Source of the DNA: a virus
Virus record (IMG/VR): IMGVR_UViG_3300010883_000057
Span: 1 to 47,240 of that record
Reading direction: 5' to 3' (one strand)
Length of the DNA: 47,240 nucleotides
Part shown: positions 1-47,240 of the stretch, in pieces
How the letters are laid out: each line of letters starts with the position of its first letter
Numbering within the stretch: position 1 is the stretch's first letter
Position numbers and translations under genes: made by a program
The notes under the pieces: generated by a model
Seen by the model: the letters and a program-made list of their open reading frames with translations, nothing else
Told to the model about the DNA's origin: nothing
Databases searched by the model: none

Positions 1-37
1 TAATCAAGATAGATAATCATAAACGCTATATTTAGAA

Positions 38-1093
38 ATGAATTTTGCTATGTGGACAAATGATATCGATGAATGCCAATGCCCGCAGGCAGGATTTTGT
101 GAATTTTTCAGGCAGGAGATGACATACGATCCGCCAAATTGGCAATGGTGTCAAAATGCCACTCCAGAAGAAAGAGGAGAGTATAAAATATCTTGTGATA
201 AAAAGCACGATAGAAAAAATTTTGAAATCAAGGGCAGGTTTTTAACAGTCAACGATTTGATTGAAGATTGCAAAAATCATTTGATTCCAAAATTAGGAGA
301 ACTTGAATTAAAAGGAATCGCAGGAGTGCCTAGATCGGGGTATTTGCCAGCTAGCATGTGTGCTCTATGGTTAAATATTCCTCTATATTCTTTTAATAGT
401 TCAGGAGATTTTTGTCCGTTATCTGGTCGATCGCAATTTGGCGGTCAAAGAATGAAAGATTTTGAACAGAAAAAAGGGAAAATATTAGTTTTAGATGATA
501 CCGTTTATGGTGGAAAATCTTTAGTTGAAATAAAAGAAATTCTTAAAAATCACAAGCAAGTTCTATATGGAAGTTTATATGTTCACCCAAAATCATTGCA
601 TGCAGTAGATGTTTATGGAAAAGAATTACCCCCACCTCATCTCTTAGAGTGGAATTTTTTTAACAGCGCGTACATCCAACATGCTGCATTGGATTTCGAT
701 GGAATATTGTCGCCAAATGTTCCATATGAAGTATGCCAAAATGAAGCTGATTATATAAATTACATAACAAATGTAGAGCCATTATATTACAGAATTCCTC
801 GAACTTACACGTGTAAGGGGATAATAACAGCAAGACTTGAAAAATATAGAGACATAACAGAGGCTTGGTTAGAAAAGCATAAAATAAAATATGGCTTTTT
901 ACATATGTTTCCTACGGAAAAGCAAGAAATCAGGGATAAAAATCACGTAGTTGAATCCGCAAGGTTTAAATCAAAAGCATTTACAGATTCAAATGCGGCT
1001 TATTATGTTGAGAGCGAACCAGCAGAAGCTGCGTTGATAAGAAGTCAAGCTTATAGGTTGGTAATATGTCCTGATGAAGGAAAGTATGGGTAA
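38..1093 (+). CDS. Phosphoribosyltransferase fused to HAD-like phosphatase
   Basis: The 351-residue protein has two visible domains. Residues about 60-200 look like a type I phosphoribosyltransferase: AGVPRSGYLPA (about 95-105) and the PRPP-binding loop ILVLDDTVYGGKS (149-161, with the two Asp). Residues about 212-345 look like a HAD phosphatase: DFDG at 219-222 supplies the nucleophile pair and GIITAR plus a following helix resembles motif II of polynucleotide-kinase-type phosphatases. The N-terminus has several Cys (about 13-39 and 53) that could hold a metal. It is the first gene of a cassette whose next three members overlap it or each other, so it probably acts in the same pathway. The real substrate is unknown. 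The ATG follows a weak ribosome site; a TAA at position 1 may be the end of an upstream gene. Confidence 0.75.
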   Translation: MNFAMWTNDIDECQCPQAGFCEFFRQEMTYDPPNWQWCQNATPEERGEYKISCDKKHDRKNFEIKGRFLTVNDLIEDCKNHLIPKLGELELKGIAGVPRSGYLPASMCALWLNIPLYSFNSSGDFCPLSGRSQFGGQRMKDFEQKKGKILVLDDTVYGGKSLVEIKEILKNHKQVLYGSLYVHPKSLHAVDVYGKELPPPHLLEWNFFNSAYIQHAALDFDGILSPNVPYEVCQNEADYINYITNVEPLYYRIPRTYTCKGIITARLEKYRDITEAWLEKHKIKYGFLHMFPTEKQEIRDKNHVVESARFKSKAFTDSNAAYYVESEPAEAALIRSQAYRLVICPDEGKYG

Positions 1094-1674
1094 TGGATTC
1101 AATTAAAGAAATCCCGACAAGAGAATTAATATATGACATTGTACCCAAAAATGGCGTTGGTGCAGAACTTGGTGTGTGTAGAGGAAGCAATGCAGTTCAA
1201 CTATTTTTTAGAACAAAACCTTCTATTTTGTTCTTGGTTGATAAATGGGAAAAAATAGAAGACGGCAAATGGTGCGGAATTGTAGCTGGGCCGAAAGGAA
1301 GAAACCCAAATTTGTGGTTGGGTGATTATGAAGAATCAATCAGAGAAATATTTGAAAAAGAAATTAGTCAAGGTAAAGTTCTTATAAATAAAGAATCTTC
1401 TATTAAATTTCTATCATCCCTCCAAGATAATTCCCTAGACTGGGTTTATATAGATACTGATCACCGCTATCAAACTATCAGTAAAGAAATCGATATATCA
1501 ATAAAAAAAGTGCGTAAAGATGGTTATATTATGGGGCACGATTATTTTGCCAACCCCGCAATGTGGGGAACATCGGTGATCCGAGCAGTAAATGAACGCA
1601 TACAAACTGGGGACATAAAAATGGAAGCTATATCCAATGAGGTTTGGCCCACTTATTTGACAAAAGTTTTATGA
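1093..1674 (+). CDS. Class I SAM-dependent methyltransferase
   Basis: This 193-residue protein carries a glycine-rich SAM motif, GVGAELGVCRGSNA (21-34), an acidic strand end (LFLVDKWE) and a later block of the form DWVYIDTDHRY followed by KVRKDGYIMGHDY. That order matches the Methyltransf_24 type often found with sugar and surface-polysaccharide genes, where DGDH is usual; here it reads DTDH. Its ATG overlaps the stop of the preceding phosphoribosyltransferase by one base (TAATG), and its own stop overlaps the next start (ATGA), so the three are probably translated together. The acceptor substrate is not evident. O-methylation of a sugar or similar polar group is inferred from the family and neighbours only. 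Confidence 0.75.
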   Translation: MDSIKEIPTRELIYDIVPKNGVGAELGVCRGSNAVQLFFRTKPSILFLVDKWEKIEDGKWCGIVAGPKGRNPNLWLGDYEESIREIFEKEISQGKVLINKESSIKFLSSLQDNSLDWVYIDTDHRYQTISKEIDISIKKVRKDGYIMGHDYFANPAMWGTSVIRAVNERIQTGDIKMEAISNEVWPTYLTKVL

Positions 1675-2252
1675 TCTATTTTCCAGATAAAAATATTGCA
1701 ATAATAACCCCTCCACACACCGCCAGCGGCAATCTACATAAAACTTTATGTTCGGCTGATTATGGAGGACAATGGGTAGTAGGGCCTTGTTTGTATACAG
1801 GAAATATTAATCACCATTATTGCAAAATACCTACAGGATGGAAACATGAGGGATGTAAAATCGTGGTAGTAGTGAGAAACCCTTACGATAGATTAATTGG
1901 GTTATATAAACATTATGAATGGTGGCTTAAAAAGAACGAAATTGAAAATATAAAAACATTTAGCCAATATGTGCTTAAGAGACCAGATTCATGGATTGAT
2001 AATAAAACAATAACCGACTTTTTATCAGACAATGATGTTGAAGAGTATGCAACCATAAAATATGAATCAATAACGAATGATCTGAATCAATTAATTTCAA
2101 CTAAAGTTGATCTGCTACCAAGATATCATGAGCCTAATGTGATATCAGAGTGGTATTGTCAAGATGAAGTGATAAATGAAGTAAACTCTGGGTGGGCAAA
2201 TAAAGATTGTGAAAATTTTGGATATAAGGCGATCAAATGCAATTTTGCATAA
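1671..2252 (+). CDS. Sulfotransferase-like protein
   Basis: The preferred start is the ATG at 1671, overlapping the previous stop as ATGA; this gives 193 residues. The N-terminal ITPPHTASGNLHKTL resembles the 5'-phosphosulfate-binding loop of PAPS-dependent sulfotransferases, and VVVVRNPYDRLIGLYKHY matches the 3'-phosphate-binding block (R-N-P-x-D-R followed by an aromatic helix). Such enzymes move a sulfuryl group from PAPS to a hydroxyl on a sugar, lipid or small molecule. The protein is at the short end for the family. It sits between a methyltransferase and a radical SAM enzyme, so a joint modification pathway is likely. An earlier in-frame start at 1644 exists but would overlap the upstream gene by 31 bases and lacks a better ribosome site. 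Confidence 0.7.
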   Translation: MIYFPDKNIAIITPPHTASGNLHKTLCSADYGGQWVVGPCLYTGNINHHYCKIPTGWKHEGCKIVVVVRNPYDRLIGLYKHYEWWLKKNEIENIKTFSQYVLKRPDSWIDNKTITDFLSDNDVEEYATIKYESITNDLNQLISTKVDLLPRYHEPNVISEWYCQDEVINEVNSGWANKDCENFGYKAIKCNFA

Positions 2253-3265
2253 ACCCTTTCAGAACTTTGCATGTTCATTCCAGAAGTTATATAACTTGTT
2301 GCCCTAGTTGGTTTTCAGACTCGTCTAAGGTCATTGTTGAGGGAGAATATGAAAATTTATGGGACGTGTGGAATCACGACAAATTTCAGAAATTAAGAGA
2401 AGCTTGGCTGAATAAAGACAAATCGCTGTGTCTAAATTGTCCTTTGTTTTTAACTAAACCAAAAGGCATGCAAATTAAAAATGATTCCATGACACCCATA
2501 ATGCAGAAAGGCCCATCGACGATTGTTTTTGCAAACGATGTGACATGTAATTTACATTGCTGGTCTTGTAGATCAAGGCCAATAATAGAAAAGCGTCAAG
2601 AAGAAATATTTAAACAAACTAAAAAAGTGCTAGAAACTTTTAAGGAAAGCATAAAATTTTTCTCTGCCATTGGATCCGGTGATCCATTTGCCAGCCCCGC
2701 TTGGCTAAAAATATTGCAAACTTTGGATATAAAAGAATACAACAGTCCTGACATAGAAATATTCACTAATGGGTTGTTGATCCCAAAATATTGGGATTCG
2801 ATTAGCCAATTACACGATAATATAACCCGAATAAAAATGAGTGTTGATGCTGCTAGTAAAAAGATATATGAAAAAACAAGGTTGGGCGGGAAGTTTGAAG
2901 ATATGGATTATGCAATGAAATTTATATCCAAATTAGGGAAGCAATTTATTCTTAATATGATAGTTCAATCAGACAATTTCACAGATATCCCCCTTTTTAT
3001 AGAAAGAGCAATAAACAATAATGCAACCAGGGTAAATCTTACCATGCTTAAAAATTGGCCGGATCTTGGTGGCGGGATAGAAAAGTTCAAAGAAAAAGAT
3101 CTGTCCAATAAAGAACATCCTAATTATGGAAAATTTTTAGATTTACTAAAAAGAGAAAAGCATCTTTTGGATCATCCAATAGTAGATGCGTCAAGAATAA
3201 TGCCAGAAGGGCACAGCATTATAAGAAATTTGTTGCAAACAACGGTTTATATGGACCAGATATAA
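2237..3265 (+). CDS. Radical SAM enzyme with N-terminal twitch/SPASM-like domain
   Basis: The 342-residue protein has the radical SAM cluster motif CNLHCWSC with Cys 104, 108 and 111, followed by a typical barrel: ATGxG-like SAIGSGDP, then IFTNGLL and KMSVDA. Before it, residues 1-70 carry Cys 4, 21, 22, 65 and 68, spaced like an auxiliary-cluster (twitch or SPASM) domain, which normally lies at the C-terminus. Families with this domain at the N-terminus are known, but their substrates mostly are not. The gene overlaps the sulfotransferase by 16 bases and ends the cassette. Peptide or sugar modification are both possible; nothing in the neighbourhood looks like a precursor peptide. Confidence 0.8.
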   Translation: MQFCINPFRTLHVHSRSYITCCPSWFSDSSKVIVEGEYENLWDVWNHDKFQKLREAWLNKDKSLCLNCPLFLTKPKGMQIKNDSMTPIMQKGPSTIVFANDVTCNLHCWSCRSRPIIEKRQEEIFKQTKKVLETFKESIKFFSAIGSGDPFASPAWLKILQTLDIKEYNSPDIEIFTNGLLIPKYWDSISQLHDNITRIKMSVDAASKKIYEKTRLGGKFEDMDYAMKFISKLGKQFILNMIVQSDNFTDIPLFIERAINNNATRVNLTMLKNWPDLGGGIEKFKEKDLSNKEHPNYGKFLDLLKREKHLLDHPIVDASRIMPEGHSIIRNLLQTTVYMDQI

Positions 3266-3319
3266 TCTTATTTGAAAAATAACAAATGAGAGAAATGAAC
3301 GAAAATTCAAAAATAAAGT

Positions 3320-3856
3320 ATGTCAATTTACATTAGTTATCCAGATGCGACCGGGTTGAGCCTAGCGGCTTCGATTGAAAGACTATCCGACAATTATATG
3401 TGGGATAATGTTGCGAAGCAGTTTGCATCTTCTGTGACTTTTGTTAACAAGAAAATCGTTCTTACAGAAGGCACTAGCGAAAATTTAAGCACTTACACTG
3501 GCAAAAACAGTGGTGATTTGGGGGATGCCGGAGATATATTATTGAGAGTACACAATCTTAATGACAGCAATATATCGTTGGCAACCGCCCAGGCATACAT
3601 CATTGGCGGCATAGAACTTACGAGAACGCAAGACGTTCCATTGACGATGGCAAATATCATTTCTGCCTTCACCGATGCGGCGGCACAAATTCAAATTGTC
3701 GCTGTCAAAGAACGTGTTGTGCGTGCAGCAGTGTCTACTTCTGTAAAAAGTTCACCTCAAAAATTACCTCAGTCAGTGGAACAGGATCGCCGAGAACGGA
3801 TTGACGATGTAGCGTCGCTTGATCACCTTCTGGGTCCAGTATTTAATGACGGCTAA
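3320..3856 (+). CDS. Unknown protein, putative virion component
   Basis: I do not recognise this 178-residue protein. It is Ser/Thr/Ala rich, has no signal peptide or membrane segment, and its last 50 residues are charged and polar. It starts the structural block that leads to the neck genes, so a role in the virion or its assembly is inferred from position. The region before the start (3266-3319) has only a weak ribosome site, and a 16-codon ORF at 3286-3336 overlaps the start in another frame. Possible minor tail, fibre or head-completion protein. Confidence 0.7.
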   Translation: MSIYISYPDATGLSLAASIERLSDNYMWDNVAKQFASSVTFVNKKIVLTEGTSENLSTYTGKNSGDLGDAGDILLRVHNLNDSNISLATAQAYIIGGIELTRTQDVPLTMANIISAFTDAAAQIQIVAVKERVVRAAVSTSVKSSPQKLPQSVEQDRRERIDDVASLDHLLGPVFNDG

Positions 3857-3922
3857 CCTAAAAAAGATTAGCGGGCGGTTTGTGTCAAAATTATTATAGG
3901 TTTGTAATATAAGGGTAAAATA

Positions 3923-4507
3923 ATGTCGAAACAAGTTCCATTCACTGTTCATATTAAAATCTTCCCACAGTTACCGGGTAAGAGAACTGAGAATACGAGA
4001 GAATTACAAAGAATAGCATCGTTGATTAGCGATGCTGTGGTAGATGCTGAAATTGGTACTGAAAGATGGAGTAGCGGTGATGTTATTAATGTTGCCACAC
4101 CATCTGGTGGCCAGTCATATGGGGGAAGCGATGCTGGCCCAACTGGCAGTGTTAGTAGTAGGTTTAGCAATTTATCATATGGCGGTGCAGTGGTGCCGCA
4201 ATTTGGAAATGCCCCTCCGCAAGTACGTATCACTGGGTTTTACACTTCATCTAGCGCCAATAATCAGCCCCATCCCGACACGAAAATGATCCATGCTGGT
4301 CAGACGATTACCAGAGCAGGCGGCGCTCACCCATGGGAATCGGGGGGTAATCCAACATCAACAATAGAGACCGAAGTAAAAGCATTGAAAACGTTTTTAG
4401 AGACAAATATCACAGCTGGTCTTCCCAGTAGCATTACATATAAGATATTCAGAATTGATTATTCGGGCATTGTCTGGGGAGACAGAGGTCACCATTTCCC
4501 TAAATAG
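3923..4507 (+). CDS. Unknown protein, Gly/Ser-rich centre
   Basis: The 194-residue product begins with VPFTVHIKIFPQLPG and a helical segment, then has a Gly/Ser-rich stretch (about 55-90), then a segment with several His residues and a C-terminal VKALKTFLETNI helix. I cannot place it in a family. A ribosome site (AAGGG) lies eight bases before the ATG. It is followed within about ten bases by another small unknown gene and then the neck gene gp13-like, so a head-to-tail junction or minor structural role is the likeliest guess. Confidence 0.7.
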   Translation: MSKQVPFTVHIKIFPQLPGKRTENTRELQRIASLISDAVVDAEIGTERWSSGDVINVATPSGGQSYGGSDAGPTGSVSSRFSNLSYGGAVVPQFGNAPPQVRITGFYTSSSANNQPHPDTKMIHAGQTITRAGGAHPWESGGNPTSTIETEVKALKTFLETNITAGLPSSITYKIFRIDYSGIVWGDRGHHFPK

Positions 4508-4517
4508 CGAGTCAACC

Positions 4518-4709
4518 ATGCCGATTGATACAATTGATGCTGGAGAAAATGGTTTTCGGAGAATGATTAACGCCAGGATAAAAGAGTATGCAAAAAGGGT
4601 TGCGGGCGGGAGCACAGACATTTTTGCTGAGAGACTACCAGATTCGTGTTATCCCACTAAACAAGAACTAGGATTTTGGGTTGAGTTTAATATTGATGAT
4701 CGGGTGTAA
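4518..4709 (+). CDS. Small unknown protein
   Basis: This 63-residue ORF starts at the ATG at 4518, ten bases after the previous stop. An in-frame TTG at 4455 would add 21 residues but lies within the upstream gene, so the ATG is preferred. The product is hydrophilic, with FRRMINARIKEYAKRVAG as a likely amphipathic helix and a short beta-like end (ELGFWVEFNIDDRV). It sits two bases before the gp13-like gene and is probably translated with it. No family is recognised. Confidence 0.55.
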   Translation: MPIDTIDAGENGFRRMINARIKEYAKRVAGGSTDIFAERLPDSCYPTKQELGFWVEFNIDDRV

Positions 4710-4711
4710 AA

Positions 4712-5473
4712 ATGGCAATTATTGCGCCAGCTGATTTACCGGCTGTTTTAAAGGTAAATCCTGAACCTATGAAAAAATATGTCCTATCTAAATTAGGACA
4801 TCCGGTGGTTGAAGTAGAAATAGCTGAAGATCAATGGAATTCAATATTAGCTGTGGCCGGTGATTTTATCGCTGGATATTTTCCTAGAGAACAAAAAATA
4901 GCTTTGTTTTACACGGAACCATTAAAATCCACTTACCCAATGCCCGCAGATGCTTATTGGATACAAGAAGTTTCTTGGGATCCAGTGTCGACAAGAATAG
5001 ATGATGTTTTTGGTGCTGAATCTTTCTTATTTAATATTGGAAATATTTCTGGTGTCCAAAATATTTTGACGGACTATCATTTACTGCAGGCATACAGAAA
5101 ATTTAGCCAAAAAGTTTTAGGCACAGAAGGTCATTGGGAGGTCATTGGGGAGGTAGATGGGGAATCCAAAGATCAATTAATAAGGTTATATCCAACACCA
5201 AAAGGTGCTTTTCCTGTAGTTGTTCTTTATACGCCAGTGATAAATCATTTTAGAAGCCCACAAGCAAAACAATTAGCATTTGATATGATGTTGGCAGAAG
5301 CCAAAGTGATGGTTGGGAGTGCCAGACGCAAAGTCACTGGTGTACCAACCCCCGATGGTGGTTCTATTAGTTATGATGGTGCTGATTTGATAAGCGAAGG
5401 CATAAAAGAAAAAGAAGAAATCATTGAGAAAGCTTACTTACTAGGGGAACCTTTGAGCATAACGGTGTGGTGA
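4712..5473 (+). CDS. 13: Neck protein, T4 gp13-like
   Basis: The 253-residue protein begins with a region of the form KKYVLSKLGHPVVEVEIAEDQ, the pattern seen at the start of gp13-type neck proteins of T4-like phages, and continues with MPADAYWIQEVSWDP, DYHLLQAYRKFSQKVLGTEG and LIRLYPTPKGAFPVVVLY, all typical of this group. gp13 forms part of the collar that closes the filled head and accepts the tail. Length is a little below T4 gp13 (about 300). The gp14-like and gp15-like genes follow a short distance downstream in the same order as in T4. The main uncertainty is the naming across a large evolutionary distance. Confidence 0.75.
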   Translation: MAIIAPADLPAVLKVNPEPMKKYVLSKLGHPVVEVEIAEDQWNSILAVAGDFIAGYFPREQKIALFYTEPLKSTYPMPADAYWIQEVSWDPVSTRIDDVFGAESFLFNIGNISGVQNILTDYHLLQAYRKFSQKVLGTEGHWEVIGEVDGESKDQLIRLYPTPKGAFPVVVLYTPVINHFRSPQAKQLAFDMMLAEAKVMVGSARRKVTGVPTPDGGSISYDGADLISEGIKEKEEIIEKAYLLGEPLSITVW

Positions 5474-5475
5474 TC

Positions 5476-5940
5476 ATGTCTAGAGGTATTACATTACGGC
5501 ATCAATTAGAAGTTATGGGTACTGACCAGATATTAATTCCTGGTTGCGAACCCACTTCTGCTATGACATCGGATGCATTGAATAGGGCCGCGACTTGCAA
5601 TGGTGCGTTGATAAGTTTAAAAGACGCTCTTGCAGCCATTCCTGGGTCTTATACATTATATTCTCACAATTTTGGTTCTGGGAATATGAGGAAAAAATGG
5701 TTTGTTCTTCCAACGATACAAACCGAATGTGGCGCGGGTAAAGATGTTTGTCCAAAATATCCAGATTATTATAACACATTAAGAACTATGGCTTCGACTG
5801 CCACTACCACTACCACTAGTTACGATCACTGTGATATTGCTGGAACGGGTTTTTGTCCGTCTCCAGACTTTGCAAGCACACCCAAACCTCCTGTTAACCC
5901 ATATGTAACAGAAGGCACTATATTAGGCTTGACGCGATAA
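5476..5940 (+). CDS. Unknown Cys-containing protein in neck gene block
   Basis: The ATG at 5476 lies two bases after the preceding stop; in-frame GTG codons at 5467 and 5470 overlap the upstream gene and are less likely. The 154-residue product has six or more Cys (near residues 25, 37, 79, 85, 113 and 121) and a Thr-rich run (TATTTTT) encoded by a short triplet repeat. It has no obvious signal peptide, so disulfides are not implied. It has no family I recognise. Its place between gp13-like and gp14-like genes suggests a small neck or whisker-related component. Confidence 0.65.
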   Translation: MSRGITLRHQLEVMGTDQILIPGCEPTSAMTSDALNRAATCNGALISLKDALAAIPGSYTLYSHNFGSGNMRKKWFVLPTIQTECGAGKDVCPKYPDYYNTLRTMASTATTTTTSYDHCDIAGTGFCPSPDFASTPKPPVNPYVTEGTILGLTR

Positions 5941-6009
5941 GTTATCGGCTCGTATAAATGTTGGTGGTTATTAGTTTGATTTCTTCCAAATATAAATTGG
6001 AGGAATAAC

Positions 6010-6633
6010 ATGATACATCAGTTTGCTCAAGATACAGGTGGAGTATCTGCTGATAGATTTAATTCTACATTAAAAAGTTTTAGGTCTGATGTAGAACAAC
6101 GTAATTCCCTTATACAGATCCATAATCCCGAAAGTGCCGATTTAAGATTGGCAAGATCATTAGCCAATGAGCAAATAAATGTATCGGGGGCAGAAATAAA
6201 AGTTTATATTAGGACAGATAATGCTGATTATGATGAAGTGTGGGACGAAGACCCAGATCCCACTTATTGGAACCCAGAATTTATGAAGGCATACTTTAAG
6301 CCACAACCTATAGAAGTTGAACTGGCTAAATGGGGCGCTGATACTAAAAATAAAACAGAGGTGGTTTTCAGCCATTTGCAAGTTTTTGATCAATTTGGCG
6401 AAAGAATGCTTAGGGCTGGCGATGTTGTTCAATTGCCTTACAACGCAGCTGCAATAAGCCCCAAAAATTTTAGAATAATTAATGCTACTCCTAGTGGGAA
6501 TTTTAGGTATCATTGGTTATATTTAACATGCACTGTTGAAACTTTAACTGCTGACATCACTATCAGGCCAGAAGAAGATATGCCTAGTGAAGAAAGGATG
6601 AAAACAAATGGCAGATATGTCGAAGGTCTCTGA
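6010..6633 (+). CDS. 14: Neck protein, T4 gp14-like
   Basis: The 207-residue protein has an alpha-helical start, then the segment IKVYIRTDNADYDEVWDEDPDPTY and later VELAKWGADTKNKTEVVFSH, VFDQFGERMLRAGDVVQLPYN and FRYHWLYLTCTVE. These blocks resemble gp14-type neck proteins of T4-related phages, which join the head to the completed tail. A strong ribosome site (GGAGG) lies seven bases before the ATG. It follows gp13-like and precedes gp15-like as in T4. The last 26 bases overlap the next small gene. Confidence 0.65.
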   Translation: MIHQFAQDTGGVSADRFNSTLKSFRSDVEQRNSLIQIHNPESADLRLARSLANEQINVSGAEIKVYIRTDNADYDEVWDEDPDPTYWNPEFMKAYFKPQPIEVELAKWGADTKNKTEVVFSHLQVFDQFGERMLRAGDVVQLPYNAAAISPKNFRIINATPSGNFRYHWLYLTCTVETLTADITIRPEEDMPSEERMKTNGRYVEGL

Positions 6634-6928
6634 GGCTATTAACGGACAGATTAGCGCAGAATTTAAAGTAAAACAACATTCGATATTAAATGCTGTGGCT
6701 AAAGGTATAACAGAAGATATAAATGTGTTGTTAAAAGACAAGATTGAACTTAGTCAACCCCAAGGGAAAGAAGCAACTGGTGTTAAAATAGACTTCTTCA
6801 TCCATGGCACCGCAACTATGGATGAAGAAGAAAGTAAAGAAACAGCCGAAAAAGTTTTAAATTATATGAACAATTTGAAAAACCCAAGCACATTGATATC
6901 AATGCTGCGTGATAATGGTGTAATATAA
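6608..6928 (+). CDS. Small unknown protein between gp14 and gp15
   Basis: This 106-residue acidic protein starts inside the end of the gp14-like gene, behind a GAAAGGA ribosome site, and its stop overlaps the start of the gp15-like gene by one base. The sequence suggests a helix-strand-helix layout (VKIDFFIHGTATM in the middle, EETAEKVLNYMNNLKN near the end). No family is recognised. Tight overlap on both sides argues that it is a real gene in the neck/tail-completion operon. Confidence 0.7.
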   Translation: MADMSKVSEAINGQISAEFKVKQHSILNAVAKGITEDINVLLKDKIELSQPQGKEATGVKIDFFIHGTATMDEEESKETAEKVLNYMNNLKNPSTLISMLRDNGVI

Positions 6929-7836
6929 TGCCTATTTATGATTTTAATTCCGATTACACAGTACAATCCAAAAACCTTGGTAACCAAATTCCGCAGGGAT
7001 TAAGAGAAATCCCTGCAGTGCGGCAACTTGGGCATTCTGGGGCTGGCCGTAATCCATTTGATGGCACTGATTTTTTAGCATATCCATCTGATGTGGAAGA
7101 ATTCTTAATTCCTGGGTTTAGGTCATTAGATGACACTATTAAGCAATATTGGTCCGGTATTAGAGTTCCGACTAAAGATTCTTATAGGTTTATGAGAGTA
7201 AAAATATCTGGCGGTGATAAGAGCTTATTGGTTTGGGCTGATGATTTAAAAGAGGGTAGGGCCAGACTGCCGTTAGCGGCTATTAGTAGAGAAAGCCATG
7301 AGTATAATCCCGATAAATTTAGCCCCCCTTATGCCCCCATCTCCAAAAGATTTGTTAATACTAGAAAAACTTTGGTTGCCAAAGTGTATCGCCCTGTGCC
7401 TTTTAATGTAAATTATACATTGACAATATGGACCGAACATAAGCGAGACGCAGAATATATTTTATATCAAATATTAACTAGGTTCAATCCGCTTGCTGAA
7501 TTCAAAATGTTTGATGGTAAACTTCAGGGAAATATACAAATGAAGTTTGGTGGTTCAACTGATGCTAGTGAAAAAGAAACAGGATATGATCAACACGCAA
7601 ACGTAAGATATGAAGCGAGCTTTACAGCAGAAGCATGGTTACCAATTCCAGAGGAAATTGTGCCAACTGTGCTTGGTAGAGTTACAACATTAAACGAAAA
7701 AGTTGGTCAGGTTTTGTTGGCTTCACAAGGTGGTCATGGGTACGGAGCACCATATTGGAAAGAGCCTGTGCAAACAACCACAGACGCTGCATTTAATAGA
7801 ACACCACCGGGAGTCTTTGGACGTCACTCTGATTGA
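6928..7836 (+). CDS. 15: Tail terminator / proximal sheath stabiliser, T4 gp15-like
   Basis: The 302-residue protein matches the pattern of T4 gp15 in its second half: a segment of the form YRPVPFNVNYTLTIWTEH, then a run with QILTRFNPLAEFKMFDG, an IQMKFGG strand and finally YEASFTAEAWLPIP. In T4 this protein forms the hexameric ring that ends the tail tube and sheath and binds the neck. Length is close to T4 gp15 (272). The ORF overlaps the previous stop by one base and comes after gp13- and gp14-like genes, before the sheath gene, as expected. The N-terminal 100 residues are less clearly conserved. Confidence 0.75.
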   Translation: MPIYDFNSDYTVQSKNLGNQIPQGLREIPAVRQLGHSGAGRNPFDGTDFLAYPSDVEEFLIPGFRSLDDTIKQYWSGIRVPTKDSYRFMRVKISGGDKSLLVWADDLKEGRARLPLAAISRESHEYNPDKFSPPYAPISKRFVNTRKTLVAKVYRPVPFNVNYTLTIWTEHKRDAEYILYQILTRFNPLAEFKMFDGKLQGNIQMKFGGSTDASEKETGYDQHANVRYEASFTAEAWLPIPEEIVPTVLGRVTTLNEKVGQVLLASQGGHGYGAPYWKEPVQTTTDAAFNRTPPGVFGRHSD

Positions 7837-7866
7837 TGTTAAAAATTTAAAAAGGAGTACACAACG

Positions 7867-8121
7867 ATGGCTAAGCACAAAACCCATGTCGTAAGGATTT
7901 ATAATGATAGCTCACAAATGATTGCCTTGCAGGTGCGCGCACCCGGCGGCGATTTTTTTAAAAATGAACAACAAGTAAGATTGTCACCAGGTCAAGATGC
8001 ATTATTACCTAAAAGTTTTTTGTTGAATGATCAAGTTAAGAATCTAGTGGCCAGAGGAATGTTGAAAGTAACCTATGATAGTGAATTGTTGGAAAATCAA
8101 GAACGAATTTTGACTTCTTAG
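7867..8121 (+). CDS. Small unknown protein upstream of sheath
   Basis: The 84-residue product has a strong ribosome site (AAGGAG) and looks like a compact beta-rich domain: THVVRIYNDSSQMIALQVRAPGG, then VRLSPGQDALLPKS, and a basic helix-to-strand end. No family is recognised. It stands alone between the tail terminator and the sheath genes with 30- and 52-base gaps. A small virion or assembly factor is possible. Confidence 0.7.
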   Translation: MAKHKTHVVRIYNDSSQMIALQVRAPGGDFFKNEQQVRLSPGQDALLPKSFLLNDQVKNLVARGMLKVTYDSELLENQERILTS

Positions 8122-8136
8122 TTTTTTCGGCAAAAA

Positions 8137-8151
8137 TATCAGTAACTGATA
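8137..8151. repeat. Perfect inverted repeat upstream of sheath gene
   Basis: The sequence TATCAGT-A-ACTGATA is a perfect 7-base inverted repeat around one central base, 22 bases before the sheath ATG. The single-base centre makes a hairpin strained, so a protein-binding operator is as likely as an RNA structure. No T-run follows it. It could also be chance in AT-rich DNA. Confidence 0.35.
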
Positions 8152-8173
8152 ATGAAGTGTTAGGAGTAACCAA

Positions 8174-11125
8174 ATGGCAGTTTATCTAAGTCCTGGGGTT
8201 TTCCCACGAGAGATAGATCTCAGTGTTATCCCATCTGCGGTTGGGCCGTTGCGCCCAGCATTTATAGGGACAGCTCAAAAGGGACCTATGAATGTACCCA
8301 CGCTCATCACCAATTCGCAGCAAGCTATCGATACTTTTGGTGATCCATTCACCGAGAGTTATTTGATGTATGCTGTTCTTTCATATATGGAAGAAGGCAA
8401 CGCAGCTTATATTATGCGGATTGGAGTAGAGTATGACACCGGTCAAGTCGCTACCCTGCAGAATATTGCTATAGACACGTCTGGAAATAAAAATCAAGGC
8501 TGGGGCAGAGTTTCGCTGTTTACTGGGATTGATTATGGGAAGATCAATCTGGCTAAAATCAATTCTAGTAACACAGCAACTTTTCATGCCGCGTCTGTTA
8601 CTGGTATAACTTACAATGATTCTGCAGACGCTGGTACGTTCGGAGTTACTTCTGCTACTTTGAATACTCTCGGCACATACACAGGTGCTATTGATGATTC
8701 ATTCGTGATGATTATCACTAGTTCTCCAGCAGGAACGATTGCTGATAGTGCTAAAGTTGATGGCGCAACATTCGAAGTCATTAGAAATAGTGATGGCGAA
8801 GTTGTGGCAGATGGAACATTGAATGAGCTTGATGATGACGGTGGTGACGTTGATGGTGTATCAAACTGGGTTTCGATTGGTGGTGGACTTTCGATTAGGG
8901 CAAACGTTACGTCTGGTGTGTTGCAAGTAAATGACACATTTTCGTTCAGTGTTATCCCGGACAATAGATCATTCAAATTGGCTGTGGATGGTAGTGCTGG
9001 CACAGAATACACGTTTGGTTCTACCACTTATTCTGATCTTGACACTTTTGTAACCGCATTTAATGCGTTGTTAACTGGTGAAAGTTATTCATTGGTGTCT
9101 CACCAATTAGAAGATGGGACCAGTATTCCCCAAATTCGCACAACCACTGCTGGCGAACGAGTTCAGATTATAAGCGGCACAAATGCTAGCAAAGCATGGG
9201 CGATGGAAGTAGGGACAGAAGAGTGGGCTTACGATATTCCAAGAAGCCACCTGATCAGCGTGGCTAGTGGATCGTATGATATCACTACTTCGAACAATCG
9301 GGTTGTGATTGATTTGGTGGGGTCTGCCGCTTCTTCAGCGCTTTCTCCCATTACAACCACTTCTGCTGTCACTGGGTTGGTCACCAAACGGGTAGAATTT
9401 AATGTGCCTGTGGGGAATGATCAGACTGAAACCGCTTTAGCAGCAAGTGTTGATGTGGCTGGCGTAGTTGCTGGAGAAACATTGTTTGATTCATTTGCGT
9501 TGACGGTGCCCGATGGGTCGAAAAAAGTTGTGGTTGTTGCTGCATCCGGCAGACAATTTGATACCCTGCAAATGATGGCGGATTACTCGAACATTCGCAC
9601 ATTGCGATTTGCAGAAGAGCTTGACATTAGTTTCCCATACCGTAAATCGTATCGGGGATTTGGTGACAATCGGTTAGTGTTGCCTGCTTCTGGCGAAACC
9701 GACGCTTCGACCCCATTGTCTTGTGAAACCGATGCTCTTAGTGCAACATGCACATCTGACACTGGATATTTTGCAAATATCGTTGGATGGTTTGTTGCCA
9801 CTTCACCCGGCACATGGTTAGGTGATAGTGCTGGTGTTGATGCCTATTCAATGGACCTAGAAGCATTTTTAGAAGGTGTTGGCGAAACAGCTGGCCGTTA
9901 CAGACTGGTTGTCAAAGACCGACTTGGTGCTGTTATTGAAACATTAACTGATTTCACTTTTGATCAGAGAGATGAAAGATATATTGGGAATCTGGTCAAT
10001 AAGGGTACTACGATTGGTGGCACGAATGGTAATCAATTTGTCAATTGGGAACCACGGCCAGCATTCTTGAACAACAATAAGAGTGTTGTGACTGGCACTA
10101 ACGCATACGCTGTTAGGTTGCCATCACAGTTCTTTAATAAATCATTCCGTGGTATGGAGAACGGTATTCCGTCTGACCCGGCTCATTCCAGTGAATTAGA
10201 TTCTGCGGTCATCGGTAACCCGTCGACCAACTCCGGAATTTATGCTTTCCAGAATCCAGAAGCTCTTGATATTAATTTATTAGTGATTCCTGGGTTTTCT
10301 AGCGGTGCGGTTATTGGCACCGGGTTGCAAATGTGCGAAAGCCGTGGCGATGTTTTGATGCTAGTTGATCCTCCATTTGGGCTTCGACCGCAGCAATGCA
10401 TTGATTGGCACAATGGAATGTTGTTATCCGACGTCGCATCTGCTATTAATAGCAGTTATGGGGCATTGTATTGGGGATGGGTTAAAATTTTTGACCAGTT
10501 CTCTAGCCAAGAAATTTGGGTTCCGCCGTCTGGTCACGTGTCTGCCGTCTTTTCACGCACAGCCCGCGAAAGAGAACAGTGGTTTGCTCCAGCTGGTTTG
10601 CAACGCGGACACTTACTAACAGCTTTGGATGTTGAGTATTCTCCGACTCAAGGCGAACGAGATGCTCTTTATGGTTCTGGTAACGCTGTCAACCCGCTTG
10701 TTAAATTCCCGCAGGATGGGATTACGATTTGGGGGCAGAGAACGCTTAAGAGAACATCATCTGCTTTGGATCGTGTAAATATTAGAATGCTGTTGATTTT
10801 CTTAAAGAAGAATCTCACAAGATCGCTAAGAAACTTTGTCTTCGAGCCTAATGATTCAGTTCTTTGGTCGCAGGTTAAAAATACTATCAACCCGTTCTTA
10901 GCTGATATTACGGCTAGGCGAGGATTGCAAGCATATAAAGTTGTTTGTGATGAGACTAACAACACACCAGAAAGAATTGACAGAAATGAGCTGTGGGTTT
11001 CGGTCTTCCTTAAGCCTACTCGCACCGTTGAATTTATTGTGTTAAATCTTGTAATTCTCCGTACCGGCGCAAGTTTTTCTGCTGAAGAAGTTCTTGCGGC
11101 TGGCGGTGTTGTGTCAAATTCATAA
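8174..11125 (+). CDS. 18: Tail sheath protein, T4 gp18-like, enlarged
   Basis: The N-terminus (VYLSPGVFPREIDLS, then FIGTAQKGPMNVPTLI and EEGNAAYIMRIG) and the C-terminal third (LDINLLVIPGFSS near residue 695, DVLMLVDPPFGL, VPPSGHVSAVFSRT, then LRNFVFEPND and ADITARRGLQAYKVVCD) are characteristic of contractile-tail sheath proteins. The 983 residues are about half as long again as T4 gp18 (659). The extra length lies between about residue 90 and 690 and is rich in Ser, Thr, Gly and Asp with beta-like strands, so it probably forms domains on the outside of the sheath. A strong AGGAG ribosome site precedes the ATG. The tube gene follows 23 bases later. Confidence 0.95.
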   Translation: MAVYLSPGVFPREIDLSVIPSAVGPLRPAFIGTAQKGPMNVPTLITNSQQAIDTFGDPFTESYLMYAVLSYMEEGNAAYIMRIGVEYDTGQVATLQNIAIDTSGNKNQGWGRVSLFTGIDYGKINLAKINSSNTATFHAASVTGITYNDSADAGTFGVTSATLNTLGTYTGAIDDSFVMIITSSPAGTIADSAKVDGATFEVIRNSDGEVVADGTLNELDDDGGDVDGVSNWVSIGGGLSIRANVTSGVLQVNDTFSFSVIPDNRSFKLAVDGSAGTEYTFGSTTYSDLDTFVTAFNALLTGESYSLVSHQLEDGTSIPQIRTTTAGERVQIISGTNASKAWAMEVGTEEWAYDIPRSHLISVASGSYDITTSNNRVVIDLVGSAASSALSPITTTSAVTGLVTKRVEFNVPVGNDQTETALAASVDVAGVVAGETLFDSFALTVPDGSKKVVVVAASGRQFDTLQMMADYSNIRTLRFAEELDISFPYRKSYRGFGDNRLVLPASGETDASTPLSCETDALSATCTSDTGYFANIVGWFVATSPGTWLGDSAGVDAYSMDLEAFLEGVGETAGRYRLVVKDRLGAVIETLTDFTFDQRDERYIGNLVNKGTTIGGTNGNQFVNWEPRPAFLNNNKSVVTGTNAYAVRLPSQFFNKSFRGMENGIPSDPAHSSELDSAVIGNPSTNSGIYAFQNPEALDINLLVIPGFSSGAVIGTGLQMCESRGDVLMLVDPPFGLRPQQCIDWHNGMLLSDVASAINSSYGALYWGWVKIFDQFSSQEIWVPPSGHVSAVFSRTAREREQWFAPAGLQRGHLLTALDVEYSPTQGERDALYGSGNAVNPLVKFPQDGITIWGQRTLKRTSSALDRVNIRMLLIFLKKNLTRSLRNFVFEPNDSVLWSQVKNTINPFLADITARRGLQAYKVVCDETNNTPERIDRNELWVSVFLKPTRTVEFIVLNLVILRTGASFSAEEVLAAGGVVSNS

Positions 11126-11148
11126 ATAGCTCGTTGGAGGGATTTTAA

Positions 11149-11673
11149 ATGCCAGGTTTTAATGTTGTTGGTGCTGGTGGTGACGCCAGAGGACCATCGA
11201 ATACCATAGAAGTCAGACGTAAACACAGATGGCTGTTTGAAACGTTGGGGCCGGTTAGTCCTGCAGCGTTATTAATTTTGCAATCTGCTTCCAGACCGAG
11301 TTTTAAATTTGACGAACCAGAAATGCATCATAACCAGGAAGTTGCTTACTTCGCTGGTAAGCAGTCCTGGGACCCAATCACGTTGGTTTGGTATGATTCA
11401 GAGCAGAATCCAGATGTTTCCCAAGAAGTTTATAACTGGTTGGGAAGTGTTGTTGAACCGAGCAATGTTAATGTTAGCGCTCCTTCTGCTTATAAACAAG
11501 ACGCGCAATTGTCAGTTATGGATGGCGCAGGCGCTGCGAACGAGCAATGGAATATGTATGGCTGTTGGCCGTCTGCTGTGAACTTTCAAGAACTAGATTA
11601 CAGTTCTACTGATCTTTTAACTTGTGAAGCAACATTAAGATATGACAGGGCAATTCGTTTCGCTGCATCTTAA
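11149..11673 (+). CDS. 19: Major tail tube protein, T4 gp19-like
   Basis: The 174-residue protein has the gp19-type pattern: N-terminal MPGFNVVG, a basic strand ending RKHRWLFETLGPV, then RPSFKFDEPEMHHNQEV, SWDPITLVWYD and the C-terminal block YGCWPSAVNFQELDYSS followed by TCEATLRYDRA. T4 gp19 is 163 residues and stacks as hexamers inside the sheath. It lies directly after the sheath gene with a GGAGGG ribosome site and is followed by a strong terminator. This makes it the best candidate for the main, most abundant tube subunit among three paralogues. Confidence 0.9.
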   Translation: MPGFNVVGAGGDARGPSNTIEVRRKHRWLFETLGPVSPAALLILQSASRPSFKFDEPEMHHNQEVAYFAGKQSWDPITLVWYDSEQNPDVSQEVYNWLGSVVEPSNVNVSAPSAYKQDAQLSVMDGAGAANEQWNMYGCWPSAVNFQELDYSSTDLLTCEATLRYDRAIRFAAS

Positions 11674-11697
11674 TGTTTTTTGATTTGCATGATCTAA

Positions 11698-11724
11698 GGG
11701 GGGCCTGTTTAGGCCCCCCGTTTT
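11698..11724 (+). terminator. Rho-independent terminator after the first tube gene
   Basis: A nine-base-pair stem (GGGGGGCCT / AGGCCCCCC) closes a GTTT loop and is followed by G and TTTT. It begins 24 bases after the tube gene stop and 14 bases before the next ATG. The stem is very GC rich in AT-rich surroundings. It would end or reduce transcription after the abundant sheath and tube genes, giving less of the downstream paralogues. Confidence 0.85.
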
Positions 11725-11737
11725 ATAGGTAGAGATA

Positions 11738-12268
11738 ATGCCAGGATTTTTAATAGGTGGTTTCGGAGATCCAGCAAGAAATCCGCCCAATACTGTTGAA
11801 ACTGGTAGAAGACACAGATATTTGTTGACATCATTAGATCCGCTTAAAAATGTGTTAATATATGCCCATAAGGTAACAAGGCCAACTTTTGAAGTAGATG
11901 TCATTACAGCGCATAGTGGTCAAGATCTAATTTACAGGCCAGGGAAACATAAGTGGAATCCGATAGAAATGACCATATATGATGTGGTTTTGGAAGAACA
12001 AAATGGTACGGCATCTGCTATTTATGATTGGTGGCGGAATAGCATGATCGATGTGTCTAATTCAAAACAATTTAAGCCTGCCCAGTATAGAAAAACTTGT
12101 TCTTTAGAAATGCTGGACGGTTCAGATAATTCGCTTTGGTTGTATCAGCTGTATGGTTGTTGGCCGTCTAAAGTATCACCATCAGATCTTCAATATTCTG
12201 AAACTGCTATTGCCGATATCACCATAACACTACAGGTAGATAGGGTTGTTGAGAGTCAACCTTCTTAA
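11738..12268 (+). CDS. Tail tube paralogue (second copy)
   Basis: This 176-residue protein repeats the layout of the preceding tube protein: MPGF start, ETGRRHRYLLTSLDPL, KVTRPTFEVDVITAH, KWNPIEMTIYDV and the end block YGCWPSKVSPSDLQYSETA. Identity to copy one is limited but spread over the whole length, indicating old duplication. It may be a minor tube ring near the baseplate or neck; in T4 the tube-initiating proteins gp54 and gp48 also share the tube fold. It sits downstream of the terminator and is therefore probably made in lower amount. Confidence 0.85.
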   Translation: MPGFLIGGFGDPARNPPNTVETGRRHRYLLTSLDPLKNVLIYAHKVTRPTFEVDVITAHSGQDLIYRPGKHKWNPIEMTIYDVVLEEQNGTASAIYDWWRNSMIDVSNSKQFKPAQYRKTCSLEMLDGSDNSLWLYQLYGCWPSKVSPSDLQYSETAIADITITLQVDRVVESQPS

Positions 12269-12282
12269 AGAAAGCAAAATAA

Positions 12283-12825
12283 ATGCCAGGATTTATGGTT
12301 GATGCCGAAGGAGGAACGGGAATTGCACCGGCGTCGGAAAGTACTGAATATTATTATACATATACGTGGGAAATAGAACAAATTGTTGGCGATTTCGTTT
12401 CAGGTCAGCGGTCTCATTTGATAAATGTCAAAGAAATGTCTTTGCCAGCATTTACAACTACCAAAGAAACAATAATGGGCGCTTCTTTGGAATATAAATT
12501 TGCCAAATCTGTAAATTGGGATGATGTAAAAATCACATGGTATGATACTGGGGGAATGCTTGAAACTATTAAACAATGGAGAAAGACGATATGGGACCAA
12601 GAATATGGTATTGCCGCTGTTGATACTTATAAGCAAGAATCTATATTAAGCACACATTTGCCAGATTATACCGCACTTAATAGATGGGTCTTAATGAATA
12701 GTTGGCCTTCGATGATAAAGCATGGTGATTTAACATATACTAGTAGTGATATTAAAATTGTAGAAGTGACTTTGACATATGATTGGGCTGTAGAAGAGCC
12801 TGGTCCCGTAATTGGGATACGCTAA
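12283..12825 (+). CDS. Tail tube paralogue (third copy)
   Basis: The 180-residue protein starts MPGFMVDAEGG and has the same later blocks as the two upstream copies: LPAFTTTKE, VNWDDVKITWYDTGG, and a C-terminal NSWPSMIKHGDLTYTSSD followed by EVTLTYDWA. It is the most divergent: a Tyr-rich strand (YYYTYTWE) replaces the usual basic strand. It is 14 bases after copy two. A baseplate-proximal or terminal ring role is inferred. The other possibility is a specialised gp54-like initiator. Confidence 0.8.
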   Translation: MPGFMVDAEGGTGIAPASESTEYYYTYTWEIEQIVGDFVSGQRSHLINVKEMSLPAFTTTKETIMGASLEYKFAKSVNWDDVKITWYDTGGMLETIKQWRKTIWDQEYGIAAVDTYKQESILSTHLPDYTALNRWVLMNSWPSMIKHGDLTYTSSDIKIVEVTLTYDWAVEEPGPVIGIR

Positions 12826-12903
12826 ATAATTTTTGGATAAGCAAGTTCTTATCGAATCGTAGATATAGTATGATTCGCGTCTTAGAATATTTGTTAGTAA
12901 ATA

Positions 12904-12937
12904 ATTCATAGACTACCAATATTCATAGACTACCAAT
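12904..12937. repeat. Two tandem copies of a 17-base repeat
   Basis: The unit ATTCATAGACTACCAAT occurs twice head to tail without mismatch. It lies in the 130-base gap between the third tube gene and the gp26-like gene, the longest plainly intergenic stretch here. A shorter inverted pair, CGAATC at 12853-12858 and GATTCG at 12872-12877, lies just upstream. A protein-binding or promoter role is possible but not shown. Confidence 0.7.
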
Positions 12938-12955
12938 AACTTATAGGGTGATTTT

Positions 12956-14056
12956 ATGCCTGATGCACAAAAACCGGAAGATCCGAAGCTTCAAAAGACA
13001 AATAAGTCCAAAGATGTTGAGGCATCACCGCAAGAAGAAGAATTAAATATTGATGGCCCAGATGTTGTGCCGCCAGCGTCATCGCCAAAATCTAAATCTA
13101 AATCGCAAGAAGTTGACCCTGCGATTAATGTTATGGATACAAAAGTCGCCGATTTGGGTGATATAAGTAGCCCAGGAGCAACCACTGAAGAATTTTTAAA
13201 TAATCTTCTTAATGTTCCTACTGACCAGTTGATTCCATGGGAAGTGTGCTCTCTTCCAAGTCGTGGTATGTATTATGATTGGTCCGATGGAAATGTTGAA
13301 GTGAGAGCGATGGGTCAAACTGCTGAAAAAATTCTTGCAACGCAAAGGCTTGCACAGACTGGGCAATCGATTGATTATTTGTTTAGGGAATGTTGTAGAT
13401 TTCCTGAAGGTTTTGACCCCACAGACTTATTGTTGGGCGATAGGATTTTTCTGCTTTATTATCTGCGTGGTATAACGCATGGTAATGAATATGAATTTGG
13501 TGTGACATGTCCTAACTGCGAAGCAATTACTACTCACATGTATGATTTAAATCTATTAGCCAGCACGATTACGTGGGCGGATACTGGTATCGGCACTGAG
13601 CCATTTAAAGTAACCTTGCCGTATCTGACTGAAGCTACTGGCAGAGATGTGTGGGTTAGTATACGATTTTTACGAGCATCTGATGCCAATTCGATGATTA
13701 CTAAGCGAAAAGCAGTTAAAAAGGCGACCGCAAGACCCGGTGCCGTTAGAAACAGAGTTGATCCACGTCAACAGCAACAACAAAATCAGGAAATCGACGA
13801 ATCAATAACTGATAACTTAGAAAATATTATCGTTAATGTGATGGGTGTTGACAACCCATTTACAACTAAATCATTCATAAGCAAGTTACACGCCACTGAC
13901 ACTGCTGCCATAAGAGAATGGTTGAGCAATAATACCCCCGGCATCGATACAACTGTGGCCCTTGAATGTACTGATTGCAACAACGATTTCACCATCGAGT
14001 TGCCTATTTCGGAATCCTTTTTTCGTCCAGCGAGGCACGAACGAATACGAACGTGA
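12956..14056 (+). CDS. Baseplate hub / assembly protein, T4 gp26-like
   Basis: The 366-residue protein has a charged, Pro/Ser/Lys-rich leader (1-85) and then a region typical of the T4 gp26-type baseplate family: LPSRGMYYDWSDGNVEVRAM, YLFRECCRF, DLLLGDRIFLLYYLRGITHG and the metal-binding CPNC (about 183-186) matched by CTDC near the C-terminus (about 338-341). gp26 acts in hub assembly in T4. The 3' end is notable: at 14018-14024 the codons read TTT TTT C, and a second ORF in the +1 frame runs on to 14285, while the zero-frame stop comes only 10 codons later (14054-14056). A frameshifted longer form is therefore likely. The gene could also be viewed as a tail-assembly chaperone. Confidence 0.65.
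   Translation: MPDAQKPEDPKLQKTNKSKDVEASPQEEELNIDGPDVVPPASSPKSKSKSQEVDPAINVMDTKVADLGDISSPGATTEEFLNNLLNVPTDQLIPWEVCSLPSRGMYYDWSDGNVEVRAMGQTAEKILATQRLAQTGQSIDYLFRECCRFPEGFDPTDLLLGDRIFLLYYLRGITHGNEYEFGVTCPNCEAITTHMYDLNLLASTITWADTGIGTEPFKVTLPYLTEATGRDVWVSIRFLRASDANSMITKRKAVKKATARPGAVRNRVDPRQQQQQNQEIDESITDNLENIIVNVMGVDNPFTTKSFISKLHATDTAAIREWLSNNTPGIDTTVALECTDCNNDFTIELPISESFFRPARHERIRT
14018..14024 (+). other. Candidate +1 ribosomal frameshift site
   Basis: In the gp26-like reading frame the heptamer is TTT TTT C followed by GT. A ribosome slipping forward one base would re-pair the Phe tRNA on TTC and continue GTC CAG CGA in the frame that is open to 14285. The downstream frame has no in-frame stop across the site. 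The downstream ORF's own ATG (14070) lacks a visible ribosome site. The mechanism is inferred. Confidence 0.5.
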
Positions 14057-14069
14057 ATATCTTCAGATC

Positions 14070-14285
14070 ATGGAACAACAGTTCCAACTTAAGCATCATG
14101 GCAAACTAAGCCTATTTGAACAGAATAATATGACGGCTGAAGACCGCGCATGGTTTATTAAGAGATTAGACAAAGAATTTAAGGATCGGCAAGACCAGGA
14201 GAGAGGATCATCGCCGTCTACGCCTAGTAAACCTTCTACGCCTAGAATGCCGTCTATGCCTTCTATGCCATCAATGCGGCGTTAA
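14070..14285 (+). CDS. Short ORF, likely C-terminal extension of gp26-like protein
   Basis: From ATG 14070 the product is 71 residues: a start of the form MEQQFQLKHHGKLSLFEQNNM, then TAEDRAWFIKRLDKEFKDR and a Pro/Ser/Met repeat tail (PSTPSKPSTPRMPSMPSMP). The middle, with a TxExRxWFIKRLxKEF helix, looks like the short proteins that follow tail chaperones and are commonly joined to them by frameshift. Its frame is open back past 14018, so it may be read only as a fusion with the gp26-like protein (residues up to about 356, then this part, about 442 in total). Independent initiation is the alternative. Confidence 0.6.
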   Translation: MEQQFQLKHHGKLSLFEQNNMTAEDRAWFIKRLDKEFKDRQDQERGSSPSTPSKPSTPRMPSMPSMPSMRR

Positions 14286-14324
14286 TTGATTGTTCCTCAA
14301 AAATACAAGTGAGGAGCATGTATA

Positions 14325-15179
14325 ATGCCAATAACTGCCAGTTCTTTTCCACGAATATCTGCACGACGTGGTAAAATTGTAGATCTTAATGCCACATTTC
14401 GTAGAAGTGGTGTGTTGACAGATCCGTATGCCATAAGATACGTTGAAATATACAAAACTTCAGTCGTACCACATAATTTGTTGGTTACTATACCAATGGT
14501 GGGTGCTGATAATGCTCTTTATCCATCTCCGCTCTATCGTGCGGATTCCGCTGGCGTAGCAATTCCGCCCGGTGGAACTGCCACTCCGATGACCGGCGAA
14601 TACCATTTATTATACAGTGTTCCCGAAACATTTGATGTGCCAGATGTTTATTATGATGTTTGGTATTATTTTGCAGACAACCCATGCGTGGGAGATTCAG
14701 GTACGGCTGCCGCCACTGATTGTGATATTGATGCTGTTGTTTATGACAGCGAATTACTTTCTACTTGCCACAGATTTTGGTTATATCCAGATGGGTGGTT
14801 TGTTGACGATGGTTTACAGTCGATTAGGTTTGGTTTTGAACCGTTAGACCAGAAATTCCATGATCCTGAAATTAGGCCACTTGAAGTTGGTTTAATGCCA
14901 CTACCACTCTATGACTATAATTTTAATTTAGTTAATCCCATCATTCCGTATTTGACGCCAACTATTACTATTAAAACAATGCGGGAAGAAAAATTGGTTG
15001 ATGACGCTGCCATGACGATAGGGTTGCGTCAAGGGTCGTATAGGTCTAATCCTTGGATCATGAGATACAATTTAGACACAAGCAAGTATCTAAAAGGGAC
15101 TTATAAATACTATATAACATTAACTCTTCCAGATGGGTCTACTAGAGTTAGTAAGTCATTTATCTTCACGATTGCATAA
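14325..15179 (+). CDS. Unknown virion protein
   Basis: The 284-residue protein has a good ribosome site (GAGGAG) and a beta-rich sequence: a start FPRISARRGKIVDLNATFRR, then strands with many Tyr and Pro (YHLLYSVPETF, VYYDVWYYFAD), two Cys pairs in the middle and an Ig-like end (YKYYITLTLPDGSTRVSKSF). I do not recognise the family. The tail position between the gp26-like gene and hub genes suggests a tail or baseplate surface component. Confidence 0.75.
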   Translation: MPITASSFPRISARRGKIVDLNATFRRSGVLTDPYAIRYVEIYKTSVVPHNLLVTIPMVGADNALYPSPLYRADSAGVAIPPGGTATPMTGEYHLLYSVPETFDVPDVYYDVWYYFADNPCVGDSGTAAATDCDIDAVVYDSELLSTCHRFWLYPDGWFVDDGLQSIRFGFEPLDQKFHDPEIRPLEVGLMPLPLYDYNFNLVNPIIPYLTPTITIKTMREEKLVDDAAMTIGLRQGSYRSNPWIMRYNLDTSKYLKGTYKYYITLTLPDGSTRVSKSFIFTIA

Positions 15180-15234
15180 TATTTTGTGCTGACTATTTAG
15201 AATGTATTACTGATTTATTTAGTATTTAAATTCT

Positions 15235-16287
15235 ATGCGTTATAAAAAACTTTCTAACAAAAAAATAGTTGCTTGGATAGAGCAAAATTTTGAATATAAA
15301 ACTCGTCGAGATGGCGAAGAATATCTAATAAACAATCCCTTTGACGGCGATACTGGGTTTCATTTTAATATTAGCCCAGATAAGGGTATTTGCAATGACT
15401 GGAGAGGCAATGAGTGGGTTGGCATAAACCCTAAAACTAGTAAGCGTAATAAGTGTTCATTTCTCAAATTTGTGCAATTATATTTAAATTGCTCTTATAC
15501 CAATGCCCTTCGGGCTGTTCTTGGAGCCACGGAAGACATTGGAAGTTATTTGAGGCCCAGAAGCCAAGACGATGCCATTAAGAGCGAAGAAGAGCCTTCT
15601 GTATATCTTCCTGATGGTTCGGAAAGGCTTGTTGATAGTAAAGATGCCAAAGTGGCCAAAATAATTGTTAATTGGTTGGCTCAGAGAGGTTTATCTGAAG
15701 AAGACATAAAATTATATGATATACATCATCGTGGCTTGGAGGTGGTCTGGCCGTATTATGAGTACGATGAATTGGTGTATTGGCAAAGCAGGTCTAGAAT
15801 CAATAAAATGTTTATGTTCCCAGATTCTAATGTTGGGGTATCAAAGGGCGATTTTTTATATGGTTTTGATTTGATTGAACCAGCTAGCTATTTGACGATA
15901 ACTGAAGCAATATTTGATGCTCACACTTTGGGTGATCAAACAATGGCATCTGGTGGCGCAGCCCTTACCAAGAATCAGATTAAAAAGATAAGATTGCTAG
16001 GTCCAAAAGATGGAGTAGTATTAGCCCCAGATAATGATAAGGCAGGTGTTAAGAGCATTTTTAGTAATTATAAACTGCTCAATAGCAACAATTTAAAGGT
16101 ATATTATTCATTGCCGCCTGAAATAGAATTCACCAAGAATGGTGAAAGGGGCGTGACTAAAGATTGGAATGAGCTGCATACTCATGTCGGAATGAATCAT
16201 CGTGAGATTTTGCAGTCGTTCGAGAACAATATTAAAGCTATTAATCAAAGAGAACTTGTTAGATTGCGGTCTAAGGTTTCTCGTTGA
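15235..16287 (+). CDS. DNA primase, TOPRIM (DnaG/gp61-like)
   Basis: The 350-residue protein has a TOPRIM domain: the acidic residue at the end of a strand in YLTITEAIFDAHTL (Glu 224), SGGAALTKNQI after it and VVLAPDNDKAG (Asp 266, 268) matching the DxD metal site. The N-terminal 100 residues (FHFNISPDKGICNDW, then FLKFVQLYL) resemble the fold of primase zinc-binding domains though only few Cys remain (53, 74, 86). It would make RNA primers for lagging-strand synthesis. It is a replication gene lying inside the tail gene block. A short gap with no strong ribosome site precedes the ATG. No helicase domain is fused. Confidence 0.8.
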   Translation: MRYKKLSNKKIVAWIEQNFEYKTRRDGEEYLINNPFDGDTGFHFNISPDKGICNDWRGNEWVGINPKTSKRNKCSFLKFVQLYLNCSYTNALRAVLGATEDIGSYLRPRSQDDAIKSEEEPSVYLPDGSERLVDSKDAKVAKIIVNWLAQRGLSEEDIKLYDIHHRGLEVVWPYYEYDELVYWQSRSRINKMFMFPDSNVGVSKGDFLYGFDLIEPASYLTITEAIFDAHTLGDQTMASGGAALTKNQIKKIRLLGPKDGVVLAPDNDKAGVKSIFSNYKLLNSNNLKVYYSLPPEIEFTKNGERGVTKDWNELHTHVGMNHREILQSFENNIKAINQRELVRLRSKVSR

Positions 16288-16292
16288 TATTA

Positions 16293-16661
16293 TTATTTAA
16301 ATAATTTATTAAGGTCCACATCTTTATTATTCTTAAAGAATGTGTGGGCGCGGGCCAGCGTAGCACCTTCCCAAAGAGCGTTGACGACTTCCCAAAAACT
16401 AGGCACGCCTTTTTTGCGGCCATTGATTCCAATACCAGCTTTTTGCAGTTCTCGCAGTCTACGAAGAACTGATTTACTCGCTACATCATATTCTTTAGTT
16501 CTTTTGATGCTTGGGTCAATGGTTACATCTGTTTTCATATCTTCCCAAAATTCTGACAATTTGGGCATGCTAAAGTCCGAGATCTGGTTAACAATAGTTT
16601 CCTGATCTTCATTCTCTATGAATTCGTTGATATAATCATTGTGATGTGGCGCAAATGTCAT
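16293..16661 (-). CDS. Small unknown protein, minus strand
   Basis: The start is taken at 16661, behind an AAGGAG ribosome site on the minus strand; an in-frame upstream ATG at 16688 would add nine residues without such a site. The 122-residue product is charged, with IKRTKEYDVASKSVLRRLRELQKAG and a possible DNA-contacting helix near GINGRKKGVPSFWEVVNALW. No family is recognised. It faces the primase tail to tail with five bases between the stops. It may be a small regulatory or replication accessory protein. Confidence 0.65.
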   Translation of the reverse strand: MTFAPHHNDYINEFIENEDQETIVNQISDFSMPKLSEFWEDMKTDVTIDPSIKRTKEYDVASKSVLRRLRELQKAGIGINGRKKGVPSFWEVVNALWEGATLARAHTFFKNNKDVDLNKLFK

Positions 16662-16702
16662 CGTATTCTCCTTTCTTTTATGTGACAATGGGAAGGGACA
16701 TG

Positions 16703-16996
16703 TTAACCCATTTCTTCGTCCATTTCATATTCGCGATAAACTGTTGAATCATCTATAAATAATTCCTTATATGCTTTTTGAAAGCTAATTGGACATTTCT
16801 CTTTAATCCATTGTATCTTTTTATCCAAAGATAAATTGTCGAGTTCTTTTATTGAAGAACGTATGATTTTGATTTCTTGGTCAGGAATTAACGCCGTTTC
16901 AAGTCCGCAATATTTATTTTTTCTAGATCCAATATGTAGTAATAGTAGATAACGTAAACTTTTTCCACCACTGTAATAAATCCAAAGTAATTTCAT
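16703..16996 (-). CDS. Small unknown protein, minus strand
   Basis: The 97-residue ORF lies upstream of the other minus-strand gene and could form a two-gene unit with it. It has a basic hydrophobic start (LLWIYYSGGKSLRYLLLLH), then a polar helical region ending in acidic residues (YEMDEEMG). Its ATG shares bases with the ATG of the opposite-strand hub gene (CATG at 16994-16997), and a GAGGTGAT-like ribosome site lies before it. No family is recognised. The tight overlap with the start of the other gene makes the start less certain. Confidence 0.5.
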   Translation of the reverse strand: MKLLWIYYSGGKSLRYLLLLHIGSRKNKYCGLETALIPDQEIKIIRSSIKELDNLSLDKKIQWIKEKCPISFQKAYKELFIDDSTVYREYEMDEEMG

Positions 16997-18332
16997 GGCA
17001 AAAAAATCACCTCAACCAGAAGCTGCTCCAGCTGTAATGGTAAAGTTTCCTGATTTGAGTGGTAACACAGATTGGGGTAGGCAATTTTCATCGTTCGAAT
17101 TTAAAGGCATGCTTAACGGTGGTTATATTGTTAGGGCGGAATTATTCGATCCCCATTTTAATTTACTCAAGAAATTGATGAGTAGTGGTACTGGTGAACA
17201 AGAATATCTTATGCAAGCTAGGCAGATGCCTAAAGGCCCCATATTAGTGGAGTTTCAGATACGTTGGCATGGCGAAAAAGAAGTCAATTATCCTGAAAAG
17301 ACTACTAGAGTGCAAAGTGCATTTTTGCTATCAGTTAGCGCTGGCGGTAGCGCACCAGATAAAGGACTTTTAACATTTGTTGCCATTGATCCTCCCTCAT
17401 GGTACTTGAATACTGGCGATGCCTCCGGAACAGTCTGGAAAGGTAATGTTGGCAAGGCAATGGAGCAAGTTTTAGATAAATATTGTCCCTTAAAATACGA
17501 AGTTAGCAAAACGAATGATTCGGAGCAGAATAAATGGTGGATGATGAGGCAAGATCCCAAGACATTTATTGCTTCTTTGACGGACTGGTCATCGGCGGTT
17601 ACATTTGGTAAGACGCAATGGATTATTGGTATGGATGGAAAGCCTGTCGAGGGTGGACCACAATTAATAATTAAAGAACAGAATGAATTAAAATCCAAAC
17701 AATTAGCACTTTATCATGTGTGGGCGACCCAAGGCCACGATAGCGTCAACACATGGGAATTAATGACTGATAATGCTCTTGCTATAACCAATGCTAAGTT
17801 GGTCACTTCCGGCATTTCTGCTATGTCTGGCGGATATATGGATAAAATAACCGATAGAGAAGAAAAGAAATTATGGGCCAAAGATAAAACTACAGGAAAC
17901 AAAAAAATAGCTAAGACTAAGGATTGGCAAGCATTTACGAAACCGGATGATTCTGCAGGTAAAGGTCCCCCAGATCAAATCGGGTATTCAGCAATAACAA
18001 GTATTCCAGAAGTGTATTCTGCCGGTGACATGGGATTAAATTTTGTGGATTACATTGATGGTAGGCCAAGGGCAATGTATCTCAACCTTGTTAATGCGTT
18101 GATGAGAATGAAGTTAACTGTGCTGGGCCATGGGGTATATGACAATACTCTTGGTCTTGGTGTGGACACTGCGTTTTTACAATGGTTTGGTGCTGACGGA
18201 CAACCATGGTTTGCTACTGGAAATTGGATTATAAATGGATTCCACCATCGTGTTAAACGGGCAACATGGTGGACTGATGTGTATGTTTCACGATATGATC
18301 ACGACTCTGAAGCAGTTAAAGTTGGTGGTTGA
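16995..18332 (+). CDS. Baseplate hub protein, T4 gp27-like
   Basis: The 445-residue protein begins with a Lys/Pro-rich leader, then has FEFKGMLNGGYIVRAELFDPHFNLLKKLM, a pattern typical of hub proteins of the gp27/gp44 fold, and VEFQIRWHGEKE. Later parts (WIIGMDGKPV, VWATQGHDSVNTWEL, MRMKLTVLGHGVYD and a C-terminal FHHRVKRATWWTDVYVSRY) fit the beta-barrel hub layout, whose last strands often show a His and aromatics. T4 gp27 is 391 residues. The tape measure follows with a one-base overlap. Assignment rests on layout and position, not on a full match. Confidence 0.6.
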   Translation: MAKKSPQPEAAPAVMVKFPDLSGNTDWGRQFSSFEFKGMLNGGYIVRAELFDPHFNLLKKLMSSGTGEQEYLMQARQMPKGPILVEFQIRWHGEKEVNYPEKTTRVQSAFLLSVSAGGSAPDKGLLTFVAIDPPSWYLNTGDASGTVWKGNVGKAMEQVLDKYCPLKYEVSKTNDSEQNKWWMMRQDPKTFIASLTDWSSAVTFGKTQWIIGMDGKPVEGGPQLIIKEQNELKSKQLALYHVWATQGHDSVNTWELMTDNALAITNAKLVTSGISAMSGGYMDKITDREEKKLWAKDKTTGNKKIAKTKDWQAFTKPDDSAGKGPPDQIGYSAITSIPEVYSAGDMGLNFVDYIDGRPRAMYLNLVNALMRMKLTVLGHGVYDNTLGLGVDTAFLQWFGADGQPWFATGNWIINGFHHRVKRATWWTDVYVSRYDHDSEAVKVGG

Positions 18333-21300
18333 TGGCTGATCCTAATGTATACGCACTGAGCATACAGCTTGGTTTGGACGCTGGCGACGCTTTTGCAGAT
18401 TTGCAAAAGTTCGGTGGCGATATGTCTGGCATTGAAAAAAGCGCCGCCAAGATGGGCGCGACGGCTGTGGGTGCTATTGGTAAAGAAACTAGCCAAATTG
18501 ATTTGCTTATAAACGCGATAAAGAAAAAGAATGAAGGCCACACTGATCAAAATGACTTAATGGATCAATCGGTTGATATAGCAGAGGATATTGCTGACAG
18601 ATTTGAAGATGTATCAGAGAATAGCGGGGAAACGGAAAAAATTCTTAATAGGATGAAGGGTGCGCTTGTCACCATCCTTAAAGAATTTGAAGCTGTGTTG
18701 GGTGTAACAGAAGATTTCGTTGAAGCTAATTATAGAGCATACGGTGGAATAGAACAGTTAGTCGTTGAATCTAATGCTATAGCAGCTTCATATGGTGTTT
18801 TAGGAAAAGAAGCAAGAGTGGCATATAAAGCCATGGCCGATGTCCGTGTGCCTAGAGATGAAATAGCTGGCTTGACGGGCGCGGTTGCTAGGGCATCAAG
18901 AGAAACAGGCGTGGGGGCTGAGGTATGGGCTACTTATGTTAGGAGACTGCGTGCGACTGGCACTGAGGGCGGGATGGCAGAGACTGCCATACGTAAAGCT
19001 ACGGAAACCATGCGCCAGATGGGTTTAACCGCTGCTGATATGAATAGGATATTGGGCGATACTTCGACTGATGTTGCTGAACTAAACTTTTTATTTGGTG
19101 AAGGTGCGCAGCAAGATTTCACGCAAATGAAAATGGAATTGGATGGATTAGCCAAGGCTACAGGTTTGGCTAATGATGCCGGTAGTAAGCAGCTTAATCA
19201 TATAATGCAGAATAGGGAGGCCATGCTCCTATTCGGCAATTCTATTGGCCATCCCATAAGATCAATTGCGGATATGGGTCAGGCGATGTACCACCATGGG
19301 AAAAATATTGGCGCAGAATTTAAAGCCATTCAAGCGGGAATCAAAGATGGGTCGATAGAAGCTGGAGAAGGTCAGATGATGATGGACGCGTTGGCAAAAG
19401 CCAACGGGATGGCTGGCGCAAGTTCCGTCGCACTTGCTGTCGCCATCAGTGACCAAGCTGATAAGATGGGCATTGTGATAGACAGTGCTGAAAAATACAA
19501 AACAGTTATGAAGGCTGTGCAGGCGGAGATTATATCTAACGAGACTGGCCATGACTCTATGGCCCGTATGTTAGCCGTGATGGGAGACGCATGGACTAAG
19601 ATGAAGCAGTCTGTTCTGTTAGTGATAACAGAAGCGTTGAAGCCATTATTTAAAATTCTTGTCCCAATAATCGGTGCTATAGCCACCGTAATCACTAAGA
19701 TTGCTCAATTTATAGTATGGCTTATGAAGATTCCCGTCATTGGATGGGTGATTCAGCTTGTTGTTGGTTTTGTGTCAATAATCGCCCTTGCTGTAGTCGG
19801 GCTAGTTATGTTGGCCGTCGCAATAGGTGGGGCGATTGGTCCCCTGATAATGATGGCCGGTTTACTCTTCAACATGACCGGGATTGCGGCGGCTGCCGGA
19901 GCCGCAATTACGACTGTTGCTGCGTCGATAGGCACGGCGATAGTAACCATTGGCACGTCTATTGCGGCAGCACTTACAGCGATAGCCGGGCCGTTGGCTG
20001 CGGTGGCTTTACCCATAATGGGAATTGGCGCTGCGTTATTGATGGCTGGTATGGGAGCTTGGTTCTTTGCCAAGGGCGTTAAAATAGTTGCAGAGATGGG
20101 TTGGTCGGCAATACCCGCAATTTTAGGCATGACAGTTGCCATTGGTTTGTTGGGATTAACGTTAATTGGGTTGGCGTATTTAGCAGCACCAGTGGCACCG
20201 ATATTATTAGTTGTGGCTGGGGCGATATTGGCAGTGGGGGCTGCGGTTTGGTTAGTCGGCGCAGGGATGATGCTTGCCGCTAAAGCATTTGCTATATTCG
20301 CAGAATCTTTAGACAAAATAACATTTGGAAAATTGGCTATGCTTGGCTTGGGCCTATTGGCCCTAGCAGTAACATTGATAATTGCTGCTCCGATGCTTTG
20401 GGTCGCAGCGATGTTCTTTGCTCCCGCAGCTCTTTGGATAGCTGCTGGGATGATTATCCTTGCTTTCGGTTTAAATGTATTAGCGCCAGCACTCGCTGCA
20501 TCTAAAGGTCTGGCTATGACCTTGGTAGAGATGTCATTTGCATTGCTCGCAGCCACACCTGCGTTGTTTTTAGCTGCTATCTTTTTCTTACCTGCCGCCA
20601 TTTTGATTGGCATAGGCGCGATTGTTCTTGGCTGGGGGCTTTCTGCGTTGGCAAAGGGTCTTGCTGCGTCTAAAGGTCTGGCGATGGAGCTGATATATAT
20701 GTCTGCGGCATTGCTCTATGCCACACCGATGCTGTTTTTAGCTGCTGCCTTCTTCTTACCTGCCGCCATTTTGATTGGCATAGGCGCGCTTGTTCTTGGT
20801 TTTGGGCTTTCTACGTTGGCAAAGGGTCTTGCTGCGTCTAAAGGTTTGGCTGGGACCTTGATAGCTATGGCTGTGGCCATATTAGTAGCCTCGCCAATGA
20901 TGTATTTTGCTGCTGCTTGGTTTGTTCCTGCTGCCATATTGATTGGAGTTGGAGCAGCCATTCTTGGCATTGGTCTTTTATTGCTTGGAAAAGGCGTCAA
21001 ATCGATGCAGGGCGTTGATCTTATAGCGTTATCGTGGCAATTGTTCGTGGGTGGTTGGGTGTTACTTGGAGCCGCTCCACCATTGGTTATAGCATCAGCG
21101 CTTCTATTTGTTGCTGGGGTATTGTTGTTTGTGGCTGGGGCGTTGATTGCTGCGGGCGGCGCAATGTTAAATTGGGGTGTTGAGCAACTTCATGCAGCTT
21201 CTTTGATTATAGGCGAAACTGCATGGAGTTTGATGGAGAATGCCCCCATATTGATCGCGGCAATGGGGTTACTCGTTATTGCGGGGGTTTTAGCAGTAGT

Positions 21301-22420
21301 TGCTGGAATTTTATTATTTATCGGCGGGCTATTGTTATTGCCAGGCATCGCTATGATATGGCTTGCCGCTGCGATATTGATACCAGCTGCTGCGACTATG
21401 TGGGTTGGAGCCAGTTTACTCCTTGTAGCAGCGGGGATTTTATATACTTCTTCTGTGCTTATTTTAGGAGCTGGTATCAATCTGCTTGTGGGTAGCATAT
21501 TAACATTTGCCGGAGCAATGGTGCTATATGCTGCGGCTGGCGCATTAATTTGGGCTGGGGTAGGGATGATAGTAGCAGCTGCATTCATGATACTTGGGAG
21601 CGCCGCTTTAGTAGTAGCTGTTGGCACTTTGGTAGTTGCGGCAGTTGCGATCGCCGCAGGGGCAATTGCGATGTGGTTTGCGTCATTCTTTATGAGGACG
21701 GCTATAAAATCTATCGTGTGGGCAATGACAGATTTTATAAGAGAAGCCGACAATATTAAAAAAGTCGGTCAAGGCATGCAGCAATTAGCTGATGGTTTAC
21801 TTATATTGAAAGGCACAGATTTAAGTCATATTGCTGATGTTATTGAAGAAGCAGCCGAAGGCATAGGTAAAATTGATGCCTTATCTGATAAGCTAGCAGC
21901 CGTAGCACCTAAGCTTAAAGATGCTGCTACAAAATTGCAGAAGCCTGTAAGCATGATAGTTAAGATATTTAGTGAACTTAATAAGGTCATGGATGATTTC
22001 CATAAGAATATTGACAATATCGGCACTGACATTGACAAGTTGGGGAACAATTTAAAGCAACACGCCGAAGTCATGGATGATGCGGCTTCTAGAATAAATG
22101 TGGTCGTTGACCAAAAAGCTGGCCCAGCTATGGCAAGGGCAGAAGGCGCAGGGATAGGAAATGTTGTTCGTTCTGAGCCAATAAGCGAAATACAAGTGAT
22201 GACAGATGCTGAAGGCGAAGGTAAATCTAATGAAGGTGAAGCGCAAGTAGATATATTGAACAATATGTACCATGAATTGGTGACGCTTAATACGACTGCT
22301 ATGACGATTGCGGCAAGTGGGAACATGGATGAAATCTTTGACATGCTAAACCAATACATGCCTAGCATGGCTAACAAAGAAGAAGGATTAGCTTCTGAAC
22401 TTAATCAATATATGTCGTAG
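18332..22420 (+). CDS. Tape measure protein
   Basis: The 1362-residue protein is the longest in the window and lies between the hub and baseplate genes as tape measures do. The start is the ATG at 18332, overlapping the previous stop (TGATG); the TTG just before is unlikely. Residues 1-130 are helical and polar. Residues about 450-1120 form a very hydrophobic region of many Ala/Gly/Leu/Ile segments. Within it, three copies of a 56-residue unit (168 bases, from about 20490) repeat the pattern AKGLAASKGLA followed by a hydrophobic helix and FLPAAILIGIGA. The last 240 residues are coiled-coil-like. The hydrophobic core may help membrane entry of DNA during injection, as in other phages. Confidence 0.85.
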   Translation: MADPNVYALSIQLGLDAGDAFADLQKFGGDMSGIEKSAAKMGATAVGAIGKETSQIDLLINAIKKKNEGHTDQNDLMDQSVDIAEDIADRFEDVSENSGETEKILNRMKGALVTILKEFEAVLGVTEDFVEANYRAYGGIEQLVVESNAIAASYGVLGKEARVAYKAMADVRVPRDEIAGLTGAVARASRETGVGAEVWATYVRRLRATGTEGGMAETAIRKATETMRQMGLTAADMNRILGDTSTDVAELNFLFGEGAQQDFTQMKMELDGLAKATGLANDAGSKQLNHIMQNREAMLLFGNSIGHPIRSIADMGQAMYHHGKNIGAEFKAIQAGIKDGSIEAGEGQMMMDALAKANGMAGASSVALAVAISDQADKMGIVIDSAEKYKTVMKAVQAEIISNETGHDSMARMLAVMGDAWTKMKQSVLLVITEALKPLFKILVPIIGAIATVITKIAQFIVWLMKIPVIGWVIQLVVGFVSIIALAVVGLVMLAVAIGGAIGPLIMMAGLLFNMTGIAAAAGAAITTVAASIGTAIVTIGTSIAAALTAIAGPLAAVALPIMGIGAALLMAGMGAWFFAKGVKIVAEMGWSAIPAILGMTVAIGLLGLTLIGLAYLAAPVAPILLVVAGAILAVGAAVWLVGAGMMLAAKAFAIFAESLDKITFGKLAMLGLGLLALAVTLIIAAPMLWVAAMFFAPAALWIAAGMIILAFGLNVLAPALAASKGLAMTLVEMSFALLAATPALFLAAIFFLPAAILIGIGAIVLGWGLSALAKGLAASKGLAMELIYMSAALLYATPMLFLAAAFFLPAAILIGIGALVLGFGLSTLAKGLAASKGLAGTLIAMAVAILVASPMMYFAAAWFVPAAILIGVGAAILGIGLLLLGKGVKSMQGVDLIALSWQLFVGGWVLLGAAPPLVIASALLFVAGVLLFVAGALIAAGGAMLNWGVEQLHAASLIIGETAWSLMENAPILIAAMGLLVIAGVLAVVAGILLFIGGLLLLPGIAMIWLAAAILIPAAATMWVGASLLLVAAGILYTSSVLILGAGINLLVGSILTFAGAMVLYAAAGALIWAGVGMIVAAAFMILGSAALVVAVGTLVVAAVAIAAGAIAMWFASFFMRTAIKSIVWAMTDFIREADNIKKVGQGMQQLADGLLILKGTDLSHIADVIEEAAEGIGKIDALSDKLAAVAPKLKDAATKLQKPVSMIVKIFSELNKVMDDFHKNIDNIGTDIDKLGNNLKQHAEVMDDAASRINVVVDQKAGPAMARAEGAGIGNVVRSEPISEIQVMTDAEGEGKSNEGEAQVDILNNMYHELVTLNTTAMTIAASGNMDEIFDMLNQYMPSMANKEEGLASELNQYMS
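20501..20846. repeat. 168-base tandem repeat in the tape measure gene
   Basis: The sequence TCTAAAGGT recurs at 20501, 20669 and 20837, exactly 168 bases apart, and the bases between are closely similar. Each unit encodes 56 residues with the start SKGLA and the later FLPAAILIGIG or close variants. This is an in-frame duplication series that changes the protein length in fixed steps. Confidence 0.85.
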
Positions 22421-22434
22421 TGGAGAATTAAATT

Positions 22435-23088
22435 ATGGTAATGGTTTATACAAGTCAGGATCGTAGTTATATAAAAGGAGTGAAATTCGAACTGGCGAAT
22501 GCTTTTCCGTTGGGTCACCAATCTGGTTCTGGGAAATCAATGGAGTTTCAATTTCCACCTAAAATCACTAGTGACGGGAGAAAAGGCTCTTGGGAAGAAG
22601 GTGAATTAAGAGGTGTAGAACCGATTTCTGTGTTCAAGACATCTGGGGCGAGAGAAATATCAATTAAATGGACATATATAGTAGATGGTGGTAAGTGGAC
22701 TGCTGAAAGAGTGTCGAACAATGTTAAAAAATTGAGAGGGTATTTTGCTCAATTAAAAGGGGAAGGCGGTAATCCTACTCCAGGAGATCGCAAAGCTTTG
22801 GTTGTGAAATTTAAAATGTGGAGGCATGGTGATCCACGAGACCATATGACTGCCCGTATAAAAGCAATTGATGTAAAACATGGTGAGACGATAGTGTCTG
22901 ATAATGCCGATGGCCGACGTGGCGCTTCGGGTGGCGGTGGCGGTGGCAGTGATTCCATATTTCCATTACGAACTGATATAACAGTTGATTTACGTTTATG
23001 GTCCCAAGGCAGCTCAGCAGCATTTGGAGAGGGGCCACACCAAAGATTAGCGGCTTTGCTGCCGTCCACACCGCCGATGTGGTATTAG
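22435..23088 (+). CDS. Baseplate/tail tube associated protein
   Basis: The 217-residue protein has a segment QFPPKITSDGRKGSWEE, then ISVFKTSGAREISIKWTYIVDGG and NNVKKLRGYFAQLKG, and near the end DITVDLRLWSQG. This mix of tube-like beta-strands and a hinge is seen in small baseplate-tube linker proteins of contractile tails (possibly gp48-like). A Gly-rich run lies between residues about 163 and 171. A GGAG ribosome site precedes the ATG. It lies between the tape measure and the gp53-like gene. Naming is tentative. Confidence 0.6.
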   Translation: MVMVYTSQDRSYIKGVKFELANAFPLGHQSGSGKSMEFQFPPKITSDGRKGSWEEGELRGVEPISVFKTSGAREISIKWTYIVDGGKWTAERVSNNVKKLRGYFAQLKGEGGNPTPGDRKALVVKFKMWRHGDPRDHMTARIKAIDVKHGETIVSDNADGRRGASGGGGGGSDSIFPLRTDITVDLRLWSQGSSAAFGEGPHQRLAALLPSTPPMWY

Positions 23089-23097
23089 GAGTAACAA

Positions 23098-23412
23098 ATG
23101 AGCGATTTAGGATATTTTTCTAGGTTCCAAACTACCGAATCGATTCTTGTTGATGGCAAGAAGACATTAGGCACTTGGGATCCTCCGAATTTTATAAAAG
23201 AAAAGCCAGATAAGGAGTTCGTTTTAACTTATCATGTTACATCTAAAACTGAGGGTCGTCCGGACCTGATATCAAATGCTGTTTACGGGACTAGCGATTT
23301 ATCTTGGGTTATAATAGCATTTAATAAACCAAGAAATACTTTAAACTGGCCAAAAACCGGTGATACAATTGAGTATCCTACTCAATCAATAGTAATGATG
23401 GAGCTTTTGTAG
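23098..23412 (+). CDS. 53: Baseplate wedge protein, T4 gp53-like
   Basis: The 104-residue product has the gp53 core: YHVTSKTEGRPDLISNAVYG, then DLSWVIIAFNKPRN and GDTIEYPT. In T4, gp53 holds baseplate wedges together and uses a LysM-like fold; here the protein is shorter (T4 gp53 is 196) and keeps mainly the fold core. A strong ribosome site (AGGAGTAAC) precedes the ATG. The stop shares a base with the GTG of the next gene. Confidence 0.8.
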   Translation: MSDLGYFSRFQTTESILVDGKKTLGTWDPPNFIKEKPDKEFVLTYHVTSKTEGRPDLISNAVYGTSDLSWVIIAFNKPRNTLNWPKTGDTIEYPTQSIVMMELL

Positions 23413-25691
23413 TGTCAGACAATATCGGCGTAGTTTGGAATAAATTTTTTAAGCACAGGACCAGAAATATATGGGAAAGATTTCCTGGCCAATATCGAGC
23501 TGTAGTTGTTGAGACTAATGATCCTCTTAACATGCATAGAGTGAGATATAAATGTCCAGAATTACATGATTGGGATTTGAAAGATGAAGATTGCCCATGG
23601 GCTGTATCTTCATTTGATCTTGGTACTAAAAGACATGGAAGATGGTCTCATCCTTGCAGAGGCGATTGGATATGGATTGCGTTTGAAAAATCTCATCCGT
23701 ACGGGTCTATCTGGACGGGGTTTGCAGATCCCACAAGAAGAAAATTTTATTCGTATCCATCAATTTTTAACATAAGCCCTCTTAGTGTAACGGAAAATGG
23801 CGAGCCTGATAGCGCACCGACCGATTACGATAAAGATTATTTGCCAAAAGATGGCCGCCCAATGTCGCATGGGTGGCAAGATCGATATGGAAATTTAGAC
23901 ATACATTCGTCGGTGGGGTTTTTTCCTACTGAGCATAAAGATAAGCCACCCTTGGCTGATCACGATGCTTTACAAGGCTCAGAATTTAAAGCTGGATCTG
24001 AAGCCCCTGAAGTTAATAAGCCTGATAAAAAGTATATGACTAGGGTTACTAAATATGGCAATATGATGATAATGGGTGACCAGGGTTATCATTGGCATAA
24101 AGATTCTTCAAAAGGTGAGTTTAAAGGCAGTTTTGATGATGATGAAAAATTTGAAACTGATAGGTGGTTGTATCTTCAGAAATTAATAAATGAAGATGTT
24201 CCTGATTCCGATGATGAATTTGGGGATCAACGAAGAGTAGAAATAAAGACTAGGTATGGCCATAAATTAGAATTTAGAGATGTGGGGTGGGCACAAGAAG
24301 AGCCTATTGCTTCTAAAACAAGAGAAGGAGAATATGGGGACCCCGCAACTATTGGCTCTGGTAAGCATGATTTTAGATGGATCAAAATACGCACAAAAGC
24401 CGGGATGTTGATCCAAGCGTGTGACAAAGGCGCGCACCCCAATGATGATGAATTTGTCAAGCGTAAACTTGTGGATGAAGTGGGGCATAAAACAGAACGT
24501 GAAGATAAACATTGGGAAGGGAAAGACGCTAGGTGGATTCGAATGGTCACAAGGCACGGTCTTAAATTCGTGCTTGATGATAGAGGAACTGATGATAAGA
24601 AAGCGAGAGAAAAAGAGCTTCCTAGAGCAAACGGGATATTAATCAAAGGTCGAAGATCGCCAGGGGCTAAAAAATCACCTGAAGAAGGTAATCCCAAGGG
24701 ATTTTATTGGGAATTTAATGAGAATGATGAAGCTAATCATACATCATGGGGATCACCTCTTGGTCTTTCGATGGAAATAAATGATCGATATCAGTATATT
24801 ATGCTATCTGCGAGTATGGGGAAAGAATGGGCTAAAGGCTGGAAGCATATAGAAGAAAATGAATTTATACGTAAACCCACAATGCTTGAAGATCCAGAGC
24901 ATAATGCTCATCATCTTAAATTAGATCATGACAATGAATATATCAGGCTTAAAACAAGAGCGGTAGGAAAGAATAAACCAGAATCACCAGCCGAAAAATC
25001 AGACAATAAAGACGAGCACCAAGGTATAGAAATGCGGGATGGCCAAAGTGGCGATGGGGTGTGGACTGAAATAATTGATTCTGAGCATCGCGGGATGTGG
25101 TGGACTAAAAAACATCATCTTGGCATTTGGCGTGCTGCGAAAAATCGCAAAATGTATACATGGAAGCAAGATGAAAAACGAGAAATTGTAATATATAATG
25201 ATGAAAATGGGCCAATAAAGATATATGCTAGGGGTAAAATAGAAATCAAGTCGTTGGACAATATTCATCTTGATGCTGAAAAAGATATAAAAATTAAAGC
25301 TGGCGGTGATATAACAATGGAATGTGGAAACAATTGGGGTGCTTTAGTCGGCGCTAAATATATGATCGATGCCTTAGCCGACATTAGCATAAAATCTGGG
25401 GGAGCTATAAATAATCAATGCACTAATATTTTTGGGATTATGGGTGCCGCATCTGTCGAAATAGGCGCAATAATAAATGCTAAAGAAGTAAATGCGTATT
25501 TTCCGCCATGTATGCCAGGACTTGGGGCTGGTTCTGAAAAAGGATCGCCTAATCCTGCTGATTTTGCCGAACCAGCGGGAACTGTAGTAACACCAATAGT
25601 ACCGCCAATCGAACCTACAGATAGAGCAAAAACTTATAACGAGCCATTTGAAGAGTGTCCTATAGAAGAAGTTGAACATAAAATAGAGTAA
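23412..25691 (+). CDS. Baseplate central spike, T4 gp5-like (no lysozyme domain)
   Basis: The start is a GTG overlapping the previous stop (TAGTG). Residues about 25-115 form an OB-fold like the gp5 N-terminal domain (YRAVVVETNDPLNMHRVRYKCPEL, then DWIWIAFEKSHPYGSIWTG). From about residue 208 onward a pattern of the form K/R-T-R-x-G-x-x-L-x-x-x-D-x-G repeats several times (about 208-225, 274-292, 322-340, 373-392), ending in a needle-like region (IKSLDNIHLDAEKDIKIKAGGDI). The latter resembles the gp5/VgrG beta-helix. No lysozyme domain with a catalytic Glu pattern is visible, unlike T4 gp5. At 759 residues it is longer than T4 gp5 (575). Confidence 0.75.
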   Translation: MSDNIGVVWNKFFKHRTRNIWERFPGQYRAVVVETNDPLNMHRVRYKCPELHDWDLKDEDCPWAVSSFDLGTKRHGRWSHPCRGDWIWIAFEKSHPYGSIWTGFADPTRRKFYSYPSIFNISPLSVTENGEPDSAPTDYDKDYLPKDGRPMSHGWQDRYGNLDIHSSVGFFPTEHKDKPPLADHDALQGSEFKAGSEAPEVNKPDKKYMTRVTKYGNMMIMGDQGYHWHKDSSKGEFKGSFDDDEKFETDRWLYLQKLINEDVPDSDDEFGDQRRVEIKTRYGHKLEFRDVGWAQEEPIASKTREGEYGDPATIGSGKHDFRWIKIRTKAGMLIQACDKGAHPNDDEFVKRKLVDEVGHKTEREDKHWEGKDARWIRMVTRHGLKFVLDDRGTDDKKAREKELPRANGILIKGRRSPGAKKSPEEGNPKGFYWEFNENDEANHTSWGSPLGLSMEINDRYQYIMLSASMGKEWAKGWKHIEENEFIRKPTMLEDPEHNAHHLKLDHDNEYIRLKTRAVGKNKPESPAEKSDNKDEHQGIEMRDGQSGDGVWTEIIDSEHRGMWWTKKHHLGIWRAAKNRKMYTWKQDEKREIVIYNDENGPIKIYARGKIEIKSLDNIHLDAEKDIKIKAGGDITMECGNNWGALVGAKYMIDALADISIKSGGAINNQCTNIFGIMGAASVEIGAIINAKEVNAYFPPCMPGLGAGSEKGSPNPADFAEPAGTVVTPIVPPIEPTDRAKTYNEPFEECPIEEVEHKIE

Positions 25692-25703
25692 TGGAAGATT
25701 GAC

Positions 25704-26435
25704 ATGATAATAAATTTCCCGACTGGCTTATATAAAAGTATATTGCCTTCTAAACCTGAAGATAGAGGCAATGTGACATATACTATAAGTAATGATGACC
25801 CTCCTAGAACTGGTGTTTTGTTTCCTAAAATTCCGCATGGAATTCAAGCTAAGCCCAGGATACCTAAAATGAGTGCTGTTATTTTGAGAGATGCTGTGGG
25901 TTCTCTTGTTTTTAGTGTGTCTAAAGCAACAAAATCATTGACTAGCGATAATATTAGACAATTCGAAACAGGGCAAGTGTTAAATTTTGATGATGTTGAA
26001 ATTAAAGAAATTACCCCAATGCTTGTTAGTGAAAAGACAGAGATACGCCATGATATTACAGCTATTAATTATGACAAAATAGGTGTTACGACTGATGAGC
26101 AACACAAGATAGCTGACCTGTCATATTCTGTTTATCAATCGTTGATAAAAAAACTAAATATTGCAAAAAGACAACGCGCAGATGCTGAGGAAGTGGTTTC
26201 TTCTAATCAAAAATTGATAAATGAAACCACTAGGACTATTAATGCTTTAACAGTCGTTGATGATAATTCTGTGATTACTGACACAGATATATCTTATTTG
26301 ATTGATAAATTAAAATTGAAACGTGATGCAGAAATCATTGTGAGAGACGCTGCGACGAAAAGTGCTGGTGTATTTGCTGAACAAGCAGAAAAACTTGTAA
26401 ATGAATTGCGTCACGTTGCTACTGTGGTGAAATAA
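25704..26435 (+). CDS. Unknown baseplate-region protein with coiled coil
   Basis: The 243-residue protein has a beta-like N-terminal half (VTYTISNDDPPRTGVLFPKI) and a helical C-terminal half with regularly spaced hydrophobic residues (YQSLIKKLNIAKRQRADAEEVV onward), likely a coiled coil with a hinge near residues 190-200. Its stop overlaps the gp25-like start by one base. No family is recognised. It lies between spike and wedge genes, so a baseplate or fibre-attachment role is inferred. Confidence 0.65.
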   Translation: MIINFPTGLYKSILPSKPEDRGNVTYTISNDDPPRTGVLFPKIPHGIQAKPRIPKMSAVILRDAVGSLVFSVSKATKSLTSDNIRQFETGQVLNFDDVEIKEITPMLVSEKTEIRHDITAINYDKIGVTTDEQHKIADLSYSVYQSLIKKLNIAKRQRADAEEVVSSNQKLINETTRTINALTVVDDNSVITDTDISYLIDKLKLKRDAEIIVRDAATKSAGVFAEQAEKLVNELRHVATVVK

Positions 26436-26821
26436 TGGCAAATTTTTATGGCTTTAATCCACCGTTTTTGGGTGGCAACCAAAATGTGTTGTCTAGGCAG
26501 GAAGATGTACGTTTGATACAGAATGATATATTACAGCTCTTGCTGACGAGTCCTGGTCAACGCGTAATGCGCCCCGATTTCGGCACATTGATTAATTTTC
26601 AATTGTTTGATCCTTTAGACGAAGAAGCAGATGGCAACGATCAGTTAAGAGACAGCATCGTTACTGCAATAGTAATCCATGAACCAAGAGTTACGGTAAG
26701 AGAAGTAAATCTTATTGATAATACTGAGAAAAATCTTTTAGAAATCGTAGTGCAAATGGAACTTAGCGACGATGCAAGCAAGACATTTTCGGTTACTGCA
26801 TTTATTAATCAGGGTATATGA
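26435..26821 (+). CDS. 25: Baseplate wedge protein, T4 gp25-like
   Basis: The 128-residue protein has the gp25 pattern: SRQEDVRLIQNDILQLLLTSPGQRVMRPDFG, then the characteristic EPRVTVREV motif and an IVVQMELSD strand. T4 gp25 is 132 residues and starts sheath polymerisation. The gene overlaps the next (gp6-like) by ATGA. Order gp25 then gp6 is common in contractile systems. Confidence 0.95.
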   Translation: MANFYGFNPPFLGGNQNVLSRQEDVRLIQNDILQLLLTSPGQRVMRPDFGTLINFQLFDPLDEEADGNDQLRDSIVTAIVIHEPRVTVREVNLIDNTEKNLLEIVVQMELSDDASKTFSVTAFINQGI

Positions 26822-28419
26822 GCATGGCCAGAGAAACATTATTTGAACTTCCAACGATACCGGATGAATTTGGCGTTATTTTATCCGCTCCTGAATTACG
26901 CAGGATAGATTTTAGCGGTTTAGAATATGATACTGCTAGAAGAGCAATATTAGAATATATTAAAACGTATTTCCCTAATGAGTTTAATGATTTTGTTGCC
27001 AGCAATGGTTTGATTATGGTTATGGAGATATTGTCTTCATTAACCGGCAAATTGTCACTGCGATCTGATATATTAGCTAACGAGGCATTTTTGCCAACCG
27101 CAAGCACAGAAGAAGCTGTTATTAATCATTTGGCATTAATCAATCAGACTATTAAACGCCAAACCCCAGCGATAATTGATATAGAAATATCTGTTGACCG
27201 AGCTTTGACCACTAACATAGAAGTCCCAGCTGGTTTGTTGTTTAATGTTTTTGGTTCAGATGACACTACGGTGACATACGAAGTTTTCAGATCACCGGGA
27301 GATTTTGTTAACAGCATAATATTGCCAGCTGGGAAAAGAGGCGTTATTGCTTATGGAATAGAAGGAGCATTTTCGTCTGTTGCAACATCGACTAGTATCG
27401 GAGGCCCCTCTCAACAAATTGTTATAGAAAAAGAAAATATTTTAGAATCTCCAATTTTTGTTACTGTGGTAACTGGCAACGCTACTCCAGAAAAATGGAA
27501 AGTACTGTTTGAACCAATTGAAAGATTTGGGCCTAACGACAAAGTTGTGGAAGTACGATTTATTGACAATTCGGCAATATTTAGATTTGGCGATGATATA
27601 ACTGGCGCAGCTCCATTGGCAGGGCAACAGATTAGCATTAGATATCGTGTGGGAGGCGGTATTAGAGGAAGAATAGGCGTTGGTAAAATTAATGAACAAC
27701 GATCAATTAATCCATTACCCCCATCTAATGCGATCGCAACTGTGAATTTTAGAAATATCACTGCGTCCAGTGGGGGTACTGATAAAGAAAGTTTAGAATC
27801 CGCTAAAAAACGTGCCCCCAAAGATTACGCTGTCCATAATTCAATAGTAACAGCAGAAGATTACGCACAAGTTGCAGGTTCATTTGCGCATCCGGCGTTT
27901 GGGGCTGTTAGCAAAGCAGTGGCGACATTAAAAAGTGGTTTAAATGCTAACCGGATTGAAGTATTTGTGCTATCTGAAAGCCCAGATTTGAAACCAGCAA
28001 TTCCGAATGCTGGTTTAAAAGCAGGATTGGCTACATATTATCAAAATCTCAATGTTCTAACTGACCATGTTATTATTTCTGATGGAGTGTTGTATCCCAT
28101 AGATGTCGAAATGACAGTTGTTATTAACAGAAATTCTGATGCTACTGTTGTAAAGGACAGAGTTGAAACTGCTATTACCGAATTTTTTGATAGTGCTAAT
28201 TGGGAAATGGGGCAGCCATTTTATATTTCTAATTTTATTAAAATAATTAAAGACATCGACGGTGTTGCGTATTTAGATCTGTTTAAACCTGTAGACAATA
28301 TTCTTCGTGTAGAGGATCTTGCTTTAGCAACCACTGACATTGATGGTAAAATATCTCCCAATGAATTAATAGTGGAAGGCAATAGAATAGTCAATTATTA
28401 TTATGAGAAAGAATTATGA
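26818..28419 (+). CDS. 6: Baseplate wedge protein, T4 gp6-like / baseplate J family
   Basis: The 533-residue protein shows the baseplate J pattern: FVASNGLIMVMEILSSLTGK, ANEAFLPTASTEEAVINHLAL, FRFGDDITGAAPL followed by ISIRYRVGGGIRG, then a C-terminal part with AKKRAPKDYAVHNSIVTAEDY. T4 gp6 is 660 residues and forms the wedge dimer around the hub. The ATG overlaps gp25 as ATGA; the stop overlaps the cupin start by ATGA. It is clear evidence of a classical contractile baseplate. Confidence 0.93.
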   Translation: MSMARETLFELPTIPDEFGVILSAPELRRIDFSGLEYDTARRAILEYIKTYFPNEFNDFVASNGLIMVMEILSSLTGKLSLRSDILANEAFLPTASTEEAVINHLALINQTIKRQTPAIIDIEISVDRALTTNIEVPAGLLFNVFGSDDTTVTYEVFRSPGDFVNSIILPAGKRGVIAYGIEGAFSSVATSTSIGGPSQQIVIEKENILESPIFVTVVTGNATPEKWKVLFEPIERFGPNDKVVEVRFIDNSAIFRFGDDITGAAPLAGQQISIRYRVGGGIRGRIGVGKINEQRSINPLPPSNAIATVNFRNITASSGGTDKESLESAKKRAPKDYAVHNSIVTAEDYAQVAGSFAHPAFGAVSKAVATLKSGLNANRIEVFVLSESPDLKPAIPNAGLKAGLATYYQNLNVLTDHVIISDGVLYPIDVEMTVVINRNSDATVVKDRVETAITEFFDSANWEMGQPFYISNFIKIIKDIDGVAYLDLFKPVDNILRVEDLALATTDIDGKISPNELIVEGNRIVNYYYEKEL

Positions 28420-28805
28420 TAGGCGTGATCCAGGGCAAGATTTGGGGCATAACATCGCGTTTGTTTTCTAAAAATAACGTCGAAGTTCATCGTATAGAAA
28501 CAAATAAAGGTGGATATTGCTCTAAGCACAGCCATAGTTCTAAATGGAATCAATTTTATGTAGAAAGTGGTAAGCTTAAAGTATTGATTTATAAAGGCGA
28601 CGAAATAGTAGATTCTACTGTTCTTACTAATGGCATGATGACATCAGTGGCCCCCAATGAGATTCATCAATTTGAAGCTTTAGAAGACACAATTGCATAT
28701 GAAATATATTGGGCAGAATTGCAAGAAGTTGATATTGATAGAATTGATACTGGTGGTATGAAAAACCAATCTGATTGTGTCGAAAGTGATGATTTGGCAG
28801 AATAA
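28416..28805 (+). CDS. Cupin-domain protein
   Basis: The 129-residue protein contains a single cupin: the metal-ligand motif KHSHSSKWNQFYVESG (His 38 and 40 and Glu 50) and the second motif VAPNEIHQFEA (His 84). Small single-cupin proteins bind metals and may act as isomerases, dioxygenases or sugar-binding factors. It overlaps the gp6-like stop by ATGA, so it is co-translated with a baseplate gene. The function is unknown. It could be a sugar-nucleotide enzyme or a minor virion part. Confidence 0.8.
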   Translation: MIGVIQGKIWGITSRLFSKNNVEVHRIETNKGGYCSKHSHSSKWNQFYVESGKLKVLIYKGDEIVDSTVLTNGMMTSVAPNEIHQFEALEDTIAYEIYWAELQEVDIDRIDTGGMKNQSDCVESDDLAE

Positions 28806-28815
28806 GAGCAACAAC

Positions 28816-29205
28816 ATGGGTAAAATATTTAACGATAAAGTGATTCCGTTTTGGATTGTCATATATGATTCGGATATCAATAAATCATATTATTTCACAA
28901 ATTCAAAAAAAGCATTTTTTGCTGTAGATGGGGCAATAAGAACTTATGTAAACGATGATTCATCACCAGGTGTTAAATTTATTTGTGATGAATTTATGAA
29001 AGAATTGAAATCAAGGTGGGGGCAACCTTGTGTCCCAGCTCAATTTAATGATTTACAAATTGTGGTGTATAATTTTAAAATTGATAAATATAATGAGTTA
29101 CACGATATTTTAATAAAATGCTATGATCAGCTTGACGATGTTAAACTTAAGAATGAAATTAGTAGAGTGTTTATTGATGACGTGATTCCATCAATTGATA
29201 TCTAG
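28816..29205 (+). CDS. Small unknown protein
   Basis: The chosen ATG at 28816 lies ten bases after the cupin stop; an in-frame GTG at 28777 would overlap it by 29 bases. The 129 residues begin GKIFNDKVIPFWIVIYDSDINKSYYF and contain several Lys/Asp rich strands. I cannot place it in a family. It ends convergent with a minus-strand gene, overlapping it by 15 bases. Confidence 0.6.
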   Translation: MGKIFNDKVIPFWIVIYDSDINKSYYFTNSKKAFFAVDGAIRTYVNDDSSPGVKFICDEFMKELKSRWGQPCVPAQFNDLQIVVYNFKIDKYNELHDILIKCYDQLDDVKLKNEISRVFIDDVIPSIDI

Positions 29206-29472
29206 CTCATCGTTTATTATTCGTTTCATATTACGAAGTACGTGGGCCATCACTGTTGCTACTTCATATGTTCCTCCACGTGTGAAAACTAATGGCTGGT
29301 CTTCTGTTTTGGGGTCTATTACAATTGCTATTGATATCGGCGAATTTTCTTTTTCACAAATTTCACCAAATTGATCCATAAAAATTTGGAATCGTTGGTC
29401 AAAAATGCTTTGTGGATCTTGTTTTTCGCCATTATCTTGTTGATCTTTTAAAGATTTAGGAATATCGTTCAT
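29191..29472 (-). CDS. Small unknown protein, minus strand
   Basis: The 93-residue product has a strong GGAGGG ribosome site on the minus strand. It begins with a polar helix (SLKDQQDNGEKQDPQS) and has a central strand ISIAIVIDPKTEDQPLVFTRGG and a helix with VATVMAHVLRNMKRII. No family is recognised. It points away from the next + gene and runs into the previous one tail to tail. Confidence 0.65.
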   Translation of the reverse strand: MNDIPKSLKDQQDNGEKQDPQSIFDQRFQIFMDQFGEICEKENSPISIAIVIDPKTEDQPLVFTRGGTYEVATVMAHVLRNMKRIINDELDIN

Positions 29473-29497
29473 TATTACCCTCCGTATTAAACAAACT

Positions 29498-30163
29498 ATG
29501 AAAAATAACGTGCCAACATGTGATGAAGCTAAAATTTTAGATGTTTGGCAATGGTGCTCTGAAGCTTATATACAATACGGAAGGAAACTAACGTTTCCGG
29601 CCCATACTGATCCGTCTAAAACATACCAATGGCGGTACGCAAAAGCGATTACACAAAAATTTGAAGAATGGGATTTTGATGAACCCACTGCCAAAAAATT
29701 TATTGGTATTGCGATTGAAAGGTCAAAAATTCTTGGGATAATGCACAAAGGACTGGCAGCACTGCATCAAAAAAATTTACTTGATTTATGCCATAAAATA
29801 CTTCAAGAAGAATACAAAAATAATAATCAGGATATTGAACTAATTAAATCTACTAAAGATTGGTTGAATGATCGCGCTCAAAGCTCAAAATTAACCAAAG
29901 TATTACTCGACCGCGATAGCCCCGATTCTTTTTGCAATCTTGTAAAATGGCATCAAGCTTCGAAGATTTCTGATCTGTATTTATCTTTATCGAAATCTTG
30001 TAAAAGAGCTATAAGTATAATCGATGGAACTGACGAAAGAACATTGTTGCCTTCGGCGACAATTTTGCATAAAATGCGCATGAAGTTTATGGAAGACCCT
30101 ACAAATAAAAAAGAATTAAAAAAAATTTTTGGAAAAAGATCGGAAGGTACATTGTGTCCATAG
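29498..30163 (+). CDS. Unknown helical protein upstream of nrdJ
   Basis: The 221-residue protein is helical, with aromatic-rich blocks (DVWQWCSEAYIQYGRKLTFP) and charged helices (LLDLCHKILQEEYKNNN). It ends 10 bases inside the ribonucleotide reductase ORF. I cannot assign it. It sits between the small minus gene and the reductase and starts 26 bases from the divergent start, so a shared promoter region is possible in 29473-29497. Confidence 0.65.
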   Translation: MKNNVPTCDEAKILDVWQWCSEAYIQYGRKLTFPAHTDPSKTYQWRYAKAITQKFEEWDFDEPTAKKFIGIAIERSKILGIMHKGLAALHQKNLLDLCHKILQEEYKNNNQDIELIKSTKDWLNDRAQSSKLTKVLLDRDSPDSFCNLVKWHQASKISDLYLSLSKSCKRAISIIDGTDERTLLPSATILHKMRMKFMEDPTNKKELKKIFGKRSEGTLCP

Positions 30164-32313
30164 CTGTTGAATCTAATAGAAAACAACTTCGTAAATTTTT
30201 TGCTTCGATAGATTGCGAAGGGGATCATTTTAGGTTAGACCCTAATTTTTTAAAAGTATACGAGGATAAGAAACCAAATTTTGGTTTTAATGGCCTCGGC
30301 GAATTTGTGTTTTATCGCACATATTCTAGAGTTAAACCCGATGGTTCTAAAGAATCATTTCTTGATACGTTAGTAAGAGTTGTTGAAGGATGTTACGAAA
30401 TACAAAGAAGGCATTGTACTAGAATCCATATCCCATGGGATTATCGCAAGGCACAACGGTCAGCTCAGGAAATGTTCCAGAGGATGTGGGATATGAAATT
30501 CTTGCCTCCCGGTCGAGGCTTATGGATGATGGGCACCGAATTTATGTGGACCCGTGGCAGCGCTGCTCTTAATAATTGTGGGTTCGTGTCTACTAGAGAT
30601 GTGGCGTCTGATCCAGCAGAACCATTTTGTTTTTTAATGGATATGTCAATGCTGGGTGTTGGTGTTGGATTTGATACTAAAGGTGCTGGAAAATTAAAAA
30701 TTAAAAGTCCATCCGATAAAAATTTTGTTCATGTCATAGACGATTCTCGTGAAGGATGGACAGAATCATTAAGAATTTTAGTAGAATCATACACTGGCCG
30801 CAATGAAGATGGCTGGGTAGATTTTGATTATTCGAAAATTCGAGTGACAGGAACTGTTATTAAAGGGTTTGGGGGTCACGCATCTGGGCCTGATATTCTT
30901 GAGGAACTTCATAATCTGACCAGAGCTTTATTGGACAAAAGAATAGGGGGAACACTTAACAGCGTTGATATTGTTGATATTATGAATTATATTGGCAGAT
31001 GCATCGTGGCTGGGAATGTTCGACGCACTGCAGAAATCGCTTTTGGCGAATGCGATGACTATAAATATTATATAATGAAAAATCCACTAGCGACATTAGA
31101 AGATGAAGATATCGAAATATTTAAACAAGTAGTGAGCAAATTATATGCTTCTAATAAATGTCATGCAACAATTGAAGATTTTGATGGAATGATACCAGAG
31201 GATAGGTTGATACCAGCTATTAAGACGTGGAATGCTCTTAACAATCACAGATGGGCATCTAATAATTCTATATTCGCCAAAGTCGGGATGGATTATGAAA
31301 ATATTGGCGCGCAAATCGCGGTGAATGGTGAGCCTGGGCTAGCATGGTTAGATAACATGCGGGACTATGGAAGAATGGTTGATGGTAAACAACCTGGGAT
31401 AGATGGAAGAGTCATGGGTGGTAATCCATGTTTAGAGCAATCCCTAGAATCATATGAGCTGTGTTGTCTTGTAGAAACATTTCCTGCTAACCACGATGAT
31501 GCATCTGATTATTTTAGAACATTAAAATTCGCGTATCTTTACGCCAAAACGGTTACTTTATTGCCAACGCATAACCCAAGAACCAATCAAGTGATGCTTA
31601 GAAATAGACGGATTGGTTTATCTCAAAGTGGGATCATCCAAGCCTTTGTGAAATTTGGAAGAAGAGCTGTTTTGAGCGATTTCTGTGATTCTGGATATAA
31701 TGAAATTGCGCGGTGGGATGATGTTTATTCTGAATGGTTATGTGTTCAGAATTCTATTAAAAAAACGTCTGTGAAGCCAAGTGGTACTGTGTCTCTTTTG
31801 GCCGGAGCAACTCCGGGTATTCATCACCCAGAAGCCAGTACGTACTGGAGAAGGATTAGAGTTGCTAAGGATAGCGAATTGGTTGATATTTTTAAAAATG
31901 CGGGATATCATATTGAGCCATCGGTATCGGATCCCGATAGAACCGTGATTGTGAAATTTGGTATTACTGACGAAAGAGTCGCGCCTGTTAGCCAAGTGAC
32001 AATTTGGGAACAAATGGCAAATGTTGTTGATTATCAACGATATTGGGCTGATAATCAAGTGTCCTGCACTGTGAAGTTTAAGTCGTCAGAAGCGGACCAA
32101 ATAGCAAGAGTGTTAACTGTATACGAAGACCAATTAAAAGGCATTAGTTTTTTACCACATGAAAACCATGGCTATGTTCAAGCTCCATATGAACCATGCT
32201 CTGTCGCTGAAGTAAACGAATATAATAGTGGGTTAAAAAAGACCAATTTTGAAACTTATATCACAGAAGCAGCTGGCAGCAAATTTTGTGATGGTGATAG
32301 ATGCGAGATTTGA
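30154..32313 (+). CDS. nrdJ: Class II (adenosylcobalamin-dependent) ribonucleotide reductase
   Basis: The 719-residue protein matches the monomeric Lactobacillus-type enzyme (739). Visible active-site residues are Cys 142 in LNNCGFVS, the Asn-Cys-Glu set in NPCLE (424, 426, 428), Cys 437 in YELCC and the C-terminal pair Cys 712 and 717 in FCDGDRCEI. GVGVGFDTKGAG and PSGTVSLLAGATPGIHHPEA are also family blocks. It reduces ribonucleoside triphosphates using adenosylcobalamin, so it needs cobalamin from the host or medium but no separate small subunit or activator. The start is a GTG overlapping the previous gene by ten bases. It supplies deoxynucleotides for phage replication. Confidence 0.92.
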   Translation: MSIAVESNRKQLRKFFASIDCEGDHFRLDPNFLKVYEDKKPNFGFNGLGEFVFYRTYSRVKPDGSKESFLDTLVRVVEGCYEIQRRHCTRIHIPWDYRKAQRSAQEMFQRMWDMKFLPPGRGLWMMGTEFMWTRGSAALNNCGFVSTRDVASDPAEPFCFLMDMSMLGVGVGFDTKGAGKLKIKSPSDKNFVHVIDDSREGWTESLRILVESYTGRNEDGWVDFDYSKIRVTGTVIKGFGGHASGPDILEELHNLTRALLDKRIGGTLNSVDIVDIMNYIGRCIVAGNVRRTAEIAFGECDDYKYYIMKNPLATLEDEDIEIFKQVVSKLYASNKCHATIEDFDGMIPEDRLIPAIKTWNALNNHRWASNNSIFAKVGMDYENIGAQIAVNGEPGLAWLDNMRDYGRMVDGKQPGIDGRVMGGNPCLEQSLESYELCCLVETFPANHDDASDYFRTLKFAYLYAKTVTLLPTHNPRTNQVMLRNRRIGLSQSGIIQAFVKFGRRAVLSDFCDSGYNEIARWDDVYSEWLCVQNSIKKTSVKPSGTVSLLAGATPGIHHPEASTYWRRIRVAKDSELVDIFKNAGYHIEPSVSDPDRTVIVKFGITDERVAPVSQVTIWEQMANVVDYQRYWADNQVSCTVKFKSSEADQIARVLTVYEDQLKGISFLPHENHGYVQAPYEPCSVAEVNEYNSGLKKTNFETYITEAAGSKFCDGDRCEI

Positions 32314-32411
32314 TATTTAATGCTATTATTCTATAGATAGTATTTAACGCTTACGAATACTGTGCCACAAAAACATAAAACTCTCCGTCATATTGGTTTA
32401 AGGGGAAGCAT

Positions 32412-34016
32412 ATGCTCGCCACATTGTATGATAATCAGTGGATTCATTTTTCTAATATAACAGATCACGAAGAAGACATATTGTGGAAAGAATTTAGCGT
32501 TGTGTCTCCGGGTAGGGAATATATAGATCCATCTCAATTAGGAAGGTGGGATGGTGTGTTTAGGAAATATAATCGTTCCAAACGCAAAATGGCCAGACCA
32601 TTGTTGAGCATGCTCAGAGGTGTATGCAAAGAACACGATCTTCCTTTGGTTGTAAACGATAAAAGAGATAAATCACAATATAGCCCAATGAACCCAGACG
32701 AGATCACGCTTGATTTTTTGCCTGGGATTACTTTAGACCCGCACCAATTAAAATCAATGCAAGTAGCATGCAAAATTGAGTGCGGAGTTTTTGACATACC
32801 AACTGGTGGCGGTAAGGGCGAAATAATCGCTGGTATATGTAAAACAATAGACTGTCCGACTGTGATTGTTGCTGACCAAAAAATTGTAATCGATCAGTTG
32901 AAAAGTAGGTTAGAATTAAGAGATATATCAGATGAAATTGGGCTATTTTACGCCGGACATCGCCCAAATGGCGAAACAATAGTTGTTGGTTCTATACAAT
33001 CTTTAACTCCGCCCAAAGTGCCGCCAAAAATGCCGACAAGGCAAGAAGATGAAACAGATAAACGTTGGTTAGCCAGATTGGATAAGTTCGAATCATCCAT
33101 GAAGGGCTATAAAACTCGTAGGAAAAATGCAAAACAATTGCAACAATATGTTAAGGATGCGCATATGATATTGGTTGATGAATGTGATAAGGCTACGTCT
33201 GACCCATATAAATTGTTATTTAGAAATTGGTTTAAAGGACGAAGACGATATGGGTTTTCTGGAACTCCTTTTGATAGAGAAAAGCCAGTTGAAGCATTGG
33301 TAATGCAAGAACATCTTGGTTCTGTGATAATGCAAGAAAGTAGAAGAAATTTAGAGCAAATTGGCAGGATTATTCCAACTGAGTACGTGATGACAGCGTT
33401 CGGTATGGAAGGCAGCATAAATGATAGATCGGCATATGATATAGCTTATGACGAATGGATGATTAGCAATAATAAATTCCATAAATTGATTGCTGGACTT
33501 TGTCAAATGCATGTCAATGAAGGCACATTAATATTGGTAGATAGGGAGGTACTTGGTCATTCCCTAGAGAGAGAATTGGCTAATATTGGTATCGAGTCGC
33601 ATTTCATTTATGGCAAAACTCCAAAACGTCGTCGTGATGAAATGCTGCGTGCATTTGAAAAAAGAAAATTCAATGTACTTATTGGTGGTAAAATTATCAA
33701 CCGTGGTCTTGATTTGGATGGTGGTTGTGAAAATTTAATCATTGCTACGGGTGGAAAGCTAAGGTCTGATTTTGTTCAAAAAGTTGGGCGTGCACTTCGT
33801 CATAATAAACGTGGCAAAAGTAGAGTTTATGATTTCTTTTTTAGATGTAATAAATATTTATATGGACATTCCAAAGCCAGATTAAAGACTATGGTTGATT
33901 TTGGATATAAGTCAACCATAGTTTTCAAGAATGGAAGCATAGATGGCGACAAACTCATCAAAAGTCGATTTAGAATCCCAAAAAAGTACTTCCAAGAAGA
34001 TAAGACGCTCTTCTAA
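32412..34016 (+). CDS. uvsW: DNA/RNA helicase, T4 UvsW-like
   Basis: The 534-residue protein is a superfamily 2 helicase. It has Walker A PTGGGKGE (130-137, Lys 135), a DECD box (256-259), FSGTPF (282-287, motif III), IINRGLDLDG and QKVGRALR (456-463, motif VI). The first 110 residues carry the N-terminal substrate domain typical of UvsW. UvsW remodels branched DNA and R-loops in the switch from origin- to recombination-driven replication. AAGGGGAAG precedes the ATG. The 3' end overlaps the sigma-like gene by 74 bases. Confidence 0.88.
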   Translation: MLATLYDNQWIHFSNITDHEEDILWKEFSVVSPGREYIDPSQLGRWDGVFRKYNRSKRKMARPLLSMLRGVCKEHDLPLVVNDKRDKSQYSPMNPDEITLDFLPGITLDPHQLKSMQVACKIECGVFDIPTGGGKGEIIAGICKTIDCPTVIVADQKIVIDQLKSRLELRDISDEIGLFYAGHRPNGETIVVGSIQSLTPPKVPPKMPTRQEDETDKRWLARLDKFESSMKGYKTRRKNAKQLQQYVKDAHMILVDECDKATSDPYKLLFRNWFKGRRRYGFSGTPFDREKPVEALVMQEHLGSVIMQESRRNLEQIGRIIPTEYVMTAFGMEGSINDRSAYDIAYDEWMISNNKFHKLIAGLCQMHVNEGTLILVDREVLGHSLERELANIGIESHFIYGKTPKRRRDEMLRAFEKRKFNVLIGGKIINRGLDLDGGCENLIIATGGKLRSDFVQKVGRALRHNKRGKSRVYDFFFRCNKYLYGHSKARLKTMVDFGYKSTIVFKNGSIDGDKLIKSRFRIPKKYFQEDKTLF

Positions 34017-34911
34017 TGAAGTGCAGCGTAAGTTATATTTTATAAATGAAATAGTTGAATGGCATTTAACACAGTACCTTTGGACTGGTTGCACAAGAGT
34101 AAAGCTGCGCGACCAAATAATGTCAAATGCCACAGAACTGATAAGGCAGATAATAAGAAAACAGGGTTTACATACGATATATCCTGGCGCTGATGATTCA
34201 GCATTTGGAGATTTACTCCAAACTGCTTGGGTTCAGATAGAACGAACATTATATAAATATCGCTCTCGTCCTCATTGTCGGGCTTGTTTTAACCCAGACC
34301 GCCCATCTGAATCATTGCTTTATAGTCCTGCTGATCGTGAATATGGCATAAAAACTTTTGAAGAAGTTATAAAAATGCACAAGAGCACTTGCCCATATTG
34401 CGATGCAGATTTACGCAGCAAATTGATAGTTGAACCTGAACAAGGTTTGTATAGTGGTTCAGAGGATATAATGTATAGGGGGATGTCTAAAGTTTTCAAT
34501 ATGTGGTCACAAATAGCTAGAACTGTGATATTGGCGTATATTAAGAAAGAAGGTAGAGATAGGAAAAATTCTGGGACATATGTAGCACATCTAGAAAACA
34601 AAACACGCCCTGTTGGCGACATAATGATCCGTTTTCTGAAAGAAGCTAGAGAGCTTTGCAAATATAATGAGGATCATCTAAAGGTGTTGGAATCATTAGA
34701 TTGGTTAATACACAATGATGGGCGGCCACATGACGGAATAATTGGGAAATTGGTAGAAAAATCCGGGTTGTCGAGGTCAGTTATCACAAATTTCATGAGA
34801 TTAATTAAGCTTAGGAGCTTTGAATTTACCGATTCTCCATTAAATAAAATGGTTGATCCGTTAAAGAGTGAACAAAGACGTCGGTCATTCATTGAATTCG
34901 ATGAAGAATAA
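33943..34911 (+). CDS. Late sigma factor, T4 gp55-like, with zinc-ribbon insertion
   Basis: The 322-residue protein has sigma-type region 2: AFGDLLQTAWVQIERTLYKY (about 87-106) and MSKVFNMWSQIARTVILAYIKKEGR (about 181-205). Between them an insertion carries CRAC (112-115) and CPYC (150-153), consistent with a zinc ribbon. Near the end IIGKLVEKSGLSRSVITNF is a helix-turn-helix-like stretch. gp55 directs late transcription in T4-like phages. The start overlaps the helicase by 74 bases, preceded by GGAAG. It lies next to terminase genes, fitting a late regulator. The alternative is an unrelated sigma-like factor, as no region 4 as such is clear. Confidence 0.7.
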   Translation: MATNSSKVDLESQKSTSKKIRRSSNEVQRKLYFINEIVEWHLTQYLWTGCTRVKLRDQIMSNATELIRQIIRKQGLHTIYPGADDSAFGDLLQTAWVQIERTLYKYRSRPHCRACFNPDRPSESLLYSPADREYGIKTFEEVIKMHKSTCPYCDADLRSKLIVEPEQGLYSGSEDIMYRGMSKVFNMWSQIARTVILAYIKKEGRDRKNSGTYVAHLENKTRPVGDIMIRFLKEARELCKYNEDHLKVLESLDWLIHNDGRPHDGIIGKLVEKSGLSRSVITNFMRLIKLRSFEFTDSPLNKMVDPLKSEQRRRSFIEFDEE

Positions 34912-35515
34912 TCACGGCCCAAATTGGGAACAAATGCCGGGGGAATGGACTATTATGGAACATGTTGATAATAAAGTGGTTCCGCGCCATTATGTGCCTA
35001 ATATTATAAAGTCTACAAAAATGCATGAATCTATAACCGTTCAAACCAATTTTGTTTTAGGCAAGATAGAAGCAAAAACGATCACAGTTGGCGATATCAA
35101 CAAGCTAATTTCAGAATCGCTTCCGTCTTCAGTTGTCGATAGGGTTAATAGGCGAACAACGAGAAATCCTGATGATTCTCATGTCGACAATAAAACTGGG
35201 AATCAACCATTAAGCCCTGTTCCTAAAAGACCAGGTCCCAAACGTCAACCATCTAATAAAACTAAATCATATGGACGTGCGAAACAGGCTCGTAGGAAAA
35301 GCGCAAGAACTGAAAAACGAAAAGCGGGAAAATACACAGAAGTCATAGAATTTATTAATAAATTTATCGGTACATCCGTTGATGATTATGGCGAGAGCTT
35401 CAATAATTTGCAAAATAAAGATGCTTTATTTGAAGTAACAACGAGGTTGTTGCGCGATGATGATGTTAATAGAGATTGGATGTGGGAAATACGAGAGTCT
35501 ATATCGGAAAATTGA
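34901..35515 (+). CDS. Basic unknown protein beside sigma and terminase
   Basis: The ATG at 34901 overlaps the sigma stop; an in-frame GTG at 34868 is less likely. The 204-residue product has an N-terminal part (PGEWTIMEHVDNKVVPRHYVP), a strongly basic middle (KRPGPKRQPSNKTKSYGRAK, about 110-152) and a helical acidic end (IEFINKFIGTSVDDYGESF). It may contact nucleic acid or RNA polymerase; in T4 the late coactivator gp33 and sigma gp55 work together, but I see no direct match. It is followed without a gap by the small terminase gene. Confidence 0.65.
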   Translation: MKNNHGPNWEQMPGEWTIMEHVDNKVVPRHYVPNIIKSTKMHESITVQTNFVLGKIEAKTITVGDINKLISESLPSSVVDRVNRRTTRNPDDSHVDNKTGNQPLSPVPKRPGPKRQPSNKTKSYGRAKQARRKSARTEKRKAGKYTEVIEFINKFIGTSVDDYGESFNNLQNKDALFEVTTRLLRDDDVNRDWMWEIRESISEN

Positions 35516-36064
35516 ATGAGCGATGATCAATTAGAAATAGATGAAGAATTGACCGACTTATTAGGTCAATTAGATTCTGAAGATTCTGATTTACCCATAG
35601 GATCTGATGCAGATGATCATATTGTGGAAGTGAAAGAAAAATCCACAGAGAAACAAATATTGTTACCAGAACCTGCATCTGTTCCTGATGATATTATTCC
35701 AGTTGAAAAAGATGTCAATATTAAAGTGTATTTTGATAGATATGAAGCAATGGCAGAAGAAATATTTGCCGCATGTCGGTCTGATAGACAGGAAGCACAA
35801 TCTGTTTTAGCAATGTGTAAGGAAAGAGTAGAAGATGCTATTAGAAATGATTCCGCCGACAGAGTTCCCAGAATGTATGTTGATGCTTTAGTTAAAGCCG
35901 TAGAAGTAAAGGCTAATATCAACGACACGGCAGTTAAAATGATAGATGCCGGTGCCAAACTTATATCTGCTGCCAAAAGCCAAATAAATGTACAACAAAA
36001 TAGTGTTGCTATCAGCAGCGATCTAAACGATATTTTAAACCAGCCAATGACAGATGAATATTGA
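35516..36064 (+). CDS. 16: Terminase small subunit, T4 gp16-like
   Basis: The 182-residue protein starts right after the preceding stop and overlaps the large terminase start by 11 bases. It has an acidic first third and a helical core containing YFDRYEAMAEEIFAACRSDR and YVDALVKAVEVKANINDTAVKM, like gp16-type small terminases, which recognise DNA and stimulate the large subunit. Position directly before gp17 supports this. T4 gp16 is 164 residues. Confidence 0.78.
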   Translation: MSDDQLEIDEELTDLLGQLDSEDSDLPIGSDADDHIVEVKEKSTEKQILLPEPASVPDDIIPVEKDVNIKVYFDRYEAMAEEIFAACRSDRQEAQSVLAMCKERVEDAIRNDSADRVPRMYVDALVKAVEVKANINDTAVKMIDAGAKLISAAKSQINVQQNSVAISSDLNDILNQPMTDEY

Positions 36065-38018
36065 TCCCCAACAATCGCATGCTATCAAAAGATGCCAGCA
36101 GTCTGCTGTTTGGTTTTTACGAACTTTCGCAAAAATTAAGCATCCTGCAGCAGGCATCATAGATTTTAATCCATTTAAATATCAACAGTTTGCTATTAAA
36201 CAATTCAGGATGAATAGATTTAATATATTTAGAAAATGCCGTCAATCTGGCGCATCTAAGATAGCTGGAGCATTCGCCACATGGTTTGGAATGTTTCATT
36301 CTAATAAAACGATATTGATTGTGTCTAGAACAGACAATGACGCAATGAATTTTCTTAGAGACAATGTGGTGTTTTTATATAACAATTTACCAGAATGGAT
36401 GAGAGAAGTTTGGCTACCAATAAAGATGAATGACCATGAAATAGTATTTCCAAATGGTTCTAGCATACGGTCTTTAACATCTCATCAAGATGTTTTACGG
36501 TCGAATGCTTCATCGTTGAATATTATTGATGAAGCCGCGTTTATTGGCAGCATGGATGTTTTGTGGGCAGGTGGGTGGTCAACGTTACAACATGGTGGTA
36601 ATGTTATTGTTATTTCTACGACTAATGGTATTGGAAATTGGTATTGGAATGCATGGACCGACGCTGAAGCAGGATTGAACAATTTTAATCCTATTACCAT
36701 CAATTGGTGGGATATGGATTGGTCAATTGAATATGATGATCCGTTGTCTAATCAACATCGTAGAATCGCGCCCACCGATGGTATTAGAAAATGCACCGAT
36801 CAGGCTGAAATAGAAAAATATGGGCCATATTGGTCCCCATGGCTAGAAGAACAATATAAAGCTTTGCAGGAAAAAGGTGAAGCATGGAAATTTGAGCAAG
36901 AGATTTTAGCATCTTTTGTTGGATCTGGTAATACTGTTCTATCAAAGTCGGCTATTAACCATGTTACTTTAACGGTAAATGATGATTTTGAATGCATAGA
37001 TGGATTGCAGACTTACGTGCATCCTGTTAGTGGTGAATCGGAAGATTTAGATTTTGGGTTTACGGAGCCAGACGAAGGACTATGGGTGTGGGATAGACCT
37101 GTTGGTGCCACACCCAATGTGAAAAACGAACGAGGAGAGATAATACAACCTGGCCAAGCCGCATATTCATATACAATGGGTGTTGATACGGCCACTGGTA
37201 AAGGTAGAGATTACCATGCCATACAGGTATTATGCATTGATACGATGACACAAGTCGCAGAATTCATGGTGAGGTGTTTGCCGCGCGAATTGGTTAAATA
37301 TATTGATCGGATAGGTAGATGGTATAACTGTGCTCTATGTGTGGTAGAAAGAAACAATGGTGGGGACACTTTAATTGACGAGTTGAGATATGGTGTGATG
37401 TACCCTAGATTATGGAGAAAAAAAGGCATAAATGATAAGCCACGTGCTTCTAATTCTTCGCAAGCACGCTCGTTGCAAGTTGCAAGTTATGGTTTTTATA
37501 CGAGTTCGTCTAGCAAAGCGACTCTTAATAAATTTTTATTGAATAATATCAGAGATAATAATGACGATGGATATAAAATTAATAGCAAAAGATTATTAAA
37601 ACAAATTCAGACTTATGTTCGTAAAAAAGACAGAGCTGGCAGAGACACAGGTAGAACAGAAGCTGAAGATGGGTCTGGAAACTTTGACGACCTTGTTATG
37701 TCTTTTGCTTTATCGTTAGTGGGAACCACTGATATATTTACAGTTGATTCTTCTAATCTTACTCCCTTTGCCGCCAGCAGTGATTTAAGTATGTTCGGTG
37801 GTGGCTCTCCAATAAACAATGAACAAGTAATTGCTGACCAAAAGTCATTTATTGAAAAAGGTGGCCCCCAATTAATGATGCCGATGGCATTGGCTCCTGA
37901 CCAACTACCTGAAGTTTCTGCGCAACAGGAAATAGAAAAATACGCTTCGCAATTGGGGGCAATACCAATTAGCGATGGCAAACCAATAGTTAATCCTAGG
38001 AAGAATTTTTACGATTAA
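36054..38018 (+). CDS. 17: Terminase large subunit, T4 gp17-like
   Basis: The 654-residue protein has an ATPase domain with a variant Walker A (FRKCRQSGASK, about 59-69; the usual P-loop Lys-Thr is replaced), Walker B LNIIDEAAF (Asp 159, Glu 160) and a coupling STTNG (188-192). The nuclease domain begins near YTMGVDTATGKG (Asp 378), with VVERNNGG (Glu 432) and FDDLVMSFAL as further acidic ligands. T4 gp17 is 610 residues. It packages DNA into proheads through the portal. Variant Walker A forms of this type are known among terminases, so activity is likely intact. Confidence 0.93.
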   Translation: MNIDPQQSHAIKRCQQSAVWFLRTFAKIKHPAAGIIDFNPFKYQQFAIKQFRMNRFNIFRKCRQSGASKIAGAFATWFGMFHSNKTILIVSRTDNDAMNFLRDNVVFLYNNLPEWMREVWLPIKMNDHEIVFPNGSSIRSLTSHQDVLRSNASSLNIIDEAAFIGSMDVLWAGGWSTLQHGGNVIVISTTNGIGNWYWNAWTDAEAGLNNFNPITINWWDMDWSIEYDDPLSNQHRRIAPTDGIRKCTDQAEIEKYGPYWSPWLEEQYKALQEKGEAWKFEQEILASFVGSGNTVLSKSAINHVTLTVNDDFECIDGLQTYVHPVSGESEDLDFGFTEPDEGLWVWDRPVGATPNVKNERGEIIQPGQAAYSYTMGVDTATGKGRDYHAIQVLCIDTMTQVAEFMVRCLPRELVKYIDRIGRWYNCALCVVERNNGGDTLIDELRYGVMYPRLWRKKGINDKPRASNSSQARSLQVASYGFYTSSSSKATLNKFLLNNIRDNNDDGYKINSKRLLKQIQTYVRKKDRAGRDTGRTEAEDGSGNFDDLVMSFALSLVGTTDIFTVDSSNLTPFAASSDLSMFGGGSPINNEQVIADQKSFIEKGGPQLMMPMALAPDQLPEVSAQQEIEKYASQLGAIPISDGKPIVNPRKNFYD

Positions 38019-38095
38019 ATATTGGCAGCTAATATACATCTTTAGTAAATATACCATTAAACCACCATCTATATTCCGCAAGCGCGGGGATTCAT

Positions 38096-40054
38096 ATGCC
38101 TAGCAATTGGCTGTTATTTGACAGGATACGTGCGTTAACTCGCAGTCATAAAATATATCAAGCTGATCGTATATTCCAAGATCAATCTTCAATTGATAGA
38201 CTTACTGCTGGCGCAGAGTTTCTGGATTTTAATCAGCAAGGCGCAATTTTAGATCAGACTAATCTGCAAATAAACAGATTAGAAAGATATAAAGATTATG
38301 AGCAGATGGATCAGACTGGAGAAATTTCACTAGCGTTAGATCTTTATGCTGATGAAGCTTCATTGGTTGATCCAGAAAGAAAACACACATTAATCATACG
38401 TGCTCACAATAGAAGAATTAAAAATGAATTAGAAAATTTATTCTTCAACATATTACAATGGGATAATTATCAAAGACCAGCTGTTAGATATTTATGTAAA
38501 TATGGCGACTTTCCTTGCGAGATAGTTCCAGATCAGAATCGAAACGGCGTATCGTCTATTCGATTTATGAACATTTATAATTTTACTAGAATAGAAACAA
38601 GATATGGTGACTTAGTAGGATTCTTTTATCAAGATGAATTAGTGCCTGAGCCTTTATTCCTTCATCCTTGGCAGGTGATGCATTTAAGGCTTACGAGCTT
38701 TGAAAACATATATCATCCATATGGTAGGGCTATACTTGATGGTGGTAGGAAAGCGTTTAAACAATTAAGATTAATGGAAGATGCGGCTTTAATTTATCGC
38801 ATTACCCGTGCTCCTGAAAAGAGAAAATTTTCAATACCAGTGGGGTTGATTCCTCCTAAAGAAGTTCCTGAATACATGCAAATGATTGCAAGGAACTTTA
38901 AAAGACAACGTTTTTATAACCCATCCAGCGGCACTTTTGATGAACGATATTCTCCATTGATTCAAGAAGATGACTTCTTCTTACCCAAACGACCTGATGG
39001 TTCTGGCCCTGATATTGATGTGTTGCCGGGGGCAGAAAATTTAGATCAGATAGCAGATATTGAATATTTTAAAAAGAAAATGATAGCGCCTTTAAAAATT
39101 CCGTTTTCTAGAGTTGGGATTGGGGAAGGTAGTGGTGAATCTAATGATAAATCATTGTCACAATCACATGCGGAATTTGCTAAGGCTGTGCAGTGGGTTC
39201 AAAGAGAAGTTGCGTCAGGATTAACTAAAATAGCAATAGTGCATCTTGCTTTAAGAGGGTATGGCGCTGATGATTTGAAGGGATTTGACATAGCCCTTAC
39301 TGCAACTTCTGCCATGGAAGAATTATATAGGATAGAAACATGGCAAACTAGAGTCAGTGTTATGGCTGAACTCAAAGAGCTTGGTTGGTTTCCTAAGGAA
39401 TGGATTGTTACTCGGTTTACCGACTTATCTCCTGATGAAATCGAAGAATTAAAAGATATGGAAGAAGTGGAAGCTGCTGGTGGCGCAGGTGGTGGTGGAC
39501 CAGCAGGAGCATTGGGGATAGGCGACGAGGAATTGGATGGAGAAGACGGAGAGGAATTGGACGGAGAGGAATCGGGCGGAGAGGAATTGGGTGAGGAAGA
39601 CGGATTGGGTGAAAATGGTGAAGAGGAAAAATCACCAATAATAGATGGCTTTGATTATGAAGCTGAAAAGCGTTTATTGGCAGAAATGAAGAAACAAGGA
39701 AACAAAAAAGAAGCAAAGAAATTGATTAATAAGTGGAGCGAGCGGTTAGGAAAGGATACTAGTCCTAATAATAATCAAATTATGAATTCTTTTGACCATA
39801 TGTTAGAGACGAAAGAATTAGATGGTTTATCTTCTAGCCATCCATCGAATGCACCAAGCAGCAATGGGAAATTCCGTCCTCCGCATAATCCCAATGAAGA
39901 TGAAGGGCTGATAGTTGAATGGTCTATTAATGAAGATGAAAGGAATAGCGCTATCAAGGAAACGCGCGATGTGTTAATCGATGATTCTTCGATGCCCAAT
40001 ACCGCAGAAGCTGATATTACAGAAGATGACATCCCTGTGGGTCCAAAAAGTTAA
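38096..40054 (+). CDS. 20: Portal protein, T4 gp20-like
   Basis: The 652-residue protein contains gp20 blocks: LERYKDYEQMDQTGEISLALDLYADEAS, FPCEIVPDQNRNGVSSIRFMN, FLHPWQVMHLRLTSFENIYHPYG and a long stem (PSSGTFDERYSPLIQEDDFFLP). After about residue 455 a Gly/Glu/Asp-rich stretch of GEELDGEE-like repeats forms an acidic tail not present in T4 gp20 (524). Portals form the dodecamer for DNA entry. It follows terminase and precedes the acidic prohead gene, as in T4. Confidence 0.93.
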   Translation: MPSNWLLFDRIRALTRSHKIYQADRIFQDQSSIDRLTAGAEFLDFNQQGAILDQTNLQINRLERYKDYEQMDQTGEISLALDLYADEASLVDPERKHTLIIRAHNRRIKNELENLFFNILQWDNYQRPAVRYLCKYGDFPCEIVPDQNRNGVSSIRFMNIYNFTRIETRYGDLVGFFYQDELVPEPLFLHPWQVMHLRLTSFENIYHPYGRAILDGGRKAFKQLRLMEDAALIYRITRAPEKRKFSIPVGLIPPKEVPEYMQMIARNFKRQRFYNPSSGTFDERYSPLIQEDDFFLPKRPDGSGPDIDVLPGAENLDQIADIEYFKKKMIAPLKIPFSRVGIGEGSGESNDKSLSQSHAEFAKAVQWVQREVASGLTKIAIVHLALRGYGADDLKGFDIALTATSAMEELYRIETWQTRVSVMAELKELGWFPKEWIVTRFTDLSPDEIEELKDMEEVEAAGGAGGGGPAGALGIGDEELDGEDGEELDGEESGGEELGEEDGLGENGEEEKSPIIDGFDYEAEKRLLAEMKKQGNKKEAKKLINKWSERLGKDTSPNNNQIMNSFDHMLETKELDGLSSSHPSNAPSSNGKFRPPHNPNEDEGLIVEWSINEDERNSAIKETRDVLIDDSSMPNTAEADITEDDIPVGPKS

Positions 40055-40136
40055 CAACAATTACAATAAGATTATTTTCGTTCAAAATTAGTATAGTTAA
40101 AGGCGTGTAGTGAACATAAGAGATAGGAGTTTACAG

Positions 40137-43100
40137 ATGGCTCAGAATCAGAAAACAGTGGCTAGTCCAGTTCAAATGGATAGCCGAAAGTTTCTGGGAG
40201 CACTTAACGATTCATCTCAAGCTAAAGTAACTTTTTATGAATCGAAAGTCGCAGAAATGGGAAAAGCAGCCGGTAAGAACTGGCAGCTTGCTTCGCTTAA
40301 GATCAAACGAATAAATCGGGATAATCATTATTCTGGGGAATTATACATCGAAGATGTTGATTCCCATGATTATTATATGGCGGATTGCAGCCGGGAAAAA
40401 GGCGGCAAAATTGTAATTGAAAATATTAGACAAATTGAAATTATTGAAGAGCAGAAACAAGCTCTATTTGAGCAGAGTTGTTCTAAATTGATCGATGCGA
40501 TTGAAGCAAATGATCAAAAAGCGATGGGTTCTGCATTTAATAAAATGTCAGGACAAAGGTTCTCTGGTCGCGCGGTTCCTTCTTCTGGTCTTGTTCGTAC
40601 CAAAGATGGTATTGTGCGCACAATTAAAATTCAAGGTAACAATGCACTGGGTGAAGAGATACGACCGCAAATAATTGCAGCTTTGGTTGAATCTCTTAGC
40701 GATAGAGTGGTGATTGAAGGTGGTTCGGTGGTTGCCGGACACTTTGATGATGGTGAAAAGATTAAACTTCCAGTCACAAAATGGGCAGCCCGCAAGCTTG
40801 TAGGCAAGCACATGCGAGAAGCTGCTCAAAATGCATATTGGTCTCCGGGTTTTCAAGCTAGAATATTTAACACGGCTAAATTAATTTATGGAGACAAGAT
40901 TGAAGAAGCAATAAAATCGATTTCTTTGTTTTTAAATGAAAATGAAGAGTTTACTTTGTTGAACCGTTCTCAAACGCAGACTCTTATTGAAAATGCGTTG
41001 GCGGCCAATTGCTTCTTTAACCAGCAATTATGCGATGACACCACCACATTGTTTTATCGCACCAACCTTAAAATTAATAAAGATACCATTCTCGCAGAAT
41101 GGCGCAATATTGCAAAGAAGGTAGAACATCCTGTTCTTCTGGAAAATGTCAATATTCTTGAGAATACTAAAAATTTTGAAGCTGCATACGATAAATTTTT
41201 AGAACTTATTTTCGAAGCAATTTCGAATAGAGAAGTAGCCGCAGAAGCGTTGGCAACTACTCTAGAAGTGCTAAAAGACAAGACTCCTAGAATCAAGGAG
41301 TCCAACGATATGTCTAGCAGGCTGAATGAGTTGATTAGCCGTCTCAAAGATCCTGAGTTTGACGATAGTGCGATTTATGAAGCCGAAGATCTCATAGCCA
41401 CTGTTCAAGAAGAATTGGCTATGAATGAAAATCTCAGTGATTTTGATGCTATGCCCGGCGATGAATTGGGTGACGATGAAATGGGTGGCGATGAATTGGG
41501 CGGCGTCGGTTTGGGCGGCTCTGAAGCACCCATTATAAACATCAATGCACCTTTGATTTCTATTGGCAGCAGTAATGTTTCTGGTGGAGAAGGTGACGAA
41601 GACCTTGGTGACGAAGACCTTGGCGACCTTGGCGACGAAGATTTTGAAGACGACATTGAAGATGAAGACCTTGGTGAAGAAGAAAGCCTGGCTGACATGT
41701 TGGGTGGTGGTGAAGAAGAGGAAGAAGAAGATTTAGGTTTAGGGCTTGAAAGTAAGAAAAAGAAGAAGAGAGCTATTAAAGAAAATAAGCCGTTTCCTGG
41801 GGCTGCTCCGCCGTTTGGTGGCGATTCCGACGACGACAGCGACGACGACGGTGATGATGACGGTGATGATGACGACGTTGATGACAGCGGTTCTGGAAAG
41901 CCATGGGAAGAAAGTGCGGATCCTTACGCAATTAAGAGTGGCGAACTTTCTGCCATGAATATGAGCGATTATGGCGCGCCGATTCTTTCTGATGCCGGAG
42001 ATATGGTTCAGGTTGTCAACCTTATGAATCGTTTAGCTGAAGAGCATAAGCTGGAAGGTTCTGATCTTACGGAAAATCTTGATGATTTAGCTCGCGCAAG
42101 CATTGAGGGCGCGGGATTGAGGGTTCCTTCTAATAAAATTGGTGTTGCGGTTGATGAAGTCGTTCAAAACTTCCTCCAAGTTCGTAATGAAGGCATTGTC
42201 GACGATGTTGTAGATACGGCTACTTCTGGCGTGGATGCATTGTTGCCTGACGATGACGATGACGATGACGAACTTGACGAAGATCAATATAAAGGTCCGA
42301 CTCGGAGACGACGCTACGGAATGCGTAGAAATAGCGTTACTGCTTCCGAAAGCACAGAAAAATTTGTTACTTGGATTGAAGAACAAAGCGATGGTAAGTT
42401 AGGTCAGATGGGTGATGTGAAGTTCATTTATGACCATGGTGGTGATTCCAACATTGATCCTATAATCCTTAGTGAGGATGGTAGTGTCGAAATCCCAATT
42501 CCATCAGAATTGCGTAGTGATGCTACTGCTATTGCTACTGGGTCTGAGGAATTTAATGGTTTCTTAGAATGGCTTGAAAGCAATATTGAGCAATTACGTC
42601 CAATAAGCGACGGTGAAAATGATGCTTTAGAAGAAGCTATTGCTACGATTCATGCTAATGCTGATGGTTCAATTTCTGTTGAAGTTGATGCTGATGTTGA
42701 AGTGGATGAAATGGGTGGCATGGACATGGATATGGAGCCTGGTATGGAGCCTGGCATGGACATGGGGCCTGGCATGGACGATGAAACTGCTGGGATGGAG
42801 CCTGTAGATGCTATTGCAGCTGACACACCAATGCCTGAACCAGCAGCTGACGCGATGCCCGATTTTGAAAACATGGATGATGAAGGCCCCGTTGATGGTG
42901 AAGTCCCTGAAGGCCCCGTTGGTGATGAAGATCAGCCTAACTTTGGTGGTCCTGTTGGCGATGAAGATGATGAAGACGAAGAAGATGAAGAAGTTGCCGA
43001 AGACAAAGACATAACTCATCCGCAAAGCACCAAGTACAACAAGCACACTAAAGACAATAAGCGCGACATGCCTAAGGTTAAAATGCCTAAGGCTAGTAGT

Positions 43101-43187
43101 GATAAACTTGACAGTGTTGGGCCTAGTTTGAAGAAAGATGATGGTTCTGGAACTAAGCCTCCTGTCGCTAGAAAGGGAGACAATTAA
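40137..43187 (+). CDS. Large acidic prohead/head protein between portal and protease
   Basis: The start is ATG 40137 behind TAGGAG; an in-frame GTG at 40110 lacks a ribosome site. The 1016-residue protein has a folded-looking N-terminal half (about 1-380), then long acidic low-complexity runs (GDEDLGDEDLGDLGDEDF, DSDDDGDDDGDDDD) and Met/Pro/Gly repeats (MEPGMEPGMDMGPGM). T4 has small prohead core proteins gp67 and gp68 at this place, and some large phages have much longer ones. Its acidic tail may fill the core or bind basic partners. No known domain is recognised. The stop overlaps the protease start by one base. Confidence 0.8.
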   Translation: MAQNQKTVASPVQMDSRKFLGALNDSSQAKVTFYESKVAEMGKAAGKNWQLASLKIKRINRDNHYSGELYIEDVDSHDYYMADCSREKGGKIVIENIRQIEIIEEQKQALFEQSCSKLIDAIEANDQKAMGSAFNKMSGQRFSGRAVPSSGLVRTKDGIVRTIKIQGNNALGEEIRPQIIAALVESLSDRVVIEGGSVVAGHFDDGEKIKLPVTKWAARKLVGKHMREAAQNAYWSPGFQARIFNTAKLIYGDKIEEAIKSISLFLNENEEFTLLNRSQTQTLIENALAANCFFNQQLCDDTTTLFYRTNLKINKDTILAEWRNIAKKVEHPVLLENVNILENTKNFEAAYDKFLELIFEAISNREVAAEALATTLEVLKDKTPRIKESNDMSSRLNELISRLKDPEFDDSAIYEAEDLIATVQEELAMNENLSDFDAMPGDELGDDEMGGDELGGVGLGGSEAPIININAPLISIGSSNVSGGEGDEDLGDEDLGDLGDEDFEDDIEDEDLGEEESLADMLGGGEEEEEEDLGLGLESKKKKKRAIKENKPFPGAAPPFGGDSDDDSDDDGDDDGDDDDVDDSGSGKPWEESADPYAIKSGELSAMNMSDYGAPILSDAGDMVQVVNLMNRLAEEHKLEGSDLTENLDDLARASIEGAGLRVPSNKIGVAVDEVVQNFLQVRNEGIVDDVVDTATSGVDALLPDDDDDDDELDEDQYKGPTRRRRYGMRRNSVTASESTEKFVTWIEEQSDGKLGQMGDVKFIYDHGGDSNIDPIILSEDGSVEIPIPSELRSDATAIATGSEEFNGFLEWLESNIEQLRPISDGENDALEEAIATIHANADGSISVEVDADVEVDEMGGMDMDMEPGMEPGMDMGPGMDDETAGMEPVDAIAADTPMPEPAADAMPDFENMDDEGPVDGEVPEGPVGDEDQPNFGGPVGDEDDEDEEDEEVAEDKDITHPQSTKYNKHTKDNKRDMPKVKMPKASSDKLDSVGPSLKKDDGSGTKPPVARKGDN

Positions 43188-43930
43188 TGCTTCCCACAAG
43201 ACGAGGAAAATTAACAATATCAGAAAATCTTGTCGATCGCCGCGTGATTGCCGAAACTGGCACTATCCCATCTGGCATGCAATTGATTCGCGACACTTTC
43301 GCATTTCAGGTTCTTGACAAGAAAAATGTTGTTGTTGAAGGTAAAAATGGACAAGAAGAACCAGCTGTTAGAGTCACTGGGTTGTTTCAAGAAGGTGATG
43401 TAGAAAATGCTAATGGTAGGGTTTATGATGCACGTGAGGTGTTAGCACCAGCGGTGCAATCCATTCAAGAGGACATATCGTCAAGAGCTGTGATGGGAGA
43501 ATATGATCATCCAGCGGATGCCAAAATCCACCTAGACAGAGTTAGCCATCTAATTACTAAAATATGGATGGAAGGCCGAAAAGTTTATGGTGAAGCCGAA
43601 GTATTACACAAATTACCGTGTGGGGCATGCCTGAGGGGATTATTCGAACACAATATTCGTGTTGGTATTTCTTCTCGCGGCGTTGGAGACATGGAAGTTG
43701 TGGAATCTGGTGGGCAAGAGAAATACAAAGTGTTGCCTGGGTATTCCTTTGTAACATGGGACGCCGTTGCGGAACCATCTGTTTCTAATGCCATTTTGAA
43801 CATTAGAGAAGGGTTAGAACAGCACTTGAAACCGCTTAAAAAGTCGCGTGGAAAACGTGGAGTGTTTGACCCAAAAGTTTACCAAAGCATGGTTGTTGAA
43901 GAAATCAATAAGTATTTTGGTCTTAAATGA
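43187..43930 (+). CDS. 21: Prohead core protease, T4 gp21-like
   Basis: The 247-residue protein has the catalytic triad layout of the gp21 (S80) serine protease: His 108 in GEYDHP, Ser 162/163 in VGISSRG and Asp 192 in TWDAVAEPS. T4 gp21 is 212 residues. It degrades the scaffold and trims capsid precursors, usually after an L/I-x-E motif. The N-terminus, LPTRRGKL, resembles that of the capsid protein. A GGGAG ribosome site precedes it. It lies between the acidic prohead gene and the scaffold. Confidence 0.92.
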   Translation: MLPTRRGKLTISENLVDRRVIAETGTIPSGMQLIRDTFAFQVLDKKNVVVEGKNGQEEPAVRVTGLFQEGDVENANGRVYDAREVLAPAVQSIQEDISSRAVMGEYDHPADAKIHLDRVSHLITKIWMEGRKVYGEAEVLHKLPCGACLRGLFEHNIRVGISSRGVGDMEVVESGGQEKYKVLPGYSFVTWDAVAEPSVSNAILNIREGLEQHLKPLKKSRGKRGVFDPKVYQSMVVEEINKYFGLK

Positions 43931-43936
43931 TCATGT

Positions 43937-43950
43937 AGTAATTAATTACT
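43937..43950. promoter_or_regulatory. Perfect 14-base palindrome before scaffold gene
   Basis: AGTAATTAATTACT is its own reverse complement and lies seven bases after the protease stop, 54 bases before the scaffold ATG. It could be a dimer-protein binding site or part of a promoter, but no function is shown and AT-rich DNA makes such palindromes less rare. Confidence 0.35.
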
Positions 43951-44003
43951 GTGGCATTTCGGTCAAATATAACATTATTGGAACATAATTGGGAGCCAAT
44001 AAA

Positions 44004-44726
44004 ATGGACAAGATTAAATCGCTGTTGGAAAAGGTCGGAGTTAAACCCGAATTATCTCAACAAATTTGTACATCTTTAGAAAATTACAGATCAACTTTGC
44101 GTGAGCAATTTGATGCCGAGTATTCGGCTAAAATTGAAGAAGCAAAAAAGGTGTGCATTGAAGAGACTGAAGCGCATAAGCGTGAATTGTCTCGTCGTGT
44201 GCAGGTTTTTTGTGAAACTAAAGGAGCTGCTATTGAGGCAACTGTTGCTAAGCAGTCAGCCCTTCGAGAGTCCGAAGCTGTTTCCAGGCTTAAGTCAATT
44301 GTATCCTTGGTAGAGGGGATCGAGCCAAATGGAGAGCTAAACGGAGAACTTGAAGCTGATGTTAAAAAGCTGAAGCAAAGGCTTAAAGCGGTAACTGAAG
44401 GTAAGCAGCTGGCTGTCGCTACGGCGAACAGACAAACTGCTTTGGCTGAAAAAGTTCTGAAGAAGAACAGAATTTTAGAGGCTAAATCGGTAAAGGCGAA
44501 AGCTGATGCCACAATCGTTGAAAATAGGCGACCTGATAGAAAACCTGCCCGTATTGATGCCAATAGGCAATCTGGCCGACCGGTATCGACACGTGCAACA
44601 TTAGTCGAAAGTCAAGATCCTCGTCCTGTTCCTACGCGACAAGATTCTCATATTGCTTCCACTGGTGACGGTGGTGGGTTTGGAGTGGATTCAATCGCTG
44701 TCGACATGGACGAAGATTTAATTTAA
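44004..44726 (+). CDS. 22: Prohead scaffold protein, T4 gp22-like
   Basis: Start ATG 44004 has GGGAG nine bases before it; the in-frame TTG at 43989 is less likely. The 240-residue protein is charged and helical, with a coiled-coil pattern (FDAEYSAKIEEAKKVC, then SRLKSIVSLVEGIE and LEADVKKLKQRLKAVTEGK) and an acidic C-terminus (VDSIAVDMDEDLI). This composition and its place between protease and capsid genes identify it as the internal scaffold, later removed by the protease. Potential L/I-x-E sites occur within. Confidence 0.85.
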   Translation: MDKIKSLLEKVGVKPELSQQICTSLENYRSTLREQFDAEYSAKIEEAKKVCIEETEAHKRELSRRVQVFCETKGAAIEATVAKQSALRESEAVSRLKSIVSLVEGIEPNGELNGELEADVKKLKQRLKAVTEGKQLAVATANRQTALAEKVLKKNRILEAKSVKAKADATIVENRRPDRKPARIDANRQSGRPVSTRATLVESQDPRPVPTRQDSHIASTGDGGGFGVDSIAVDMDEDLI

Positions 44727-44755
44727 TTTAATTAATTTATTACTAGGAGATTAAG

Positions 44756-46360
44756 ATGACTCTACCAACACGAAGGGGGCGTGCTCCGCAGCGTCGCCAC
44801 CTTACTGAGGGTGCATCTGGTCGACCTCTCAATGAAGAAACTGATTTGCATCGCGCAGGTGTTCTTCATGAAGCCAAGAAGAACCAACTGGTTAAGAAGT
44901 GGTCGCCAGTTCTGAGTAAATGCCGCGAGGTAACTCAGAGCAAATTCGGACTGATGGCAGCCATTCTCGAAAATCAGTATAACGCTTGGAATCCTGAGAA
45001 TCGATCGGTCATTCTTGAAGACCAAACTACTACGGCAAATATCGCTGACTTTACGCGATTTGCACTTCCGCTCATTCGGAAGTCATATCCGAAGTTGATT
45101 GCTGACAGTCTTGTCGGCGTTCAGCCCATGAGTCAGCCTGCGAGTCTGATTTTCTACATCAGATATCGTTATGCTCTTTCGAAGGGCCAGACGACTGCTG
45201 GTACTCAGATCATGCGTCAAAACACTGCCCAGCAATTTGCGCGGCAGAACGGTTGGGCACTTGATCCTTACTATAGTGCTCAGGAAGTTAAGGGTGAAGA
45301 TCTTTCAACCCTTACTGACTACACTATTTCGGGTACCTTGGCTCATCGTCCAGTTCTTGCTGGCACGGTTGTGGTTGAAGTGTTTGCGGACGCAGATGAT
45401 GCTGATCCCGCATGCTCTGATGCAACGCCTTGCTTGAGAGTTTCGTTCGATGCTGATGGCGATCCGGATGTGGTTTTGGTGGGAAGTTGCTCTGGCTTCA
45501 CGGCCAACCTTGCCGTTGACACCCGTTCTGGTCAGACTAAGTTTGATCATACTACTGGTACCGTCACTGTTATCCTGGATGATGACTCTGGCGAATTCCC
45601 TCAGACGGCTGTTTGTCGTGTGAATTATGAGTATGATCTGGAAGCTAACCCCTTCCAACCAGAAGTTACCCTGAGTATCGACAGTGACAGTGTTGCTGCC
45701 GTTACGCGTAAGCTTAAGACTTCTTGGAGTCTCGAAGCTGCACAGGATCTCAAGTCGGTTCACAACATTGATGCTGAATCTACTCTTACTGACTTGATGG
45801 CTGACGAGATGGTTGCGGAAATCGATCGTGAAATTATTAACGATCTGATTATTGCCGCTGCTATTCGTGCTAGCCATAACTTCGCGACCGCCGCTGGGTC
45901 TTCGGTTAACTTTACAGATCGCAACATTGCGCTTCTGTACAAGACTCTGGAAGTTGCGAACATCATCCATAGAACCACCTTACGTGGTCCTGCAAACTGG
46001 ATGGTGACGTCGGCTGACGTCTGCTCGAAGTTCGAGCAGCTGAATGATTTCCGTTCCTCCGATGCCTTCACGACTGAGGGTGTGGATATTGGAATCATGA
46101 ATGTTGGCTCGATTCAGGGCAAGATGAAGGTCTACAAGGACCCACTCTTCCCGAATTGTCGGATCCTTATGGGGTTCAAGGGTGGAAGTGTACTGGACGC
46201 TGGTTATTTCTATGCTCCATACATTCCGCTGCTGTCGACCCCGACTGTCCTCGATCCGAATAGCTTCACGCCAAATAAGGGTATTATGACCCGGTACGGC
46301 AAGAAGTTGATCGAAGATGGAGGCTTATACTATGGAGTGATTACAGTCTCGAACCTTTAA
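44756..46360 (+). CDS. 23: Major capsid protein, T4 gp23-like
   Basis: The 534-residue protein (T4 gp23 is 521) carries the hallmark IRKSYPKLIADSLVGVQPMSQP (about 105-126) in short form IADSLVGVQPM, and the conserved end YFYAPYIPLLS with a later MTRYGKKL. The first about 88 residues are probably removed by the protease: I-L-E at 70-72 and 86-88 fit the T4-type L/I-x-E cut site. It has an AGGAG ribosome site and is followed by a strong terminator. Codon choice differs from most neighbours, with more C-ending codons and CGT/CGC for Arg, fitting high expression. Confidence 0.95.
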   Translation: MTLPTRRGRAPQRRHLTEGASGRPLNEETDLHRAGVLHEAKKNQLVKKWSPVLSKCREVTQSKFGLMAAILENQYNAWNPENRSVILEDQTTTANIADFTRFALPLIRKSYPKLIADSLVGVQPMSQPASLIFYIRYRYALSKGQTTAGTQIMRQNTAQQFARQNGWALDPYYSAQEVKGEDLSTLTDYTISGTLAHRPVLAGTVVVEVFADADDADPACSDATPCLRVSFDADGDPDVVLVGSCSGFTANLAVDTRSGQTKFDHTTGTVTVILDDDSGEFPQTAVCRVNYEYDLEANPFQPEVTLSIDSDSVAAVTRKLKTSWSLEAAQDLKSVHNIDAESTLTDLMADEMVAEIDREIINDLIIAAAIRASHNFATAAGSSVNFTDRNIALLYKTLEVANIIHRTTLRGPANWMVTSADVCSKFEQLNDFRSSDAFTTEGVDIGIMNVGSIQGKMKVYKDPLFPNCRILMGFKGGSVLDAGYFYAPYIPLLSTPTVLDPNSFTPNKGIMTRYGKKLIEDGGLYYGVITVSNL

Positions 46361-46421
46361 TGGTTAGGGTTGCTGTTTAAGCTCCTGATCCTTGACAAAG
46401 GATCGAAGATCTGATAAGATT

Positions 46422-46458
46422 AAAGCCCGGTTGGTCATGTGATCAACCGGGCTTTTTT
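46422..46458 (+). terminator. Strong rho-independent terminator after the capsid gene
   Basis: AAAGCCCGGTTG pairs perfectly with CAACCGGGCTTT (46444-46455), extended inside by GGTC / GATC with one G-T pair around an ATGT loop, and the T-run continues to 46458. It starts 62 bases after the capsid stop. It would end transcription of the abundant head genes. The next gene begins about 24 bases later. Confidence 0.92.
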
Positions 46459-46481
46459 CGTATATGATGAGGAGCAACGTT

Positions 46482-47183
46482 ATGCCAGCGCTTAAAAAAC
46501 CCACGTTATGTGATAGATGTTATGAAGAAACAGAATGTGAATCAAGCGATTTTAAGCATTTGTTTAAACCTGAGAGGTGGGTTTGTAAAGAATGCGACCA
46601 TGTTCAGGTAGAACGACCACAACGTAATGATCCAAATAAATGCCGAGAATGTGATGCCAAAAGAGGTGAGAAGGAATTCGCGGTACACAGCAACATCTGT
46701 CTAGAATGCAAACGGTCTTATAATGACGATTATTATGAGGACAATAAAGATCAAATTCGTCAATGGCACCGCGATGATAGAAAGAAAAGACCGGGAGCCA
46801 GACAAGAGCAAGTTCGCAAAGCTGTTCAACGTTCTCCGGAGTCTTTTATTCGACATTTGATGCAGCATATTAGGAAAAAGTCAAATCACAAGAAAGTCAA
46901 GTTGGGTAAGCTGAATCCGGCTTGTCTAGATGTCACTATTGATTTTGATTATCTTTGGGGTCTTTGGGAGGCCCAGGATGGTAGGTGTGCCCTTTCCGAA
47001 CTCCCTATGATGCATGAGTTTAATAATCTTTGTTCTATTTCGGTGGATCGTGTTGATTCGACTATGGGTTATGTTCGGGGGAATGTGCAACTTGTTTGTA
47101 AGTGGGTGAATCTGGCGAAGGGTTCGCATGGGAATGAGGAGTTTTTGGGGCTTATTGATAATGTGAGGGCTGTTAGGACATAA
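46482..47183 (+). CDS. HNH-type nuclease with multiple Cys pairs
   Basis: The start is ATG 46482 with AGGAG seven bases before; upstream ATGs at 46464 and 46467 are without a site. The 233-residue protein has four CxxC pairs (CDRC, CKEC, CREC, CLEC) in the first 85 residues, a basic helical linker (ARQEQVRKAVQRSPES) and a C-terminal region of the form GRCALSELPMMHEFN, then SVDRVDSTMGYVRGNVQLVC and KGSHGNEEFLGLI. This last block is seen in phage HNH-like endonucleases of the type that recognise bound or spaced DNA sites. A homing or packaging-related nuclease are both possible. It lies just after the capsid terminator. Confidence 0.7.
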   Translation: MPALKKPTLCDRCYEETECESSDFKHLFKPERWVCKECDHVQVERPQRNDPNKCRECDAKRGEKEFAVHSNICLECKRSYNDDYYEDNKDQIRQWHRDDRKKRPGARQEQVRKAVQRSPESFIRHLMQHIRKKSNHKKVKLGKLNPACLDVTIDFDYLWGLWEAQDGRCALSELPMMHEFNNLCSISVDRVDSTMGYVRGNVQLVCKWVNLAKGSHGNEEFLGLIDNVRAVRT

Positions 47184-47205
47184 TTGACGTAATCAAAATT
47201 AAATT

Positions 47206-47240
47206 ATGAAACTTCGCAATATTATTGAATCAGATGAAGA
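47206..47240 (+). CDS. Start of a gene cut by the window end
   Basis: An ATG at 47206 opens an ORF reading MKLRNIIESDE to the end of the window. No strong ribosome site is seen and only eleven codons are present, so the gene is uncertain. The start resembles the short N-terminal signals of T4 internal head proteins, which end in an I-x-E cut site; this is a weak hint only. Confidence 0.35.
   Translation, partial: MKLRNIIESDE

Follow-up and report, generated by a model that had tools for sequence, protein, structure and literature searches.

Programmed frameshifts in tail assembly chaperones are already known, and so are +1 cases in phage tail genes; frameshifting at UUU followed by a pyrimidine in E. 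coli was reportedly the subject of a 1997 paper in Nucleic Acids Research. The frameshift of tail chaperones is described in a major review as conserved "except T4" (PMC5009743). The T4 proteins gp26 and gp51 are listed as chaperones of hub assembly; gp51 is essential, of unknown function, and not part of the final particle (PMC3004832). A +1 shift at UUU_CGN has been shown for influenza PA-X and is predicted in other eukaryotic viruses (PMC3498833). A search of the open literature found no report that prokaryotic viruses use a UUU_CGN +1 shift, that gp26 is frameshifted, or that genes 26 and 51 stand in a short–long relation. The locus described here is a tail-assembly gene of a T4-like virus; judged from comparative sequence analysis, its single message is almost certainly translated into two proteins by a +1 slip at UUU_CGN; its notable part is the link to T4.

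The window, which is the whole stretch of 47,240 nucleotides that was analysed (IMG/VR record IMGVR_UViG_3300010883_000057), carries a gp26-like gene at positions 12956–14056, on the plus strand, as are the slip site, the frame-0 stop, the extension, the ATG at 14070, the tail-tube genes and the next gene downstream described below; its frame 0 encodes a short product of 366 aa with the C-terminus ...ESFFRPARHERIRT. This open reading frame matches PF12322 (T4_baseplate, gp26; E 2.2e-9; 37.8 bits against a curated cut-off of 24.5) and PHROG 150 (E 3.2e-11), and the PF12322 match runs to residue 357, at the motif FFRP. Around the site, frame 0 reads TCC TTT TTT CGT CCA, with TTT TTT at 14018–14023; the slip site TTT TTT CGT CC (14018–14028) is invariant in relatives and forms a peak of synonymous conservation, and the frame-0 stop TGA (14054–14056) follows 30 nt past the slip codon. 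The P-site TTT at 14021–14023 can re-pair to TTC at 14022–14024, and the A-site codon is CGT at 14024–14026. In the +1 frame the site reads TTC GTC CAG; this frame is open across the site to the TAA at 14283–14285, giving an extension of 87 codons plus stop (14022–14285) that codes for ...MTAEDRAWFIKRLDKEF... and a fused +1 translation of 442 aa. The first-pass annotation had placed TTT TTT C at 14018–14024, the stop of the gp26-like frame at 14056 and the end of the +1 frame at 14285, and these coordinates hold; it also took the open +1 frame to code for a helix, and the structural model described below has helices. The extension ends in a Ser/Pro/Met-rich repeat (PSMPSMPSM; 14201–14282) whose length varies among relatives.

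Three tail-tube paralogues (11149–12825; PHROG 4542 and 45) lie directly upstream of the gp26-like gene; a sheath gene of 983 aa precedes these tandem paralogues. The next gene downstream (14325–15179), preceded by GAGGAG, is conserved, with homologues after the extension in L002–L007. The order in the window is thus tube genes before gp26 and, after it, a gene without assigned function and then a primase-like gene; no tape measure was identified directly after the gp26-like gene in the window. The primase-like gene (15235–16287) stands within the tail gene cluster, two genes past gp26. Phages LIS04 and immuto have gp26 in the position of G/GT, preceded by sheath and tube and followed by the tape measure.

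Relatives of the locus were collected by IMG/VR searches of up to 80 loci per scan, and none were found in GTDB genome contigs; 53 +1 loci, clustered at 80% protein identity, gave 36 clusters. The junction is the same in all intact relatives within the window's group: frame 0 ends in FFRP or FFRY followed by a few residues that vary, and a conserved domain of the form LMEQQFxLKxxGxLSLFEQxxMTAEDRxWW is encoded in the +1 frame. In the P site, 35 of the 36 clusters have TTT and the remaining one has CTT; in the A site, 34 have CGN (32 of them CGC or CGT) and 2 have TGG. Elsewhere in these genes Phe is encoded by TTT in 62% and Arg by CGN in 53% of cases, and the chance of such codon uniformity, with shared ancestry ignored, is about 4e-8 for TTT and 5e-10 for CGN. 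Codon-by-codon synonymous conservation across 28 clusters reaches its maximum at the slip codon (1.00 observed vs 0.60 expected, z 15.9) and is also high at the neighbouring codons; no upstream block of comparable conservation was found in these 28 clusters. In several clusters just 8–14 nt separate the end of a +1-frame stop from the end of the slip codon, and in many clusters frame 0 ends 12–18 nt past the slip codon; the shift window common to the clusters is about 20 nt long, and the slip site falls within it in each case. The locus thus has what is expected of a programmed +1 frameshift of the UUU_C type: a conserved slip codon that can re-pair in +1, confined to a narrow window between a +1-frame stop and the frame-0 stop. 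The ratio dN/dS of the +1 domain is 0.03–0.55 where computable, and a third-position excess is found in +1 codons 2–16, ahead of the first ATG; these substitution patterns point to purifying selection on the +1 domain, which evolves as a protein. The forward slip of tRNA-Phe from TTT to TTC, which the first-pass annotation had put forward as fusing the two frames, is supported by this comparative evidence.

Several variants of the site were observed. CTT TGG C occurs in L061 (3720–3744) and L114 (2700–2729) and is near the CTT TGA C of bacterial prfB; TTT TGG stands at the slip site in Mel-JY01 and L057. In LIS04 (L112/L134) the sequence near the gp26 stop is TTT TTT AGT and the extension lies in the +1 frame, with an A after the slip codon; this TTT AGT, standing where TTT CNN would be expected, counts against the preferred reading and is the only clear departure from the rule that a pyrimidine follows UUU.

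No stimulatory RNA structure was detected (mean z −0.56 over 36 clusters; −0.73 for the window), and strongly negative z values were confined to L002, L024 and L041 among these clusters. An internal Shine-Dalgarno sequence of the prfB kind was likewise not found; a Shine-Dalgarno-like 4-mer occurs in 11 of 36 clusters, and a conserved block is absent. Since neither kind of stimulator was found, the efficiency of the shift may be low.

The extension could instead be made as a separate small protein, from an internal ATG by reinitiation past the frame-0 stop. An ATG 46 nt past the slip site is present in 18 of the 36 +1 clusters, the candidate separate start in the window being the +1-frame ATG at 14070–14072; in the cyanophages with a −1 arrangement, an ATG lies no more than 5 nt from where the stop begins, and GenBank calls the open reading frame gp51. 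The +46 ATG is not conserved, however, and no start codon lies near the extension in L047, L060, L061 and L069. A Shine-Dalgarno-like 4-mer stands ahead of it in 1 of the 18 clusters, and, as read from the window sequence, none precedes either +1-frame ATG (14070, 14129), so that the lack of a good ribosome site at the short frame's own ATG, as the first-pass annotation had described it, is borne out. A start at the +46 ATG, which in the window falls inside helix 1, would cut this helix of the modelled domain. The codons upstream of the ATG are under +1-frame constraint, and in the slip codons the nucleotides themselves are conserved. Comparison with related phages, proposed at the outset as one way to tell fused from separate products, found the slippery run conserved and no conserved separate ribosome site. 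Separate initiation of the extension is unlikely and the ATG at 14070 is judged unused; the reading of the extension as an independent small protein is given very little weight, although reinitiation may occur in the branch close to P-SSM2 and KVP40.

The direction of the frame change, +1 in the preferred reading, was also weighed against a −2 ribosomal shift and against RNA polymerase slippage on the T run, either of which could occur at the six consecutive T of most sites. In 4 of 36 clusters, however, the site reads TTC TTT CGN; a −2 step would there put tRNA-Phe on TCT, and polymerase slippage is unlikely on a T run of three. The slip codon is followed by C or T in 36 of 36 clusters, which is needed by +1 re-pairing but not by a −2 shift. 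Because of this pyrimidine and of the TTC TTT CGN sites, the direction is taken as +1 rather than −2, and these two routes together appear slightly less probable still than separate initiation. Sequencing error is excluded, since another public contig, L001, codes for exactly this protein; a dead, frameshifted gene is at odds with a feature that is kept under purifying selection in isolated phages as well as in dozens of contigs of independent origin. Nothing was found in favour of an error or a dead gene, and this explanation retains next to no probability.

Separate structural models were made of the body and of the extension, each from its plain translation. The model of the extension (pLDDT 82) has helices at residues 6–25, 31–35 and 39–62, followed by the Ser/Pro/Met-rich tail. 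Searches by sequence of Pfam and PDB with the extension gave nothing credible, and its fold search gave no significant match; the second in rank was a T4-like baseplate protein (KPV15, probability 0.87). Profile comparison by hhalign of the +1 extensions with the −1 extensions plus the C-termini of T4 and RB49 gp51 yielded a probability of 96.8 and E 2.2e-10, and PHROG 150 joins gp51 and the cyanophage extension. On this profile evidence, the +1 extension is homologous to the C-terminal domain of gp51, the long form of the T4 type.

In annotated phages it is often the −1 frame that encodes the homologue of this domain. The sequence T TTT TTC G occurs just before the frame-0 stop, or a little further upstream, in P-SSM2, S-PM2, Aeromonas 65, phiW-14, KVP40 and RaK2, and T TTT TTC with a stop one codon later was found in all 82 of 82 loci close to P-SSM2 or KVP40, the loci of cyanophage type having been gathered by single-protein queries; L071–L075 and L079–L082 also combine T TTT TTC with a −1 extension. 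The run TTTTTTCG is read by the body as TTT TTT CGN in the +1 group and as T TTT TTC GNN in most −1 phages. A distant relative, L010 (2130–2520), has a long −1 extension without T TTT TTC and a possible A_AAG site (CCA AAG AAG). Three open reading frames annotated as gp51 baseplate hub assembly catalyst (NC_006883, 7217–7390; NC_006820, 151190–151363; NC_005083, 186612–186779) match no more of T4 gp51 than its C-terminal extension, and in LIS04 and Aeromonas 65 the extension was missed or cut short in annotation. The annotators of KVP40 had already seen the likeness of the small open reading frame to 40 aa at the gp51 C-terminus. The annotation can be corrected accordingly: what is called gp51 in cyanophages and KVP40 is merely the end of a probable fusion.

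Both T4 proteins match PF12322 (gp26, E 8.8e-64; gp51, E 3.9e-52); of the 282 positions of PHROG 150, gp51 is covered to 280 and gp26 only to 235. T4 gp26 ends in KEFFELL, and the other frames there hold no extension; in gp51 the body runs on in frame into the extension domain. Two PF12322 genes are present in T4 and in RB49 and one in 32 other records of 68–595 kb, some of which are near-copies of each other and some possibly incomplete; Mel-JY01 and immuto do not reach the level of the Pfam model and have one gene each by tblastn. In the body tree, the four T4 and RB49 genes are grouped (96/91) beside −1 phages of the Straboviridae and Kyanoviridae; the +1 label changes at least three times on well-supported branches, although several branches are long and details unsure. 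The feature is wider than the first-pass annotation had supposed: to judge from sequence comparison, frame change is general in the PF12322 family, with −1 in other branches and, apparently, two genes in T4 in place of the shift. In all, it is probable, if well short of certain, that gp26/gp51 is the tail assembly chaperone of the T4 group, with a family-wide frameshift that has switched direction between +1 (UUU_CGN) and −1 (U_UUU_UUC) at one run and has been replaced in the T4 lineage by the duplication into genes 26 and 51.

In the mechanism proposed, most ribosomes would terminate at the TGA to yield the short form (gp26). In a minority, peptidyl-tRNA-Phe on UUU, with CGU waiting in the A site, would slip one base forward onto UUC and read on to 14285, giving the long form, which would consist of the body of the short form and an added helical domain. 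Short and long forms may work together like gpG and gpGT of lambda, the common part handling the tape measure or hub and the extension recruiting other parts. T4 would make the same two proteins from the paralogous genes 26 (short) and 51 (long), and −1 slippage on U_UUU_UUC would give ribosomes access to the homologous domain in KVP40, the cyanophages and others. It is very probable that the virus gene encodes two forms of a tail assembly chaperone in this manner, the long one arising by a +1 slip at UUU_CGN. The shift could be real and its product nevertheless a structural part of the baseplate hub rather than a chaperone pair of the G/GT kind; gp26 is annotated as a baseplate hub protein and has genetic support in the hub (PMC3004832), and in the PDB fold search with the body model the HK97 tail assembly chaperone 2ob9, although ranked first, was non-significant (E 0.87, probability 0.28). 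The listing of both T4 proteins as hub assembly chaperones and the absence of gp51 from the particle (PMC3004832) speak against a structural role, as do the gene order of LIS04 and immuto and the short/long pair, which agree with G/GT; such a role is therefore considered rather unlikely. The kinship with frameshifted tail-chaperone pairs that the first-pass annotation had suspected gains support from the comparative evidence, and gp26/gp51 would be the T4-group counterpart of the lambda G/GT chaperone, given the chaperone listing, the gene order and the two-gene precedent of phage 0305phi8-36. The short/long relation also suggests a role for the poorly understood gene 51 of T4.

If this is true, prokaryotic viruses too make wide use of the UUU_CGN +1 shift, for which the cases listed so far are from eukaryotic viruses; the prokaryotic viruses would offer a natural set of UUU_CGN +1 sites with sister genes shifting −1 at the same run, and such sister genes would be useful for studying what sets the direction of the slip.

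Among described systems, the gpG/gpGT pair of lambda and its P2-type counterparts (PMC5009743) resemble the present locus in pairing a short protein with a frameshift-extended long one from a single gene, here by comparative sequence, and annotated relatives of the virus encode the pair between tail tube and tape measure; in contrast, the lambda and P2-type shifts are −1, and the lambda body family is unrelated by sequence to that of the virus, which is PF12322 and zinc-ribbon-like. The +1 shift of influenza A PA-X at UCC_UUU_CGU (PMC3498833) shares P-site slippage of the UUU_C type and CGN in the A site, although it belongs to an unrelated gene of a eukaryotic RNA virus; UCC also precedes UUU UUU CGU in the window, but is not conserved in the phage family. 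Recoding by +1 in tail genes of prokaryotic viruses is represented by Listeria phage and SPP1 and, probably, HSTV-2 (PMC3498833, PMC5009743); in Listeria phage the recoded gene is the Tsh tail gene, and the available portions of these sources report no UUU_CGN site for Listeria phage, SPP1 or HSTV-2. In Bacillus phage 0305phi8-36, a G/GT chaperone is made from two paralogous genes, gp143 and gp144, without a frameshift (PMC2147016), as is proposed here for genes 26 and 51; it belongs to another phage lineage, and the available part of that paper states no relation to gp26 or gp51. The T4 pair itself shares PF12322 with the virus gene, with gp51 consisting of body and extension domain and gp26 of the body only; it differs in being encoded by two separate genes, with a junction that requires no frameshift.
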